From the NCBI GenBank assembly GCA_001829315.1, contig MIAY01000001.1:62001-126000 (forward strand): DNA of 64,000 nt. The letters are read 5' to 3'. The DNA comes from Spirochaetes bacterium GWE1_32_154 (GTDB lineage: Bacteria > Spirochaetota > GWE2-31-10). Below the pieces are notes generated by a model. The model worked only from the letters and a program-made list of their open reading frames with translations, searched no databases and was not told where the DNA came from. Of the stretch, positions 1-64,000 are shown piece after piece; within the stretch, counting starts at the first letter, position 1, and each line of letters starts with the position of its first letter. The position numbers and the translations under genes were made by a program.

Positions 1-2225
1 TTAATCAACTTTCAGAAGAGTTTGATGATAGCCAGTTTTATTTTCTAACTGTTAAAGATGCATTTAATGTTAATAATCTGAAAATTCTCAATCAATTATG
101 TAAAGATTTAGAAACACTTCCATTCGTAGAATCTACTATTAATCTGTTTAACTCGATGGTAATTAGAAAAACAGGTGATACATTCACTATAAATTCAAGA
201 AAAATAAATCCTGATGTATTAACCGATGAAAGCATAAAAAATCTTGTATCTGAGCTGATTGATTTAAGAAGTTCACGTGGTGTTGTAATATCTGAAGACG
301 GAAAGTCGGCTGGAATAGTTATCAGATTAAAAAATGACTTTACAATTTCACGGAAAATCATGCATCCTACAGTAGAGAAAATAAACCGATTTCTCTTTGG
401 TGTTTCAGACAGTGAAATACAGGGTAATTCATTGTATTATACTGCTGTGATTGAAAAATTAATCTCACAGTATAGTGGAAAACTGGATATTAAGTTATCA
501 GGAGTCCCGGTTTTTGAGGCAAAATCAGAAGAGTACATGAGTCGTGATATGGTGGTCCTTATACTACCGGCATTATTTATAATGATTATTGTATTTTTCT
601 TTAACCGGCGTACTGTTCGTGCTGTTATATTACCGCTATTATCAATACTATTAAGTCTTGTCTGGACTATGGGGTTAATGGGTTGGCTCCGTTTGAAGCT
701 CAGTATGATAGGAATACTCATACCGCCACTTATTATGACAATCGGAAGTTCTTATACATTACATTATATTCATTGTTACTACCGGAATATCGGTAATTTT
801 ACAAATCAAAATGATGGAGTTGCTTTTGTAACAAAAAACATTATGCCTACGATAGTTTATGCGGGTTGTACAACTATGGCAGGGTTTGCATCATTCTTTT
901 TTGCGGATATTAAATCGACAGTAACTATGGGGATATTTATATGTGTAAGTATACTGATAACTTTATTTTTTACCTTATTTGTAGTACCCGAAATACTTCT
1001 TTTACTTCCGATGCCACAAGCGATAACAGATCATAATAAGGCACAAAAAACCGGAAAAACAGTTAGTTCTCTAATACGTTTGACGCTTCGTCTAAAATAC
1101 ATCTGGATAGCATTGTATGTATTGATACTTTTTTTCTGTATAATTAATGTGCGCAATTTAAAAATAGAAACTTCAACAATTGATTTTTTCAAAAAGAACG
1201 ATCCGGTTCGTGAAAATCTGACAGCCATTCAAAAACTTTTTAACGGAGCTATGCAATTTAATATAACGTTACGCTCATTAAACGGAAGCAATTTCTTTAT
1301 GACCGAAGAAGGAATCCTCGCTGCTGAAAAGATTCAGAATTATATAGATTCTAATGTGTATATAGGTAATCACTCAACTATGGGATTCAGCATGAGTCCG
1401 ATAACGTTATTGTATGATATCAGAAAGGTCATGAACGGTGTTTCAGCATTACCAAATCCGGCTCATCAAAAGAGACTTCTGTTAATTATAAGTGCACTTG
1501 CAGGAAGCTCAAAAGATATACGTTCGATTATTAAACATGATGGCAGTGCAATTACGATACAAGTTAGGGTATGCAGTGATAACCCGGAAGTTGCATATCT
1601 TTTAAGCGAAGATGATTTATTAAGACTTGAGGACATCCTTATTACAGATCTCGGAAAAATAGCACAAGACGACGCACGGTATGGGGTTACAGTCTGGAGT
1701 GAACTGCTTTTAACTACGAGAATTACAGGGTATCTTATTAAGGATCAGATTAAATCACTCGTTATTACACTTTTATTTGTTTTTATAATAACCCTGATAC
1801 TTTTTAGGTCATTACAATACAGTCTGTTATCATTAATCCCCTTGTCATTTGCTGTAATGTCAAACTTTATGTTAATGAGTATTTTTAATATACCAATAGA
1901 TGCAATTACTGTTACTATCTCAGCAATCGCAATTGGTATAGGAATTGATGATGCGATACATTTTCTTATAGAATACAGACGTTGTTTACAATCTGCACCT
2001 GATAGTAAAACGGCACTAATTCAGGCATTATCAGCAACAGCAAGACCGATTATATTCACTTCAATAGCACTTTCAGGCGGTTTTTTAGTATTTTTATTAT
2101 CATCATTTGTTCCGGTAATCTACTTCGGATTATTAATTGCTTTCTCAATGGCGACATGTTGTTTTGCAACTCTTGTAATACTGCCTTCTATTGTATCAGT
2201 TATAAGTGATGTAAGAAAAAATTAA
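1..2225 (+). CDS. RND/MMPL-family exporter, 5' end outside window
   Basis: The reading frame is open from base 3 to the stop at 2223-2225, with no start before the edge, so the N-terminus is missing. The visible part (about 740 residues) has a periplasmic-type loop, a block of about six hydrophobic segments, a second large soluble loop and a second block of about six segments, which is the duplicated plan of RND permeases of the MMPL/SSD type. The motif IGIGIDDAIHFL in the second block is the usual acidic proton-relay helix of this superfamily. Such proteins move lipids, hopanoids or other hydrophobic compounds using the proton gradient; the substrate cannot be read here. It is followed by the remains of an ABC-F gene on the same strand. 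Confidence 0.85.
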   Translation, partial: NQLSEEFDDSQFYFLTVKDAFNVNNLKILNQLCKDLETLPFVESTINLFNSMVIRKTGDTFTINSRKINPDVLTDESIKNLVSELIDLRSSRGVVISEDGKSAGIVIRLKNDFTISRKIMHPTVEKINRFLFGVSDSEIQGNSLYYTAVIEKLISQYSGKLDIKLSGVPVFEAKSEEYMSRDMVVLILPALFIMIIVFFFNRRTVRAVILPLLSILLSLVWTMGLMGWLRLKLSMIGILIPPLIMTIGSSYTLHYIHCYYRNIGNFTNQNDGVAFVTKNIMPTIVYAGCTTMAGFASFFFADIKSTVTMGIFICVSILITLFFTLFVVPEILLLLPMPQAITDHNKAQKTGKTVSSLIRLTLRLKYIWIALYVLILFFCIINVRNLKIETSTIDFFKKNDPVRENLTAIQKLFNGAMQFNITLRSLNGSNFFMTEEGILAAEKIQNYIDSNVYIGNHSTMGFSMSPITLLYDIRKVMNGVSALPNPAHQKRLLLIISALAGSSKDIRSIIKHDGSAITIQVRVCSDNPEVAYLLSEDDLLRLEDILITDLGKIAQDDARYGVTVWSELLLTTRITGYLIKDQIKSLVITLLFVFIITLILFRSLQYSLLSLIPLSFAVMSNFMLMSIFNIPIDAITVTISAIAIGIGIDDAIHFLIEYRRCLQSAPDSKTALIQALSATARPIIFTSIALSGGFLVFLLSSFVPVIYFGLLIAFSMATCCFATLVILPSIVSVISDVRKN

Positions 2226-2230
2226 ATCTT

Positions 2231-2547
2231 ACAATTGATACAAACATCCATACCGGTCTTTTCGGCAGAAATTGCTAGGGAAGATCTACACTTCTTTCAT
2301 TGATTGCACAAGATACTAAACCATTATCAGGGAATATTTCATCTTCTGTTACAGTTTCTATTTTTCGTAATCAAATTGACAATATTGATTCCATCATAAT
2401 GACACTACTTAAAAAATCGGTATTACCGAACCAAACGGTTACGGAAAGTCTGATCTGATACTCCAGGATGAGCCATTAAATTACCTTGATATTGCTTCAA
2501 GAGAAAAACTGGAAGATTTATTGAAAATGTATCCGATAGAGTTGTAG
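2231..2547 (+). pseudogene. Decayed ABC-F-type ATPase relic
   Basis: The 350 bases between the RND gene and the DUF89 gene hold no intact gene, but translate to pieces of an ABC ATPase. In one frame a damaged Walker A (GRNC-stop-GRSTLL, normally GRNGCGKSTLL) is followed by SLIAQDTKPLSGNI. After a frame change, ITEPNGYGKSDL resembles a second Walker A and runs straight into ILQDEPLNYLDIASREKLE, a Walker B/D-loop of the ABC-F type (normally LDEPTNHLDI). Two nucleotide-binding domains therefore seem collapsed by an internal deletion, stops and at least one frameshift. ABC-F proteins are soluble, ribosome-acting ATPases; this one cannot be functional. Confidence 0.7.
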
Positions 2548-2574
2548 AATTGTGATCCGTGCTTAATGTGATTA

Positions 2575-3450
2575 TTAATGTATCAGAATATTCATACTAC
2601 CTATAAAATTACCACTAATAGATGCGATTTTGGGACATTTTGCGATGAACAAATAAATAATTTTTTTGGATGCATCTTCAAGAGATTCAAAATTGCCCTG
2701 ACCTTTACTTATAATTAAATCTGCTTTATTATATTCATCAATAAACTGACTGTTACATAATTCAATGATGGTTCCGGGAATAACTGATCCGGATGATACA
2801 ATTTCAGCACTTTGTTCGATACCTGAGTTTACCGCATCAATTCTGGTTGCATCATTAATTATTGGTTTTTCCTTAACGGCATATATGATTATTATATGAG
2901 GGTATAATTTTTTAATCTCTTCGATAAGAATTCGATCAAAAACGGTTTCTCCGGCATTATCAGCTAAATATACAATCTGCTTTGCTGAACTAACTAATTC
3001 TTTAAATTGTATATAATGGAAGCATTTACTTTCTATTAATTCAAGTGAGTATTTTCTATTAAGTATTTTATTAATTTCTGCATCAATATCAACATAATAT
3101 TTAGCTCCAAAATCTATAATATTACCTGATATTGACATAACAACAGCAGCAAGAAGCGTGTCTTCAGAATCTCTCACTTTATTTTTTAATGTATCGTATA
3201 CTGATAATGCTGCAGCATTGCTTTTATCTTTTATTTCCCGATAAAAATCAATATCGCCAATTTTACTTTTAATTAACGAATAAATTTTACCAACAATTTC
3301 CGGTGGTGATAAATTCTTATCAGAATTTTCAATGAGGTAATCCACTTCAGTTTTAAGACACTCTTTTTCTTTGTCTGTACTATTTATTAAGCGGAATATA
3401 GAGTCCACCTGACGATACAAACAGGGAATACATTCATCAAAACACTTCAT
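2575..3450 (-). CDS. DUF89/ARMT1-like damage-control phosphatase family protein
   Basis: The 291-residue protein begins MKCFDECIPCLYRQ, with the two-cysteine N-terminal motif of the archaeal-type DUF89 proteins. It contains the family's metal and phosphate site motifs LADNAGETVFDRIL (about residue 163) and SKGQGNFESLE (about residue 249). DUF89 proteins are metal-dependent phosphatases thought to clear damaged phosphometabolites; the substrate of this small branch is not known. The start has a clear AGGAG site 7 bases upstream. It lies 24 bases downstream of the VCBS-repeat gene on the same strand, so the two may be co-transcribed. Confidence 0.8.
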   Translation of the reverse strand: MKCFDECIPCLYRQVDSIFRLINSTDKEKECLKTEVDYLIENSDKNLSPPEIVGKIYSLIKSKIGDIDFYREIKDKSNAAALSVYDTLKNKVRDSEDTLLAAVVMSISGNIIDFGAKYYVDIDAEINKILNRKYSLELIESKCFHYIQFKELVSSAKQIVYLADNAGETVFDRILIEEIKKLYPHIIIIYAVKEKPIINDATRIDAVNSGIEQSAEIVSSGSVIPGTIIELCNSQFIDEYNKADLIISKGQGNFESLEDASKKIIYLFIAKCPKIASISGNFIGSMNILIH

Positions 3451-3474
3451 ACAAACTCCTGTTATTTACGATGC

Positions 3475-4926
3475 TTAATTTCTTGTAATTATATAAAACC
3501 GGTCGTGAAGTATAAACACGACATCTTTCTTTCTATTTCCTGACAAATACGCAATTTTGAGCGATGCCGGTAATTCAGATGTATAGTTTTCAAGATTAAT
3601 TGTTTGTATCGTTTTGGTAGCATAATCTCTCTTTTCTGTTGAATATGAGTAATATTCAATTTCAGCAAATTTTTTCTTTTCATTCGGTGTAAAATAATAA
3701 AAATCAGGATAAACCCCTTTTTCATACTGATCAAACGGAATCTCTTCAACAAGTGAGGTGACATTTTCAATTTTAAAAGAGATCGTGAAAAGTTTTTTCG
3801 GTGTTTTATGAAAAACACCTTTGGTCTGCTTATACGAATAAAATGGAACACGGATATCTCCAGAGCCATTTAATATCCCGAAAATACTGATTAAATTAAA
3901 AGGAATAACCGGACATATCAATTCTTTTGAATCACTTTCATTGATATAGAAAAAATAGGGAAGACTCAATGGTATTCCTTTAATTACTATTCTTTCATTT
4001 GACTGTATAGAAAATGTACCTTTACCGAGGTAATAAATATCGCCGACAGCTTCAAATTGAATTTTCGGCATATCAAGATTTGCTGTTGATATAATTATTT
4101 CTTTAATTGAATCCTGATTGATATCATCAATAATCGGAAATGAAAATTTGATGAATGAATTGGATAAAAAATAAATATTGTCTTTACCAATTTGAATGAT
4201 ATTATTCAATAACCACTTTCCTTTACTATTTTGAGCAAAAATATTCATCGTTTTTGGAAACTTGGTAATAATCTCTTTTTTTCCGTCGCCGTCTAAATCT
4301 GTAATATGAATAATCGGCAAAGTATAAAAAATATAATGAGGATAAAACTGGCCGGGGATCATTGAGAATTCAAGAAATGTTTCTAAATTGATACTTGATA
4401 TTTTACTTAATGTTCTGGTTTCATAAATTTCAATTGCCCGGACATTTTCAATAATGAGTTCATTTTGTCCATCACCATCAAGATCAGAAATCATACACAC
4501 ATCAGATAATATTTCCGGCTGTGGAACAACTATTTCTGATTTAATACCGGGTTTCTTTGTATAAGTGTCTAATTTAATCCCGGTTAAACTGATTGTTCTA
4601 TAATAAAGCCCATTGCTTGAAAGGAAAACCATGTCGCATTGTGAATCATTATCAATATCACCTGCATCAAAAAATATTGTTGATTCCGGTACATTAAAAG
4701 AATCAGTAAGAATAAGTGATTTATCCCTCATTGTATACACATCTACTTTTTTACCCGAATTTGAAAATGATGCAATAATTATTTCATCAAAACCATCATT
4801 ATTAATATCCCGGATAATAGTATTTGTAATTCTCTGGTAGCTTCCGAACTCTGCCAATTGCCAGTTGTCACAATATATTAATTGTATTGAATAAAAAAAA
4901 ATAGTTACAAATACAGTTTTTTTCAT
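3475..4926 (-). CDS. Exported FG-GAP/VCBS-repeat protein
   Basis: A 483-residue protein with a short hydrophobic signal peptide (about residues 1-19, ending LIYC before DNWQ). It carries at least five calcium-loop motifs typical of integrin-like FG-GAP/VCBS repeats: DINNDGFDEIII, DIDNDSQCDMVF, DLDGDGQNELII, DLDGDGKKEIIT and DINQDSIKEIII. These usually fold as a beta-propeller displayed outside the cytoplasm. Cys19 lies near the signal peptide end but the context is not a convincing lipobox, so cleavage by signal peptidase I is equally likely. The ligand is unknown. It appears to be the first gene of a pair with the DUF89 gene. Confidence 0.75.
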   Translation of the reverse strand: MKKTVFVTIFFYSIQLIYCDNWQLAEFGSYQRITNTIIRDINNDGFDEIIIASFSNSGKKVDVYTMRDKSLILTDSFNVPESTIFFDAGDIDNDSQCDMVFLSSNGLYYRTISLTGIKLDTYTKKPGIKSEIVVPQPEILSDVCMISDLDGDGQNELIIENVRAIEIYETRTLSKISSINLETFLEFSMIPGQFYPHYIFYTLPIIHITDLDGDGKKEIITKFPKTMNIFAQNSKGKWLLNNIIQIGKDNIYFLSNSFIKFSFPIIDDINQDSIKEIIISTANLDMPKIQFEAVGDIYYLGKGTFSIQSNERIVIKGIPLSLPYFFYINESDSKELICPVIPFNLISIFGILNGSGDIRVPFYSYKQTKGVFHKTPKKLFTISFKIENVTSLVEEIPFDQYEKGVYPDFYYFTPNEKKKFAEIEYYSYSTEKRDYATKTIQTINLENYTSELPASLKIAYLSGNRKKDVVFILHDRFYIITRN

Positions 4927-4977
4927 TTTACAAGTATAGCGGATATAAAATACAAATTCTACAATTATTTATTAAAT

Positions 4978-6066
4978 TTATTCGACTAAAAAAACTCCCC
5001 GAACCATACCCATCCAACAGGAAAAAGGTAAATACCCCTTTTTAGCAGGCATAAATTCAACAATTGTTACTTCATTTCTTGGAATTTTAACTTGAATATT
5101 AGCATACGGAAATAGTATTGCATTCGTACATCCGGTCACTTCGTCTCCATAAATTTCCCAACGAACTTTAACCCCTTGCTTAATTTTCAAAACTTCCGGT
5201 GTGAATCCTCTATATTTAATGTGCATTGTAACAACTTGAACCGGTTCATTTGCAGTTATACTTTCTATCGCATTTGTTTTTGTTACTGGTTTGTTATTCA
5301 AAAGAGTAATACCGGATGTTAGCATCAAAAAACTGAAAATAATAATCAGAATAGCTCCCGCTCTTTTTAATGAAACAAAATATGATTGCTTTGCGAACAT
5401 TGCTGTCACACCAGCAATAAACAAAACCGGTAGTGTCCCTAATGCAAACAACGCCATATACAAGCCGCCTTTCATAAACGAGCCTGATCCTAAAGAAAAA
5501 ATCTGCATACTTTGAGTAAATCCGCACGGCAAAAAGAATGTTAACATACCAAGCGTAACCGGTGCTAATAATCTACTCGACTTTTTAAGTGATGACATTT
5601 GATTTGTTAATATCAGGGGCATTTTTATCCCGAACGCATTTATTGATGGAATTAAACCTATGATATGTAAACCAAGTAATAACATAATAAGTGATACAAA
5701 AATATTTACTGCAGCAGCTGTATGAGAAGAAATAATCAACTCACCTCCGAGTAAACCTAAAAGACCACCTAAAATAAAAAACGAAACTATTCTTCCGGTA
5801 TGAAACAGTAAATTTGGTTTTAAAAGGGCAAAATACTGATTTTCTTTGCTATCTACTTTCCATGTTACCGCAAATGCGATTACAATCGAACCGACCACAG
5901 CAAAACACGAACTCAGTGAAGCAATGACACCGGTGAAAAAAGCCATCGGATAATTAAGTATATCACCGGTTTTATCAAAGATTCGTAATAGACCGGAAAA
6001 TTCCAGAAAATAAAAGATTCCTAGGATTATTCCGGCAATTAATAACGGAATAATCCATTCTATCAA
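4978..6066 (-). CDS. SafE/TauE-like membrane protein with C-terminal cupredoxin domain
   Basis: The 362-residue protein has about seven membrane segments over residues 1-250, including ASLSSCFAVVGSIVIAF and LAPVTLGMLTFFLPCGFTQS, the duplicated cysteine-bearing helices of the DsbD/UreH/SafE-like group. A soluble C-terminal domain (about residues 275-362) looks like a cupredoxin: GCTNAILFPYA and FSCWMGMVRG supply Cys and Met ligands. The gene overlaps copZ by 4 bases and is last in a CsoR-controlled operon, so a role in copper relocation or export across the membrane is the natural inference. The transported species is not proven; sulfite-exporter labels come only from distant family membership. 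Confidence 0.75.
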   Translation of the reverse strand: MIEWIIPLLIAGIILGIFYFLEFSGLLRIFDKTGDILNYPMAFFTGVIASLSSCFAVVGSIVIAFAVTWKVDSKENQYFALLKPNLLFHTGRIVSFFILGGLLGLLGGELIISSHTAAAVNIFVSLIMLLLGLHIIGLIPSINAFGIKMPLILTNQMSSLKKSSRLLAPVTLGMLTFFLPCGFTQSMQIFSLGSGSFMKGGLYMALFALGTLPVLFIAGVTAMFAKQSYFVSLKRAGAILIIIFSFLMLTSGITLLNNKPVTKTNAIESITANEPVQVVTMHIKYRGFTPEVLKIKQGVKVRWEIYGDEVTGCTNAILFPYANIQVKIPRNEVTIVEFMPAKKGYLPFSCWMGMVRGVFLVE

Positions 6067-6293
6067 TTTAAATTCAGTTTTTTTTTATCTATAATAGAAA
6101 ATCCAAACGGTTGAATTAATGTGTCAAGTTCATGTAAATCCAGTTCATCTGATGAATATTCAATAACAGCCTCTTTTTTGCCAAGATCAATATCAACAGA
6201 ATGAATTGTTTCAATTTTAGCAAATTCATCTTTTATTAGTTTTACACAAGAACCACAGTGCATACCGTTAATTGTAATTGTTTTTGTTTTCAT
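6063..6293 (-). CDS. copZ: Copper chaperone CopZ (HMA domain)
   Basis: A 76-residue single heavy-metal-associated domain with the metal site GMHCGSC near the N-terminus (Cys13 and Cys16). Small proteins of this type carry Cu(I) in the cytoplasm and pass it to CopA. The start codon lies 1 base after the csoR stop, and its own end overlaps the next gene by 4 bases, which indicates translational coupling in a copA-csoR-copZ-safE operon. Confidence 0.9.
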   Translation of the reverse strand: MKTKTITINGMHCGSCVKLIKDEFAKIETIHSVDIDLGKKEAVIEYSSDELDLHELDTLIQPFGFSIIDKKKLNLN

Positions 6294-6294
6294 T

Positions 6295-6570
6295 TTATTT
6301 CTCCATATAGGTATCGAGAATCATAATAATTTCCTCGATTTTTTCATTACCATGACCTTCAACTATTGCATCTTTAACACATGTTGCAAGATGTTGTTTC
6401 AAAATAATCGAATTAGCTTTTTTTAATAACCCGATTACCGAAAGCATTTGTTTTGACACATCAATACAATAACGCTCATCATTTATCATATTAATTATGC
6501 CCTCAATTTGACCTTTCGCAACTTTCAAGGTGTTAACCGCTTGTTTAGTTTCACATGAGTTACAATTCAT
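6295..6570 (-). CDS. csoR: Copper-sensing repressor CsoR
   Basis: The 91-residue all-helical protein belongs to the CsoR/RcnR (DUF156) family. The Cu(I)-binding triad Cys-His-Cys is present as C35 (in RYCIDV), H60 and C64 (in KQHLATC), which separates copper sensors from persulfide or nickel sensors of the family. Cu(I) binding releases the tetramer from DNA. It is encoded between copA and copZ, 9 bases after copA, and a matching G/C-rich dyad lies at 8866-8889 in front of copA, so autorepression of the operon is likely. Confidence 0.9.
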   Translation of the reverse strand: MNCNSCETKQAVNTLKVAKGQIEGIINMINDERYCIDVSKQMLSVIGLLKKANSIILKQHLATCVKDAIVEGHGNEKIEEIIMILDTYMEK

Positions 6571-6579
6571 ACATTCCCC

Positions 6580-8850
6580 TTATCGAATTTTTAAATACCG
6601 CAATCTTAATGCGTTCATAACAACAGAAACAGAACTCATTGACATAGCACCTCCCGCCAGCATTGGATTTAATTGAGGTCCTCCAAAAATAAATAATGCT
6701 CCGGCAGCAATTGGAATCAAAATAATATTATACGCAAACGCCCAGAATAAATTCTGTTTTATAGTCCTGATCGTTAACCTTGATAACTCAAGTGCTTTTA
6801 TTACATCAAGTAAATCTGAATGTATAAGTACAATATCAGCTGATTCTATTGCTACATCAGTACCACTTCCAATTGCAATTCCCAGGTCAGCGGCCGTAAG
6901 AGCCGGTGCATCATTAATGCCGTCACCAACCATCGCCACCCGATTACCGGATTCTTTTAGCGTGTAAATTTCATTTGATTTTTCATCCGGTAACACTTCA
7001 GCTATTACCCGGTCTATGCCTGCTTCTTTTGCTATTGCGTCTGCTGTTCTCTTATTATCACCGGTAAGCATTATTGTTGTTATACCACGTGCTTTGAGTT
7101 TGGCAACCGCTTGTGTCGAACTCTTTTTAAGCGTATCCATGCACGCTATCAGACCTGCAAGTTCACCATGTATTGATAAACATATAACTGTTTTTCCCTG
7201 TTCTTCCATTCGGTTAATCTGTCGTATAACATTTTCTTTATCATCGATTTGAATACTATTCTGTTCAAGAAAAACCATTTTACCAACTAAAATGCGTACA
7301 CTCTCCTTAACCATACCCGATACACCATACCCGGGAATTGCAAGAAAATCAGTAACATTCAGTAATTCTATTTTTCTATCTTTTGCGGCTTTAACCAAAG
7401 CATCAGCGAGTGGATGTTCTGATTTCTTTTCAATACTTGCTGCTGTTTGCAGAATTTCATCCTGAGTACGATTTTTAAAAGTTATGATATCAGTAACCTC
7501 GGGTTCGCCGTTGGTTAATGTTCCGGTTTTATCAAAAACAATTGTGTCAATTTTATGAGCTGTTTCAAGCGCTTCCCCGCTTTTTATAAGAATCCCTATT
7601 TCAGCGCCACGTCCCATTCCTACAATTAATGCTGTGGGTGTTGCCAAACCTAATGCACACGGACAGGCAATAACTAATACTGCCGTGAATATTTTAAGTG
7701 CAAAAACAGCATCCTGACCTGCAACCAGCCAACCTAAAGCTGAAAAAATAGCAACAATGATGATAACCGGAACAAAATATCCGGAAACTATATCGGCAAG
7801 ATGTGCAATTGGTGCTTTTGAACTTTGTGCATCTTCAATCAGTTTGATAATTTGAGCTAAAGCCGTTTCTTTCCCTACTTTTTCGACTTTAAATATAACA
7901 GAACCGTTTTTATTGAAACTCGCCCCAATGACTTTATCACCGACAACTTTTTCAACCGGAATACTCTCCCCGGTTAACATGGATTCATCAATCGAAGTTG
8001 TACCCTCAACAACAACACCATCAACAGCAATACGCTCACCGGGTTTTACTATAACCAAATCACCTTTGACTAAATCTTTAACAGCAACTTCTTTTTCCAC
8101 ATCGTTTACTATAACCGTTGCTGTTTTTGGTGAAAGTCTAAGAAGTTTTTTTATTGCCTGGGATGTTTTGTTCTTGGATGATGATTCAAGTGTTTTTCCA
8201 AGTAAAATCAGCGTTATAATTACACCGGTAGTTTCATAATATAATGAATTAACATATTTAAATTCATGAAGTAAAATTTGTATTGTTGAAAAAATACTAT
8301 ATAAAAAAGCAGCAGAAGTTCCAATCATTATTAATGTATCCATAGTAAGAGAGCGATTAAAAAATGATTTTATTCCATTAATATAAAATCTTCTACCTAT
8401 AAACATTATAGGAAGCACAAGTGTTAACTCCACTAATGCATACAAAAGAGGAAAATGCATCGGATGTAACCAATCCGGAAAAGGAAGTTTTATAATCGAA
8501 AGCATCGGTACCATCGCAATATAAAAAAGAGGTATTGTAAACAATAAGCTGATTGCAAACACCAACCACATTCTGTTCATTTCTTTTTGCTTCTTATCAG
8601 CGTCGCTATCCGAATCAGCTTCAGATTCATCTATTCCTGGTTTAAAACCCGCTTTTATAATTGCCGCTTCGAGATCTGAAATGGACACTTTTTTTGGATC
8701 ATACGTAATAAATGATTTTTCATTTGCAAGATTTACTGCAACATTGTCAACTCCATCGATAGCCCTAATGCTTTTTTCAATCATAAACACACACGATGCG
8801 CAATGCATACCTTCAATTGGTATAATTGTTTCATTATTTTCCGGTTTCAT
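6580..8850 (-). CDS. copA: Cu(I)-exporting P1B-type ATPase CopA
   Basis: About 756 residues from the ATG at 8850, which I prefer to an in-frame upstream ATG at 8877 because AAAGGTGGT precedes it at normal spacing and the upstream codons would overlap the operator. Order: one N-terminal HMA domain (GMHCASC), about eight membrane helices with the Cu(I) site [12 protein letters not shown], the phosphorylation motif DKTGTLT and the hinge [14 protein letters not shown]. The C-terminal helix has the [15 protein letters not shown] stretch typical of copper pumps. It exports cytosolic Cu(I) and is the first gene of the copper operon. Confidence 0.95.
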
Positions 8851-8865
8851 ATTAGTACCACCTTT

Positions 8866-8889
8866 CACCCACCCCACCGGGGGTGTATT
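8866..8889 (-). promoter_or_regulatory. CsoR-type operator in front of copA
   Basis: The minus strand reads TACACCCCCGGTGGGGTGGG, a C-tract/G-tract dyad of the kind bound by CsoR repressors. It is between the predicted -10 box and the copA ribosome site, overlapping the likely transcription start, in a region otherwise almost pure A+T. The csoR gene lies in the same operon. Binding itself is inferred. Confidence 0.7.
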
Positions 8890-8892
8890 AAT

Positions 8893-8921
8893 AATATATA
8901 TCTAAAAATAAAAAAAAACAA
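8893..8921 (-). promoter_or_regulatory. Predicted sigma-70 promoter of the copper operon
   Basis: On the minus strand TTGTTT (8916-8921) is followed after 17 bases by TATATT (8893-8898). The predicted start point falls inside the CsoR-like dyad, as expected for a repressor-controlled promoter. Confidence 0.5.
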
Positions 8922-8977
8922 CTTTTATTAATGATTAAACACTCATTAATTATTTATGAAAGTAAAAAACCTCATAC

Positions 8978-9006
8978 TTGACATTAGAAAATATAAAATG
9001 TAATAA
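8978..9006 (+). promoter_or_regulatory. Predicted sigma-70 promoter of the mmeI-like gene
   Basis: A consensus TTGACA at 8978-8983 is followed after 17 bases by TAATAA at 9001-9006, about 70 bases before the likely start codon. The -10 region overlaps the first of two near-identical 17-base direct repeats. Confidence 0.5.
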
Positions 9007-9033
9007 TTTAATAAAAATATAAAATTTAATAAT
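8991..9033 (+). repeat. Two 17-base direct repeats in the mmeI-like leader
   Basis: ATATAAAATGTAATAAT (8991-9007) recurs as ATATAAAATTTAATAAT (9017-9033) with one difference and a 26-base period. The first copy covers the predicted -10 box. It may be a binding site or only a chance product of A+T-rich sequence. Confidence 0.4.
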
Positions 9034-9074
9034 ATAACGCTATTGCAATTTCTTATACATAAATGGTGGATAAT

Positions 9075-11777
9075 ATGGCATTAAGCTGGAATGAGATAAA
9101 AGAAAGAGCTACAAAGTTCAGTACTACATGGAAAGATGCGTGTAATGAAGATTCTGAGGCTAAAGAATTCTTAGTGGGATTTTTTAATATTTTCGGCAGA
9201 GAAGAGAGAGTAGGAACATTTGAAAAACGGGTCAAAAAACTCGATACCGCCGATGGATATATTGATTATTTCTGGAAAGGAAATATCCTTGTTGAAATGA
9301 AAAGTCGAGGCAAAGATTTAGATAAAGCATATAAACAGGCAATGGATTACCTGCACGGAGTCCCTGATCACGAATTACCTCAAGTAGTTATGGTATCAGA
9401 CTTTGATAAATTTATTGTGTACCATTTGAATGATGAAAAAAAAAGTGAATTTAGAATACATGAACTTGTCAGTAATGTTGAAATGTTCGGATTTCTCGCG
9501 GGCTACCAAAAGAAAATCTATAAAGAGCAGGATCCGGTAAATATAAAAGCCGCTGAACACATGGGAAAACTTCATGATAGTTTAAAAGCAATCGGATATG
9601 TTGGACACGACCTTGAAGTGTATCTCGTGCGGTTATTGTTTTGCTTGTTTGCAGAAGATACCGGTATTTTTAATAAACAGCAGTTTCAGGATTATATCGA
9701 AGAGCGGACACATTGTGACGGTAGTGACCTTGCCGGAAGATTGCAGGAATTATTTCAGGTCTTAAATACTGATAATGATAAACGGTTTAAAAATATAGAT
9801 ATTCAACTCGGAGCGTTTCCATACATTAATGGAAAACTTTTTGAAGAGATGCTGCCCACTGCGAGTTTTGACAGTAAAATGAGAACAGCATTACTTGAAT
9901 GCTGCTACATTGACTGGAGTAAAATATCCCCCGCAATATTCGGATCGATGTTTCAAAGTGTTATGAATCCGGTCGAACGGCGTAATCTCGGTGCACATTA
10001 CACTTCTGAAAAAAATATAATGAAACTTATAAAACCCCTTTTTCTCGATGACTTATGGAAAGAGTTTGAGACGGTGAAAAATAATGAAAAAAAATTAGAA
10101 GCATTTCATATAAAACTAAGTACATTGAAATTCCTTGACCCGGCGTGCGGTTGCGGTAACTTTCTTATTATCTCGTATAGAGAATTACGGTTTTTAGAAC
10201 TTGAAGTAATTCGAAATCTTAATAAAGAGGGTCAGCGGTTTTTTAATATAAAGGATATGATACTTTTAACAATCGATCATTTCTTCGGTATCGAATATGA
10301 AGAGTTCCCTGCCAGAATCGCCGGTGTGGCTATGTGGCTCATGGATCACCAGATGAATATGCTTGTCAGTCAGGAATTCGGGGAGTATGTTTGTAATATC
10401 CCGCTGAAGAAATCGGCAACTATTGTTAATGGTAATGCGTTACAGATTGATTGGGAAACGGTTGTACCAAAAAATGAACTGTCGTATATACTCGGTAATC
10501 CGCCGTTTATAGGAAAACAATTACAAAATGAACAGCAGAAAGCGGATATGGAGCTGGTTTTCGGTAAAAGCTCCGGTACGGGTGTTCTTGACTATGTGAC
10601 CGCATGGTATATAAAAGCAGCACGATATATTCAGAATAGTACGATACAATGTGCTTTTGTTTCTACAAACTCAATTTCACAGGGTGAGCAAGTCGGTATT
10701 TTATGGGATATACTGTTTAAACAATTTACAATAAAAATCCACTTTGCACATCGTACTTTTAAATGGGGTAATGAAGCGAAAGGAAATGCGGCAGTACATG
10801 TCGTAATTATCGGATTTGCCAATTTTGATAGGGCTGAAAAGTATATCTATGAATATGAGGATATAAAAGGTGAACCGCACGAAATAAAGGTTAAGAATAT
10901 TAATCCTTATTTGGTTGAGGGGAGTGATTTTGCTTTAAATACAGTAAGAAAACCAATATGCAATGTACCAGAAATTTTATTTGGCAGTAAACTCGTAGAT
11001 GATGGAAATTTTCTTTTTACAGAAGAAGAAAAGATTGATTTTATTGACAAAGAACCAACTTCTAATAAGTTTTTTAGACTTATATTAAGTGGAGATGAGT
11101 TTCTTAATGGTAAAAAAAGATGGTGTTTATGGTTAAAGAACATATCTCCAAGTGAATTACGAGAAAGTAAATTGGTTACGGAAAGAGTAAAAAAGGTAAA
11201 AGAATTTAGGTTAAAAAGCACTAAGATACCTACTCAGAAAGCAGCAAATTTTCCAACATTATTTGCAGAACTTAGGCAACCAGAAAGTGATTTCCTTCTT
11301 GTTCCGCTTACATCATCAGAAAATAGAAATTATATACCTCTTGGTTTTTTTAGTAAGAATTATATCGTTACTAACAGTTGTTCCGTTATTGCAAATGCAA
11401 CTATTTTTCACTTTGGTATTCTTACTTCACTAATGCACATGTCTTGGGTAAGGAATACTTGCGGTCGCTTAAAAAGTGATTTCCGTTATTCAAATACGAT
11501 CGTCTACAATAACTTCCCTTGGCCTGAAAACCCGTCAGATGATAAGAAAAATGCTGTTGAAACTGCCGCACAAAAGGTGCTTGATGTGAGATTGAAATAT
11601 CCTGATTCCAGTCTTGCTGATTTATATGACCCAAACACGATGCCGGCTGATCTGGTGAAAGCTCATAATGAGCTTGATAAAGCGGTTGACGGTTGTTACC
11701 GGAAAGAACCGTTTAAAAGCGAGGCGGCGAGGATGGAGTTTTTGTTTGAGTTGTATGAGAAGTATGTGGGGAAGTAG
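9075..11777 (+). CDS. MmeI-family (type IIL) restriction-modification enzyme
   Basis: A single-chain endonuclease-methyltransferase of about 900 residues, close to MmeI's 919 and recognisably similar throughout. The N-terminus has the nuclease motif D-X9-E-X-K (D68, E78, K80, numbered from the in-frame ATG at 9063). The methyltransferase has the SAM motif DPACGCGNFL and the adenine-target motif GNPPFIG, then a target-recognition and C-terminal domain. I prefer the ATG at 9075 (MALSWNEI, matching family N-termini) because GGTGGA stands 5 bases upstream; the ATG at 9063 has no such site. MmeI-type enzymes methylate one strand of an asymmetric site and cut about 20 bases away; the site here cannot be read by eye. 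Its last 174 bases are repeated downstream of the next gene. Confidence 0.9.
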   Translation: MALSWNEIKERATKFSTTWKDACNEDSEAKEFLVGFFNIFGREERVGTFEKRVKKLDTADGYIDYFWKGNILVEMKSRGKDLDKAYKQAMDYLHGVPDHELPQVVMVSDFDKFIVYHLNDEKKSEFRIHELVSNVEMFGFLAGYQKKIYKEQDPVNIKAAEHMGKLHDSLKAIGYVGHDLEVYLVRLLFCLFAEDTGIFNKQQFQDYIEERTHCDGSDLAGRLQELFQVLNTDNDKRFKNIDIQLGAFPYINGKLFEEMLPTASFDSKMRTALLECCYIDWSKISPAIFGSMFQSVMNPVERRNLGAHYTSEKNIMKLIKPLFLDDLWKEFETVKNNEKKLEAFHIKLSTLKFLDPACGCGNFLIISYRELRFLELEVIRNLNKEGQRFFNIKDMILLTIDHFFGIEYEEFPARIAGVAMWLMDHQMNMLVSQEFGEYVCNIPLKKSATIVNGNALQIDWETVVPKNELSYILGNPPFIGKQLQNEQQKADMELVFGKSSGTGVLDYVTAWYIKAARYIQNSTIQCAFVSTNSISQGEQVGILWDILFKQFTIKIHFAHRTFKWGNEAKGNAAVHVVIIGFANFDRAEKYIYEYEDIKGEPHEIKVKNINPYLVEGSDFALNTVRKPICNVPEILFGSKLVDDGNFLFTEEEKIDFIDKEPTSNKFFRLILSGDEFLNGKKRWCLWLKNISPSELRESKLVTERVKKVKEFRLKSTKIPTQKAANFPTLFAELRQPESDFLLVPLTSSENRNYIPLGFFSKNYIVTNSCSVIANATIFHFGILTSLMHMSWVRNTCGRLKSDFRYSNTIVYNNFPWPENPSDDKKNAVETAAQKVLDVRLKYPDSSLADLYDPNTMPADLVKAHNELDKAVDGCYRKEPFKSEAARMEFLFELYEKYVGK
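11600..11773 (+). repeat. 174-bp direct repeat, copy 1 (inside mmeI-like 3' end)
   Basis: This stretch codes for the last 57 or so residues of the MmeI-like protein and is repeated at 12853-13026 with no difference that I can find. The copies bracket 1079 bases containing the DUF1016 gene. Sequence diverges immediately outside both ends. Confidence 0.9.
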
Positions 11778-11815
11778 GTAAAGAAACGAAAAATCGAAAG
11801 GAGTATTTTACGAAT

Positions 11816-12832
11816 ATGAGCCACTATTTAACCGATTTGGAATATAAAGAGTTTATAAAGTCAATTAAGCAAAATATTATTAGTGCACGACAAAAAGCCA
11901 TTAAGAGCGTAAATACTGAACTTATTGTGCTTTATTTTAATATTGGAAAAGAGATTGTATCGAAACAAAAGATATCTCATTGGGGTGATGATTTAATAGG
12001 TCAAATTGAAAAAGACTTAAAGGCTGATTTTCAGGACTTGACTGGTTTTTCAAGAACGAATCTTTTTTATATGAAGAAGTTTTTTCTTTTTTTTGAACAA
12101 AACGGATTTGTCCCACAGACTGTGGGACAAATCCCATGGGGACACATACGGTTAATTTTAGATAAGATCAAAGATATAAACGAAGCTCTTTTTTATGTAA
12201 AAGAAACAATAGAAAATTCCTGGTCCCGCGTTATTTTAGATCACCAGATTGATTTAAAATTATATTCAAGGCAGGGAAAGTTGCCAAATAATTTTAAGGT
12301 GACAATAAATGATACAAATATCGAATTAATAGAAAATTGTTTTAAAGAAAGCTATATTCTTGATTTTCTGAATTTATCAAAACAGAACAAAGAAAGCGAC
12401 CTGGAAAAAGCATTGATTAATAATATTACTACTTTTCTAATGGAGTTGGGAAAAGGGTTTGCTTTTGTCGGAAAACAATATAAACTCATTGTAGGTAATA
12501 AAGAATTTTTTATCGATCTATTATTTTACAATTATATTCTAAAAAGATTTATAGTTATTGAATTAAAAACTTGCGAGTTTAAGCCCGAACATTTTGGTCA
12601 AATTAGTTTTTATGTAACAGCAGTTGATAATGATATAAAAAGAGACGATGATAAAGAAACTATTGGATTATTGATCTGTAAATCAAAAGACACTACAGTT
12701 GTTGAATATGCATTATCAAATAATAAAAAGCCTTTGGGGGTTGCTGAATATAAATTTACTCAATTAAATAATGAATTGATTGCATATTTACCGTCAGAAC
12801 TTGAGTTAGTAGAAATACTAAAAAATAATTAG
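11816..12832 (+). CDS. DUF1016/YhcG-family PD-(D/E)XK nuclease
   Basis: The 338-residue protein has an N-terminal winged-helix-like DUF1016 domain (about residues 8-155, with the family motif QIPWGH at 105-110). A C-terminal YhcG-type nuclease fold follows, with D234 (FIDLLF) and E249-L-K251 (IELK) as catalytic residues and the conserved GQISFYV helix. Such genes are widespread as accessory genes in restriction and defence islands; the molecular role is not settled. A GGAG site stands 12 bases before the ATG, a rather long spacing. The gene sits exactly between two copies of the mmeI-like tail, so it seems to have entered the locus by recombination. A 12-bp perfect hairpin lies inside the coding region at 12106-12132. 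Confidence 0.85.
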   Translation: MSHYLTDLEYKEFIKSIKQNIISARQKAIKSVNTELIVLYFNIGKEIVSKQKISHWGDDLIGQIEKDLKADFQDLTGFSRTNLFYMKKFFLFFEQNGFVPQTVGQIPWGHIRLILDKIKDINEALFYVKETIENSWSRVILDHQIDLKLYSRQGKLPNNFKVTINDTNIELIENCFKESYILDFLNLSKQNKESDLEKALINNITTFLMELGKGFAFVGKQYKLIVGNKEFFIDLLFYNYILKRFIVIELKTCEFKPEHFGQISFYVTAVDNDIKRDDDKETIGLLICKSKDTTVVEYALSNNKKPLGVAEYKFTQLNNELIAYLPSELELVEILKNN

Positions 12833-12852
12833 AAGAACGTTAGAGTTTCTTT

Positions 12853-13026
12853 TCCTGATTCCAGTCTTGCTGATTTATATGACCCAAACACGATGCCGGC
12901 TGATCTGGTGAAAGCTCATAATGAGCTTGATAAAGCGGTTGACGGTTGTTACCGGAAAGAACCGTTTAAAAGCGAGGCGGCGAGGATGGAGTTTTTGTTT
13001 GAGTTGTATGAGAAGTATGTGGGGAA
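12853..13026 (+). repeat. 174-bp direct repeat, copy 2 (downstream of DUF1016 gene)
   Basis: Identical by eye to 11600-11773. The copy includes rare G+C-rich stretches such as AGCGAGGCGGCGAGGATGG, so the match cannot be a composition effect. Confidence 0.9.
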
Positions 13027-13030
13027 ATGA
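12853..13030 (+). pseudogene. Orphan C-terminal fragment of an mmeI-like gene
   Basis: The second repeat copy stays open in the mmeI frame (PDSSLADLYD to YEKYVGK) and ends in TGA at 13028-13030, where copy 1 ends in TAG. It has no start codon or upstream domain, so it cannot make an enzyme. It either preserves the original downstream junction of the mmeI-like gene or is the remnant of a second paralogue. Confidence 0.8.
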
Positions 13031-13031
13031 T

Positions 13032-13148
13032 ATGAACTTTGAGAATGAAAAAGCAAAAAATGTATATATGACTGTATTAAAAAAAATGACTGCTGAGGAA
13101 AAATTATTAAATAATTGGTGTGTAAAACTTGGAGTGACCGATCTGTGA
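13032..13148 (+). CDS. Small 38-residue hypothetical protein
   Basis: An ATG 1 base after the stop of the mmeI-tail fragment opens a 38-codon frame, preceded at 7 bases by GGGGA, which is itself part of the repeat. The product is charged and helical-looking (AEEKLLNNWCVKLGVTDL at the end) and I do not recognise it. It may be the truncated start of a gene that once followed mmeI, since translation stops just before a repeat element. Whether it is expressed is uncertain. Confidence 0.35.
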   Translation: MNFENEKAKNVYMTVLKKMTAEEKLLNNWCVKLGVTDL

Positions 13149-13170
13149 AAAGAAATATATCCAATTAACT

Positions 13171-13219
13171 GAGGCTATTTGCAAAAATTCAAAATAAAAA
13201 AATATTTTTCATGAGGCTC
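13171..13219 (+). repeat. Dispersed hairpin repeat, solo degenerate copy
   Basis: Begins GAGGCTATTTGCAAAAATTC and ends TTTTTCATGAGGCTC, matching both arms and the spacing of the terminal hairpin seen at 33527-33574, but with several unpaired positions. It lies between two convergent genes and could still serve as a weak terminator. Confidence 0.65.
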
Positions 13220-13222
13220 TAT

Positions 13223-14317
13223 TTATTTTTTTAAAATTAATCGAATTAACTTTAGAATAACTCTTCTACAATACTTGAAAAAATCATTGATTTTCTTATT
13301 TGGGCTAAAACTTCTTAGATATTTTTTAAAAAGTATTTCATCATTAACTATGATATTATCACCGGTAAAATTACCGTTTTTCATTCTGCTCATAATACTT
13401 CTTAGTTGATAACCATCCATGTTATACCGTATATATCCTTTACCTGCAACTACGGGATATTTTTCAGATAACATTTTTTCAATTTCTAATAAATGCAGAT
13501 AATACGGTTTATAAAGACAGTCAATTATATCAGCAGATAAAGTATAATCTATGGCTTTTGCAAAACCTTCTTTGTATATTTTAAAATTATGAAAATGATA
13601 AAAAATAACGTTATTTCTCACGCCGGTTAGATTGTCAATTTGAGTTATTCCCGATTTTTCCTGTATATAACGGTATGATTGAACATTCCATGGAGCAACA
13701 CCGCCACCGGTATTTTCTAAAACATGAACCCCTTTAAACCTTGTTGTCCAGTCATCAAGATATTTCTGATCTCCGAATTTCCCGTCTTCAGCTTTTGAAT
13801 AGCACCATTCGATGCATCTGTCCCGCCACCATGATACACTATTTCTTCCAGCTTCATTATCTTTGAAATACATAAACTGAACATTATAAATACCGTTTTT
13901 TTCATATTGTATATAATCTTTTGAAAACCGGTGTCTGGTGATAAGCATAGAACAGTTTTTATTTTCATCAAAAAGAATTGACGGATCTGAAAAAAAATAT
14001 AAGTCAGAATCAATATACGTGCATGCATCAACATTATAGGTATCAAGTACATATTTTATGACTGAGGGGGTACATGTCCAGCAATATTCAGCAACCGTTC
14101 GACCTTGTTTCACAGAAAGTAATTGTTCATCTTCAAAATCTTTTAAAGAAATAACTGTGACATTTTCAAGGTTCATTTCAGAAAGAACGCTGAAAGTTAC
14201 AGCGTCAAATGCAAAAATATAAAGATGAAAATTTGAACAGGTATTGTTTAATGATTGATATGAAGCAAGTCCTCTTGAAAGATAGTGACTATTGAATAAT
14301 GTACAAAAATATTTCAT
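13223..14317 (-). CDS. GT-A-type glycosyltransferase (nucleotide-sugar DXD family)
   Basis: A 364-residue cytoplasmic protein beginning MKYFCTLFNSHYLSRGLASY, with EYCWTCTPSVIKYVL followed by YIDSDLYFF, a DXD-type metal and nucleotide-sugar site near residue 100. The overall pattern is that of GT8-like transferases found in O-antigen or surface glycan clusters. The C-terminal 30 residues are strongly basic, suggesting membrane association. It ends a three-gene run with a ketoisomerase-like and an aminotransferase gene, so it probably transfers the amino sugar they help make. Donor and acceptor are not known. Confidence 0.75.
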   Translation of the reverse strand: MKYFCTLFNSHYLSRGLASYQSLNNTCSNFHLYIFAFDAVTFSVLSEMNLENVTVISLKDFEDEQLLSVKQGRTVAEYCWTCTPSVIKYVLDTYNVDACTYIDSDLYFFSDPSILFDENKNCSMLITRHRFSKDYIQYEKNGIYNVQFMYFKDNEAGRNSVSWWRDRCIEWCYSKAEDGKFGDQKYLDDWTTRFKGVHVLENTGGGVAPWNVQSYRYIQEKSGITQIDNLTGVRNNVIFYHFHNFKIYKEGFAKAIDYTLSADIIDCLYKPYYLHLLEIEKMLSEKYPVVAGKGYIRYNMDGYQLRSIMSRMKNGNFTGDNIIVNDEILFKKYLRSFSPNKKINDFFKYCRRVILKLIRLILKK

Positions 14318-14324
14318 ACAATTC

Positions 14325-14726
14325 CTATGAGTTATCTTTTAAAAATTTCTCATAATTCAGAATATATTCAGAGGGGTCATATAATTCGTTAGTTACTACA
14401 AGTAATACACAATCCGGGGAAAATTCATACATGTCTTTCCAGACTAATTTGTTTAAGTATAAACCTTTTGCCGGAGAATCCAGGTCAAAAAAAAGTTCAT
14501 TTTTACCGTCATGAGTTCTTACTTTACAAGAACCAGCTACAGAAATAAGTACAAATTCTGATCTGGCATTTGCGTGTTCGCCACGGATTTTATCGCCTTT
14601 TGTACCGAATATATAAAAAATTCTTTTAATCTCAAAGGGAATGTCTTTATTTTGTTCAATGGCAATTAAATTACCATCTTCATTTGTGTTTGTTTTAAAA
14701 ATAATTTCTTTTACTTTTTCAGTCAT
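14325..14726 (-). CDS. FdtA/QdtA/WxcM-like cupin, probable sugar 3,4-ketoisomerase
   Basis: The 133-residue single cupin domain matches the dTDP-4-keto-6-deoxyglucose 3,4-ketoisomerase family, with the motif RGEHANARSEFVL in place of the common RGxHAHK. The first active-site His is kept, while the second position is Asn. A PLP aminotransferase gene lies 12 bases upstream on the same strand, the usual partner for making a 3-amino-3,6-dideoxyhexose. The His-to-Asn change leaves open whether it is an active isomerase, has altered product, or is a structural relative. Confidence 0.7.
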   Translation of the reverse strand: MTEKVKEIIFKTNTNEDGNLIAIEQNKDIPFEIKRIFYIFGTKGDKIRGEHANARSEFVLISVAGSCKVRTHDGKNELFFDLDSPAKGLYLNKLVWKDMYEFSPDCVLLVVTNELYDPSEYILNYEKFLKDNS

Positions 14727-14738
14727 ACTTTAAAACCC

Positions 14739-15845
14739 CTATGTAGGAAACGCATTTATAATTTCGCAAACCTTTACTATATTTTCTTCAGTATGATAAT
14801 AAGAAATCGGTAAACTCAATGTCGTTTTGTGAATTTCTTCTGAAATTGGAGTGTTAAAAGAATCTAATGTGCCAATCATGGCTTGCTGTTTATTTGGAGA
14901 AACAGGATAGTGAATTTCTGTTTTTACACCATTATCTAAGAGGTATTGTTTCAACTGATCTCTTTTTTCATGACGAATATTATAAATATGAAATACATCG
15001 TAATAATCATTGTTTTTTACAGGTTTAATAAATGCGTTTGAAATTTTCTTATCATATATTTCAGCAAGTTTTCTTTTATGTTCTGTAATTTTTTCAATGC
15101 TTTTTAATTTCACTGATAAAAAAGCTGCTTGAAGTTCGTCTAATCGTGAATTATAACCCGCAACTTCATTATAATATTTAACCTTTGAACCGTAATTTCT
15201 TATTGTTCTTATTTTATCAGCCACTTCATCATCATTTGTGACAACTGCACCTGCATCACCTAAAGCACCAAGGTTTTTTGTCGGATAAAAACTGAATGCA
15301 CCTGCATCACCAAAAGTTCCGGTCATTTTTCCTTTATATTTCGCACCATGAGATTGAGCACAATCTTCAATGAGTTTGAGATTAAATTCTTTACAAATTT
15401 CAATTATTGGTTCCATGTTACATGGTTTTCCGTACAGATGAACAATCATAATGGCTTTTGTTTTAGATGTAATACTTTTCCTGATTAATAAAGGATCAAT
15501 ATTGTATGTTGCAATGTCAGGTTCAACTAAGACAGGTTTAAAACCATTTTGAGTAATTGATAAAATCGTTGCTATATATGTATTGGAAGGTACTATTACT
15601 TCTGAATCTTCGGGGAAATTATAGATTTTTAATGAAAGCATTAATGCATCAAGACCGTTTGCAACACCGATACAATGTTTAGCTCCGCAATAGTTTGCAA
15701 AACTTTTTTCAAATTGTGCAACCTGGTTCCCCATAATATACCAGCCACTATTGAGAACATCGTTAAAAACAGTGTTATATTCCTGGAAAAAAGATGAATT
15801 AAGTTTTAAAAGGTTTTCGTATTCAATTATTTCATTTGTATTCAT
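14739..15845 (-). CDS. DegT/DnrJ/EryC1-family sugar aminotransferase (FdtB-like)
   Basis: A 368-residue PLP enzyme of the sugar aminotransferase type. The cofactor lysine lies in [16 protein letters not shown], and [13 protein letters not shown] is the PLP-phosphate and aspartate region. The C-terminal [15 protein letters not shown] is typical of enzymes acting on dTDP- or UDP-ketosugars. With the neighbouring cupin it should aminate a 3-keto-6-deoxyhexose such as the precursor of Fuc3N or Qui3N. It starts the minus-strand sugar operon; the divergent dehydratase-like gene begins 147 bases away. Confidence 0.8.
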
Positions 15846-15992
15846 AATTGTAATGTATATAATATTTTTTTAATTTGGTCAATTTTTTTCATTTATATCA
15901 GATAGTTAATCACATACAATAAATAGTTCTTGCTATCATAAATTCATTTTAGTATGATACCATTAAATAAATATGGTATATGGGAATTATAA

Positions 15993-17375
15993 TTGAAAAA
16001 CCTTTTAATAGTTGGTGCCGGTGAAGCCGGAAGAATGGTCGCACGTGAATTACAAAATGACTATAATTTATACTCCCGATATAAAATAGTCGGTTATATC
16101 GATGATAATACCGATATTAAAGATGTTTTTGGCGTAAAAGTAATTGGTAAAATCTCAGATATAAAAGATCTTATTCTCATAAATGATGTTGAAACAGTTT
16201 TCATAACTATTCCAACTGCCTCGTCAAATCTCATAAAAAGAATTCTTGATACTATTAACGGCTCTAATGTTGAAATTAAAATTATTCCCGGAATCATGGA
16301 AATAATCGAGGGAAATGCTTCATACCGGCAACTTCGAAAAATAGAACCGGAAGACCTTCTCGGTAGAGAAGAAGTAAGTTTTGATATTGAATTAATAAGT
16401 TCTTTCTATAGTAATAAAACAATTTTTGTAACCGGTGCAGGCGGATCAATCGGAAGTGAAATATTCATACAATTATTAAAACTTCCTGTTAAAAAAATAG
16501 TTGCCTATGGCCATGGGGAAAACTCTATTCACAATTTAATACAGATTGCAGGAAATGATAAACGTTTTGAATATTCAATTGGTGATATTCGAGACTATCA
16601 AAAACTATACAAAGAAATTGACCGGATACAACCTGATATTGTTTTTCATGCAGCGGCTCATAAACATCTGCCTTTAATGGAAGAACACCCGGATGAAGCA
16701 ATAAAAAATAATGTTTTCGGAACATTTAATACTGCAAAAGCAGCACTACTTAATAATGTTCCCCGATTTGTTTTTGTTTCAACCGATAAGGCAGTTAATC
16801 CGACATCAATTATGGGTGCAACGAAACGAATCGCTGAGAAAATAGTTCTATCCATGAACGGACATGGTAAAACAATATTCAGTCTGACACGATTTGGCAA
16901 TGTTCTCGGCTCAAGAGGAAGTGTTATACCAATTTTTAAAAAACAAATTGAATCAGGCGGACCTATTACTATAACCCATGAAGATATGACACGATATTTC
17001 ATGTCAATAAGAGAAGCTGCAAGACTTGTTATTAAATCGGCAACTTTACAAAAAGGGCACATTTTCATTCTCGATATGGGTAAACCGGTTAAAATAGCAG
17101 ATCTTGCTAAAACGATGGTCAGGCTTTACGGTTATACCGATCAGGAAATTGCTATACAATTTACCGGAATAAGACCCGGTGAAAAACTCTTTGAAGAAGT
17201 ATTAACCAAAGGTGAAGAAGTTTCCAAAACATCATTTGAGAAATTATTCATCTCATCTGAAAAAGAGGTCTTCTTTTTATATGATGAAATTGAAACATTT
17301 GTTAATAAACTGCTGAATGCATCAGAAACATACGAAAAAGAGTCACTGAAAAAACTTATTCTTGAACAGGTTTAA
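15993..17375 (+). CDS. CapD/FlaA1-like nucleotide-sugar dehydratase/epimerase without membrane anchor
   Basis: 460 residues. An N-terminal CoA-binding-like Rossmann domain (VGAGEAGRMVARE, residues 1-125) is joined to an extended SDR domain with TGAGGSIGSEI, STDKAVNPTSIMGATKRIAEK (read as Met and Lys in the place of YxxxK) and GIRPGEKLFEE. This is the domain order of the WbpM/PglF/FlaA1 UDP-GlcNAc 4,6-dehydratase group, but the four N-terminal membrane helices of that group are missing. No in-frame ATG is close upstream; TTG at 15993 with GGGA 7 bases before is the best start. It overlaps the convergent trxB-like gene by 4 bases. Confidence 0.8.
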   Translation: MKNLLIVGAGEAGRMVARELQNDYNLYSRYKIVGYIDDNTDIKDVFGVKVIGKISDIKDLILINDVETVFITIPTASSNLIKRILDTINGSNVEIKIIPGIMEIIEGNASYRQLRKIEPEDLLGREEVSFDIELISSFYSNKTIFVTGAGGSIGSEIFIQLLKLPVKKIVAYGHGENSIHNLIQIAGNDKRFEYSIGDIRDYQKLYKEIDRIQPDIVFHAAAHKHLPLMEEHPDEAIKNNVFGTFNTAKAALLNNVPRFVFVSTDKAVNPTSIMGATKRIAEKIVLSMNGHGKTIFSLTRFGNVLGSRGSVIPIFKKQIESGGPITITHEDMTRYFMSIREAARLVIKSATLQKGHIFILDMGKPVKIADLAKTMVRLYGYTDQEIAIQFTGIRPGEKLFEEVLTKGEEVSKTSFEKLFISSEKEVFFLYDEIETFVNKLLNASETYEKESLKKLILEQV

Positions 17376-18340
17376 CTCACTGTATTCGTAATATAGTGAT
17401 AAACCGATAAAGCTGCTTTAGCGCCTTCGCCTGCTGCAATTACAATCTGATTATATGGCACACTCGTTACATCCCCAGCTGCATAAATACCGGCAATACT
17501 TGTTTTACAATTTCCATCAATAACGATTTCACCTGATTTATTAAGCGCCAGTAAACCATCTGCAAACTTTATGTTCGGGGCAAGACCGATTTCTACAAAA
17601 ATCCCATCAGCAGGTTCTTCAATCAATTCTCCAGTTGTCCGATTTCTTCTAACAATAGAACTAACAACTTTATCACCCTTGATTTTATTAATTTCAGAGT
17701 CATATACTATTTCAACATTTTCATACAATGATAATTTATCAGTCAATAATTTATCCGCAGTTATTGCATCACCTCTGACAATAAGTTTAACAAGTCTTGC
17801 TATTCGTGCAAGATCAAGAGCTGCCTCTACACCTGAATTTCCACCGCCGACTACGGTTACAATTTTATTTTTAAACAATGGCGCATCGCATGTTACACAG
17901 TAAGCAACACCACGGCCAAGAAATTCATCCTCACCAGGCACACCTAATTTTCTCCATGTGCATCCCGTTGCTATTATAACCGTTTTTGTTTTATACGCAG
18001 TAGAATCTGATAATATAACCGTCTTTTGGGATGAATTTGACTCCAAACCAATTACCTCTTTCCCTTCAGAATAAGCAATCTCAAATTGTTTTACTTGATC
18101 TTTAAATTTCTCAACTAAATCAAACCCTTCAATGTATCTGAACCCTAAATAATTCTCAACACTACTCGTTTCACTTACCTGACCGCCGGGTAATTTTACA
18201 ATCATTGCTGTTTTAAGACCTTTTCTCATACAATACACTGCTGCTGTAAAACCCGCAGGCCCTCCTCCTATTATTATTGTATCATACAGAACGTTGCTGT
18301 CTAAATTCTTCACTTTACTTTCTTTATTTATAAGTTCCAT
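17372..18340 (-). CDS. Thioredoxin-reductase-like flavoprotein
   Basis: 322 residues with the FAD motif GGGPAG (25-30), the redox pair CVTC (C148, C151) and the second dinucleotide motif VVGGGNSGVEAA. The stretch after it reads LIVRGDAITADKLL where NADPH-using TrxB has HRRxxxR, so it looks more like the AhpF-type NADH site or another donor. A strong AAGGAG precedes the ATG. The gene lies 12 bases after hydF and closes the hydrogenase-maturation operon, so a redox role linked to that system is plausible but not shown. Confidence 0.85.
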   Translation of the reverse strand: MELINKESKVKNLDSNVLYDTIIIGGGPAGFTAAVYCMRKGLKTAMIVKLPGGQVSETSSVENYLGFRYIEGFDLVEKFKDQVKQFEIAYSEGKEVIGLESNSSQKTVILSDSTAYKTKTVIIATGCTWRKLGVPGEDEFLGRGVAYCVTCDAPLFKNKIVTVVGGGNSGVEAALDLARIARLVKLIVRGDAITADKLLTDKLSLYENVEIVYDSEINKIKGDKVVSSIVRRNRTTGELIEEPADGIFVEIGLAPNIKFADGLLALNKSGEIVIDGNCKTSIAGIYAAGDVTSVPYNQIVIAAGEGAKAALSVYHYITNTVS

Positions 18341-18352
18341 GTTTGTAACTCC

Positions 18353-19561
18353 TTAATTATTTATCCACAAGTTATATTCATAAGGGAATGGTTCTAAAGC
18401 TCTTGGTAAAACCCCAAAAGCCCATGCGAGAAACAAACCATAATTTGTTGCATGAATTTGGTTGTTTTTCAGTATATCCAATCGTCTTGTCATATCATTT
18501 TTAGTTACCATACAACCGGCACAATTTATAACAAGCTGATATTCTTTTAATTTTTCGGAGGACGGTATTTCTTTTGCGAATTCAAACGTTACAGAAGGTT
18601 CGGCAAGTTGCTTAAAAAGCCTCGGGATTTTAACAGTACCAATATCATCAGCCTGTTTATGATGATTGCACGATTCAAGAACAAGAATTTTTCCTTCAGG
18701 TTTTATATTCTTTAAATATTTCGCACCTTCGACAAAATATGCAAGATCTCCTTTTTTTCTGGCAAACAATATCGAAAAAGATGTAAGCATCTGGTCTTCC
18801 GGAATATCTGCAGCAACTTTATTAAAAACCTGGCTGTCGGTAATAACAAGTTTTGGTTTCACACCAAGTTTATCATAAATGTATCGTAATTCCCTTTCTT
18901 TAACTATCAGAACAGAACAGTCTTTATCAAGCAAATCTCTAATAGTTTCAACCTGTGGTAAAATAAGCCTTCCTTTCGGTGCGGCAAGATCTATAGGAGT
19001 CACAAGAATAACAAGGTCATTTTCATTGGTTAAACCTTCAACCGGAGTTATCTCTCTTTTAACATGATCAAATAATTCAATAATCGTGTTTTTTAATAGA
19101 TCAATTCCTTCACCGGTTATATTATTAATAAATACTTTTGGCGTTTGACCAATTTTTTTTGTATTATCAGTATGTATTTCCCCATCAGCAAACGTGAAAG
19201 CAATAATCAGATTTTTATTCTGATATTTTTCAATTATTTCAAGTTCTTCACGCGTTAAAGATGTATCACCTCTTGAAACAAGTATAACAATATCTGCAAT
19301 TTCCAATCGGTCAATCGTTTTTTTTACCCGCAAATTACCAAGTTCACCTACATCATCAAAACCTGCCGTATCAATTATTGCAACACTTCCTAATTTACCC
19401 AGCTCAAAACTTCTTGTTACAGGGTCTGTTGTCGTCCCGGCATGATTTGAAACAATTGAAACTTCTCTACCGAATATGTTATTAACTAACGAAGATTTCC
19501 CGGCATTTCTTAAACCGAACAGAACAATTTTGGGTTGTTCCGATAGCGGGGTATTTGTCAC
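18353..19561 (-). CDS. hydF: [FeFe]-hydrogenase maturation GTPase HydF
   Basis: 402 residues. A small Ras-like GTPase domain (GLRNAGKSS P-loop, HAGTTTDPV G2, DTAGFDDVG G3) is followed by a dimerisation domain and a C-terminal cluster-binding domain with CNHH and NCAGC, the CxH...HCxxC arrangement of HydF with the second His replaced by Asn. HydF is the scaffold on which the diiron subcluster is built by HydE and HydG before transfer to the hydrogenase. The start is GTG; its GGGAG site lies in the last codons of the upstream gene, implying coupled translation. HydE, HydG and the hydrogenase are not in the window. Confidence 0.92.
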   Translation of the reverse strand: MTNTPLSEQPKIVLFGLRNAGKSSLVNNIFGREVSIVSNHAGTTTDPVTRSFELGKLGSVAIIDTAGFDDVGELGNLRVKKTIDRLEIADIVILVSRGDTSLTREELEIIEKYQNKNLIIAFTFADGEIHTDNTKKIGQTPKVFINNITGEGIDLLKNTIIELFDHVKREITPVEGLTNENDLVILVTPIDLAAPKGRLILPQVETIRDLLDKDCSVLIVKERELRYIYDKLGVKPKLVITDSQVFNKVAADIPEDQMLTSFSILFARKKGDLAYFVEGAKYLKNIKPEGKILVLESCNHHKQADDIGTVKIPRLFKQLAEPSVTFEFAKEIPSSEKLKEYQLVINCAGCMVTKNDMTRRLDILKNNQIHATNYGLFLAWAFGVLPRALEPFPYEYNLWINN

Positions 19562-19563
19562 TA

Positions 19564-20106
19564 TTAACTCCCTGTACCCATTAAATCAGATATTAACGCA
19601 TCAATATCATTTTGAGCTAAAACTGTTTTTCTTTCAAATGCAAGTTCTCTATTTGCTTCTTTCAATTTATTAAGAAGACTAAAAATAATAATCATAAGAA
19701 TTTTTATTCCGGCACCGGGATGAGATTTTATAAAGCGTATAAGATTTTCTCTATCAATACGCATTGTAATAACAGGGTCATTAGCAAAAACATCAGCAGT
19801 TCTTTCAACATTCATAAATACCGCTGCCTCACCAAATGTTTCACTTTTACCTATTGTACAAATATAAACATCTTTTATAACACCTTCTTCATCTGTTTGT
19901 TTAACGGTAACCCGCACTGAACCGTCTAATACAGCATACAAATATGAACTTATTTCACCTTCAGCAACAATTACTTCGTTACTGTTATACTCTACAATTT
20001 CAATAACCTTAGCTATTTCTTCAATTTCCTCAGGACTTAATAACTCAAGCATTTTTATTCTTTTAAGTTTGCTGCTGATGTCAGAATTAATCTCTTTTAT
20101 TTGCAT
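19564..20106 (-). CDS. Cyclic-nucleotide-binding domain protein
   Basis: A 180-residue soluble protein with one cNMP-binding beta-roll (about residues 20-140). The phosphate-binding cassette reads FGEAAVFMNVERTADVFA, with the conserved Glu and Arg, so it should bind a cyclic nucleotide. There is no HTH, kinase or channel domain; the C-terminal 40 residues are a predicted helix rich in Lys and Glu. It ends 2 bases before hydF and supplies its ribosome site. A link between cyclic-nucleotide signalling and hydrogenase maturation is suggested by position only. Confidence 0.8.
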   Translation of the reverse strand: MQIKEINSDISSKLKRIKMLELLSPEEIEEIAKVIEIVEYNSNEVIVAEGEISSYLYAVLDGSVRVTVKQTDEEGVIKDVYICTIGKSETFGEAAVFMNVERTADVFANDPVITMRIDRENLIRFIKSHPGAGIKILMIIIFSLLNKLKEANRELAFERKTVLAQNDIDALISDLMGTGS

Positions 20107-20193
20107 TTGATTCTCCTGTTAAACTCTTCGTATTATAATACAGTTTTTATAGCTTTTCAACAACCGTCATAAAAAAATACTTTTACAGAGCTT

Positions 20194-21489
20194 CTATGGA
20201 TTAAATACTTTTTTTATATCTTCATCCGGGATATTTGTTTCATTTTTGATGAAATTTTTTATCTCAACTAATGATGTCAGATTGCTTTCTTTTGATTTTT
20301 TGTATAATTCTTTTGCTTTGTTATACCCGATTAATGGAAGGAGACAATTAAAAATAATTTTTGAATTAATGCAATTCTCTTCTATCTTCTTTGTATTTAT
20401 TTGTATGATATTAATAAATTTTGATAAAAACGCATCAATCAGTTTGACTAAATCATGATAGATTGTGATAAGAGATTCTGTTAAAAAGGGTAAATAGGGG
20501 TTTAATTGTAATTGCCCGTTTTGAACATACAAATCAATCTTAAAACATTCACCTTGTATATTAAAAGCAAGCCCCCGTATAAACTCAAGAATTACAGGAT
20601 TTCTTTTTGCTGCCATAATCGATGAACCATATTGAAGCTCAGTCGGGTCAATTTCATCAATATCAGATGAAGTGTAAAAGAGTAAATCCCCTGCAATTTT
20701 CACAATAGATAATGCGATTAATTTATAACCATTGGCAAGTTCTGCGTATTTATCGGCATTTGATATTTCATCGGGTAAATTCTGAGACCTGCATAACGGC
20801 AAGCCGGTACTGTTTCTCAATTGTTTTTCAGCTTCAAATGAATAATTAATGCTCGCACCAAACCCGGTTCCAATCGCCGTCCCGCCTAATGCTATAGTCC
20901 TGATTCTTTCTTTCAGTTTATTTAATCTCCACCGGTCACGTTCAACAGGGCCGGCAAAACTGCCGAAAACCTGTCCGAGAGTGATAGGCAACGCTGCCTG
21001 CATTTCTGTTCTGCCTGTCATTACTATTGAAGAATATTCATTTTCCTTCGTTATTAAAGCTTCCTGAAGTTTCACAATTTTATCTTCAACTCGTGATAAA
21101 TGTCTATACGCCATTATGGTTAGTGCAGTAGTAAAAGTATCATTTGTCGATTGAAACAGATTTACTTTTTCAATCGGATCAATTTCAAACCCGGCTTTCT
21201 GAGACGCTGTTAACGCAATTACTTCATTTATATTCATATTAATGCTTGTTCCGGCACCGCCTTGCTTGAACCCGGTTACGATTAAATCATCAAATTTTCC
21301 TTGTATTAACGAATCTATTGAATTAATTATTGCGGTATATTCTTCTTCGGAAAGTTTATCAGTTACCTTATACAGTGATACTATTGCTGCTTTTTTTACA
21401 TCGCCATACGCTGCAATGAAATCTCGATCAAGAGATCCGATACCGAAATTCTCAATGGCCAGTTTTGTCTGATTGCCAATTGTTTTCAT
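20194..21489 (-). CDS. Aspartate ammonia-lyase-like enzyme of the hydrogenase operon
   Basis: 431 residues of the fumarase/aspartase superfamily, with the signature GSSIMAAKRNPVI (canonical GSxxMxxKxN) near residue 289 and TGRTEMQAALPI near residue 157. It is somewhat shorter than standard aspartases (about 465 residues). Aspartase-like genes are often found beside hydE/hydF, where released ammonia has been proposed to feed synthesis of the bridging dithiomethylamine ligand. The neighbours here (TM1266-type regulator, hydF) fit that context. Substrate is inferred, not read directly. Confidence 0.75.
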   Translation of the reverse strand: MKTIGNQTKLAIENFGIGSLDRDFIAAYGDVKKAAIVSLYKVTDKLSEEEYTAIINSIDSLIQGKFDDLIVTGFKQGGAGTSINMNINEVIALTASQKAGFEIDPIEKVNLFQSTNDTFTTALTIMAYRHLSRVEDKIVKLQEALITKENEYSSIVMTGRTEMQAALPITLGQVFGSFAGPVERDRWRLNKLKERIRTIALGGTAIGTGFGASINYSFEAEKQLRNSTGLPLCRSQNLPDEISNADKYAELANGYKLIALSIVKIAGDLLFYTSSDIDEIDPTELQYGSSIMAAKRNPVILEFIRGLAFNIQGECFKIDLYVQNGQLQLNPYLPFLTESLITIYHDLVKLIDAFLSKFINIIQINTKKIEENCINSKIIFNCLLPLIGYNKAKELYKKSKESNLTSLVEIKNFIKNETNIPDEDIKKVFNP

Positions 21490-21501
21490 ATATCACCTTT
21501 A

Positions 21502-21762
21502 TTACTCTTCCGAATTTGTTGCTTTTGTGAGCACTGATTTAACCTGAACACTTTTAAGACGACCGATTTTGCCGGTCATTGCTCCTATTTCATCGGTTGT
21601 CCCGTCGACAATCACTGAAATGACATGGACACCGCGGTCTTTAACAGGAAGACCAAGTCGCCCTATTATTATAGAACCACAATTTGATAAGATAGTATTG
21701 ATTTCAGAAACAACGTGAAGATCTGTCAAAAGAATTGCAACACACCCGATTCTCTTCTCCAT
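21502..21762 (-). CDS. TM1266-type iron-only hydrogenase system regulator
   Basis: An 86-residue ACT-like ferredoxin-fold protein (MEKRIGCVAILLTD, then IIGRLGLPVKDRGVHVISV) matching the putative regulator family found with [FeFe]-hydrogenase maturation genes. It resembles the C-terminal domain of NikR-like regulators but has no DNA-binding domain, so its regulatory role is putative. It is the first gene of the operon, 12 bases before the aspartase-like gene, downstream of a good promoter. Confidence 0.85.
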   Translation of the reverse strand: MEKRIGCVAILLTDLHVVSEINTILSNCGSIIIGRLGLPVKDRGVHVISVIVDGTTDEIGAMTGKIGRLKSVQVKSVLTKATNSEE

Positions 21763-21799
21763 CAGAAATATCCTTTAGATTAGACTGTTTGATACCGAA

Positions 21800-21828
21800 T
21801 ATTTACTCTATATGATAAAAAATATCAA
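21800..21828 (-). promoter_or_regulatory. Predicted sigma-70 promoter of the hydrogenase-maturation operon
   Basis: On the minus strand TTGATA (21823-21828) is followed after 17 bases by TAAATA (21800-21805), placing the start about 30 bases before the first ATG of the operon. Between here and the cadherin-like gene at 22137 the only other notable structure is the 21-bp inverted repeat at 22030. Confidence 0.5.
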
Positions 21829-22029
21829 GTAAAATAGATGATAAGGATAGTTTACCCATGGTTTAACCTCAATAAGCGTAAACCGATTCGCTATTGTATA
21901 TTACAAAAAAAAATTTGCCCAAACTCAACCATTATCGAAGGCAAGGCAATATAATTGTTACATATTATGCGTATCATACAAAAACTAAACTACTTTATTA
22001 ATAATTGTAGTTTTTGAAGTTCTAAGTAA

Positions 22030-22083
22030 AAATCAATAGTAAATGCAAATTAAAATAATTTTATTTGCATTTACTATTGATTT
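22030..22083. repeat. 21-bp perfect inverted repeat upstream of lipoprotein gene
   Basis: The arms at 22030-22050 and 22063-22083 are perfect complements (left arm begins AAATCAATAGTAAATGC), separated by a 12-base A+T loop. It is followed by CTTTTT and lies 53 bases before the ATG at 22137. It could terminate transcription in one direction, stabilise the leader RNA or bind a protein. Confidence 0.8.
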
Positions 22084-22136
22084 CTTTTTAAAAGCGAATT
22101 ACTCTAATTTATATTAACTTATTAAGGAGATTTATT

Positions 22137-23117
22137 ATGAGAAGGGAAAGAAAGAATAATTTTTTTACTACAGTTTTCATTGTTTTTATGTCTGTTTTTA
22201 TAGTATCTTGCGAAATTCCGAAAGGAACAGATGCGACATTATCAGATATCTCGGTAACAACCCCAATCAGCATTAACTTAGAGCCTGCCTTTTCAGCAAC
22301 CACGTTCGATTATACAATTAGTAACCTTGATGCAACAAGCATTACTATGATATTTACTAAAACAGATACTAAGGCTACAATCACTTCCATTAAGTACAAC
22401 GGATCAGAACAGACGGTATCAGACACTGTAACTTTTACTGAACTCCAATCAACAAATACAATCATAGTACTTGTTACAGCAGAAGATGGATCAAGTGCAA
22501 AAACGTACACAATTATAATTACTACATCCGCACCACTTTCTTATACTGTATCCGGAAGTATTACTGTACCTGATAATACTTATTGGACTAAAATCAAAGT
22601 CGGTGTATTAACAAAAGGAACAACTGCTCCTTCCAAAAATATTCAATATATGGCAGCAACAATACAAACACCAATTACCCATATTAATAATGTTTATTAT
22701 TATGATTCAACAACAACTGGAACACCAGGGGAGTTTTCTATTAATAAAGCCACCATTACCGGTACTGATGATATGACAAGAACGTATTCACTGACACTAC
22801 CGGATTTTGTAAGTCAAGAAAAATATTTTGTAGTGGCATGGTATGATGATGATGACGATGATAAATGGGATGTTCTTAATGAAAATAATTATAATGGCAT
22901 AACAGGGTCTGAATATATACGGCTTCCTGTTGCTGCCGAAATAATTACTGATAGTACAACTTATACTGACAATGCAATAAGTTCATTCTTCCTTTATGGA
23001 ACATCAAGTCATGATATTTCGTTTATTAGTATTGGAAATAACATAGTTGTTTCATATGGTACTTTACCTACAACATTACCAGGTGTTAATTTTACATTCA
23101 CAAAAAACGCTTACTAA
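22137..23117 (+). CDS. Lipoprotein with cadherin-like beta-sandwich domain
   Basis: 326 residues with a signal peptide and lipobox (FIVSC, Cys at about residue 23). Residues 30-130 match the bacterial cadherin-like beta-sandwich domain: LSDISVTTPISINLEPAF, FDYTISNLD and a final VTAEDGSSAKTYTIII. A second beta-rich region (about 135-326) includes an acidic YDDDDDDKWD loop that may bind calcium. A strong AAGGAG stands before the ATG. Probably a surface or periplasmic lipoprotein; no partner is evident. It is bracketed by long perfect hairpins. Confidence 0.75.
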   Translation: MRRERKNNFFTTVFIVFMSVFIVSCEIPKGTDATLSDISVTTPISINLEPAFSATTFDYTISNLDATSITMIFTKTDTKATITSIKYNGSEQTVSDTVTFTELQSTNTIIVLVTAEDGSSAKTYTIIITTSAPLSYTVSGSITVPDNTYWTKIKVGVLTKGTTAPSKNIQYMAATIQTPITHINNVYYYDSTTTGTPGEFSINKATITGTDDMTRTYSLTLPDFVSQEKYFVVAWYDDDDDDKWDVLNENNYNGITGSEYIRLPVAAEIITDSTTYTDNAISSFFLYGTSSHDISFISIGNNIVVSYGTLPTTLPGVNFTFTKNAY

Positions 23118-23128
23118 CTGAAAATTTT

Positions 23129-23167
23129 ATTTAAATGGAGCCAATACCAAATTGGCTCCATTTAAAT
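23129..23167 (+). terminator. 17-bp perfect hairpin after the lipoprotein gene
   Basis: Arms at 23129-23145 and 23151-23167 (left arm ATTTAAATGGAGCCAAT) pair perfectly around a 5-base loop, 12 bases after the stop codon. The 3' side is A+T-rich but has no real U-run, so it may be a terminator in either direction or an RNA-stability element. Confidence 0.65.
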
Positions 23168-23414
23168 AATGAAACCATTGCTACCCGCCCAAAATTGAGA
23201 AGTTATAAAATATGGAATATACAACTCATAAAAAAATAATAATATAATCATAAGTAACATCACTTAAATTACGCAATATGAAGGAATTAAAAACAATGTA
23301 ATTCAACCCGAGTATTTTATCAAAGGTCATAAAAAAAATGATTTGAAAATCAAGTCTCAAAATTTAAAGTAAATTATAAAACATCTATATTTTTATACTA
23401 CATTCTAATGACTA

Positions 23415-23436
23415 CCATAATTTTTGCAAAAACCTC
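23415..23436 (-). repeat. Possible half copy of the dispersed repeat
   Basis: On the minus strand GAGGTTTTTGCAAAAATTAT resembles the left box GAGGCTCTTGCAAAAATCAT of the composite repeat, with a few differences and no second half nearby. The rest of the 468-base gap (23118-23585) holds a hairpin after the lipoprotein gene, a promoter-like sequence before the caspase gene and no gene that I can see. Confidence 0.35.
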
Positions 23437-23500
23437 TATGGCGTGAATAAAAAAAACTTGTTTCTTAAGTCTTTTTTTCATGTTAAATATGACTTATTAC

Positions 23501-23529
23501 TTGTAATTTTAACAATTTAACATTATATA
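23501..23529 (+). promoter_or_regulatory. Predicted promoter of the caspase-LRR pair
   Basis: TTGTAA (23501-23506) and TATATA (23524-23529) are separated by 17 bases, 57 bases before the ATG of the caspase-like gene. The A+T-rich context makes chance matches common. Confidence 0.4.
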
Positions 23530-23585
23530 TTAACCGACTCATCATCTTATTAGAATAATGAGATCTATTAACTTCTGGTGGGTAT

Positions 23586-25124
23586 ATGTCAATACAAAAA
23601 ATATTCATATTTGCCGTAATTTTTTCTGCATTTATACTTAACGCTGATGAACGTGGATTAAAAAAAACAATAAAAAATCTTGATCCTGAAGCTACAATTG
23701 GTAAACAATATGCGGTGATTATCGCAATTAATACTTATGAATCATGGAATCCGTTGATGGGGCCGGTTAAAGATGCTAAGAAAATAAAGAAAGTTCTCGA
23801 GACAGATTATTTTATTGATGAATTTATTGAACTTTATAATGAAGAAGCAACAAAATCAAATATTATAAAAATGTTTCGTCGTCTTCAGGATGATGTTAAA
23901 CCGGAAGATTCAATCTTGATTTTTTATGCGGGACACGGACATCTGGATCATGCTTCAGATACCGGTTTCTGGATACCTGTAAATGGTGGTACCGATATTT
24001 ATGATCAATTAAACTGGATACCAAATCAGCAGATCAGAGGATTAATTGGCAATATAAAATCCCGTCATATATGTATTATATCGGATTCATGTTTTTCCGG
24101 TGACCTGCTTGATACAAATAGAGGGTCTCAACCTGAAATCAATAATGAATACTATAAAACGGCATATAAAAGAGTTTCGAGACAAATATTATCATCCGGT
24201 GCCTCTGAAACAGTTTCTGATGACTCTGATTTTGCAAAACAGATAGTTCTATCACTGGAGGGAAACACAAAACCGGTTATAGATACAATGACGCTCTTTA
24301 ATGAAGTCAAGTTAGGGGTTAGAGGTCAGACACCGATGTTTGGTGAACTCAAATCTACCGGTCATCAATCCGGTGCAGGATTTTTATTATTTAGAAAAGG
24401 TGTTGAAAATGACCCGGTATCTAATGATGAATCAATTACGCCCGTAACAATAATTCCTGAAGAAATCATACCAAAAGTCGAAATACCTTTGAAATCCGCT
24501 AAAACAGCCGAAGAATATCTTGCTGATCTGAATATGATAATGAAGTCTGATTTAAGTACATCTTATCTCATAACCACTAATGTATCAAAACTTATTGATA
24601 TAAAAAAAGAAATCGAGAATAATGGTGCTATGAGCATGGTGCTCGATACAAAAATACAGGATATAAAAAAATTGTTTTCACTGCACCGAAACTTAATAGC
24701 TATAAATGAAAAGCGTGAAATTGCAAAGAAAAGATTTAAAGTATCCATGACCTCCGGGGGAATATTATTAGGTGCCGGCATTATTTCAGGAGTGATATCA
24801 GGATCGCTCTTTGGAACCATGGCGTATTATAATGATAAATTTATTGAAGCAGACCAATATTATCATAATGTTTACACTTCGCAAGCGCAATCTGAAGCAT
24901 TGCAATATGCACAGGATGTTAATAACCTGACCGTATCAGCAAGTGTTATGGCAGTTATAACCGGTTTATTTATCACAGGCGGATCTATTGTATTCGGACT
25001 TGCTCCTTATGACATACAATATAAAAAACAATATGATGAGATTCAATCAAATATCGAAAAATTTAATATGTCATTCACTGCCGGTAAAGATAAAATGGCA
25101 TTTTCATTTCAGATTCATTTTTAA
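23586..25124 (+). CDS. Exported caspase-like (C14) protease with C-terminal membrane helices
   Basis: 512 residues. An N-terminal signal peptide (residues 1-20, ending FILNA) precedes a caspase p20 domain (about 40-265) with the catalytic dyad His117 (FYAGHGHLD) and Cys169 (IISDSCFSGDLL). A linker of about 80 residues and a helical region lead to two hydrophobic segments (about 390-415 and 445-470, GGILLGAGIISGVISGS and MAVITGLFITGGS). The protease domain should lie outside the cytoplasm, anchored by the C-terminal helices. Caspase-like proteins cut after basic residues in bacteria and plants; the target here is unknown. An LRR lipoprotein gene follows after 12 bases. Confidence 0.85.
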   Translation: MSIQKIFIFAVIFSAFILNADERGLKKTIKNLDPEATIGKQYAVIIAINTYESWNPLMGPVKDAKKIKKVLETDYFIDEFIELYNEEATKSNIIKMFRRLQDDVKPEDSILIFYAGHGHLDHASDTGFWIPVNGGTDIYDQLNWIPNQQIRGLIGNIKSRHICIISDSCFSGDLLDTNRGSQPEINNEYYKTAYKRVSRQILSSGASETVSDDSDFAKQIVLSLEGNTKPVIDTMTLFNEVKLGVRGQTPMFGELKSTGHQSGAGFLLFRKGVENDPVSNDESITPVTIIPEEIIPKVEIPLKSAKTAEEYLADLNMIMKSDLSTSYLITTNVSKLIDIKKEIENNGAMSMVLDTKIQDIKKLFSLHRNLIAINEKREIAKKRFKVSMTSGGILLGAGIISGVISGSLFGTMAYYNDKFIEADQYYHNVYTSQAQSEALQYAQDVNNLTVSASVMAVITGLFITGGSIVFGLAPYDIQYKKQYDEIQSNIEKFNMSFTAGKDKMAFSFQIHF

Positions 25125-25136
25125 CAGGGGGATTAT

Positions 25137-26096
25137 ATGAAACAACTAACATTACTTCTTTTAGCAGGAATTATTTTAATCAATAGCATGTCATGTTATC
25201 GTAATATAGATGAATTAGAATCTCAATACGAAAAAGATAAAAAAGTGGCATTGACTGATGGAACGGACGTACCACAAAGTGATGCAGAAATAGTAGAAGC
25301 AGATTCACTTGCTCTTGCTATTATTTTTTCGCCTGGAGATTCTATCAATAGCGTTACAAAAAATGTTACTCTTCCGTTGAAGGGAAACAATGACTGTGAT
25401 ATTTCCTGGTATAGCAACAAACCCGTAACGATATCATCAACAGGTACAGTGAGACAACCAGACAAAGGGGCTGGTGATGAAAAAGTTCAATTATCTGCAA
25501 CTATTACTAAAGGCTCAAGTCGTGTTTTTAAAGATTTTAATCTTATTGTAAAAGAAGGAGATTTCCCATATATACAAAATTATATAACGTACATTATTAA
25601 TGAAGCTAATGAAATTGAAGTCAGTGACTTTGATTCAAATATGGGTAATACGGTGATAATTTCTTCAATGATACTAAACCGAAGTGTCGAAGTTATAGGC
25701 TACAGAGCTTTTGCCAATGCAGAATATATAACAAGTATCCAAATTCCTTCTGGTATAAAAAAGATTAATAATGGTGCATTTAATAACTGTTCATCAATGA
25801 CATCTATTTCAATTCCTGATTCTGTTACATCAATAGGCAATTATGCATTTTATGGATGTACTGAACTTAGTAGTATTACCATTCCACAAAATGTAACCAT
25901 AATCGGCAATGATGCATTTTATGCTTGTAGTTCATTGAAAAACATATATATTAAAACATCTGTAGCACCATCTATTTCTGTTAATGCATTTGACGGGGTA
26001 AGTAAATGTACTCTTCATATAAAATCCGGTGCGACAGGTTTTACTATTTTACCCTGGTCTGATACAAGTAAAATTACTATTGTTTCTGATTTGTAG
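25137..26096 (+). CDS. BspA-type leucine-rich-repeat lipoprotein with Ig-like domain
   Basis: 319 residues. A lipoprotein signal peptide ends at NSMSC (Cys20). Residues 55-145 resemble an atrophied bacterial Ig-like domain (VTLPLKG, ISWYSNKP, ISSTGTVRQP). Residues 180-300 hold three to four LRR_5/BspA repeats: IPSGIKKINNGAFNNCSSM, IPDSVTSIGNYAFYGC and IPQNVTIIGNDAFYACSSL. Such proteins are surface-exposed and often bind host or matrix proteins. GGGGG stands before the ATG. Its 12-base spacing from the caspase gene suggests one transcript and perhaps a shared location in the envelope. Confidence 0.8.
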   Translation: MKQLTLLLLAGIILINSMSCYRNIDELESQYEKDKKVALTDGTDVPQSDAEIVEADSLALAIIFSPGDSINSVTKNVTLPLKGNNDCDISWYSNKPVTISSTGTVRQPDKGAGDEKVQLSATITKGSSRVFKDFNLIVKEGDFPYIQNYITYIINEANEIEVSDFDSNMGNTVIISSMILNRSVEVIGYRAFANAEYITSIQIPSGIKKINNGAFNNCSSMTSISIPDSVTSIGNYAFYGCTELSSITIPQNVTIIGNDAFYACSSLKNIYIKTSVAPSISVNAFDGVSKCTLHIKSGATGFTILPWSDTSKITIVSDL

Positions 26097-26159
26097 TATT
26101 GAAACAAGTCATCCTGATACTAATCAAAAGTCTCAGGTTGACCTGTTCATTACTACTCT

Positions 26160-28187
26160 TTATTGAGCGATAACAATACTTTTAAGTTTTAAATACCCTT
26201 CATTACTTCTCTTTATCCTGATACCATGCAAACCTTTTGTAAGCTGAACAGAATATACCGGAGAGGTTGTACCTGTCATACTTTCATGGGCAATTACTTT
26301 TCCATCTACCATTATCTCTATCAAAGCATCTTTCGTTTCAGTATAGGTTAGATTGATGTTAAATTTCCCGTCAGTTGAAGTTCTGAAAAGGTATCCTTTA
26401 TATCGATGCCATGGAGTTGTTAACTCAACATCTCCGCTTGTTTCAGCATGCGCCGGCGCTGGTGCTGCCCACGGAGTTTCACTCACGCTGAAGTCTGCTG
26501 CCTCTATCGTACACGGGGCAACTTTTCCGGCTGTAACTGCAGCTTTAGGATTTGATAAAATCGTGTTTAACGCACCATACTTTGGTGTATCAAGATCAAA
26601 TGCACTTTGCGTAAAACCAAGTGCAGTACCATCTTCTTCGCCGCCGGTACTTACATAATACATAAAAACATCATTGTCATATTTATCCCAGAGTGCATGA
26701 TAACGCAACATTGCTTCATTTATACGGGGAAGCAGGTAATCGGATTTGTTCGTCCATACTCCACCTTCATACGCACAACGCTTAAGCCCATACATTTTTG
26801 CAATAGCAGCTTCTGATTCTTCATACATTTCAAACTTATCGATTTGTTTAACCATAACCGGATCTGCAACACTACTATCAAGAGCTACAAGTTTATCCGG
26901 GTCGTCCTCGGTATAATGTGATGCTCCGCTACCGTAAAAAAAGTAGTTTACCGGGTGCGGTGTAGGTACATAATTACCACCACTATTGTTGTAGTATTCA
27001 TTAAGAAAATCAAGACCAATAACAAGTTGAAGATTGTAGGATAACTGACCGCTGGCTATCGGCCGTACACGTGTCATCATGGCAGCATCTCCCCACACTT
27101 CACGCCATATAAGACTCATTTCTGCTGCCCTTTTAATGTAGTAACGGCATTTTAATATATTTTCATCTGTTTTCTGACCGTCAAAAGCAATTGAACTGCC
27201 GATAGCCGCTTCTTCAATACCTTTTTTAACAAGATATGCACTACAAATCCCTGATAAATCCCAGGTAGCTTCATTAGAGTATTCCCAGTATATTTTACCT
27301 TCAGGTACTGTATAGGTGTTTTTTATAAGGGTTGCCAGTTGGCGAATGTAGTCATCATTAGCGCCGATGGGCATATTAATCCACATATCAGTTTTTGTTT
27401 CATTACTGAAACGCACGGCCTCTTCCCAGGGCATTCCTGTACCGGCAAAACCAATAGTAGTACCATTAATCACAGCACGGTTATTTCTCTGATAAGAACT
27501 GTAATCGGGCTGAACACGATCAGACCATTCAATCTGCCAGGCACCATTCCACCCGTCTACAGTCCACATATATCTGATAACACTGAAAGGCTCAACCATT
27601 TTTTTTACCTGATCGGTGAATGTTGTTGATAAACTATAAGAATTTGTTGAACCCGGTGTTACAGGACGCATTAGTTTTACGTTGCGAACACCACCGTCGG
27701 TTTTTCTGAAGCCTAATAGAAGACCGTTATTACCAGTGGATGGGTATTCAATATCAGCTGAAAAATGTCCTGATTCAAAAGTAAAGTTGTTTATTACTGC
27801 ATCAGCACCGCCATATCCGGTATATATTTCCGGTTTTGCTTTTGAATCCCCTTCCAGATGATACGTACCATTCATTTCAAATATTCCGTGCCACACAATA
27901 CACTCGGCATCTGTTGTCGGCCAACCCATTGTATCAATCGCGACATCTGCTCCATTGCCATTACTGTCAATTGCTGTCCATTTTCTTGACATTTTCATAA
28001 CATCGGCGAATAGCCTGTCTTCAGCATAATCAGTCTGAGCAGCAAATAAGTTGATACCGATGGAATGATCATATTTATTACTGTTAAACTTAGTTATTGT
28101 GCCGTTTTCATCATTTTTTACTATCGGAGAAATGCATGAAATTATCAGAATACTTGTTAGTGCAATTAGAAAAATACATTTTTTCAT
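26160..28187 (-). CDS. Large lipoprotein, putative glycoside hydrolase with carbohydrate-binding domain
   Basis: About 675 residues from the ATG at 28187 (MKKCIFLIALTSILIISC, lipobox Cys18). An upstream in-frame ATG at 28235 would place 16 charged or polar residues before the signal peptide and is unlikely. The centre suggests an alpha/beta barrel: KIYWEYSNEATWDLSG has a possible acid/base Glu and CAYEGGVWTNKSDY a possible nucleophile Glu, as in clan GH-A enzymes. The last 110 residues (YLFRTSTDGKFNINLTY to LKLKSIVIAQ) look like a CBM6-type beta-sandwich. I cannot assign a GH family. It probably degrades polysaccharide at the cell surface. Confidence 0.6.
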   Translation of the reverse strand: MKKCIFLIALTSILIISCISPIVKNDENGTITKFNSNKYDHSIGINLFAAQTDYAEDRLFADVMKMSRKWTAIDSNGNGADVAIDTMGWPTTDAECIVWHGIFEMNGTYHLEGDSKAKPEIYTGYGGADAVINNFTFESGHFSADIEYPSTGNNGLLLGFRKTDGGVRNVKLMRPVTPGSTNSYSLSTTFTDQVKKMVEPFSVIRYMWTVDGWNGAWQIEWSDRVQPDYSSYQRNNRAVINGTTIGFAGTGMPWEEAVRFSNETKTDMWINMPIGANDDYIRQLATLIKNTYTVPEGKIYWEYSNEATWDLSGICSAYLVKKGIEEAAIGSSIAFDGQKTDENILKCRYYIKRAAEMSLIWREVWGDAAMMTRVRPIASGQLSYNLQLVIGLDFLNEYYNNSGGNYVPTPHPVNYFFYGSGASHYTEDDPDKLVALDSSVADPVMVKQIDKFEMYEESEAAIAKMYGLKRCAYEGGVWTNKSDYLLPRINEAMLRYHALWDKYDNDVFMYYVSTGGEEDGTALGFTQSAFDLDTPKYGALNTILSNPKAAVTAGKVAPCTIEAADFSVSETPWAAPAPAHAETSGDVELTTPWHRYKGYLFRTSTDGKFNINLTYTETKDALIEIMVDGKVIAHESMTGTTSPVYSVQLTKGLHGIRIKRSNEGYLKLKSIVIAQ

Positions 28188-28279
28188 AGTTATTCCTTTT
28201 ATTATAGAAGCTCTATATTGTGATAAATAATACATTATTAGTCTTCAAAAATCAATTCTTTGATAAAACATTTAAAATA

Positions 28280-28329
28280 GAGGCACTTGCAAAAATTCGA
28301 AATAAAAATAATAATTTTGCAAGTGGCTC
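28280..28329 (+). repeat. Dispersed hairpin repeat, solo copy
   Basis: GAGGCACTTGCAAAAATTCG and TAATTTTGCAAGTGGCTC form one nearly perfect stem with one mismatch and one bulge. The CACTTG/CAAGTG part differs from the other copies yet still pairs. It lies between divergent genes, 110 bases from one and 186 from the other, where a terminator would have no obvious gene to serve. No other gene is visible in 28188-28514. Confidence 0.7.
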
Positions 28330-28514
28330 AATAAACATTGATTTATATATATAGAAAAATCATCATTAAAATGTATCACTACATTTTGCTTGTCTTCTGC
28401 TTACTAAATAAAATTCTTTTCAAAACTTTTTATTTTTACATTTTAAAAATATATAATTATCTTGATATCTCACCTGTTAAAATGTATAAATCTATACTTA
28501 TACGGAGCTATACA

Positions 28515-30389
28515 TTGATAACCATACACAATGAATCTATCTACACAACAAAACAGGCTGCTGAATTCTTTGGTGTATCAAATGCAACAATATTAAACTG
28601 GATAAAAACAAGTCATCTTGTAGTTCATGATAAAAAAATTTTCGGCTCTGAAATACTATCACTGCATGACAAAATATCCAGTGGAGAAATACAAAAACTA
28701 AAAAAACGGGCTAATAAATCAGGAAACAAACGGACTTTCTCCCCGGATGAATATATACACGAAAAAAAACATACAAAAAGTTTTAAACAGATATTAACCG
28801 GAATCGAAAAAAATACACAGAATGTAGAGTTGACCATTAAATTTCTTCTTATAAACTATTTGGAAAAAAACGGTTTGCTGGTAATAAACGAAGGTTCATA
28901 TTCAACGAACAAAAAATCTATTATTGATGAAATTGCTTCATGGAACATAGATATTTCTGATGTAAACCATCACTATTTATTAGATATAACACTCCCCGAC
29001 CACCACGATCCTGTTGGTTTTATATATCAATCATTATTCTCAGAAGGCAGCAAATCAAAACAAGGTTCATATTACACACCGCTTGCCATAGTTCAGAATA
29101 TGATAAAAGACAGTTTGCATTCGACTGATAAAGCATTAGACCCCTGCTGTGGAACCGGTCAGTTTCTTCTTGCATTTGCTGATACAATTACAGACCCTGA
29201 AAATATTTATGGTTACGATATCGACCCGGTTGCTGTACTCATTGCACGAATTAATATCATAGTACGATTTAAAGAACACGATTTTTCACCACATATTTTC
29301 TGTATTAACTCACTGTGTGATTTAAATTCCGGCACATTTGACTTTATCGCAACTAATCCACCCTGGGGCAGTCATTTCACTAAAAATGAATGTAAAAAAC
29401 TAAAAAGTCATTATCCGATGATATTATCAGGTGAATCTTTTTCATATTTTCTTGTGTTATGTTTGTCTTTATTAAAAGAGAATGGTTTCGTATCACTTAT
29501 CTTACCTGAATCATTTTTACATGTAAAAACTCACAAAGATATACGTGACTTCATTATTGACGATTATTCAATACATCAAATTCACGATCTTGGTACAGTT
29601 TTCAAAAATGTGTTTACACCCGTAATCCGGATTGATATACAAAAGAAAAAAGAAGCTGATAATTGTGTTACAGTTTTGGATGGCGAATCCCGGTTTTCAA
29701 CACGACAAAGTGACTGGAAAAACAGTGATCAAACGATTTTTTCTATACACATTACCAATGATGATAAAAAGATAATTGATTCGGTTTACAGCCTGAAACA
29801 TCTGACACTTGCACATAATGCACACTGGGCTTTGGGCATTGTTACCGGTAACAATAGAGATTTTATCAGAAAAGAACCGTTTCCCGGTAGTGAACCAATT
29901 TATACGGGAAAGGAAATTTCTCACTATTATTTAAACGACCCGGTTAATTTTATCAGGTTTACACCTGAGATTTTTCAGCAGGTTGCACCGGTTTCCCTCT
30001 ATCGATCAGCTGAAAAGATTGTATACCGGTTCATTTCAAAAGACCTGGTTTTTGCATATGATTCAAATCAGGTATTACCATTAAATAGTGCAAATTGTAT
30101 TATTCCACATTTAAATTACCCGATTAAAGTAATAGTGGGTTTATTCAATTCATCATTGTATAATTTTCTGTTTAAAAAACAATTCTCTTCTATAAAAGTT
30201 CTCAGAAATCATATTGAAACACTCCCGCTTCCTTTATTGTCCAGCGAACAATATACTGCCATTTCATCTTTAGTGAATGAGTTAATTGAAAACAAAAAAA
30301 ATGATGACGGCACGCTTGATGAGTTTATATTTGACTGTTTTGGTATTACCGAAAATAATAGAGAAATCTGCAGAAAATTAAACAGGTAA
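28515..30389 (+). CDS. HTH-domain N6-adenine DNA methyltransferase (TaqI/Eco57I-like)
   Basis: I choose the TTG at 28515: GGAG lies 7 bases upstream, and translation from the farther TTG at 28338 would add about 59 hydrophobic, Ile/Tyr-rich residues foreign to the family. The 624-residue product has an N-terminal excisionase/MerR-like HTH (YTTKQAAEFFGVSNATILNW), a helical domain, the SAM motif LDPCCGTGQFLLAF, the catalytic motif ATNPPWG, and a C-terminal TaqI-like specificity domain. No nuclease motif is seen, and no restriction gene is adjacent, so it is probably a solitary methylase. It overlaps the convergent kinase gene by 12 bases. Confidence 0.8.
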   Translation: MITIHNESIYTTKQAAEFFGVSNATILNWIKTSHLVVHDKKIFGSEILSLHDKISSGEIQKLKKRANKSGNKRTFSPDEYIHEKKHTKSFKQILTGIEKNTQNVELTIKFLLINYLEKNGLLVINEGSYSTNKKSIIDEIASWNIDISDVNHHYLLDITLPDHHDPVGFIYQSLFSEGSKSKQGSYYTPLAIVQNMIKDSLHSTDKALDPCCGTGQFLLAFADTITDPENIYGYDIDPVAVLIARINIIVRFKEHDFSPHIFCINSLCDLNSGTFDFIATNPPWGSHFTKNECKKLKSHYPMILSGESFSYFLVLCLSLLKENGFVSLILPESFLHVKTHKDIRDFIIDDYSIHQIHDLGTVFKNVFTPVIRIDIQKKKEADNCVTVLDGESRFSTRQSDWKNSDQTIFSIHITNDDKKIIDSVYSLKHLTLAHNAHWALGIVTGNNRDFIRKEPFPGSEPIYTGKEISHYYLNDPVNFIRFTPEIFQQVAPVSLYRSAEKIVYRFISKDLVFAYDSNQVLPLNSANCIIPHLNYPIKVIVGLFNSSLYNFLFKKQFSSIKVLRNHIETLPLPLLSSEQYTAISSLVNELIENKKNDDGTLDEFIFDCFGITENNREICRKLNR

Positions 30390-32381
30390 ATGCATCACTA
30401 CTTTTGTCCCTTTGCCCGGTTCACTGTGAAGCTCTATTGACCCGTTATGATTTTTATTGATTATAAAATAAGCTGTTGATAGACCCAATCCGGTTCCGGT
30501 ACCGACAGTTCTTGTTGTATAAAACGGCTCAAATGCCTTATATTTTATATTTTCTTCCATACCACAACCATTGTCTTCAATAATAATAGTTATTGAATCA
30601 TCGAGAGTTTCTGTTCTCAGTTGTATAATTTTTTTTATTTCTGTACCGGATTTAGCAAATGATTGCACTGAATTTTTAATAATATTTATAAAAACCTGTT
30701 CAATTTCATTTGAGTTTATATTTATCATTGGTAATGAATCATTAAAATCTTTAATGATTTCAATTTCACTGCTATTATATTTTTCTTTTAACTCACGATC
30801 ATTCATAACTACGTTAAGCGCATTTTGTAAAATGAGATTTATATCATCATGTTGAAATTTATAATCAGATGTTTTTGTGAAATTCAACAAATTGGCAACA
30901 ATATTTGAAGCACGAATAGCTGAAGTTCTAATTCCTTCTAAATATTTTATAATATTTCTTTCTTCAAGATATTTATTTATTATCCCAATTTCTGTTCCGC
31001 ATTCTTGTGCGGTTTGTATATTAGCTTCATTATCAGGTGATAACCTTCGTAATGTATTTTGCGCACCCTGAAGTATTGCTCCAAGCGGATTATTAATTTC
31101 ATGAGCCATACCGGATGCAAGATTACCAACAGTCTGCATCTTCTCAGATTGTATAATAATTTGCTGCATTCTAATATTTTGAGTCATATCGGTAAAAAAC
31201 CAGATTCTGCCAAGGTGACGTTTATTTTTATCAATTAATGGTGCACTATATCTGTGAAAAACCCGGCCATCAGAGAATGTAAATTCATCATTACTAATTT
31301 CATCTTTATTTGAATATAAATAATTAACCTTATTAACAAATTCACCCGGATTTCTTAACTGACTTAATCCAAAGTTAAGAATTATTGCATCATCTTTAGT
31401 ATTCCATAACTCTTCCGGAATATTCCAGATTTCATAGAATTTTTTGTTTGCTATGAGAATTTCCTGTTCATTACTCACTGCAAGAATTCCGCTATTTGCT
31501 GATTCTAACTGTGTTTCTAAAACAGCAGATTTTGTAATCAATTGTGATTGTGTTAGTAGAAGTGTTTCCATATAATTTGACAGAAAATAACCAATAAAAC
31601 TGGCGGAAGAAATAAAAACAAGTAACGCTATAATCTGATGGGGTTTATGTATAATAAATAAACCTGCCGGGAAGTTAAAATCAATTAGTATGCAATTTAA
31701 AATGATATACACATACCATATAACTAAACCACCAGAAATTGATGCCAGTACAATTCTACCATTATACTTTGATTCTTTCCCCGGTTTCAAACCAAAAATT
31801 TTCTTCACACCATTCATTTTAAAAAGAGTAACTGCAAAGATGAGTGCTAAGAACATAGTAATAACACTTTTCAAAATAATACGATTAAGAATATCAACTG
31901 GAATGCTTAATTGAACTTCTTTAAACCAGATTGGCGGGGGGTTAAATGAAAATGCAACCGGAAAAAGTAATCGTGTAAAAACCGCATAAAATAATGCAAA
32001 ATAAAAATATGCTACAAGCGGATTATTCCAAAATGATTGTTTCTTTGCACGAATCTGAGCCATAAAGCCATGAAAAACAAACCATAATGTAATATTTATG
32101 AAATTAACAATATTTGCATACCCGTTATTGGGCCACAGAAGAAAACAATGAGCAGCACCTAAACCCAAGGTTCCAGCTAATAAACCATATTTCCAGCCAT
32201 AGGCCTGGGTTATTAATAATGGAAAAAGAAAACTCCACACTATCGTTACCGAAAAATCTTCAACCATATAATGAAATGAAAAATATGAGCCGGTAAAGCC
32301 CGATAAACCAAAAAGAATAGAAATAATAACTTTTTTCGACTCAGAAAATTGTGAATTTTCTGAAAAATTGTCATTTTTCAT
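30378..32381 (-). CDS. Membrane histidine kinase with PAS domain
   Basis: 667 residues: seven or eight hydrophobic segments (about 18-285), a PAS-like domain (about 295-395, ESANSGILAVSNEQEILIA), a HisKA domain with MAHEINNPLGA (phospho-His), and a HATPase with NIIKNSVQSF, EDNGCGME and GTGTGLGLS. It should autophosphorylate in response to a membrane or PAS signal; no response regulator is adjacent. The only ribosome site (AGGA) lies in the right arm of a 9-bp hairpin directly before the ATG. It lies downstream of a CYTH gene and a small unknown gene on the same strand. Confidence 0.85.
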   Translation of the reverse strand: MKNDNFSENSQFSESKKVIISILFGLSGFTGSYFSFHYMVEDFSVTIVWSFLFPLLITQAYGWKYGLLAGTLGLGAAHCFLLWPNNGYANIVNFINITLWFVFHGFMAQIRAKKQSFWNNPLVAYFYFALFYAVFTRLLFPVAFSFNPPPIWFKEVQLSIPVDILNRIILKSVITMFLALIFAVTLFKMNGVKKIFGLKPGKESKYNGRIVLASISGGLVIWYVYIILNCILIDFNFPAGLFIIHKPHQIIALLVFISSASFIGYFLSNYMETLLLTQSQLITKSAVLETQLESANSGILAVSNEQEILIANKKFYEIWNIPEELWNTKDDAIILNFGLSQLRNPGEFVNKVNYLYSNKDEISNDEFTFSDGRVFHRYSAPLIDKNKRHLGRIWFFTDMTQNIRMQQIIIQSEKMQTVGNLASGMAHEINNPLGAILQGAQNTLRRLSPDNEANIQTAQECGTEIGIINKYLEERNIIKYLEGIRTSAIRASNIVANLLNFTKTSDYKFQHDDINLILQNALNVVMNDRELKEKYNSSEIEIIKDFNDSLPMININSNEIEQVFINIIKNSVQSFAKSGTEIKKIIQLRTETLDDSITIIIEDNGCGMEENIKYKAFEPFYTTRTVGTGTGLGLSTAYFIINKNHNGSIELHSEPGKGTKVVMHLPV

Positions 32382-32384
32382 TTT

Positions 32385-32410
32385 TTATCCTGTGTTATAT
32401 AACAGGATAA
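32385..32410 (-). promoter_or_regulatory. Inverted repeat containing the kinase ribosome-binding site
   Basis: On the minus strand TTATCCTGT and ACAGGATAA (9 bp, perfect) flank an 8-base loop, ending 3 bases before the ATG. The AGGA of the right arm is the only Shine-Dalgarno candidate. In RNA the fold would hide it; in DNA the dyad could be an operator. Confidence 0.55.
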
Positions 32411-32421
32411 ATTATTTTATA

Positions 32422-33132
32422 TTAAAAATCAATAGAGTCTTTTAATTTTTTGAGTGCTTCTTTAGAATAATCTCTCGTTTTCTTAGTTCGTAGCGCAATA
32501 CTGTTTTCATTTTTTGATAACTGATTGTAACTTAATAATTCTTCTCTAATCGGATAATGAACAAACTCTTTTAATACCTCATTTAAAGTATCTGTTAACG
32601 CTTCCTGGTCATTACCTAAAACTTCTATTTCAAGATATGCATTTTTTAAATCATTAAATGTTGATAATTCAATTGAAACATCACCAGCTGTATATAAAAG
32701 AGTATCTTTGATGTTGTAATAAAAAATATAAAGTTCTTTAGATAAAAATTTCAGAATTTCTATAATAGTCTCTTTATCAAGCTCATATTCATATTCTGTA
32801 TTCTGCTCAATTCCGGCAACTAATGATTTATTTTTAACGGTAAAAACATAGGTCTCATTATTTAAAACACGAATTCTTGCATATTGATAATCAACTTCCG
32901 GTATTTTTATTTCAGCGAGGGCATTAATATGCTCTATATTTTTCTTTTGTATTTTATGGGTTTCCACCTCTAAAACCGGTGTTAATGATTCTGAAACTTC
33001 AGTCCACCAGTAACCGGCTTTTACCGATCTTGTATGTTTTCCATATTTTGTATCAAGTAATTGTTTGGTTAAATCATAATTTAATACACAATATTTTTTT
33101 TCTATTTCAAAACTCATTTCCATAAACTCCAT
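32422..33132 (-). CDS. CYTH/triphosphate-tunnel-metalloenzyme family protein
   Basis: 236 residues at most (starts at residues 1, 4 or 6 are possible; MSFEIEKKY at residue 6 matches where CYTH domains normally begin). It has the charged-strand pattern of the family: EIEKK near the start, YARIRV, TVKNKSL, EYEYEL and YLEIEVLG, which line a tunnel for triphosphate and metal. CYTH proteins include thiamine-triphosphatases, inorganic triphosphatases and class IV adenylate cyclases. The bacterial activity here is not predictable. It overlaps the preceding small gene by 19 bases or a few less, indicating coupling. Confidence 0.75.
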   Translation of the reverse strand: MEFMEMSFEIEKKYCVLNYDLTKQLLDTKYGKHTRSVKAGYWWTEVSESLTPVLEVETHKIQKKNIEHINALAEIKIPEVDYQYARIRVLNNETYVFTVKNKSLVAGIEQNTEYEYELDKETIIEILKFLSKELYIFYYNIKDTLLYTAGDVSIELSTFNDLKNAYLEIEVLGNDQEALTDTLNEVLKEFVHYPIREELLSYNQLSKNENSIALRTKKTRDYSKEALKKLKDSIDF

Positions 33133-33458
33133 TTTTTATTACGTAATTTTTTCTCTAAATTTGTATACACTTTATTAAGCATTTCTTTTCTGTTTTTTTC
33201 TTCAAGCGTTCTGTATAATAATTCTTCGGTTACTTCATCGGCGTTTAAAATAGCAAGCCTGTAATAATGATCAATTTCTTTGAAATTGATCTTTTTACTA
33301 TAACCTGACACACGATAGGCGATAAGTTTTGGATGCAGACGGTTTTCATCTTCATATAAATTACCGTTCATATCAACGATGTTGCCTATATCAAGAGGAT
33401 GTCTGATTTGTTGTGCGTCTCCTTCCGGAAAGACGATATAATAACTGTGATATTCCAT
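33114..33458 (-). CDS. Hypothetical protein, 114 residues
   Basis: A soluble, charged protein I do not recognise. It begins MEYHSYYIVFPEGDAQQIRH, with mixed beta and helix, and ends in a basic Lys/Arg/Trp tail. An in-frame LDIGNIVDMNGNLYED stretch looks like a small beta motif. It overlaps the CYTH gene and is first in an apparent three-gene run with the CYTH protein and the histidine kinase. Its role is unknown. Confidence 0.6.
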   Translation of the reverse strand: MEYHSYYIVFPEGDAQQIRHPLDIGNIVDMNGNLYEDENRLHPKLIAYRVSGYSKKINFKEIDHYYRLAILNADEVTEELLYRTLEEKNRKEMLNKVYTNLEKKLRNKKWSLWK

Positions 33459-33525
33459 AAAAGATGTATACTTTTTTGGATTTTAAATGTCAATGCAAAA
33501 CCTTGTTATGGTTACTTAATTAACT

Positions 33526-33641
33526 GAGCCTCATGCAAAAATACTCTTTTTATCTCGAATTTTTGCATGAGGCTACTTCTAACGCAATTATATTGCGTAT
33601 CGCGGAAGCAAAAATAATGTACTCATGATTTTTGCAAGAGC
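33526..33641 (-). repeat. Composite dispersed repeat, copy A
   Basis: Read on the minus strand: left box GCTCTTGCAAAAATCATGA, GCTTCCGC, inner hairpin ACGCAATATAATTGCGT (33582-33598), then a terminal hairpin with perfect 16-bp arms at 33527-33542 and 33559-33574 around a 16-base loop. The left box overlaps the 3' end of the glycosyltransferase gene, whose TGA stop is part of it. Confidence 0.85.
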
Positions 33642-34771
33642 TTTAACTCTTTGTATTTTTCAGAAAGATTGTATAATGAATAATTTTTTTCAACCCGATT
33701 TTGAGCATAATATCCCATTTTTTCTCGCAATGAGTTATTTGTCAGTAATAACGATATTTTCTCAATTACATCAGCAGGGTTATCTGAGTCAACAAGAAAC
33801 CCCGATTTCCCGTTTTCAATTGCTTCAGGAATTCCACCAACATTATTGCCGATTACCGGTAAACCGCATGCATTCGCTTCAAGAAATACAAGCCCGAAAG
33901 ATTCACTTTCACTTAACAAAATAAACAAATCACTCAATTCATATAACTCACGAAGTTCAGCCTGTGGAACTCTGCCGGTAAATAGTACCTTATCATGTAA
34001 ACCAAGAGAATCAGTAAGTAAAACAAGTTCTGATTTATAATCACCGTCTCCGGCAATAATAAGAAGAATATCAGGAAATAACTTTGTAAGTTCAGATAGT
34101 ATTGTAATAATTGTATCAGTCGATTTTTCTTTTATTAATCGTGAAGCAGTTATTAATATTTTTGTATTGGATGCTATTGATCTTTTATTTCTTAGTTCAT
34201 TTTTTTTGTTAGTATTGAAAAACTGGTTTGTATCAATACAATTATTAATAACAGTAACTTCATTTATAGAATGAGTATCGATCAAAAAAGATTTTAAACT
34301 TTCACTTACAGATATACGGTACTTCGATTTTTCATACAGTTTTGTAATATTTTTCTCTGAAAATAGTACTTTATGCAACAATCTTCTATTAAATAAAGAA
34401 AAAGCATTGGGTTTTCCATGAAAAATTGAAATATATTCGGGTAGTATTTTCTGAATCTGTGGTAATGAACACAGTAATTGTGCACTGTCAGTATTTAACA
34501 CCACCAGCTGATATGAATTATGTAATTCATCTTTAATATACAAAGGCCATCGAAACAGAAAATCAATCTTACTATATTTTTTACGAATTACTCTAATACC
34601 GAGTGACAATAAATCATTATCAAAAACACGCTCAGTTTCTGAATGATAACTTTTCGTAAGAATAGTTACAGTATGATTTAAAATTCTTAATGCTTTTGCC
34701 AAATAGAGGCAATAAATACCTGCTCCACCGGCAAAGGGTGGAAATTCAAAAGAAATAATGAGTATATTCAA
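33623..34771 (-). CDS. Glycosyltransferase family 4 (GT-B)
   Basis: 382 residues with the GT4 plan. The N-terminal Rossmann domain begins ISFEFPPFAGGAGIYCLYLAKAL (gly-rich acceptor loop), and the C-terminal half has SASRLIKEKSTD-like and VLFTGRVPQAELRELY segments. The donor site ESESFGLVFLEANACGLPV has the E-x7-E pair, followed by GGIPEAIENGKSGFLV. The start is TTG with GGAG 6 bases before it. The last codons (LLQKS-stop) are written by the dispersed repeat, so the C-terminus may have been replaced on insertion. It is divergent from the following transferase operon. Confidence 0.85.
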   Translation of the reverse strand: MNILIISFEFPPFAGGAGIYCLYLAKALRILNHTVTILTKSYHSETERVFDNDLLSLGIRVIRKKYSKIDFLFRWPLYIKDELHNSYQLVVLNTDSAQLLCSLPQIQKILPEYISIFHGKPNAFSLFNRRLLHKVLFSEKNITKLYEKSKYRISVSESLKSFLIDTHSINEVTVINNCIDTNQFFNTNKKNELRNKRSIASNTKILITASRLIKEKSTDTIITILSELTKLFPDILLIIAGDGDYKSELVLLTDSLGLHDKVLFTGRVPQAELRELYELSDLFILLSESESFGLVFLEANACGLPVIGNNVGGIPEAIENGKSGFLVDSDNPADVIEKISLLLTNNSLREKMGYYAQNRVEKNYSLYNLSEKYKELKLLQKS

Positions 34772-34870
34772 AAAAAACTCCGGTTCATAAACAACAAAAC
34801 ATTTTATTTATATAAAAAAAATTGTATAGAGTATAGTAGCATGAAAATATATTAAAAAACAGGTATTCTA

Positions 34871-35971
34871 ATGGTAAATAACAAACAAACTATTATATAT
34901 TTAATTTCAACATTACGAAATTCCGGACCGGTTAATCAGACATACAATCTGATTAAAAATTTAGATAGAACTCAATTCAATCCTGTTATTATAACCTTAT
35001 CAAAAGAACCAGAAGATTCAAAAATCGATTTTTTTAAAACGTTGGATATTTCTATTCATACAATAAATTTATCAAGAATCAAAGGTATTTTCTTATTGAA
35101 AAATGCCATAAAAAAAATAGTACAAAATTATAATAACCCTATTATTCATTCACAAGGGTTACGTGCAGACAGTATAAATTATCAATTAAAAAAATACCCG
35201 ATGAAAATAACAACGATTCGTAATTTCCCGTTTGATGATTATATAATGAAATTTGGTGCAATTAAAGGTTTTATCATGAGCATATATCATATATCAATTA
35301 TAAAGAAAATAAAAAAACGAATAGCATGTTCTAAAGCTATAAGTACATTATTTAATACCGTACTGCATTGTAAACTTGATTTTATAAACAACAGCGTTGA
35401 TACTGATTTCTTTCAAGCCTCCAATGATACTGAAAAAATTGCCTTACGAAAACAATACAACCTTCCAATTGATGCAAAAATCTTTATTTACACAGGCCAA
35501 ATCATTAAGAGAAAAGACCTTGAAACACTAATATCCGGTTTTAATGCGTATAATAAAACAAATGCTCTTTTGTTGTTAGTCGGTGATGGTTCTTATTTTC
35601 CGATTATTTCAAAATTAAAAAATGATTCAATTATTTTAACGGGGAAAACAACATCGGTAATTGATTATCTGAAACTTTCAGATTTTTTTGTTTCCACATC
35701 ACTATCAGAAGGTTTACCCAATTCTGTCCTTGAAGCAATGTCCTGTAATCTTCCTTGTTTGTTATCGGATATTGACGCACATATGTGTCTGAAAACTGAA
35801 AGTGTTTTATTTTTTAAAACCGGTTCTCATGAAGATTTGTGTCAGAAACTCATAAAAATTGATACATTAACACATTCAGACAACAGAAAATTCGTTATAG
35901 ACAACTTCTCAATACAAAAAATGACTGATAGTTATCAAAAATTGTATAAAAATATTCAGGAAAATATATGA
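34871..35971 (+). CDS. Glycosyltransferase family 4 (GT-B)
   Basis: 366 residues, related in plan to its divergent neighbour. It begins IIYLISTLRNSGPVNQTYNL, has IYTGQIIKRKDLETLISG at the start of the donor domain, and STSLSEGLPNSVLEAMSCNL carries the E-x7-E motif. The gene is rich in Lys, Ile and Asn codons. Its stop overlaps the next gene's start by 4 bases (ATGA). With the propeller-like and GT2 genes it forms a tightly coupled operon for a surface glycan; sugar specificity is unknown. Confidence 0.85.
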   Translation: MVNNKQTIIYLISTLRNSGPVNQTYNLIKNLDRTQFNPVIITLSKEPEDSKIDFFKTLDISIHTINLSRIKGIFLLKNAIKKIVQNYNNPIIHSQGLRADSINYQLKKYPMKITTIRNFPFDDYIMKFGAIKGFIMSIYHISIIKKIKKRIACSKAISTLFNTVLHCKLDFINNSVDTDFFQASNDTEKIALRKQYNLPIDAKIFIYTGQIIKRKDLETLISGFNAYNKTNALLLLVGDGSYFPIISKLKNDSIILTGKTTSVIDYLKLSDFFVSTSLSEGLPNSVLEAMSCNLPCLLSDIDAHMCLKTESVLFFKTGSHEDLCQKLIKIDTLTHSDNRKFVIDNFSIQKMTDSYQKLYKNIQENI

Positions 35972-37185
35972 GCACATTTGGTTATTTAGAAAGAAAAATT
36001 GCATTTTTATTAAACAGTCTTCCATTAATAAAGAAAATAATTAAAACGGTATATGTGAGATTAAATTATCTTATATTCAAGTCAAAAACTTACTATGTAA
36101 TCGATACGAATCTCACGGTGAAAACACTCTTCACAAACGGTTTCTTTGGTTATTACACCTCAACTCCTTATAATACAAAAAACGACTACATTTGTCACGG
36201 GTTACGCTCTGATAGTGACCCTGTAAAAAACACTGAAATTGACATCATCCTAAACGGCTTAACGATTTCCAAAACGACATCATGGAATTATCAACAGGGT
36301 GCGATGTTACAGTGGCTTGATGACACCTCAGTCATTCATAATATTTTTGAAAATGGTCAATTCAAATCAAAAATCATCAACATAGTTACTAATGAAGAAA
36401 CGCTTATTAATTATCCAATATATGCTGTTCATAAAAATTGTGCATTATCACTCAATTTCTCAAGGCTGGCAAAATATAGAAATGAATACGGCTATAACAA
36501 TATCCCTTTTAAAACAATGACTTTTGATGATACTCATGACGGTATATTTCTTATTGATCTTACAAAAAACACTTCAAAACTTATAGTTTCAATAGAAGAT
36601 TTAAAAAATAATCAAAGTGACGCCAGAATGGATCAATCAGTTCACAAAGTCAATCACATTCAGTTTTTACCCGACGGGAATAGTTTTATTTTCTTTCACC
36701 GCTGGTTTAATAAAAACGGTGTAAAATACACACGATTATATTATAGTTCAATTGAAACAGCAGAACTGAAAATCCTTGCAGACTGTACGATGATTTCACA
36801 TTGTAATTACATTGATAATAATACAATTATCGGCTGGATGAGCATCAATGGAATAAACGGATATTATACAATTAACATACAAACCGGGAAAACAAAAAAA
36901 GTCGAAATTCTTAATGAAGACGGTCATCCGTCAATAACTCATAATGGCAGATATATTGTAACCGACACATATCCTGATAGAAGCGGTATGCAAAGCGTTG
37001 TTGTTTTTGACATACAACTCAATCAAATTATTAAGAAAGCCTCTTTTTTTTCTCCCATACAATACCGGGGTAGCACACGATGCGACCTTCATCCGCGATG
37101 GGATGCTGATGATAAAGGTTTCACTTTTGATTCTGTTCACAACGGCGTACGTGAATTATGTTCATTAAGGTTTACCGATGAATAA
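35968..37185 (+). CDS. Predicted beta-propeller protein of a glycan operon
   Basis: 405 residues. After a basic, partly hydrophobic N-terminus (residues 1-50) the protein is beta-rich with repeated PD40/WD40-like strands: LQWLDDTSVIHNIF, IQFLPDGNSFIFFHRW, HPSITHNGRYIVTDTY and HPRWDADDKGFTFDS. This fits a six- or seven-bladed propeller as in oligogalacturonide-lyase-like or TolB-like folds. No clear catalytic residues are seen. It overlaps the upstream and downstream transferase genes (4 and 8 bases), so it is probably part of the same glycan pathway, as a binding or modifying protein. Confidence 0.6.
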   Translation: MSTFGYLERKIAFLLNSLPLIKKIIKTVYVRLNYLIFKSKTYYVIDTNLTVKTLFTNGFFGYYTSTPYNTKNDYICHGLRSDSDPVKNTEIDIILNGLTISKTTSWNYQQGAMLQWLDDTSVIHNIFENGQFKSKIINIVTNEETLINYPIYAVHKNCALSLNFSRLAKYRNEYGYNNIPFKTMTFDDTHDGIFLIDLTKNTSKLIVSIEDLKNNQSDARMDQSVHKVNHIQFLPDGNSFIFFHRWFNKNGVKYTRLYYSSIETAELKILADCTMISHCNYIDNNTIIGWMSINGINGYYTINIQTGKTKKVEILNEDGHPSITHNGRYIVTDTYPDRSGMQSVVVFDIQLNQIIKKASFFSPIQYRGSTRCDLHPRWDADDKGFTFDSVHNGVRELCSLRFTDE

Positions 37186-37993
37186 ACCACCATTAATTTC
37201 TGTGATTATGTCTGTTCATAATAGCGAACAGTTTTTACCATTTTCAGTTGAGAGTATTCTCAATCAGACATACAGAAATTTTGAGTTTCTCATTGTCGAT
37301 GATTGTTCAACCGATAATTCTCTTACGCTACTTCGGGGGTATGAAAAAAATGACAGTCGCATCACAATTTTTACCAACCAAACCAATATCGGGTTAACCA
37401 AATCATTGAACTTTTTAATTTCACAATCAAAGGGTAGTTTTATCGCCAGAATGGACGATGATGATATTTCGTTACCAACGCGTTTTGAAAAACAAATACA
37501 ATTCTTTGAAAATAATACTTTTGATATTATTGGATGTAACTGCGATGAAATTGATCAAAAAGGTTTTGTTACAGGAAGTAAATCATATCCTGAAACCGAT
37601 CTGAACATAAAAAAACTGATGACTATTTGTAATCCGGTATCACATCCTTCAGTGATGTTTAAAAAGGAAATGATAGAAAAAGCAGGATGCTATAATGAAT
37701 CCTTTAAAACTTCTCAGGATTATGAGTTGTGGTTTAGATGTGCTGCTCTTGGCTTAACCTTTTATACCATTCAGGAACCTCTTCTATTATATAGAAATGT
37801 TCGATCAGAATTCAAAAGAAAATCAATCCGGTATAGAATTATTGATATGAAAATACGATGGAATGGATACAATGTAATGAAAATACCATTCTATAAAAGA
37901 ATTTATATTCTGATTCCTTTCATAATCGGAATATTTCCTATACATTTTGTCAGATTTTTGAAAAAATTTGATCCGCGAAAGTCAAAAAATTAG
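37178..37993 (+). CDS. Glycosyltransferase family 2
   Basis: 271 residues with a classic GT-A family 2 fold: ISVIMSVHNSEQFL at the start, FLIVDDCSTDNS, the DXD-like ARMDDDDISLP near residue 90 and SQDYELWFRCAALGL with the ED-type catalytic base region. The C-terminus is hydrophobic and basic (IYILIPFIIGIFPIHF), suggesting membrane contact. Similar proteins add hexose residues to lipid-linked glycans. It ends the coupled GT4-propeller-GT2 run. Confidence 0.85.
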   Translation: MNKPPLISVIMSVHNSEQFLPFSVESILNQTYRNFEFLIVDDCSTDNSLTLLRGYEKNDSRITIFTNQTNIGLTKSLNFLISQSKGSFIARMDDDDISLPTRFEKQIQFFENNTFDIIGCNCDEIDQKGFVTGSKSYPETDLNIKKLMTICNPVSHPSVMFKKEMIEKAGCYNESFKTSQDYELWFRCAALGLTFYTIQEPLLLYRNVRSEFKRKSIRYRIIDMKIRWNGYNVMKIPFYKRIYILIPFIIGIFPIHFVRFLKKFDPRKSKN

Positions 37994-38036
37994 CCTGGCC
38001 TATTGACTTTATCAATTAGATCAATATACTCTTGTT

Positions 38037-38888
38037 ATGAATATATCAGCTTTAATTTATATAATACTTTTTACTATAGTTGTTCTTGCAATGTTTCGAA
38101 ACTTTTTTTGTTTTGTGTTTTTAAAAGATCAAGTTTACTTTTCTTTCTTTTTGTTTTTATTAGGTTTTTCATTAGTGTTATTTCTAAAAAGAGTATATCC
38201 CATGCTCGATACAATATATTTCCCATGTATAGATAAAATCTTCGGGATGTTAAATTTCGTCTTTATTTCCGGTGCAACTGTTTTATTCTCAAAATATTTT
38301 TTAAATATAAATTCTGTTACCAAATCAACAAAGCGATATTTTATAATTCAATTGATTGTTGCATTACTGCTTATACTTGTAAATTTCTTTGTTACAAATT
38401 TAGAACTCTATTCTGAAATTGTTCATAGTTTAGTGTTTTTTTATGCTATCTATTTATTTATAATAATTCTTTATCATTTAATATTTAATTTACATCATTT
38501 AACAATGAGATATTTTATCAGGTATCTACTCTTTTTACTGATGCAGGGAAATATTATTGTGATTATGTTTTATTATACATTTAATAAATCACCTCCGGTT
38601 TATTTTCTATCGTCAATCTTTGTTGTTGTTATTTACTTAGAAATAGAACTGCTTATGAAGTCTATGGGAAATGATATTAAAATCAAAAATCAGGTAAATT
38701 TAGACAGTTTTGACCAGAATATCATTGAAAAATTATTGAATGGTAAAGTTTACAAAGAAATATCGTATGAATTAAACATACCGGTAAACACATTAAAAAA
38801 AAGAATTTCAAATATTTATTACCATTATGGTGTTGATTCAAGAAATGAACTTATATTAAAAATATTAAATCATTCAAATAGGCTATAG
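38037..38888 (+). CDS. Membrane-anchored LuxR-type HTH regulator
   Basis: 283 residues: seven or so hydrophobic segments (about 3-215) and a C-terminal GerE/LuxR-like HTH (IIEKLLNGKVYKEISYELN, then IPVNTLKKRISNIYYHYGV). This one-component plan puts DNA-binding directly on a membrane sensor. The signal is unknown. The final codons AGG CTA TAG belong to the left box of a dispersed repeat, so the native end may have been altered. It lies 43 bases after the GT2 gene and upstream of the sugar dehydrogenase pair, which it could regulate. Confidence 0.7.
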   Translation: MNISALIYIILFTIVVLAMFRNFFCFVFLKDQVYFSFFLFLLGFSLVLFLKRVYPMLDTIYFPCIDKIFGMLNFVFISGATVLFSKYFLNINSVTKSTKRYFIIQLIVALLLILVNFFVTNLELYSEIVHSLVFFYAIYLFIIILYHLIFNLHHLTMRYFIRYLLFLLMQGNIIVIMFYYTFNKSPPVYFLSSIFVVVIYLEIELLMKSMGNDIKIKNQVNLDSFDQNIIEKLLNGKVYKEISYELNIPVNTLKKRISNIYYHYGVDSRNELILKILNHSNRL

Positions 38889-39090
38889 CAAAAATCATGA
38901 GTTATGGGATTTGGTACTCCAAATAGCCTTAATAATTTTTTCATCCGCCATACGCAATATAATTGCGTTACGCAGTGTTTCGGGGTACCGAAAACTGTAC
39001 CTGGTCGTAATGGTTACAACTCCTCGGACATACACCGGCGTAGCCTCATGCAAAAATTCGAGATGAAAAGAGTATTTTTGCATGAGGCTC
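38879..39090 (+). repeat. Composite dispersed repeat, copy B (long form)
   Basis: Left box AGGCTATAGCAAAAATCATG, inner hairpin ACGCAAT/ATTGCGT (38952-38968), terminal hairpin arms 39042-39057 and 39074-39089 (16 bp, perfect, 16-base loop). Compared with the other copies it has about 70 extra bases between inner and terminal hairpins, including a small TTTCGG/CCGAAA hairpin. The rest of the gap to 39241 is A+T-rich leader of the ugd gene. Confidence 0.85.
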
Positions 39091-39241
39091 AAATAAAAAA
39101 TAATTATTTTAAATTATTCAATTAAAATGATTTATAAAATACAAAATAAATGATATATTCAATGTAAAATAATACTTTTACAAAATGAAAGTTCACTCTA
39201 CATATTTATAGTAAAAGTAAAATATATTTTAAGGTGGGTTT

Positions 39242-40576
39242 ATGAGAGTTACAGTTGTTGGCAGTGGTTATGTTGGTTTAGTTGCAGGAGCTTGTTTTGC
39301 AGATATGGGAAATACTGTATATTGTATAGATAAAAATCCGAACAGAATTAAAGACCTCCAAAATGGCATTGTTCCAATTTATGAACCAGGTCTTGAAAAT
39401 ATAGTTGTTAGAAATTACAAAGAAGGCAGATTAAAATTCAGTACAAATCTCAACGATGGTTTAAAAACAGCTGAGTTTGTTTTTATTGCTGTTGGCACAC
39501 CCCCAAGTGAAGATGGTTCAGCAGATCTTCAACATGTTATATCTGTTGCAAAAGAAATCGGTCAAAATATCAATGACTATAAAATTATCGTCAACAAATC
39601 TACCGTTCCTGTCGGAACCGCAGATAAAGTTAAACAAACAATTGCAGAAGAATTAAAAAAAAGAAATTCAAATATCGAATTTGATGTCGTTTCCAACCCT
39701 GAGTTTTTAAAAGAAGGCGATGCGGTAAACGATTTTATGAAACCGGACAGAGTTGTTGTCGGTGTTTCAAGTGAAAAAGCAAAACTTATGATGGAAGAGT
39801 TATATAGCGTATTTTTTAGAAAAAGTCCGCGTTGTATAATAATGGATGTACGAAGTGCCGAGGTTACAAAATACGCAGCAAACTCGATGCTTGCAACAAA
39901 GATTTCATTTATGAATGAAATGTCAAACCTTTGCGAAAAGGTCGGCGCTGATGTTGAAATGGTTAGAATTGGTATTGGTGCTGATGCACGAATTGGTTAT
40001 TCATTTATTTATCCGGGTATCGGATATGGCGGAAGTTGTTTCCCTAAAGATGTAAAGGCTATTATTAAAACTGCAAAAGATTACAATTATCAAATGAAAA
40101 TCTTAGAAGCTGTTGAAGATGTTAATGATTCACAAAAACATGTTCTTTCAAAAAAGATATCAAATTATTTTGATTTACATAACGAAACACTTAAAGACAA
40201 AACAATTGCATTATGGGGTCTTTCATTTAAACCGGAAACTGATGACATGAGAGAAGCTCCTTCAGTTGAAATAATCAACGACCTTGTTAAAGCAGGTGCG
40301 AAAATCAGAGTACATGACCCTAAAGCAATGGAAGAATCTAAAAAGTTACTTTCTGATGTCATGAACCACATAACATTCTGTGATGATAGTTACGATGTTT
40401 TTGAAGGTGCAGATGCATTTGCCGTTTTAACTGAATGGCATTCATATAGACAACCTGATTTTAAAAGAATTAAAGAATTGCTAAAGAAACCTGTTATATT
40501 TGACGGAAGAAATATGTATAATCCCGTGTATGTAAGAAGTCTTGGTTTAGAATATTTTGGAATTGGAAGGTTATAA
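39242..40576 (+). CDS. ugd: UDP-glucose 6-dehydrogenase
   Basis: 444 residues. The N-terminal NAD-binding motif is VVGSGYVGLVAG, the central helix is typical, and the catalytic Cys266 lies in GYGGSCFPKDVKA with Lys269 close by. The C-terminal domain has ALWGLSFKPETDDMREAP. It oxidises UDP-glucose to UDP-glucuronate with two NAD+. AAGGTGGG precedes the ATG. It shares one base (TAATG) with the next gene, an epimerase that would use its product. Confidence 0.95.
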   Translation: MRVTVVGSGYVGLVAGACFADMGNTVYCIDKNPNRIKDLQNGIVPIYEPGLENIVVRNYKEGRLKFSTNLNDGLKTAEFVFIAVGTPPSEDGSADLQHVISVAKEIGQNINDYKIIVNKSTVPVGTADKVKQTIAEELKKRNSNIEFDVVSNPEFLKEGDAVNDFMKPDRVVVGVSSEKAKLMMEELYSVFFRKSPRCIIMDVRSAEVTKYAANSMLATKISFMNEMSNLCEKVGADVEMVRIGIGADARIGYSFIYPGIGYGGSCFPKDVKAIIKTAKDYNYQMKILEAVEDVNDSQKHVLSKKISNYFDLHNETLKDKTIALWGLSFKPETDDMREAPSVEIINDLVKAGAKIRVHDPKAMEESKKLLSDVMNHITFCDDSYDVFEGADAFAVLTEWHSYRQPDFKRIKELLKKPVIFDGRNMYNPVYVRSLGLEYFGIGRL

Positions 40577-41541
40577 TGGGACATATTTTACTTACCGGAG
40601 TTGCCGGTTTTATTGGAGCAGAAACAGCTGTTATTCTTCTTGAAGAAGGTCATAAGGTTACCGGCATAGATAATATGAATGATTATTATTCCGTTGCCCT
40701 CAAGGAATGGCGATTAAAAAAATTAGAAAAATATGATAATTTTACTTTCCACAAAGGTGATATTGAAAATTATGAATATTTAAAATTACTTTTTGAAACC
40801 AATAAATTTACAGCTGTAATTAATCTTGCAGCAAGAGCCGGTGTCCGGTACAGTGAAGAAAACCCTTTTATTTATATGTCAACTAACGCCACAGGAACAC
40901 TTAATCTTCTGGAATTGATGCGTAAATATGATACTAAAAAATTTGTTTTAGCATCAACTTCATCATTATATGCCGGACAGGATATTCCATTCAGTGAAAG
41001 ACTGCCCGTTAATACACCGATTTCCCAATATGCGGCAACAAAAAAAGCTGCCGAAGCAATGGCATATACTTATCATCATCTTTATGGTATCGATGTTTCA
41101 ATCTGCCGGTATTTCACCGTCTATGGTCCTGCCGGAAGACCCGATATGAGCCCATACCGCTTTGTAAAATGGGTTATTGAAAAAGAGCCGATTACCTTAT
41201 ACGGAGACGGAAACCAGAGTCGTGACTTCACATTTGTAACAGATATTGCTCAAGGGACTGTAGAAGCATTAAAAGAAGTCGGCTATGAAATAATAAATCT
41301 TGGCGGTGGCAAAAAGCCCATTAAACTAAATGCCATGATTACACTCATTGAAGAATTTGCACAGACAAAAGCCATCATTAATTTTCAACCTGCTCAAAAA
41401 ACGGATATGCTTGAAACGATGGCTGATATTGATAAAGCAAAAAGAATCCTTAACTGGGAACCCCAGATTGATTTTGAAGAAGGTCTGGAAAAAACCGTTT
41501 TCTGGTATTTAAATAATCGGGATTGGTTAAAAAATATTTAA
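40576..41541 (+). CDS. NAD-dependent sugar epimerase, probable UDP-glucuronate 4-epimerase
   Basis: 321 residues of the extended SDR family: NAD motif GVAGFIG (8-14), catalytic Ser/Thr near 128-130 (ASTSSLYAG) and Y152-x3-K156 (QYAATKKAAE). The sequence VTGIDNMNDYYSVALKEWRL and RYFTVYGPAGRPDM match UDP-glucuronate 4-epimerases, which make UDP-galacturonate. Position directly after ugd supports this. It is slightly shorter than the usual 330-350 residues but appears complete. A composite dispersed repeat begins 16 bases after the stop. Confidence 0.8.
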   Translation: MGHILLTGVAGFIGAETAVILLEEGHKVTGIDNMNDYYSVALKEWRLKKLEKYDNFTFHKGDIENYEYLKLLFETNKFTAVINLAARAGVRYSEENPFIYMSTNATGTLNLLELMRKYDTKKFVLASTSSLYAGQDIPFSERLPVNTPISQYAATKKAAEAMAYTYHHLYGIDVSICRYFTVYGPAGRPDMSPYRFVKWVIEKEPITLYGDGNQSRDFTFVTDIAQGTVEALKEVGYEIINLGGGKKPIKLNAMITLIEEFAQTKAIINFQPAQKTDMLETMADIDKAKRILNWEPQIDFEEGLEKTVFWYLNNRDWLKNI

Positions 41542-41557
41542 AAAATTATACCCTATT

Positions 41558-41695
41558 GAGGCTCTTGCAAAAATCATGATTACTTGATGAAAAAAAGGGT
41601 ACTTTTTTTATGCTTCCGCCACATGCGATATAATCGCATTATAGGTAGCTTCTTGCAAAAATTCGAGATAAAAAAAGTATTTTTGCAAGAAGCTC
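41558..41695 (+). repeat. Composite dispersed repeat, copy C
   Basis: Left box GAGGCTCTTGCAAAAATCAT at 41558, GCTTCCGCC, inner hairpin ATGCGAT/ATCGCAT (41623-41639), terminal hairpin arms 41647-41662 and 41679-41694 (16 bp, perfect). Both stems differ from copies A and B by paired changes. It ends 2 bases before the -35 box of the trpB promoter. Confidence 0.85.
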
Positions 41696-41697
41696 TA

Positions 41698-41726
41698 TTG
41701 ACAACCCACTTTTATTATCTTACTAT
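41698..41726 (+). promoter_or_regulatory. Predicted sigma-70 promoter of trpB
   Basis: TTGACA (41698-41703), 17 bases, TACTAT (41721-41726), about 33 bases before the trpB ATG. No T-box, trp leader peptide or attenuator is visible between promoter and gene. Confidence 0.6.
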
Positions 41727-41758
41727 GTTTCTACAAACAGAATCATAGGAGTGTGTAT

Positions 41759-42964
41759 ATGAAGTATAATTTACCTGATGAAAACGGTTTTTTTGGTGAA
41801 TATGGTGGAAGTTTTATACCTGAAGAATTGCAAAAAATTATGAATGAGATTAATGTTGAGTATAACAAAGCAAGAAAAGACCCCGAATTCCAGAAAGAAC
41901 TTGCTTATCTTTATCAGCATTATGTTGGTCGACCTTCACCTCTTTTTCATGCACAAAACCTTTCAAAAAAATACGGTGCCGAAATCTATCTAAAAAGAGA
42001 AGATTTAAATCATACCGGTGCTCATAAAATAAATCATTGTCTTGGTGAAGTGTTATTGGCAAAACGACTTGGTAAGAAAAAAGTTATTGCAGAGACAGGG
42101 GCGGGGCAGCATGGTGTTGCATTGGCAACTGCGGCAGCGTTACTCGGTCTTGAATGTGATATTTATATGGGAGAAGTTGATATTGCTAAAGAACAACCAA
42201 ATGTAATCCGAATGAAAATATTAGGTACAACTGTTGTTCCGGTAAAATCAGGTCAACGAACTTTAAAAGAAGCTGTTGATGAATGTTTTGATGCGTATGT
42301 AAAAGATCCGGTTACTCAATTATATGCTATCGGCTCTGTTGTCGGTCCGCACCCTTTCCCTCAAATGGTTCGTGATTTTCAATCTGTTGTTGGAACAGAG
42401 GTAAAATCGCAATTTAAAACACAAACCGGTCAGGCACTACCGCAAAACCTTGTTGCATGTGTCGGCGGAGGCTCAAATGCCATGGGACTTTTCTACCCTT
42501 TTATTGATGACACCAGTGTAAATATGTATGGTGTAGAACCGGCGGGAAGAGGAACAGCTGTGGGTGATCATGCTTCAACAATAACCTATGGAAAACCCGG
42601 TATTATTCATGGTTTTAAATGTTATTTACTACAGGATGAAAATGGAGCTCCAAGTTCAGTATATTCAGTTGCCAGTGGTTTAGACTATCCCGGTGTTGGT
42701 CCTGAACATTCTAATTTGAAAGATATTGGGCGTGTAAACTATTTTAATATAACTGATAAAGAAGCAATTGATGCTTTCTTTGAATTATCAAGAATAGAAG
42801 GAATTATTCCGGCTATTGAAAGTTCACATGCAGTTGCGTATGCAATTAAACTGGCTAAACAAAAACCAGGTGAATCAATTGTTGTCAATCTATCAGGTCG
42901 AGGGGACAAAGATATTGATTTTGTTATAGATAATTACGGAAAACAATACGGTATACACCGATAA
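41759..42964 (+). CDS. trpB: Tryptophan synthase beta chain
   Basis: 401 residues from the ATG at 41759, which has AGGAGT 6 bases upstream; a GTG two codons earlier is less suitable. The PLP lysine is K90 ([10 protein letters not shown]) and the catalytic Glu is E112 ([11 protein letters not shown]); PLP-phosphate loop [10 protein letters not shown] follows. It catalyses indole plus serine to tryptophan and is of the TrpB1 type by length and sequence. No trpA or other trp gene is beside it, so it is transcribed alone between sugar genes, with its own promoter and terminator. Confidence 0.95.
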
Positions 42965-42974
42965 TTACTTTAAG

Positions 42975-43001
42975 GGCGACTCAATCAGAGTCGCCTGTTT
43001 T
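42975..43001 (+). terminator. Rho-independent terminator after trpB
   Basis: GGCGACTC and GAGTCGCC form an 8-bp G+C-rich stem with a 5-base loop (42975-42995), followed by TGTTTTAT. It is the clearest intrinsic terminator in the window. Confidence 0.85.
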
Positions 43002-43047
43002 ATTAGAATACACAAGCCATAAAAAATTATACAAAAAAACCAAAGGG

Positions 43048-43075
43048 TTGCAATTTTTTCATATAAAGTTATAAT
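43048..43075 (+). promoter_or_regulatory. Predicted promoter of the trehalose operon
   Basis: TTGCAA (43048-43053), 16 bases, TATAAT (43070-43075), 55 bases before treS. No operator-like dyad is apparent. Confidence 0.5.
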
Positions 43076-43130
43076 AAAAAAGGATCATCAATAAGATCTT
43101 TACAATAACTTAAAAAGATGGCGGTGTAAT

Positions 43131-44756
43131 ATGTCCAATCCATGGTATAAAAATGCAGTTTTTTACGAAGTTTATGTTAAGGGTTTTCATGACCATAATA
43201 ATGACGGAAAAGGTGATTTTAAAGGTTTAACATCAAAACTTGATTATATAGCAAATCTTGGTATTGATTGTATCTGGTTATTACCAATGTATCCGAGTCC
43301 GGGAAAAGATGACGGATACGATATAATGAATTATTACGAAATTCACAAAGATTACGGTACCCTTGATGATTTTAAACATTTTCTTGATGAGTCACATAAA
43401 AGGGGAATCAGAGTTATTGCAGATTTGGTTCTAAACCACATATCAGATCAGCATCCATGGTTTATTGAAGCTGTCAATAATGTGTATTCAAAATATCATA
43501 ATTACTTTGTATGGTCTCATAATCCTGAAAAATATAAAGAGGCACGAATTATATTTGTTGATACTGAAATATCTAATTGGACATGGAGTGATAAAGCTAA
43601 AAAATACTATTGGCATAGATTTTTCTATCATCAGCCTGATCTTAATTATGAAAACCCTGATGTTCAGGAGGAAATGATTAAGGTTTTAGATTATTGGCTT
43701 GGTTTAGGTCTTGATGGTTTTCGAGTTGATGCGGTTCCTTATCTTTTTGAACAGGAAGGAACCAGCTGCGAAAATCTACCTCAAACACATGAATATTTAA
43801 AAAAAATACGAAAATTTGTTGATAATAAATACCCAGATTGTCTCTTACTTGCAGAAGCTAATCAATGGCCGGAAGATCTCCTTCCTTATTTCGGTGATGG
43901 TGATGAATTTCACATGGCTTTTAATTTCCCTTTAATGCCACGAATGTTTATGGCGTTGCGTCAGGAACATCACGGACCGATTATTGATATCATACAAAGA
44001 ATTCCCGCAATTCCCGAAAACTGCCAATGGGCAATTTTCTTAAGAAATCATGATGAGCTTACTCTTGAAATGGTAACGGACGAAGAACGTGATTATATGT
44101 ATAAACAATATGCTAAAGATGAACAAATGAAAATCAATGTCGGAATAAGACGAAGGTTAGCGCCATTACTTGAAAACAGCAGAAATCAGATCGAATTACT
44201 CAATACCATTTTACTGTGTTTACCCGGTGCTCCGGTTATATATTATGGAGATGAACTTGGTATGGGCGATAATATTTATTTAGGGGATCGAAATGGTGTA
44301 AGAACACCTATGCATTGGAATGTTGACCGGAATGCCGGGTTTTCAAAGTGTAATCCGTCTAAACTTTACGCTCCTGTAATAACGGATCCTGAATATGATT
44401 ACCATACGATTAATGTGGAAAACCAGGAAAATAATATCCACTCTCTTTTAAACTGGACAAAACATATGCTGAAACAAAGAAGAAAATTTTCTGTTTTCGG
44501 TTCAGGTACACTTCGCTTTATCTACCCTGAAAACAAACGTATTCTTGCTTTCTTCAGGGAAAACGATAACGAAAGGCTGTTATGTGTGTTTAATTTATCT
44601 CATCTGCATCAACCGGTAGAACTGTATATTTCTGAATATAAAGGGTTTAAACCTGTTGAAATAATTGGAGAAGAATCTTTTCCATACATTGGAGAACTAC
44701 CATATTTATTAACTTTATCTCCCCACAGTTTTTTTATTTTTGAACTTGTACAATAA
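43131..44756 (+). CDS. treS: Trehalose synthase (maltose alpha-D-glucosyltransferase)
   Basis: 541 residues, a GH13 enzyme of the TreS type. The start [17 protein letters not shown] and [14 protein letters not shown] are characteristic. The catalytic residues lie in [18 protein letters not shown] (nucleophile Asp), [11 protein letters not shown] (acid/base Glu) and [12 protein letters not shown] (third Asp). TreS isomerises maltose and trehalose reversibly. It lacks the fused maltokinase domain found in some bacteria. It is the first gene of treS-treZ-treY, with 11 bases to treZ. Confidence 0.93.
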
Positions 44757-44767
44757 AAGGATATACG

Positions 44768-46540
44768 ATGGAAACAGGCTCAATAATTTATGAGAATGGC
44801 GATTGCGAATTTATTCTTTATTCACCTCTCGCAAAACAGGCAATTTTAAAACTATATACCCCGCACTATATTGAATACAAAATGATCAAAAATGATGACG
44901 GTTATTTTAAAATAACAATTGGTGATATAAAACCGGGCGTAACATATAAATTTCATACCGATTTAACAGGTGATATAACCGATCCTGTATCAAAAGCACT
45001 TGATGGCGGAGTTCATGGCAGGTCAGTTGTTGTTGATTACAAAAGTCTTTTAAAAAATCCTCGAATAGATTCTCATGTATCTCTTAATGAATATATTATC
45101 TATGAACTGCATACCGGTATTTTCAGTAATAACGGCGATTTTGAAGGTATTAAACAAAAGATCCCCTATTTAAAAGAACTTGGTATAACTGCCGTAGAAA
45201 TAATGCCTGTAGCTCAATATCCCGGAGAAAGAAATTGGGGTTATGATGGTGTTTACCCTTTTGCCGTACATTCAATATACGGAGGAGTTTTTAAACTAAG
45301 AGAACTCATTGATGCACTCCATTCAAGTGGCATAGCTGTAATACTTGACGTTGTTTATAATCATCTTGGACCGGAAGGAAACTATCTCTGGGCACATAAT
45401 GTATATTTTACCGATAAATACAAAACCCCCTGGGGTGGTGCAATCAATTTTGATGATGAGTATTCTGACGGTGTTAGAAATTATTGTATTGAAAATGCAC
45501 TTTTCTGGTATACATATCTTGATATTGACTGTTTACGGCTTGATGCAGTTCATTCGATTATTGATTCAAGCCCGTCTCACATAGTTCGTGATATATCGCT
45601 TGCTGCGCAGCAATTAAGTATTGATTCCGGTAAACAATTCTATCTTATTGCAGAATCAGATCTTAATGACCCGCATGTTTTACAGGATTGTGGTATGAAC
45701 TGCAATGCTCAATGGTGCGACGATTTTCATCATTCATTACATACTCTTTTAACGAATGAACAATACGGATTTTATAAAGATTTTGGTTCATTACGTGATT
45801 TATCTGATGCTTATTCAAACGGATATGTTTATGACGGCAAATATTCAAAAAACAGAAAGAAAATATTTGGTAGTGGAAGTGCTGAACTTAATTCAAAAAA
45901 TTTTATCGTTTTTCTGCAAAACCATGATATGACAGGTAATAGAGCTATCGGGGATAGGATTTCTACATTAACAGACCATCAATCATTAAAACTGGCAGCT
46001 TCTGCAGTGTTGCTATCTCCTTTCATACCATTGATTTTTAACGGTGAAGAATATGGTGAAACCAATCCGTTTTTTTATTTTGTTGATCATTCAGATAAAT
46101 CGTTAATAGAAATGGTACGTGAAGGTCGTAAAAAAGAGTTTTCAGAATTTATGGCTTTGTATGAAATACCGGATCCTGATGCTAAAATAATATTTCAAAA
46201 ATCAAAACTGTCATTTGATGTACAATCTGAAAAAAATAAAGAAATACTGGCACTGTATAAACAATTAATAGCTATAAGAAAAAAAATCGGGCTTACTACC
46301 CGATTACCACTGGATAAAATATCCTCTTTTACTCATAATAATAATATTCTAAGTATTCGTTATGAGATTAATACTATATTTTATTACCTGATTTTAAATT
46401 TTTCATCGATTGACGAAAATTATATTAAACCATTTACTGCTGATTTCACTACATTATTTACTACGAGTCTTTTCGAACTTTCTCATAATAATGTTAATTT
46501 ATTATCAGCTCGATCGGCAACTTTAATACAACTACATTAA
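44768..46540 (+). CDS. treZ: Malto-oligosyltrehalose trehalohydrolase
   Basis: 590 residues. An N-terminal isoamylase-type beta domain (1-100) precedes a GH13 barrel with YELHTGIFSNNGDFEGI, GYDGVYPFAVHSIYG, LRLDAVHSIID (nucleophile Asp), LIAESDLNDP (Glu) and FLQNHDMTGNRAIGDR (Asp). The EIMPVAQYPGERNWGYDG stretch is a TreZ/branching-type signature. It releases free trehalose from the maltooligosyl-trehalose made by TreY, the next gene. Confidence 0.93.
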   Translation: METGSIIYENGDCEFILYSPLAKQAILKLYTPHYIEYKMIKNDDGYFKITIGDIKPGVTYKFHTDLTGDITDPVSKALDGGVHGRSVVVDYKSLLKNPRIDSHVSLNEYIIYELHTGIFSNNGDFEGIKQKIPYLKELGITAVEIMPVAQYPGERNWGYDGVYPFAVHSIYGGVFKLRELIDALHSSGIAVILDVVYNHLGPEGNYLWAHNVYFTDKYKTPWGGAINFDDEYSDGVRNYCIENALFWYTYLDIDCLRLDAVHSIIDSSPSHIVRDISLAAQQLSIDSGKQFYLIAESDLNDPHVLQDCGMNCNAQWCDDFHHSLHTLLTNEQYGFYKDFGSLRDLSDAYSNGYVYDGKYSKNRKKIFGSGSAELNSKNFIVFLQNHDMTGNRAIGDRISTLTDHQSLKLAASAVLLSPFIPLIFNGEEYGETNPFFYFVDHSDKSLIEMVREGRKKEFSEFMALYEIPDPDAKIIFQKSKLSFDVQSEKNKEILALYKQLIAIRKKIGLTTRLPLDKISSFTHNNNILSIRYEINTIFYYLILNFSSIDENYIKPFTADFTTLFTTSLFELSHNNVNLLSARSATLIQLH

Positions 46541-46553
46541 TGAGAGGTCAATT

Positions 46554-49376
46554 ATGAGAGTACCAAAGAATACATATAGATTACAGCTTAACAAAACATT
46601 TCAGATAGATGATGTTCTATCTATTTCTGATTATTTAAAAAAACTTGGTGTAAGCGATCTCTATTTTTCACCAATTCTCCAACCGGTTCCAGGCAGTATG
46701 CACGGATACGATGTTATTGATACCACGTCATTAAATTCAGAAATTGGTACTATCGATAGATTAAAAATCTTATCTAATCATTTAAAACAAAATGATATGG
46801 GAATACTTCTTGATATTGTCCCCAATCACATGGCTTTTCATTATTTAAATATATATCTTATTGATATATTTGAAAACGATACGTATTCACGGTATTATAA
46901 TTTTTTTGACATAAACTGGAATCATACTTTTAAATCAATCAATGGTAAATTAATCACACCATTTCTTGGAAAGTTTTATGGTGAGTGTCTTGATAATGGT
47001 GAATTATCTATAAATTATAATGAATTTGGTTTTCATGTACAATATTATGAAAACAGATTTTGTCTGAAAATAGATACGTATTACGATATTCTTGTATATA
47101 AACAATTCAAATTACAAAACCAACTTGGTAAGGATCATCCTGATTATATTAAATATTTAGGGTTACTCTATATTATTAAAAACTTATCCTCCGAAGAGGA
47201 TGATTTTAAAGACAGATATGTGCAGGTCAGATTTATAAAAGCTGTTTTATGGGAATTATACTCAAATTGTGAAATTTTCAAATCATTTCTTGATGAAAAT
47301 ATTTTTGAAATAAACGGAACAAAAGGTAACTCTGAATCATTTAATACGCTTGATAAAATTCTTTCAAAACAAGTATTCAGACTGACCTATTGGAAAGTTG
47401 CCACGGACGAAATAAATTATAGACGATTTTTTAATGTCAACGGGTTGATATCAGTTCAAATTGAAAAAGATGAGGTGTTCAATAAAGTTCATTCTTATAT
47501 TCTGGAGCTCATGACCAATGGAATCGTTGACGGATTAAGAATAGATCATATTGACGGATTGTCATATCCGGCTGAATATCTTCAAAGATTGAAATCACGA
47601 ACAAATAATAGTTATATTATTGTAGAAAAAATCCTGGAATCTAAAGAAGATTTACCTGAAAACTGGGATTGTGAAGGGACGTCGGGTTATGATTATTTAA
47701 ATTATCAAAATGGTTTATTTATACGAAAAAGTAATGCAAAACCGCTTTTGAAAATATATCGAACCTTTACTAATGAAGAATGGAATTATAAAGAATTACT
47801 GTATGAAAAAAAACGGATTATTCTAACACGACACATGTCAGGAGATATGGATAATATAGCTCAGCTTGTAAAAAAAATAGCCTCAGATGACAGGTATGCA
47901 AGTGATTATACATTCGTAGGTCTTAAAATGGCACTTGAAGAAATTATTATATTATTTCCAATTTATAGAACTTATATAAGTAATGATAATATTTCTCAAA
48001 GTGATAGAAAAGTGATTGTACAAACTATTCAACTTGCAAAAAAATTAAATCCTTCATTAATATATGAATTAAATTTTATCGAGAATCTTTTATTATTAAA
48101 ATATTTGAATAATAAAAAAGAACAACTTCGATCAGAAATGATTATGTTTATTATCAAATTCCAGCAATACACCGGACCATTAATGGCAAAAGGTCTTGAA
48201 GATACTTTATTCTACTCATACAATAATTTTATATCATTAAACGAGGTCGGCGGAGACCCCGGTCGGTTTGCAATTACAACCCATGAATTTCATAAATTTA
48301 ATTCTCATAGAGCCAAAAGATTTCCTTATACATTAAACACAAGTTCAACTCATGACACTAAACGAGGGGAAGATGTGAGAGCCCGATTAAATGTAATCTC
48401 GGAGATTCCTGCAATTTGGAATAAAAACATCAAAGACTGGAATAAATTAAACAAAAAGTTTAAAAGTAAATCAAAGGGCTTGGAATTCCCTGATAGAAAT
48501 GATGAATATTTTATTTACCAGACACTACTGGGTTCTTTCCCGTTTAATTTTAATAATGAACTCTATCATAGTCGTATAAAAGAATACAGTATCAAAGCAG
48601 TTCGAGAATCAAAAAACCATACCAACTGGCTAAAACCGGATGCTGCTTATGAAGATAGAATCCTTAAATTTATTGAAAACATTTTAGATGATTCCAATGG
48701 TTTTCTTGATAAGTTTAAAGTATTTGCCCGTTATATTGCCTTTAACGGCATGCTCAATTCACTATCACAGGTTATATTAAAAATACTTTCACCCGGCATT
48801 CCGGATATTTATCAAGGCACAGAATTATGGGATTTAACATTAGTTGACCCTGATAACCGAAGAGAAATCGATTTTAATATACGAAATGAATATCTTGATA
48901 TAGTAAAAAAAGTTATTGAAAATAAAAATGTAATGAGTATGAAAGAATTATTTGATGATTTCTACGATGGAAAAATTAAACTGTACTTTACCTATAATGC
49001 ATTACAGGTTCGTAATACTCACTATGATATTTTTAAAGATGGTGATTATATACCGTTAACAGTAAAAGGAGATAATAAAGAAATTATTATCTCCTTTCTA
49101 AGAACTGATAAAGCCAAACAATCTAAAGTAATAGTTATTATCTCCCGGTTTCATACATCCATCACCCCGCTTCAAGCAAACTGTGAAAATATATCTTTAA
49201 ACTTCACAGAACGAGCAAAAAAGGTACTGGAAAATACAATAATCGAAATACCTAATTTTGCTCAAGGTGAATATACCGATTCATTAACCGGTCAAACAGT
49301 AACAATTGAATCAGATTTCAGAATTAGTGATTTCTTAACACTAACAACTCATGCAATACTAATTAGCTCAGGTTAG
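46554..49376 (+). CDS. treY: Malto-oligosyltrehalose synthase
   Basis: 940 residues. It begins VPKNTYRLQLNKTFQIDD and has SPILQPVPGSMHGYDV and DIVPNHMAF, the TreY form of GH13. GLRIDHIDGLSYP carries the nucleophile, YIIVEKILESKEDLPENW the acid/base Glu and NTSSTHDTKRGEDVRARL the third site. It turns the reducing end of a glucan into an alpha,alpha-1,1 linkage. At 940 residues it is at the long end of the family. RBS GAGG stands before the ATG. It overlaps the convergent PEGA gene by 4 bases. Confidence 0.93.
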   Translation: MRVPKNTYRLQLNKTFQIDDVLSISDYLKKLGVSDLYFSPILQPVPGSMHGYDVIDTTSLNSEIGTIDRLKILSNHLKQNDMGILLDIVPNHMAFHYLNIYLIDIFENDTYSRYYNFFDINWNHTFKSINGKLITPFLGKFYGECLDNGELSINYNEFGFHVQYYENRFCLKIDTYYDILVYKQFKLQNQLGKDHPDYIKYLGLLYIIKNLSSEEDDFKDRYVQVRFIKAVLWELYSNCEIFKSFLDENIFEINGTKGNSESFNTLDKILSKQVFRLTYWKVATDEINYRRFFNVNGLISVQIEKDEVFNKVHSYILELMTNGIVDGLRIDHIDGLSYPAEYLQRLKSRTNNSYIIVEKILESKEDLPENWDCEGTSGYDYLNYQNGLFIRKSNAKPLLKIYRTFTNEEWNYKELLYEKKRIILTRHMSGDMDNIAQLVKKIASDDRYASDYTFVGLKMALEEIIILFPIYRTYISNDNISQSDRKVIVQTIQLAKKLNPSLIYELNFIENLLLLKYLNNKKEQLRSEMIMFIIKFQQYTGPLMAKGLEDTLFYSYNNFISLNEVGGDPGRFAITTHEFHKFNSHRAKRFPYTLNTSSTHDTKRGEDVRARLNVISEIPAIWNKNIKDWNKLNKKFKSKSKGLEFPDRNDEYFIYQTLLGSFPFNFNNELYHSRIKEYSIKAVRESKNHTNWLKPDAAYEDRILKFIENILDDSNGFLDKFKVFARYIAFNGMLNSLSQVILKILSPGIPDIYQGTELWDLTLVDPDNRREIDFNIRNEYLDIVKKVIENKNVMSMKELFDDFYDGKIKLYFTYNALQVRNTHYDIFKDGDYIPLTVKGDNKEIIISFLRTDKAKQSKVIVIISRFHTSITPLQANCENISLNFTERAKKVLENTIIEIPNFAQGEYTDSLTGQTVTIESDFRISDFLTLTTHAILISSG

Positions 49377-51025
49377 AATCTTATTCCAATTATACAATAT
49401 TGACCATCAATATTTTTATACTCGGTATTCTCTAAGCTTTTTGTTTCTTCCAAAAGTCCTATTTTGTATTGTGCAAAAAAACCTATTCTATCAGTGATCA
49501 TAACTTTAATACCAACAACAGCTTCGGCACCAATACCAAGAAGAACTTTTGTATATGATGAATCTTCATAAAATGAACTTCCAATACTTTTATCATTATA
49601 ATAATCGAGATAATCACTTTGAGTAAATACAACATTTTCAATCATAAAACCAACTTTTGGTGCTCCACCAAACTCAATAAACACTCGATTAATTGGTATT
49701 TGGAACATTAAACCAAAGGCTATATTACTTGCAAATATAAACCCGGATTCCATATAATACGGTTTTGCTGTTGCAGAAGCAAACAACACATCTATTGAAG
49801 AATACCATTTTATAAAATTTACATTACCTGCTACAATATGATAATTGACACCTATTGCGAGTTTATAAAATTCAGAAGCATCGGGTAATGAGTACCTGTC
49901 AAAAAACATCATTGAAAAACCAAAAGACGATCGTTCTGCTTTTCCTCTGTATGAAAAATTCATTTTTAAATTAACTTTTGCATTTACTGTATTATCAACT
50001 TCATTAATATCTACAGAATAATAGCCATCATAAAAATTTGTTTTTTTTGCTACTAAACTAACAGATGCCGGTTTACCATACACAACAAAATTACATGGAG
50101 CAACACCAACATACTTTCCTTCAGCATACACTTCTGCTCCAATAACATTGGTGGTAACATTGACCGTTGTCGGCTTACTTTCCATAGAAACAATTTTGAA
50201 ATCTTCACCATTTACTGTCGGTACTGTTTTAGTAAACTGATTACCATCTTTTTTAATTGTAATATTTACAGACGCCGGTTTAACATATACTATACCATCA
50301 CATGGAGTTGTACCGATATACACATCATTAAAATACACCTCAGCTCCCACCCAATCACTTATTACTTTAATTGTTGTAGGAAAACCTGTAAAATCTAATG
50401 TCGTGGTCTGCCCTTCTTTTATTATAACATCATCTTTTCGTTCAGTATATTTTCCATTGTCTCCAACCCATACGATATATTTACCTACAGGAATATCAAA
50501 TGTGTTTGGTGTTTTTAAACTTGTATTACATAAACTGTATAACAATTGCCAATTATCTCTTTTCTGAAAAATCCACTCTTTAATTAAATCCATAAGTGCA
50601 TTTTTCTGTTCCTGAGTTTCAAATTTTAAACCTAAAACCGTATTCGCCCAAATTACAAATGCATCAAAATTTATATAATATATTGTTGATGTCAAATTGC
50701 AATTTACTTTCATTTTACCGGTAGTTTTTGAAAGATTTTCAAAATAGGAATCATCTTTGCCTTTTGATTTTTTTTCAGTAACTACTTCTTTTTTTTCAGT
50801 TGTATTGAGTGATTTATAATATGCATCTTCATCAAAATAGGTATTAACAACCTGTGATCTGTCAATTACCATCTCACCATAGTTTGATAATACGGTGATA
50901 ATATCTTCATTCATTTTTATAATTTTACCTTTTATAATAGAACCGTCTTTCAGCAAAACGACCTCTGCAAAGAGTGTAGTAATACAAAACAAAAGAGTCA
51001 CCGTATAAACTAATTTTTTTAACAT
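49373..51025 (-). CDS. PEGA-domain exported protein with C-terminal barrel-like region
   Basis: 550 residues from the ATG at 51025, which has GGGGGC 5 bases upstream and opens a clear signal peptide (MLKKLVYTVTLLFCITTLFA); the in-frame ATG at 51103 is less likely. Residues 23-70 (VVLLKDGSIIKGKIIKM) are an SH3-like strand pair, a middle region is unknown, and two PEGA repeats follow: GAEVYFNDVYIGTTPCDG and GAEVYAEGKYVGVAPCNF, each ending in KPASV. The last 170 residues have alternating beta strands ending in an aromatic residue (IIGIRF), as in outer-membrane barrels. The role is likely envelope-structural. Confidence 0.75.
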   Translation of the reverse strand: MLKKLVYTVTLLFCITTLFAEVVLLKDGSIIKGKIIKMNEDIITVLSNYGEMVIDRSQVVNTYFDEDAYYKSLNTTEKKEVVTEKKSKGKDDSYFENLSKTTGKMKVNCNLTSTIYYINFDAFVIWANTVLGLKFETQEQKNALMDLIKEWIFQKRDNWQLLYSLCNTSLKTPNTFDIPVGKYIVWVGDNGKYTERKDDVIIKEGQTTTLDFTGFPTTIKVISDWVGAEVYFNDVYIGTTPCDGIVYVKPASVNITIKKDGNQFTKTVPTVNGEDFKIVSMESKPTTVNVTTNVIGAEVYAEGKYVGVAPCNFVVYGKPASVSLVAKKTNFYDGYYSVDINEVDNTVNAKVNLKMNFSYRGKAERSSFGFSMMFFDRYSLPDASEFYKLAIGVNYHIVAGNVNFIKWYSSIDVLFASATAKPYYMESGFIFASNIAFGLMFQIPINRVFIEFGGAPKVGFMIENVVFTQSDYLDYYNDKSIGSSFYEDSSYTKVLLGIGAEAVVGIKVMITDRIGFFAQYKIGLLEETKSLENTEYKNIDGQYCIIGIRF

Positions 51026-51207
51026 AAAAGCCCCCGTTAAGATATATATATTCAGAATGTTCAACACAATAAGTAATTTATAAATTAATTGTAAATGAAA
51101 CATGAAAATATTACAATAGACGGATTAAATATATTAAAGGTTTTTTAGGTTGCTATTTTTATATTAATAATTATAATTATTCAGAGCTCTTGAAAAAGGA
51201 ATATATA

Positions 51208-53295
51208 ATGAAGAAAATCACTATACTTTTATGGCTTACATTATTATGTCCACTGTATTCAGATGAGAAAATATATAAAAGCGCAACCGAATTTGACTAT
51301 CCACCATTCTCAGTAACAAGTTCAGGATATGCTGATGGATTTTCTGTTGATTTATTAGAAGCAGTTGCAAATGTGATGAATCTGAAAATCGATTTTAAAA
51401 TAGACCAATGGGAAATTATTAAAAATAAACTTATAGAAGGTAAGCTTGATGTTCTTCCTTTAGTCGGTAGAACTGATGAACGCGAAAGAGATTTTGACTT
51501 TACAATACCGTATATTGTAATGAATGGAAATATTTTCATACGAAACAATAATGATTCTATAAAAACAGAACTTGATTTACAAGGAAAAGAAATCATTGTT
51601 ATGGAAGGTGATAACTCACATGAATACGCTTTAAAAATGAATTTTACTGATACATTAATATTAACCAAAACATACTCTGACGCATTTAAACTTCTTAATT
51701 CCGGTAAACATGATGCAATTTTAGCCCAGGGAATTGTTGGAATGAAAATTATATCCGATTTAAAATTAAAAGATATAAAACCTCTTTCACAAATTGACAG
51801 GGATAGTCTTTCGCCGTCCAAAATAAATTTAAGTGGTTTTGAACAAAAGTTTTGTTTTGCAGTTAAAGAAGGGGATAAAGAGTTATTGTCTAAATTAAAC
51901 GAAGGTCTTATAATAATTTATAATAATGGAAGCTATAATAAAATATTTGATAAATGGTTTCCATTTCTAAAAGATAATAGAATCAGTCCATTACAATTTT
52001 TCTATTATTTAATTGGCATTGTAATACCTTTAATAATTATTCTATTACTTTTTGCTTTAATATATACAAAAAATGAAATAATTAAGAAAACCCATGCTTT
52101 AGTAAATGAAATTTCCCAAAAAGAAATCATACAAAATGAACTTATTAGAGCAAAAGAAATTGCAGAGAAAAACAGTAAAGCAAAAAGTGAATTTCTTTCT
52201 AATATCAGTCATGAATTAAGAACACCTCTTAATGGCATTCTTGGTTTTACTGATATTCTTTATGAACAGGAAAATGATCCTTCAAAAAAAGAATATTTAA
52301 AAATTGTAAAAAGTTCAGGTGATCACTTACTCACAATAATTAATGATGTTCTTGATCTATCAAAGATTGAAGCGGGAATGCTTAAAATTTCTTATAAAGA
52401 GTTTGATATTAAAACTCTATTAAATTGGCTTTCATCTCTATTTCAAGAGTCATTCAAAATTAACAATAATACATTCAAAATTATTAACAACTCGCAATCA
52501 GAAATATTAATTGGGGATGAACTGCGCGTAAAACAAATTTTAACAAATCTAATTAGTAACTCAAACAAATTTACGACTAATGGAACGATTTGTATAGAAA
52601 TTAACGATTATAAACTTGAAACCGGATGTACACATATTTCATTTAAAATAACTGATACCGGGATCGGAATCAATAAAGAAAAAATGAATCATTTATTTGA
52701 AATGTTTAATCAGGGTGAAGAACATTTAACAAAAAAATATGGAGGAACAGGAATTGGTTTAGCCATTGTTAATAAACTGACATTGTTATTAAACGGCACA
52801 ATTTCCGTTAGTAGCGTCCCTGATAAAGGTAGTGTTTTTGAAATTATTATTCCATTTAAAACACCACCTGCTTCAAAAATAAACCGTATATACTCTGAAA
52901 AAAAAATACGCAATTATGATTTCTCTGATAAATACATTTTAATAGCAGAAGATAGTGAAATAAATATTAAATTACTTGAAATACTTCTTTCCGAAACAGG
53001 TATTCTGTATGACATAGCTTATAATGGTGAAGAAGTTTTAGAAAAAATCAAAACACAAAAATACGATTTAATTTTAATGGATAGCCAAATGCCAAAATTA
53101 AATGGAATTGAAGCATCAAAGATAATAAAAAACTCAAATGATGAAGGGAAATCAAAAACTATTATAATTGCAGTTTCAGCTTATGCTTTAAATAATAATA
53201 TAGAAAATGCAACTTTATTTGGATCAGATGACTATTTATCAAAACCATTTTCAAAAGAACAATTATTTTTTATGCTTGAAAAATGGTTGAAGTAA
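51208..53295 (+). CDS. Hybrid sensor kinase with periplasmic solute-binding domain
   Basis: 695 residues from the ATG at 51208 (AAGGA 8 bases upstream). Signal peptide (1-18), a periplasmic family-3 solute-binding domain (about 22-245, FDYPPFSVTSSGYADGFSVD and VLPLVGRTDERERDFDFT), one membrane helix (about 262-285), a coiled coil, HisKA with NISHELRTPLNG (phospho-His), HATPase with TGIGINKE and GGTGIGLAIVNKL, and a receiver domain with LMDSQMPKLNG (Asp). It probably senses an amino acid or related small molecule and phosphorylates its own receiver. No partner HPt or output gene is adjacent. Confidence 0.88.
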   Translation: MKKITILLWLTLLCPLYSDEKIYKSATEFDYPPFSVTSSGYADGFSVDLLEAVANVMNLKIDFKIDQWEIIKNKLIEGKLDVLPLVGRTDERERDFDFTIPYIVMNGNIFIRNNNDSIKTELDLQGKEIIVMEGDNSHEYALKMNFTDTLILTKTYSDAFKLLNSGKHDAILAQGIVGMKIISDLKLKDIKPLSQIDRDSLSPSKINLSGFEQKFCFAVKEGDKELLSKLNEGLIIIYNNGSYNKIFDKWFPFLKDNRISPLQFFYYLIGIVIPLIIILLLFALIYTKNEIIKKTHALVNEISQKEIIQNELIRAKEIAEKNSKAKSEFLSNISHELRTPLNGILGFTDILYEQENDPSKKEYLKIVKSSGDHLLTIINDVLDLSKIEAGMLKISYKEFDIKTLLNWLSSLFQESFKINNNTFKIINNSQSEILIGDELRVKQILTNLISNSNKFTTNGTICIEINDYKLETGCTHISFKITDTGIGINKEKMNHLFEMFNQGEEHLTKKYGGTGIGLAIVNKLTLLLNGTISVSSVPDKGSVFEIIIPFKTPPASKINRIYSEKKIRNYDFSDKYILIAEDSEINIKLLEILLSETGILYDIAYNGEEVLEKIKTQKYDLILMDSQMPKLNGIEASKIIKNSNDEGKSKTIIIAVSAYALNNNIENATLFGSDDYLSKPFSKEQLFFMLEKWLK

Positions 53296-53393
53296 TATAT
53301 ACTTAAGAATTTCATAATAAATTTGTTATTTAATACATCATGTGGTACTATTCATTTTGCCATACTAATAATAAAAAAAAAGGATTTTTATTT

Positions 53394-53990
53394 ATGAAAA
53401 AACCATCATTGTTACTCATCATATTTTTATTTTCATTTACTATGTTGTATTCTGAAGAAAAAGAAAAAATTGCCATCATGAATTTTTCTGCTAAAGGCGT
53501 TAATCCGGAAATAATATCTGTTGACGCAGTAGTAGAAAATTTAACCACTTCACTAATTAAATCAAATAAATTTACTGTAATTGAACGAAGTCAAATCGAT
53601 AAAGTTATGACAGAATTACAATTACAAAGTTCAGATGAATTCGATGATCAATCCCGTGTTGAAGTTGGAAATATTCTCGGTGTAAAAAAAGTTATTTTAG
53701 GAAGTATTACACAATTCGGTGATACAATAACAATAAATGTTCGTGGTGTAGATGTTATAACCGGAGAAGCTCATTTTGCAGAAAAAACAAATATTACTAA
53801 TGTTAATCAGATAGATGAAAAGATTACCGAATTAGTTTCTATGATAATTAATCCCAATCAAATTGCATATTCACAAAAAATAGAAACGAATGAGACAAAT
53901 GAGAGACCAAAAAAGACTTTAAAAACACTTTTTCCCCGTTTAAAAGAGAAAATGGCTAAAAGAAAACTTGAAAAACAATCAAAAGAATAA
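53394..53990 (+). CDS. CsgG/LpoB-like exported protein
   Basis: 198 residues from the ATG at 53394; an in-frame ATG at 53340 would add 18 charged residues before the signal peptide. The signal peptide ends FTMLYS. The body (EKIAIMNFSAKGV, NLTTSLIKSNKFTVIERSQI, VGNILGVKKVILGSITQFG) is the alpha/beta fold of the CsgG/LpoB/DUF799 family, often found as lipoprotein factors of envelope assembly. There is no lipobox cysteine. The C-terminus is a strongly basic tail (KEKMAKRKLEKQSKE). The role is unknown. Confidence 0.7.
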   Translation: MKKPSLLLIIFLFSFTMLYSEEKEKIAIMNFSAKGVNPEIISVDAVVENLTTSLIKSNKFTVIERSQIDKVMTELQLQSSDEFDDQSRVEVGNILGVKKVILGSITQFGDTITINVRGVDVITGEAHFAEKTNITNVNQIDEKITELVSMIINPNQIAYSQKIETNETNERPKKTLKTLFPRLKEKMAKRKLEKQSKE

Positions 53991-54088
53991 AAAAAAATCT
54001 TTTAACAAAATTCTACTATTTTCTATTGATATCTTTACATTTTATTCTATAGTTAAGCGTAGAATTTAAATTCAATAAGGATATCACA

Positions 54089-56596
54089 ATGCCGGATAAA
54101 AAAAAATTAAATGATAGTATAAAATTTGGAACTTTTCAGGGCGTTTTTATACCGTCAACTGAGGCAATACTCGGAACTGTTTTATTTTTACTTCTTCCAT
54201 TATTGGTTCATTCCGTTGGATTAATTCCAATGCTGGCTATTGTTTTAATTGCTCATACAATAACTATTGCCACTGCATTTTCACTATCTGACTGTGCCAC
54301 CAATTTAAATAAAATCGGTGGTGGCGGAATGTATGCACTTTCAAGAAAGTCGCTTGGTAATTCATTTGGTGGTTCAATCGGTATAATGCTTTATCTCGCC
54401 CAAGCAGCATCTATAGCTTTTTACTGCATCGGGTTTGCAGAACCTTTACAGCACTTTTTACAATCTGTGTTTAATACTATGGGTATTTTTCCTGTTATTC
54501 AAAACACTGCTGATATGGCAATCAATATTTTACGGCAAAAACAAATAATTGCAGGACTTGTCTTTATTATTTTCTTTATCATCGTTTTAATAGGTGCAGA
54601 TTTTACACTAAAACTTCAAGTTATAATCTTAATCGTTTTATTTTTGAGCGTTTTAACAATTTTCATCAGCCCTTTTTTACATCTTACTATTAATGATCTC
54701 CCAATATTTACAGATTTCAATCAGATACAATTGTTTGGCGGCAATATAAAAGACGGGGTTACCAATCTTACTGTATTTATCGTTTTCACAACTTTCTTCC
54801 CTGCAGTAACAGGAATAGATGCCGGGGTCGGAATGAGCGGTGATTTAAAAGAGCCTAAAAAAAGCCTTGTAAAAGGTACTTTTTATGCAATCGGTGTAAC
54901 TTTTATTGTATATCTTGGTGCAACAATAATTTTCAGTGCATTATCACCCGATTTTATAACAAACATACACTTATATGGCGGATTAACCGGTTTATTCGGT
55001 ATTGCTAAAAATTTTCCATTTAATATTCCCGGTATTCTTATACTTCTAGGAATTTTATTTGCAACAAGTTCCTCAGCATTAAGTTGCTTTATGACTGCAC
55101 CGAGAACAGCCCAGTCTTTAGCATCCGATAAAATACTACCGGATTTCCTGAGTTTTTTGAAAAAGGATTTCAGAAAAAATGGAACAGAACCACGATTTGC
55201 AACTTTTTTTACTGCGTTTATTGCTTTAATTGTTATTTTAATAGGAGAAATTAACATTGCAGCAAATATTGTGGGTATTTGTTTTCTTGTTGTATATGGC
55301 TGGGTTAATGGTGCTGCATTTTTTGAACGAATCAGTAAAAACCCGACATTTCGTCCTACAATTAAAAATCATTGGATAGTTTCATTGTATGGTTTTACTG
55401 CATCAATAATTGCGATTTGTCTTTTTAATTTTGTTATCGGTTTAATTATAATAATCAGTCAGTTTTTATTATTCTGGTTAATCCTGAAATACAAATCAGA
55501 AAACAAATTAGAAGGTGTCTGGTGGGGTGTTATATTCAGTCTTGTTACAAAAGGTTTAAGCAGTTTAAAAAAGATAGAACAAGGGTCTAAAAATTGGCGG
55601 CCATTGTTAATGGCTATTGTGTATCAGAATGAAATCATACCTAAACTCATCCCGCGAAATATCTTTGAAAATGAAATTATTTCACTGTTAAATGATGAAA
55701 ATAAAAAAAATATTAACGATTATTATCAATTAACTGAAGATGAACTTAATTATACTCTAAAAAAAGAATTATCAGGTAGTGATAAAATAAAGATTCTTAC
55801 TATATTTCATATCATTTCATTTAGTATTATTGACAAAACAATAAAGTTATCTGAATTAATTGCATCATATCAGGGTCTGGTAAATATGAATATTATTACT
55901 CCGGAAAAAACCGATGAGTTTGATATTGCCGGATTATATAATTTGAAAAATATTCCGGTTGGTATAGTATCGGCTTATGACCCGAATCAAGCGATTAACA
56001 CAATGGTTAATATGAGTGCACCTGCAGGAATTCATACAAATTCAATATTATTGGAGTATAATTCTAAAATAAATATTATTTCAGTAATCAATAAAATATT
56101 ACTGCTTAAGAAAAATGTTTTCATTTTAAAAAATGCGGAAAAACTTAAATATTTTGAAAACATTGATTTATGGTGGAGAGGAGAAAACAACGGAAATTTA
56201 ATGCTATTACTTTCATACATAATAAATAACTCTATAGAATATAAAAAGAAAAATATCAATGGTATACGATTAATCAGAATATTAAATGAAAACGATTCTG
56301 AAAAAACTGTAAGACAGGAGCTCAGCACTCTTATAGAAAAATCACGATTAAATGTAGAAATTCTTATTCTGCCCCCATTAAGTGACACCATTCAAAGCAG
56401 AATAAAAGAAATTTCTTCTAAAGCTGATATTATAATGATGGGTCTTCCCGGAAGAATTCAGGAATCTCAATCGGGTATCAATAAATTTTTCAGACTTGAC
56501 GAATTGTTTTTTAATCAGGAAATAACCAAATACGATGATATGCCACCAATTCTATTTGTAAAAAGTGCATACACATTTAATTTAGTAGAAGAATAA
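54089..56596 (+). CDS. SLC12-like (cation-chloride cotransporter family) APC permease
   Basis: 835 residues. About 12 membrane segments (20-470) follow the APC fold, with IGGGGMYALSRKSLGNSFGG, the long helix YLAQAASIAFYCIGFAEP and FFPAVTGIDAGVGMSGDLKE, motifs of the SLC12 group. The soluble C-terminus (about 520-835) ends with ENIDLWWRGENNGNLMLLLSYI, and MMGLPGRIQESQSGINKFF, as in eukaryotic NKCC/KCC C-terminal domains. Transport of K+ or Na+ with chloride is a family-based inference; amino-acid transport cannot be excluded. No signal for regulation is visible. Confidence 0.75.
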   Translation: MPDKKKLNDSIKFGTFQGVFIPSTEAILGTVLFLLLPLLVHSVGLIPMLAIVLIAHTITIATAFSLSDCATNLNKIGGGGMYALSRKSLGNSFGGSIGIMLYLAQAASIAFYCIGFAEPLQHFLQSVFNTMGIFPVIQNTADMAINILRQKQIIAGLVFIIFFIIVLIGADFTLKLQVIILIVLFLSVLTIFISPFLHLTINDLPIFTDFNQIQLFGGNIKDGVTNLTVFIVFTTFFPAVTGIDAGVGMSGDLKEPKKSLVKGTFYAIGVTFIVYLGATIIFSALSPDFITNIHLYGGLTGLFGIAKNFPFNIPGILILLGILFATSSSALSCFMTAPRTAQSLASDKILPDFLSFLKKDFRKNGTEPRFATFFTAFIALIVILIGEINIAANIVGICFLVVYGWVNGAAFFERISKNPTFRPTIKNHWIVSLYGFTASIIAICLFNFVIGLIIIISQFLLFWLILKYKSENKLEGVWWGVIFSLVTKGLSSLKKIEQGSKNWRPLLMAIVYQNEIIPKLIPRNIFENEIISLLNDENKKNINDYYQLTEDELNYTLKKELSGSDKIKILTIFHIISFSIIDKTIKLSELIASYQGLVNMNIITPEKTDEFDIAGLYNLKNIPVGIVSAYDPNQAINTMVNMSAPAGIHTNSILLEYNSKINIISVINKILLLKKNVFILKNAEKLKYFENIDLWWRGENNGNLMLLLSYIINNSIEYKKKNINGIRLIRILNENDSEKTVRQELSTLIEKSRLNVEILILPPLSDTIQSRIKEISSKADIIMMGLPGRIQESQSGINKFFRLDELFFNQEITKYDDMPPILFVKSAYTFNLVEE

Positions 56597-56666
56597 TTTG
56601 ATATTTTTTTATTTACCAATATAATTATAGAATGCACTTCTATAATACTTGGCTCAAGGGAATGTT

Positions 56667-57887
56667 ATGAACGAAAATATTTTGGTAGTTGATGACAATA
56701 TTGAAAATTTAAAAACACTTGAAGCTTTTTTTATAAAAGAAGGATTTGATGTCAGATGTGCACCTAACGGAAAAACAGCCCTAATGCTTGCACAGAACAA
56801 AACGCCTTCTCTAATTCTTCTTGATATTCACATGCCTGAAATGAATGGATTTGAGCTTTGTACAGAAATAAAAAAAAATCCTTTTTTAGAAAATATTCCT
56901 ATATTATTTATAAGTGCTGAAACGTCAACTGATGAAAAACTTAAAGCATTTCAATTTGGTGCTGTTGATTATATTACAAAACCATTTCAATTTGAAGAAA
57001 CTCTTGCCCGGGTTAAAACTCATATACGAATTATGACATTACAAAATGAGTTGGCAAAAAAAAATGATGAATTAGAAATTTCCTTACTGAAACTGGAAGA
57101 AACTCAGGAACAGCTTATTCAATCATCAAAACTTGCTGCGCTGGGGACATTAATTGCCGGAGTTACACACGAAATAAACAATCCATTAAATTATATAATT
57201 ACCGGCATTCCAGCTCTTGAAGGAATAATGAGAAAATTAAAATCAGCGATTTCAATACATTTTAGTGAAAAAAAAGATGAAGAAAATGAAAATCGAATAA
57301 ATTCACTTACTACCATGATGGAAGAGATTTTAACCAATATAAAAACCGGTGCTTTGAAAACTGCAGAAATTGTTAAAGGCTTAAAAAATTTCTCTCGAGT
57401 TGATACTGCTGAAACAAATTCTGTTGTTATTAATCAATGTATCGATTTTGCACTTCTTATTCTTGAAAACCAATTAAATAATGATATTATCATAGATAAA
57501 AAATTTGGAAATCTCCCGGTAATAAAAGGGTATGAGGGAAAACTGGAACAGGTTTTTGTTAATATACTAAAAAATAGTATTGATGCGGTAAAAAGTAAAA
57601 CAGGAGAAATGAAAATAACCATTGTAACAGCGTTAGTTACATGTAACAATACTCAATGTATTTCAATAATTTTTCAGGATACCGGCGGCGGTATACAACC
57701 CGAAATCATTGATAAAATATTTGACCCATTTTTTTCAACAAAAGAAGTCGGACATGGAACCGGCCTGGGACTTTCCATTAGTTATAATATAATCCAAAAC
57801 CATGGAGGAACAATAACGGTGAATAATAACTCTGATGGAGCCGTTTTTGAAATTATACTACCAATTAATAGAGGGGAAATACAATGA
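56667..57887 (+). CDS. Receiver-histidine kinase (soluble hybrid)
   Basis: 406 residues from the ATG at 56667 (AAGGGA 7 bases upstream). An N-terminal receiver (Asp53 in [12 protein letters not shown]) is followed by a coiled coil and HisKA with [19 protein letters not shown] (phospho-His), then HATPase with [17 protein letters not shown] and [13 protein letters not shown]. There is no membrane segment, so it responds to phosphoryl transfer from another kinase or to an intracellular cue. The next gene overlaps by 4 bases (ATGA). It opens a three-gene signalling operon. Confidence 0.88.
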
Positions 57888-59389
57888 ATACAAACGAAAT
57901 ACTCTACATTGATGATGAGCAGGAAAATCTTGTATTGCTAAAATATCTTTTTATGGACTACTTTACGATTTATACCGCTGAAAAATATGAGGATGCACTT
58001 GTTATATTATCCGAACATCCTGATATTAACATAATATTATGTGATCAACGAATGCCGGGGATAAAAGGAATTGATGTATTAGAAGAATTTGCATCACTTT
58101 ATCCTGATAAATTAAGAATATTAATAACCGCTTATTCAGACATAGATGTAATTACCGATGCTATAAACCGGGCTAAAATTTATCATTATATTACAAAACC
58201 AATTGATGATAATAATTTTAAAATAATAATTCAAAACGCTTTAAATCTCATTGAAGAAAGAAAAAAAAATTATATGTTAGATGAAGATCTTTCAATCACG
58301 AAAGACCGGTATAAATCAATTATTGAGAATTCACATGAAATAATTCTTGAATTTGATTCTCATTTTAAAATTCAATATGCGAATCCGATGGCAGAAAAAA
58401 TAATGCAAAAAAGGTTATCGGATATTTTTGAGAAAACCCCTAATGAAGCAGGTTTCAGTGAGGATTTTTGTTCAAAAATTGAAGAAAGACTATTGCTTGT
58501 TAAATCAAAAGCATTAATTCACAATGAAGAACTTAATTATCTTGATAAAGACTGGGATGTTTTAGTTATACCCGAATTTGATAAAAATAAGAATATAAAC
58601 AAATTTCTTGTATTCATTCGCGATATTACTAACATAAAACGCTATGAATATGAAAAGCAAATTAAAGAAAAAATGATATTAAAAGCACAACGATTAACAT
58701 CTCTTGGTACCCTTTCATCTGCAATCGCCCATGAAATAAAACAACCGTTACAACTTGTAAAAGTACTTACTGATACAATTATTCTTCGAATAAAAAAACA
58801 ATCAAATCGAAGTGAGGAAGATGAAAAAAATCTTAATGATCTTTATGAATTGCTAACTGGAGTTAACACAATAAATACAATTATTAATTCTATGAAAACT
58901 ATAATAAATACAAATAAAACTGATATAGTTATAAATAAATTCGATGTTTCTACTCTAATTGAAAAAATAATTAATATGTATGACCAGCGAATGTCAAATC
59001 ATTCAATTACTTTTATAAAAAATTGTAATGCCCATGCTGTTTTTGTTAATTGCTCTGATACACTTATTCAACAATTAATAGGTAATATTTTAAATAATGC
59101 AATTGAAGCGCTTGACGAAGTTGAAAATACTAATAAAAAAATAGTTTTTACTACTACAATACTAAACAATAAACTCATTATTGATATTGAAGATAATGGT
59201 CCCGGAATTAATGCAGAAATTCGTAATACCTTATTCAATCCATTAGTTACGACAAAAATAAAAGGAGATTCAATGGGTATGGGGCTTCATATTGTTCAAA
59301 CAATTGTATCATCAATTAATGGATCAATTGAAATTATTGACAACTGCATTCAAGGCTCACATTTTAGAATAACAATACCGGTAGAATAA
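57884..59389 (+). CDS. Receiver-PAS-histidine kinase
   Basis: 501 residues: receiver domain (Asp54 in LCDQRMPGIKG), PAS-like domain (about 143-255, ENSHEIILEFDSHFKIQYAN), HisKA with LGTLSSAIAHEIKQPLQL (phospho-His) and HATPase with LNNAIEAL, DNGPGIN and MGMGLHIVQTIV. It is soluble and architecturally similar to the previous gene, probably by duplication with added PAS. The next gene, a sigma-54 activator, starts 2 bases after its stop, so the three proteins may form a phosphorelay. Confidence 0.88.
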   Translation: MNTNEILYIDDEQENLVLLKYLFMDYFTIYTAEKYEDALVILSEHPDINIILCDQRMPGIKGIDVLEEFASLYPDKLRILITAYSDIDVITDAINRAKIYHYITKPIDDNNFKIIIQNALNLIEERKKNYMLDEDLSITKDRYKSIIENSHEIILEFDSHFKIQYANPMAEKIMQKRLSDIFEKTPNEAGFSEDFCSKIEERLLLVKSKALIHNEELNYLDKDWDVLVIPEFDKNKNINKFLVFIRDITNIKRYEYEKQIKEKMILKAQRLTSLGTLSSAIAHEIKQPLQLVKVLTDTIILRIKKQSNRSEEDEKNLNDLYELLTGVNTINTIINSMKTIINTNKTDIVINKFDVSTLIEKIINMYDQRMSNHSITFIKNCNAHAVFVNCSDTLIQQLIGNILNNAIEALDEVENTNKKIVFTTTILNNKLIIDIEDNGPGINAEIRNTLFNPLVTTKIKGDSMGMGLHIVQTIVSSINGSIEIIDNCIQGSHFRITIPVE

Positions 59390-59391
59390 AA

Positions 59392-60753
59392 ATGAAAATA
59401 TTATTAGTTGACGATGAAAAACAACTTTGCAATGCTCTTGAAAAATTTCTTATTGAACTTGATATAGAGATTATTGATAAAGCTAATAATGGTATTGATG
59501 CATTATCATTGATGAATAATAATACCTATGATCTTGTTATAAGTGATATTAAAATGCCTGTTATGAATGGGATAGAGCTGGTAAAAAATATCAAGAAAAT
59601 GAATAAATCAGTCCATGTTATTTTAATATCCGGTCAAAGTGAAGTTATCGAATCAATTAATGCACTTGAATTAGGTGTTTACGATTTTCTTATTAAACCA
59701 ATAGACACTGATAAATTAACTAGGATTATACAAACGATTAAGCTTCAAAAATATAAAATTGCCCCGGGTAACAACAAAATTGATATATTTGACGATTATA
59801 ATGATTTATCCGGCATAATTATAGCATCTCCGCAAATGCAATTAATATCTAAAAAAATTGAGAAGCTAAGAGATTTTCCTGAAATACCTATACTGATCGA
59901 AGGAAAAACGGGTGTTGGAAAAGAGGTTATAGCTCAAATGCTTCATTATGATAAAAATACACCTTTTATTGGTATCAACTGTTCTGCATTGCCTAAGGAC
60001 ATTTTTGAATCTGAACTTTTCGGGTATGAGAAAGGAGCATTTACCGGTGGTGACCCAAAAGGTAAAGACGGTAAAATATCAGCAAGTAGCGGTGGTATTT
60101 TGTTTCTCGATGAAATAACCGAAATACCTCTTGATACTCAGGCAAAATTATTACGGGTTATTCAGGAAAAAGAATATTATAAAGTTGGCGGCACTCAAAA
60201 ACACACTATTAAATCAAGAATTATTTGTGCTACAAACCGTTACATACCATTGCTTATTAAAAAGGGGCTTTTCCGTGAAGATCTTTATTACAGACTTAAT
60301 GTTTGCAAATTAACCATACCACCATTAAAAAACAGACCATGGGATATTGCGCCGCTTGTTCTTAAATTTATGCAGGAGTTTAACGAAACCTCGCCATCTG
60401 AAATAACATCAATTTCACCGGATGCTCTTTTGCTATTACAAAATTACTCGTGGCCGGGTAATATTAGAGAATTAAAAAATACAATTATTAAGGCTATGCT
60501 TTTTAATGAAAAAAACATATTAGAACCATCTGATTTTAAGTTTCTTCAAAAATCTGCTAAACAGCGATTTTTAACACTTACTGATGAAACTGAAATACAC
60601 ATTGATTCACCTATAAATTTGAACGCACTTAACAAGAAAATAATTGATGCAACACTCAAAAAATTTAAGGGTAATAAAACAAAAACTGCAGAATTTCTGG
60701 GGTTAAACAGAATACAAATGTATTACCGCTATAAAAACTGCACTGAAGATTAA
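59392..60753 (+). CDS. NtrC-family sigma-54-dependent response regulator
   Basis: 453 residues: receiver (Asp52 in VISDIKMPVMNG), AAA+ domain with Walker A EGKTGVGKE, ESELFGYEKGAFTGG (the GAFTG sigma-54 contact loop), GGILFLDEITEIPLD Walker B and the arginine-finger region, then a Fis-type HTH (KGNKTKTAEFLGLNRIQMY). It should activate sigma-54 promoters when phosphorylated by the two kinases encoded upstream. Target promoters were not identified. Confidence 0.9.
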   Translation: MKILLVDDEKQLCNALEKFLIELDIEIIDKANNGIDALSLMNNNTYDLVISDIKMPVMNGIELVKNIKKMNKSVHVILISGQSEVIESINALELGVYDFLIKPIDTDKLTRIIQTIKLQKYKIAPGNNKIDIFDDYNDLSGIIIASPQMQLISKKIEKLRDFPEIPILIEGKTGVGKEVIAQMLHYDKNTPFIGINCSALPKDIFESELFGYEKGAFTGGDPKGKDGKISASSGGILFLDEITEIPLDTQAKLLRVIQEKEYYKVGGTQKHTIKSRIICATNRYIPLLIKKGLFREDLYYRLNVCKLTIPPLKNRPWDIAPLVLKFMQEFNETSPSEITSISPDALLLLQNYSWPGNIRELKNTIIKAMLFNEKNILEPSDFKFLQKSAKQRFLTLTDETEIHIDSPINLNALNKKIIDATLKKFKGNKTKTAEFLGLNRIQMYYRYKNCTED

Positions 60754-60772
60754 TACACCATTTAGAGCCTCT

Positions 60773-61834
60773 TTAGTTACGGGCTTTATTCAAAAACAAT
60801 TTAAGTTGCCCGGATATCTTTGGTAACGGCAAAATTTCCTGTGCAGCGCCCAATTCAATTGCTTCTTTCGGCATTCCAAAAACTATAGATGTTTTCTCAT
60901 CCTGTGCTACTGTATATCCGCCATTATTTTTTATGTTGAGTAACCCTACAGCCCCATCCCTTCCCATACCGGTTAAAAGCACACCAACAGCATTTTTACC
61001 AATGTTTTCTGCAATAGAATTAAACAACACATCAACCGCCGGTCTCTGATTAAAAACTTTCGGGCCATTAGCAATTTTTATATACTTGTCCTTGCCAACT
61101 GTTTTAATCATCATGTGATAACCGCCCGGCGCAATATACACGGTGCCATGTAGAATTTTCTCACCATTTTCTGCCTCTTTTATCGAAATAGCACAAATAT
61201 CATTAAGACGTTTAGCAAATGTATAGGTAAAATTTTCCGGCATGTGAATAACAGCAAGTGTAGGTGGGAAATCAATATCAAATCCTTTAAATAGGGTTTC
61301 AAGAGCCTGAGTTCCACCGGTTGATGCACCGACTGCAATAATTTTATCAGTTGTTTCTATCCTGGTTAAATATTTTTTCGTATCTTTATTGTCAACTTTG
61401 TTTAGTAATTTTTCAGAAAATGTTTTTAGTTTGCTGTAATTTATTTTTTTGATATTAAGAATTTTTTCGGTAAGAATTTCAATTACTTCTTCAATACTAA
61501 ACGGTCCGCCCGGTTTCGGAACAATATCAACAGCGCCGAGTTCTAATGCCTCCATAACGGTTGTTTTATCTTTGTCAACAATTGAACTTACAATAATTAC
61601 CGGTAAAGGGTGATATTTCATTAAATATTTTAAAAATGTAAGACCATCCATTCGTGGTAATTCAATATCAAGGGTAATAACATCAACTTCATTATTTTCA
61701 ATAATTGTTCGAGCTGCATAAGGATCAATCGCACTGCCAATCACTTCAATATTCGGGTTTGCTGAAAGTCTTTCAGTTAATAATTTTCGAACTATAGCAG
61801 AATCATCAACTATTAAAACTTTTATTTTTTTCAT
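60773..61834 (-). CDS. cheB: Chemotaxis response regulator methylesterase CheB
   Basis: 353 residues: receiver domain with Asp56 (ITLDIELPRMDG) and a methylesterase domain with the catalytic triad Ser171 (VGASTGGTQA), His197 (AVIHMPENF) and Asp293 (LTGMGRDGAVGL). When phosphorylated it removes methyl groups from chemoreceptor glutamates or deamidates glutamines. It ends the MCP-cheW-cheR-cheB operon and starts 2 bases after cheR. Confidence 0.93.
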   Translation of the reverse strand: MKKIKVLIVDDSAIVRKLLTERLSANPNIEVIGSAIDPYAARTIIENNEVDVITLDIELPRMDGLTFLKYLMKYHPLPVIIVSSIVDKDKTTVMEALELGAVDIVPKPGGPFSIEEVIEILTEKILNIKKINYSKLKTFSEKLLNKVDNKDTKKYLTRIETTDKIIAVGASTGGTQALETLFKGFDIDFPPTLAVIHMPENFTYTFAKRLNDICAISIKEAENGEKILHGTVYIAPGGYHMMIKTVGKDKYIKIANGPKVFNQRPAVDVLFNSIAENIGKNAVGVLLTGMGRDGAVGLLNIKNNGGYTVAQDEKTSIVFGMPKEAIELGAAQEILPLPKISGQLKLFLNKARN

Positions 61835-61836
61835 AA

Positions 61837-62613
61837 TCAGGCTCCTAAATATTTATAAACAGAATTTGATTCACGCTCAACATTAACTTTTATATTCAAT
61901 AAAGTTTCGGTATGTCCTATAAATAAAGAACCCCCCGTTTTAAGATTTGTAAGTATATTTTGAATTACTTTATTTCTTGTATCATTATCGAAGTAAATTA
62001 AAACATTTCGACAAAAAACAAAATCAAATTTACTGACAAATTTCATCTCCTCAATAAGGTTCAATTTTTTAATACAAATATATTCCCTTAAATCAGGTCT
62101 TATCTGATACCGTGTATCATCTATTTTCTTAAAGTATTTTCCTTTAATCATACCGGGTGTTTCAAAAAAACGAGCCTCATGATATATACCTTCATGCATC
62201 TGATGAAGTACTTTACTATTAATATCCGATGCAATTATGAGAAATTTCCTGATGTTATTTTCAAGCAAATGTATGATAATCGAATAGACTTCCTCACCGG
62301 TTGAACTTGCTGCACTCCACACAATTGGATTATCTATAGTATTAACTCGAATCAATTCAACTAATTTATCAAGATGATCTTTTTCTCTGAAGAAAAAAGT
62401 ATGGTTTGTTGTTGTATATTTAATCAGGGTTTCCAATGATTCAATATCACCATTTTTCAATGAATTATAAAAAGACTCGACACTTTCATATTTTTCACGC
62501 TGAATAATACGATTAATTTTACTTTCTAAAAGAAATTCCTTTTCACTTGAAAAATTAATTCCCAATCTATGATAAATAAGATTTTTAAAGTCATTCATGA
62601 CATTTGTATTCAT
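61837..62613 (-). CDS. cheR: Chemotaxis receptor methyltransferase CheR
   Basis: 258 residues. The N-terminal helical domain (FKNLIYHRLGINFSSEKEFL) and SAM-binding domain with VWSAASSTGEEVYSI, ASDINSKVLHQ and FVFCRNVLIYFDND match CheR. It methylates glutamates on the cytoplasmic part of chemoreceptors. No TPR tail is present. It precedes cheB by 2 bases. Confidence 0.92.
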   Translation of the reverse strand: MNTNVMNDFKNLIYHRLGINFSSEKEFLLESKINRIIQREKYESVESFYNSLKNGDIESLETLIKYTTTNHTFFFREKDHLDKLVELIRVNTIDNPIVWSAASSTGEEVYSIIIHLLENNIRKFLIIASDINSKVLHQMHEGIYHEARFFETPGMIKGKYFKKIDDTRYQIRPDLREYICIKKLNLIEEMKFVSKFDFVFCRNVLIYFDNDTRNKVIQNILTNLKTGGSLFIGHTETLLNIKVNVERESNSVYKYLGA

Positions 62614-62698
62614 ACTTGTACCTTCAAAATAATGAGAAAATAGTAAACACTAAAAAAATATTCATCATTTAATAAGAAATTTTCAATTAATAAGCACT

Positions 62699-63196
62699 TT
62701 AGACAGCTTTTTCAACACTTTTTAACAATTCAAATTCTTCTTCATTAAGAATCTTCACAACATCTAAAACGATTACGATTCCTTCGCTTGTATTAGCAAT
62801 TCCTTTAATGAAATCAGATTTTATCTTTGCATTGATAAACGTTGCTTTGGAAATATTTTCCTCAGGAATACTAATTACTTCCTGAATACTGTCAACAACA
62901 ATACCCATATACGAAATATCACCTTCATATTCTATTTCAGTTACAATAATACTGGTTCTTTTTGTATATTCTTTAAATGGCATTCCAAATTTTAATCGTA
63001 AATCAATTATCGGGATAATCTGTCCCCTTAAATTCAAAACACCTTTTATATATTCCGGCGTTTGAGGTATTTGAGTAATAGTAGTCATTCCAAGTAGTTC
63101 TTTTACTTTAAGAATTTCCATACAATACACTTCATTTTCAATAACAAAACTCAAAAAACGCTGTCCGATTAATAATTTTCTTTTCCTGATTTCCAT
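62699..63196 (-). CDS. cheW: Chemotaxis coupling protein CheW
   Basis: 165 residues with the CheW SH3-like fold: FVIENEVYCMEILKVKELLG, GVLNLRGQIIPIIDLRLKFG and GIVVDSIQEVISI. It links chemoreceptors to CheA, which is not in the window. It lies 25 bases after the receptor gene and 85 bases before cheR. Confidence 0.92.
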   Translation of the reverse strand: MEIRKRKLLIGQRFLSFVIENEVYCMEILKVKELLGMTTITQIPQTPEYIKGVLNLRGQIIPIIDLRLKFGMPFKEYTKRTSIIVTEIEYEGDISYMGIVVDSIQEVISIPEENISKATFINAKIKSDFIKGIANTSEGIVIVLDVVKILNEEEFELLKSVEKAV

Positions 63197-63221
63197 AATC
63201 GCCTCCTTTAATTAAACAAAA

Positions 63222-64000
63222 CTACACATCAAACTCTTCATCATTTTCAAAAGAAATCTTGTGCGAAGAATCTATTACTTTCTTCTTTTTTTCAGGCTCA
63301 ATTAACATTTTTGCTTTATTACTCTTAGTTATATCTTTAGGTTTATTTATAATTCTTTGATTGTTAGTTTCTTTGACAATTTCTACTACTTTTCCGGTTA
63401 TGATACTGTATAGTTCTTTAACAATAGAATTAAGATTTTTAACCTGATTTTCAAGTTCTTCCGCAGTTCCGGCTGTTTCTTCGGCAGATGCTGCATTATT
63501 TTGTACAACGGTATCAAACTGAATAATTGCTTTATTCACCTGACCTATTCCTTCACTTTGTTCTCTTGATGCTGATTCAACTTCTTTAGTCATCTCTTTT
63601 ACTTTTTTAGAATTACTGACAATATCTTTAAATACAGCAGATAGTCTTTTTGATATTTCAAGACCGGTATTTACTTTATGAACTGTTTCTTTCATCATTT
63701 TAGCGGTTTCTTTTGCACTCTCTGCACTTCGGTTTGCAAGGTTTTTCACTTCATCGGCAACTACGGCAAAACCCATACCAACCTCTCCGGCTCGTGCTGC
63801 TTCAACCGACGCGTTTAATGCCAGCATATTTGTCTGAAATGCAATATCATCTATTACATCAATAACATTTTGTATTTCATCTGCTGATTTACTAATCGAT
63901 ACCATTGATTCAAGCATCCTTTCCATTTCTTCAAAACCGGAAGCGGAAGCCTCGGTTGTTTTTTCTGCAATAATTGTCGTTTCTTTTGTAGTATCAACAT
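63222..64000 (-). CDS. Methyl-accepting chemotaxis protein, C-terminal part (5' end outside window)
   Basis: The frame is open to the right edge of the window ([18 protein letters not shown] continues upstream of the first internal Met), so the N-terminal sensor part is missing. The visible 260 residues are the coiled-coil signalling domain with the hairpin tip [20 protein letters not shown] and [20 protein letters not shown], where CheA and CheW bind. The C-terminus carries a Lys-rich linker and ends EFDV, without a CheR-binding NWETF pentapeptide. It is the first visible gene of the chemotaxis operon. Confidence 0.9.

What the first reader, a model, noticed from the sequence alone, without database searches (positions are those of the whole stretch)
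11600..13026. Perfect 174-bp direct repeat flanking a DUF1016 nuclease gene in an MmeI-type locus
The 3' end of the mmeI-like gene (11600-11773) is duplicated without visible change at 12853-13026, bracketing the DUF1016 gene. It looks as if a unit made of DUF1016 plus a fresh mmeI tail was inserted at the gene end, keeping the enzyme intact, or as if tandem mmeI-like genes recombined. Recombination between the repeats would delete the DUF1016 gene cleanly, so the gene may be a switchable cargo. Lack of divergence points to a recent event.
Basis: partly seen in the sequence, partly recalled or inferred. Interest (0 to 1): 0.65.

Follow-up and report, generated by a model that had tools for sequence, protein, structure and literature searches.

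The report
Nuclease gene bracketed by mmeI tails
A possible phage-defence nuclease gene sits right behind a restriction-enzyme gene with a copy of that gene's last 174 letters on its far side; the same arrangement recurs in many related bacteria with other guest genes, and it suggests that such genes enter restriction operons together with a replacement gene ending, so the host gene stays intact.

Summary
The last 174 bp of an MmeI-type IIG gene (11600-11773) recur without a mismatch at 12853-13026 and bracket one intact DUF1016/YhcG nuclease gene (11816-12832). The repeat occurs nowhere else in the genome.

It is not a one-off. Among DUF1016 genes from the same phylum, 14 of 100 are tightly bracketed by direct repeats, against 3 of 332 other ORFs in the surveyed loci. 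In at least 10 of the 14 the repeat is the coding end or start of a neighbouring gene, mostly HsdM, HsdS, HsdR, Mod or IIG. The effect is not specific to DUF1016: AlbA_2 genes (6/42), more weakly RhuM (3/48), and single Fic and TIR genes show it too.

In 17 such repeat pairs the two copies differ mainly at synonymous sites (147 vs 90 changes, pN/pS 0.16). So they diverged as functional alleles, not by decay after a duplication. Best reading: the guest arrives attached to a foreign or allelic end of the host gene, which replaces the resident end; the resident end stays behind as a relic. The window's two tails, AAG-TAG and AAA-TGA, both end in VGK-stop, as this predicts. Excision or switching was not tested.

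Side finding: DUF1016 genes carry a private 25-bp palindrome at a fixed codon position.

The parts
9063..11777 (+). Host gene: MmeI-type IIG restriction-modification enzyme, 904 aa, intact
   Evidence: MmeI_N, MmeI_hel, MmeI_Mtase, MmeI_TRD, MmeI_C all over the cut-off; PADLOC REase_MTase_IIG 1214 bits over residues 6-902
11600..11773 (+). Repeat copy 1: 3' coding end of the intact mmeI-like gene; ends ...GTG GGG AAG TAG
11774..12852 (+). Inserted segment between the two copies (1079 bp)
   Evidence: boundaries of the perfect repeat
11816..12832 (+). Guest gene: DUF1016/YhcG protein, 338 aa, PD-(D/E)XK nuclease with conserved D234, E249, K251 (PADLOC: candidate phage-defence protein PDC-S02)
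   Evidence: Pfam YhcG_C 194 bits and DUF1016_N 140 bits; PADLOC PDC-S02 430 bits; D234 and K251 invariant in 25 homologs; the predicted C-terminal half best matches NucS/EndoMS nucleases
12107..12131 (+). Perfect 25-bp palindrome inside the DUF1016 gene (side finding)
12853..13026 (+). Repeat copy 2: untranslated relic of the mmeI 3' end, identical over 174 bp; continues AAA TGA (stop at 13028-13030), read as the original gene end
13032..13148 (+). 38-codon ORF starting directly behind the relic stop; possibly the stub of the gene that originally followed mmeI
   Evidence: translation; no significant Pfam match

Best explanation
The DUF1016 gene is a guest that entered the 3' end of the mmeI-like gene as a unit consisting of an mmeI 3' end plus the DUF1016 gene. 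Homologous pairing in the shared tail joined the resident gene to the incoming tail, so the enzyme kept a complete C-terminus (now ending AAG TAG), and the original tail (ending AAA TGA) was pushed 1253 bp downstream as an untranslated relic. The same process has put DUF1016, AlbA_2, RhuM, Fic and TIR genes at the ends or starts of restriction-modification genes many times. Shown: the repeat, its coding nature, its recurrence and enrichment, the variety of guests and hosts, and the synonymous bias between copies. Inferred: the direction of the event, homologous recombination as the joining step, and that the window is a recent case of the same class. Not shown: how the far junction forms, and whether the guest is ever excised.
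For: Perfect tail repeat. Tight bracketing by direct repeats in 14/100 DUF1016 genes, 6/42 AlbA_2 and 3/48 RhuM against 3/332 other ORFs in the surveyed loci; Fisher p = 2e-7, 9e-5, 0.03. Bracketing repeats are coding ends of HsdM (L108, L144, L186), a IIG enzyme (L133) and type III Mod (L141), or coding starts of HsdS (L139) and HsdR (L151). 17 repeat pairs hold 147 synonymous against 90 nonsynonymous changes, pN/pS 0.16; p = 3e-42 against neutrality and 3e-20 against a relic that is neutral since insertion. Stacked insertions: two hsdM tail relics of different length behind one hsdM in L338. Empty sites: type III mod and res are contiguous in L345, L348 and L351, but hold two DUF1016 genes between them in L141. 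In the window both tails end VGK-stop although the identity has already ended; a random 4-mer does this in 3.4% of cases.
Against: The window's own copies are identical over 174 bp, so its tails alone cannot tell a foreign end from a plain duplication; the VGK-stop argument is modest. No relative close enough to show the empty mmeI site or the donor was found. 86% of DUF1016 genes show no bracketing repeat, and a plasmid hsdM-DUF1016-hsdS locus has clean overlaps and no repeat, so other routes or erased repeats are needed. At least four of the 14 DUF1016 cases (L104, L111, L116, L150) are non-coding or ambiguous repeats; AlbA_2 case L218 is a tandem paralogue and most other AlbA_2 repeats are not clearly coding.
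Confidence: 0.6

Rival explanations
1. Insertion with long target duplication in the strict sense (as proposed for RM systems in Helicobacter): the incoming DUF1016 gene duplicated 174 bp of the resident mmeI tail at insertion, and both copies come from one target.
For: Geometry and length fit; copies are 100% identical in the window. The pattern was described for RM genes (Nobusato 2000 and Furuta 2010, as cited in PMC3031569 and PMC1643837).
Against: Across 17 pairs the copies differ as selected alleles, pN/pS 0.16, not as a decayed duplicate. Both window tails end in VGK-stop with different bases.
Confidence: 0.25
2. Tandem mmeI-like genes with DUF1016 between them, followed by deletion of all but the end of the second gene and gene conversion of its tail.
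For: Two mmeI genes can occur in one genome (G011 has two). Both tails look like real gene ends.
Against: Relics are always short gene ends, at 3' or 5' sides of many different RM genes, and are stacked in L338 and L151; repeated tandem duplication plus deletion each time is unlikely.
Confidence: 0.08
3. DUF1016-driven homing: the nuclease cuts at the RM gene end and its gene is copied in with co-converted flanks, like fungal mitochondrial endonuclease ORFs.
For: Active-site residues conserved, nuclease fold, closely similar geometry in fungal mtDNA (PMC3630166).
Against: AlbA_2, RhuM, Fic and TIR genes show the pattern too, so a DUF1016-specific driver is not needed.
Confidence: 0.12
4. Assembly artefact: two strain variants merged by the assembler.
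For: The genome is in 43 contigs; 174 bp is of the order of short-read k-mers; reads were not available.
Against: Different sequences at both ends of both copies; the same architecture in (near-)closed genomes.
Confidence: 0.05

Closest known systems
Insertion with long target duplication of RM systems (Nobusato et al. 2000; Furuta et al. 2010, via PMC3031569 and PMC1643837)
   Same: A defence gene inserted without a visible transposase, flanked by long variable direct repeats of resident sequence
   Different: Here the inserted unit is a single guest gene inside an RM locus, the repeat is mostly an RM gene end, and in the class the two copies are diverged alleles rather than one duplicated target
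Fungal mitochondrial mobile endonuclease ORFs that carry a foreign C-terminal end (atp6, atp9, cox2, nad3; PMC3630166)
   Same: Order core gene - incoming end - guest ORF - displaced native end; the two ends are diverged with protein sequence conserved
   Different: Bacterial RM genes as hosts; guests include non-nucleases; 5' ends (starts) are replaced as well as 3' ends; mobility not shown
Defence genes embedded in RM operons (TgvAB in the V. cholerae type I operon, PMC11411939; PrrC in EcoprrI, PMC12707154)
   Same: Guest genes between hsd genes with the host operon kept
   Different: No duplicated gene end was mentioned in the passages read; the present data suggest how such embedding happens

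Membership tests
DUF1016/YhcG family | DUF1016_N and YhcG_C domains | tested here: met
   140 and 194 bits, both over cut-off
DUF1016/YhcG family | PD-(D/E)XK active site | tested here: met
   D234 and K251 invariant in 25 homologs, E249 present; C-terminal fold matches NucS/EndoMS. Activity not tested
MmeI-like type IIG RM enzyme | N-terminal nuclease, helical spacer, methyltransferase, TRD, C-terminal domain in one chain | tested here: met
   all five MmeI Pfam domains
Insertion with long target duplication | Long direct repeats of resident sequence flank the insert | tested here: met
   174 bp, 100%
Insertion with long target duplication | Both copies derive from one target by duplication at insertion | tested here: inconclusive
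   class as a whole: no, pN/pS 0.16; window copies identical, but both end VGK-stop with different bases
Insertion with long target duplication | Uninserted allele with a single copy in a close relative | tested here: inconclusive
   No close relative among 60 relatives searched; empty sites only for other hosts and at greater distance
Foreign gene-end plus mobile ORF (fungal mORF type) | Incoming end and displaced native end are diverged alleles | tested here: inconclusive
   met for 17 related loci; in the window only the last codon and the stop differ
Foreign gene-end plus mobile ORF (fungal mORF type) | Endonuclease-driven mobility | not testable with these tools
   needs in vivo assay; non-nuclease guests argue against it as a general rule
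Integron gene cassette | attC-type recombination sites flank the gene | tested here: not met
   flanking repeats are in-frame mmeI coding sequence, unique in the genome

The most novel reading that the evidence does not exclude
Each DUF1016 gene carries, at a fixed codon position, its own private 25-bp DNA palindrome (12107-12131 here) whose sequence changes between homologs while the symmetry is kept. This is the site the protein recognises, and recognition of its own gene is part of how the nuclease is controlled or moves into RM operons.
Probability: 0.2. Interest if true: 0.85.

Novelty: new variant of a known kind. Interest (0 to 1): 0.6.

Why it matters
Single defence genes are often found embedded inside RM operons, but how they get in without breaking the host genes is not settled. 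A unit that brings its own replacement for the host gene's end would explain this, would predict which loci can be entered (those sharing a gene end), and leaves a readable scar (the relic end) by which recent insertions can be found across genomes. The relic is also a homologous handle through which the guest could be lost cleanly or passed to another RM locus.

Tried and rejected
(1) DUF1016-specific homing as the sole driver: rejected as sufficient because AlbA_2, RhuM, Fic and TIR guests show the same scar. (2) Integron cassette: repeats are coding ends, not attC. (3) E. coli K-12 yhcG as a strain-level empty-site test: no long flanking repeat; not informative. (4) Plasmid DUF1016 genes: nine of ten non-Moraxella loci checked with blastn or the repeat finder showed no long bracketing repeat and the tenth (L310) was not checked; Moraxella genes are bracketed by short palindromes instead. 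(5) Searching for empty sites of L108, L116 and L141 in sister genomes: no clean identical empty site, but it uncovered stacked relics (L338, L339) and contiguous mod-res loci. (7) Furuta 2010 not held; its content is taken from papers that cite it. (8) No solved structure by sequence.

Full report
Observation. The window holds an intact MmeI-type IIG enzyme gene (9063-11777) followed by a DUF1016/YhcG gene (11816-12832). The last 174 bp of the coding region, 11600-11773, recur with no mismatch at 12853-13026. No second copy exists in the rest of the genome. The identity ends one base before the end of the last sense codon in both copies, yet both continue as lysine plus stop: AAG TAG in the intact gene, AAA TGA in the downstream copy. 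In this window a random 4-mer reads that way in 3.4% of positions, so both copies look like real gene ends rather than one gene end plus an arbitrary junction.

Recurrence. An MmeI_C search over 393 genomes of the phylum found other second or lone tails. In L057 a Fic-family gene (recognised by reading the translation, not by a profile search) lies between an mmeI-like gene and a 76%-identical tail relic; in L054 an unrelated gene lies between two tails about 90% identical. I then pulled DUF1016 (PF17761), RhuM (PF13310) and AlbA_2 (PF04326) loci and asked by one rule, for each gene up to 600 codons, whether a direct repeat of at least 36 bp lies within 200 bp of both ends. DUF1016 14/100, AlbA_2 6/42, RhuM 3/48, all other ORFs in the surveyed loci 3/332 (Fisher p 2e-7, 9e-5, 0.03). 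One of the three controls, a TIR gene, is itself a guest between two HsdS tails. At least four DUF1016 cases and several AlbA_2 cases are non-coding or ambiguous repeats and one AlbA_2 case is a tandem paralogue; the clear coding-end cases alone (about 10 DUF1016 genes) keep the contrast.

What the repeats are. They are 3' ends of HsdM, HsdS, type III Mod, IIG enzymes and MmeI, or 5' starts of HsdS, HsdR and other genes. In L151 RhuM and DUF1016 are stacked in front of hsdR, and the hsdR start is present in extra copies; the DUF1016 gene there begins with the ribosome-binding region and first codons of hsdR. In L338 one hsdM is followed by two hsdM tail relics of different length. Guest-free versions of a type III locus, mod directly followed by res, exist in L345, L348 and L351, whereas L141 has two DUF1016 genes between them. 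A Citrobacter plasmid has hsdM-DUF1016-hsdS, and Klebsiella plasmids about 75% identical have hsdM-hsdS alone.

Duplication or replacement? If the second copy were a duplicate of the resident end made at insertion, it would be free of selection afterwards and the pair would show many amino-acid changes. In 17 pairs I counted 147 synonymous and 90 nonsynonymous differences, pN/pS 0.16. This rejects neutrality (p = 3e-42) and also the case in which only the relic is neutral (p = 3e-20). The two ends therefore diverged as working gene ends in different lineages before they came together. The simplest model is that the guest arrives joined to a host-gene end from a relative, this end replaces the resident end by homologous pairing, and the resident end remains downstream (or upstream, for starts). 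In the window the replacing end would differ from the resident one only in the last codon and stop, which fits a closely related donor or a crossover close to the stop. This last step is inference.

Comparison with the known. Insertion with long target duplication was described for RM systems in Helicobacter (Nobusato 2000; cited in PMC1643837 and PMC3031569). Fungal mitochondrial endonuclease ORFs carry a foreign C-terminal end that replaces the native one, which stays downstream (PMC3630166); that is the closest match in structure. Defence genes embedded in RM operons are known (PMC11411939, PMC12707154), but I found no description of the gene-end scar in the passages read. Ten papers in the library mention DUF1016; judged by title and abstract, none is about this.

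Guest function. The protein keeps the PD-(D/E)XK residues (D234, E249, K251). The model (mean pLDDT 81, pTM 0.50) places a helical N-terminal domain before a nuclease domain that matches NucS/EndoMS. It is listed as defence candidate PDC-S02. No activity was tested.

Side finding. DUF1016 genes contain a perfect or near-perfect palindrome of 25 bp (13 pairs on each side in most) just before the codons of the W-[GST]-H motif. In 45 of 86 genes it is at one fixed offset and in 22 more at other nearby offsets. With the fixed offset alone, 607 of 1032 cells are Watson-Crick pairs against 354 +/- 13 after shuffling between genes, 0 of 2000 shuffles reaching it; the best unrelated centre gives 36% pairs against 59%. 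The pair types change freely (up to four types per position), and pairing stops abruptly after pair 13. G-T mismatches are as frequent as A-C mismatches (15 vs 14), which favours a DNA dyad over an RNA hairpin. The window's palindrome and that of L108 each occur only once in their genomes. A library search for YhcG with palindrome found nothing evidently about this, by title and abstract.

Verdict. The event is one member of a recurrent class in which guest genes sit at RM gene ends with a duplicated end. Within the class the evidence favours replacement by a foreign or allelic end over plain target duplication. For this window alone the choice between the two is open, and switchability is untested.

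Noticed in passing
window 12107-12131; same position in about three quarters of 86 DUF1016 genes: A 25-bp palindrome at a fixed codon position inside DUF1016 genes, with sequence varying between homologs while symmetry is kept; unique in the genome in the two genomes tested.
   Followed up: partly
L175 6129-6233 and 6969-6995 (E. coli K-12 yhcG): yhcG has three 39-bp-spaced palindromic repeats inside the gene and a fourth copy directly behind the gene.
   Followed up: no
L176, L177, L178 (Moraxella osloensis plasmids): DUF1016 genes are bracketed by short palindromic repeats, AACTGTGGCAAATTGCCACACTTT, directly before and behind the gene.
   Followed up: no
window 11780-11787 and 12845-12852: The insert has an 8-bp inverted match near its two ends (AAAGAAAC / GTTTCTTT); it may be chance.
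   Followed up: no
L151: Two stacked guests (RhuM, DUF1016) in front of hsdR, each associated with a copy of the hsdR start; DUF1016 has taken over hsdR's translation start region.
   Followed up: partly
L108:860-1606 (minus strand): A TIR-domain gene bracketed by two HsdS tails, another guest family.
   Followed up: no
L340 4086-5224, L343 13007-13654: Small genes that read as GIY-YIG nucleases, directly upstream of hsdS in relatives of L108, possible further guests (family assigned by eye).
   Followed up: no
L116 4170-4308 and 5643-5781: A 139-bp, 99% identical non-coding repeat around a DUF1016 gene; part of the region matches other places in the same genome, so it may be a dispersed element.
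   Followed up: partly
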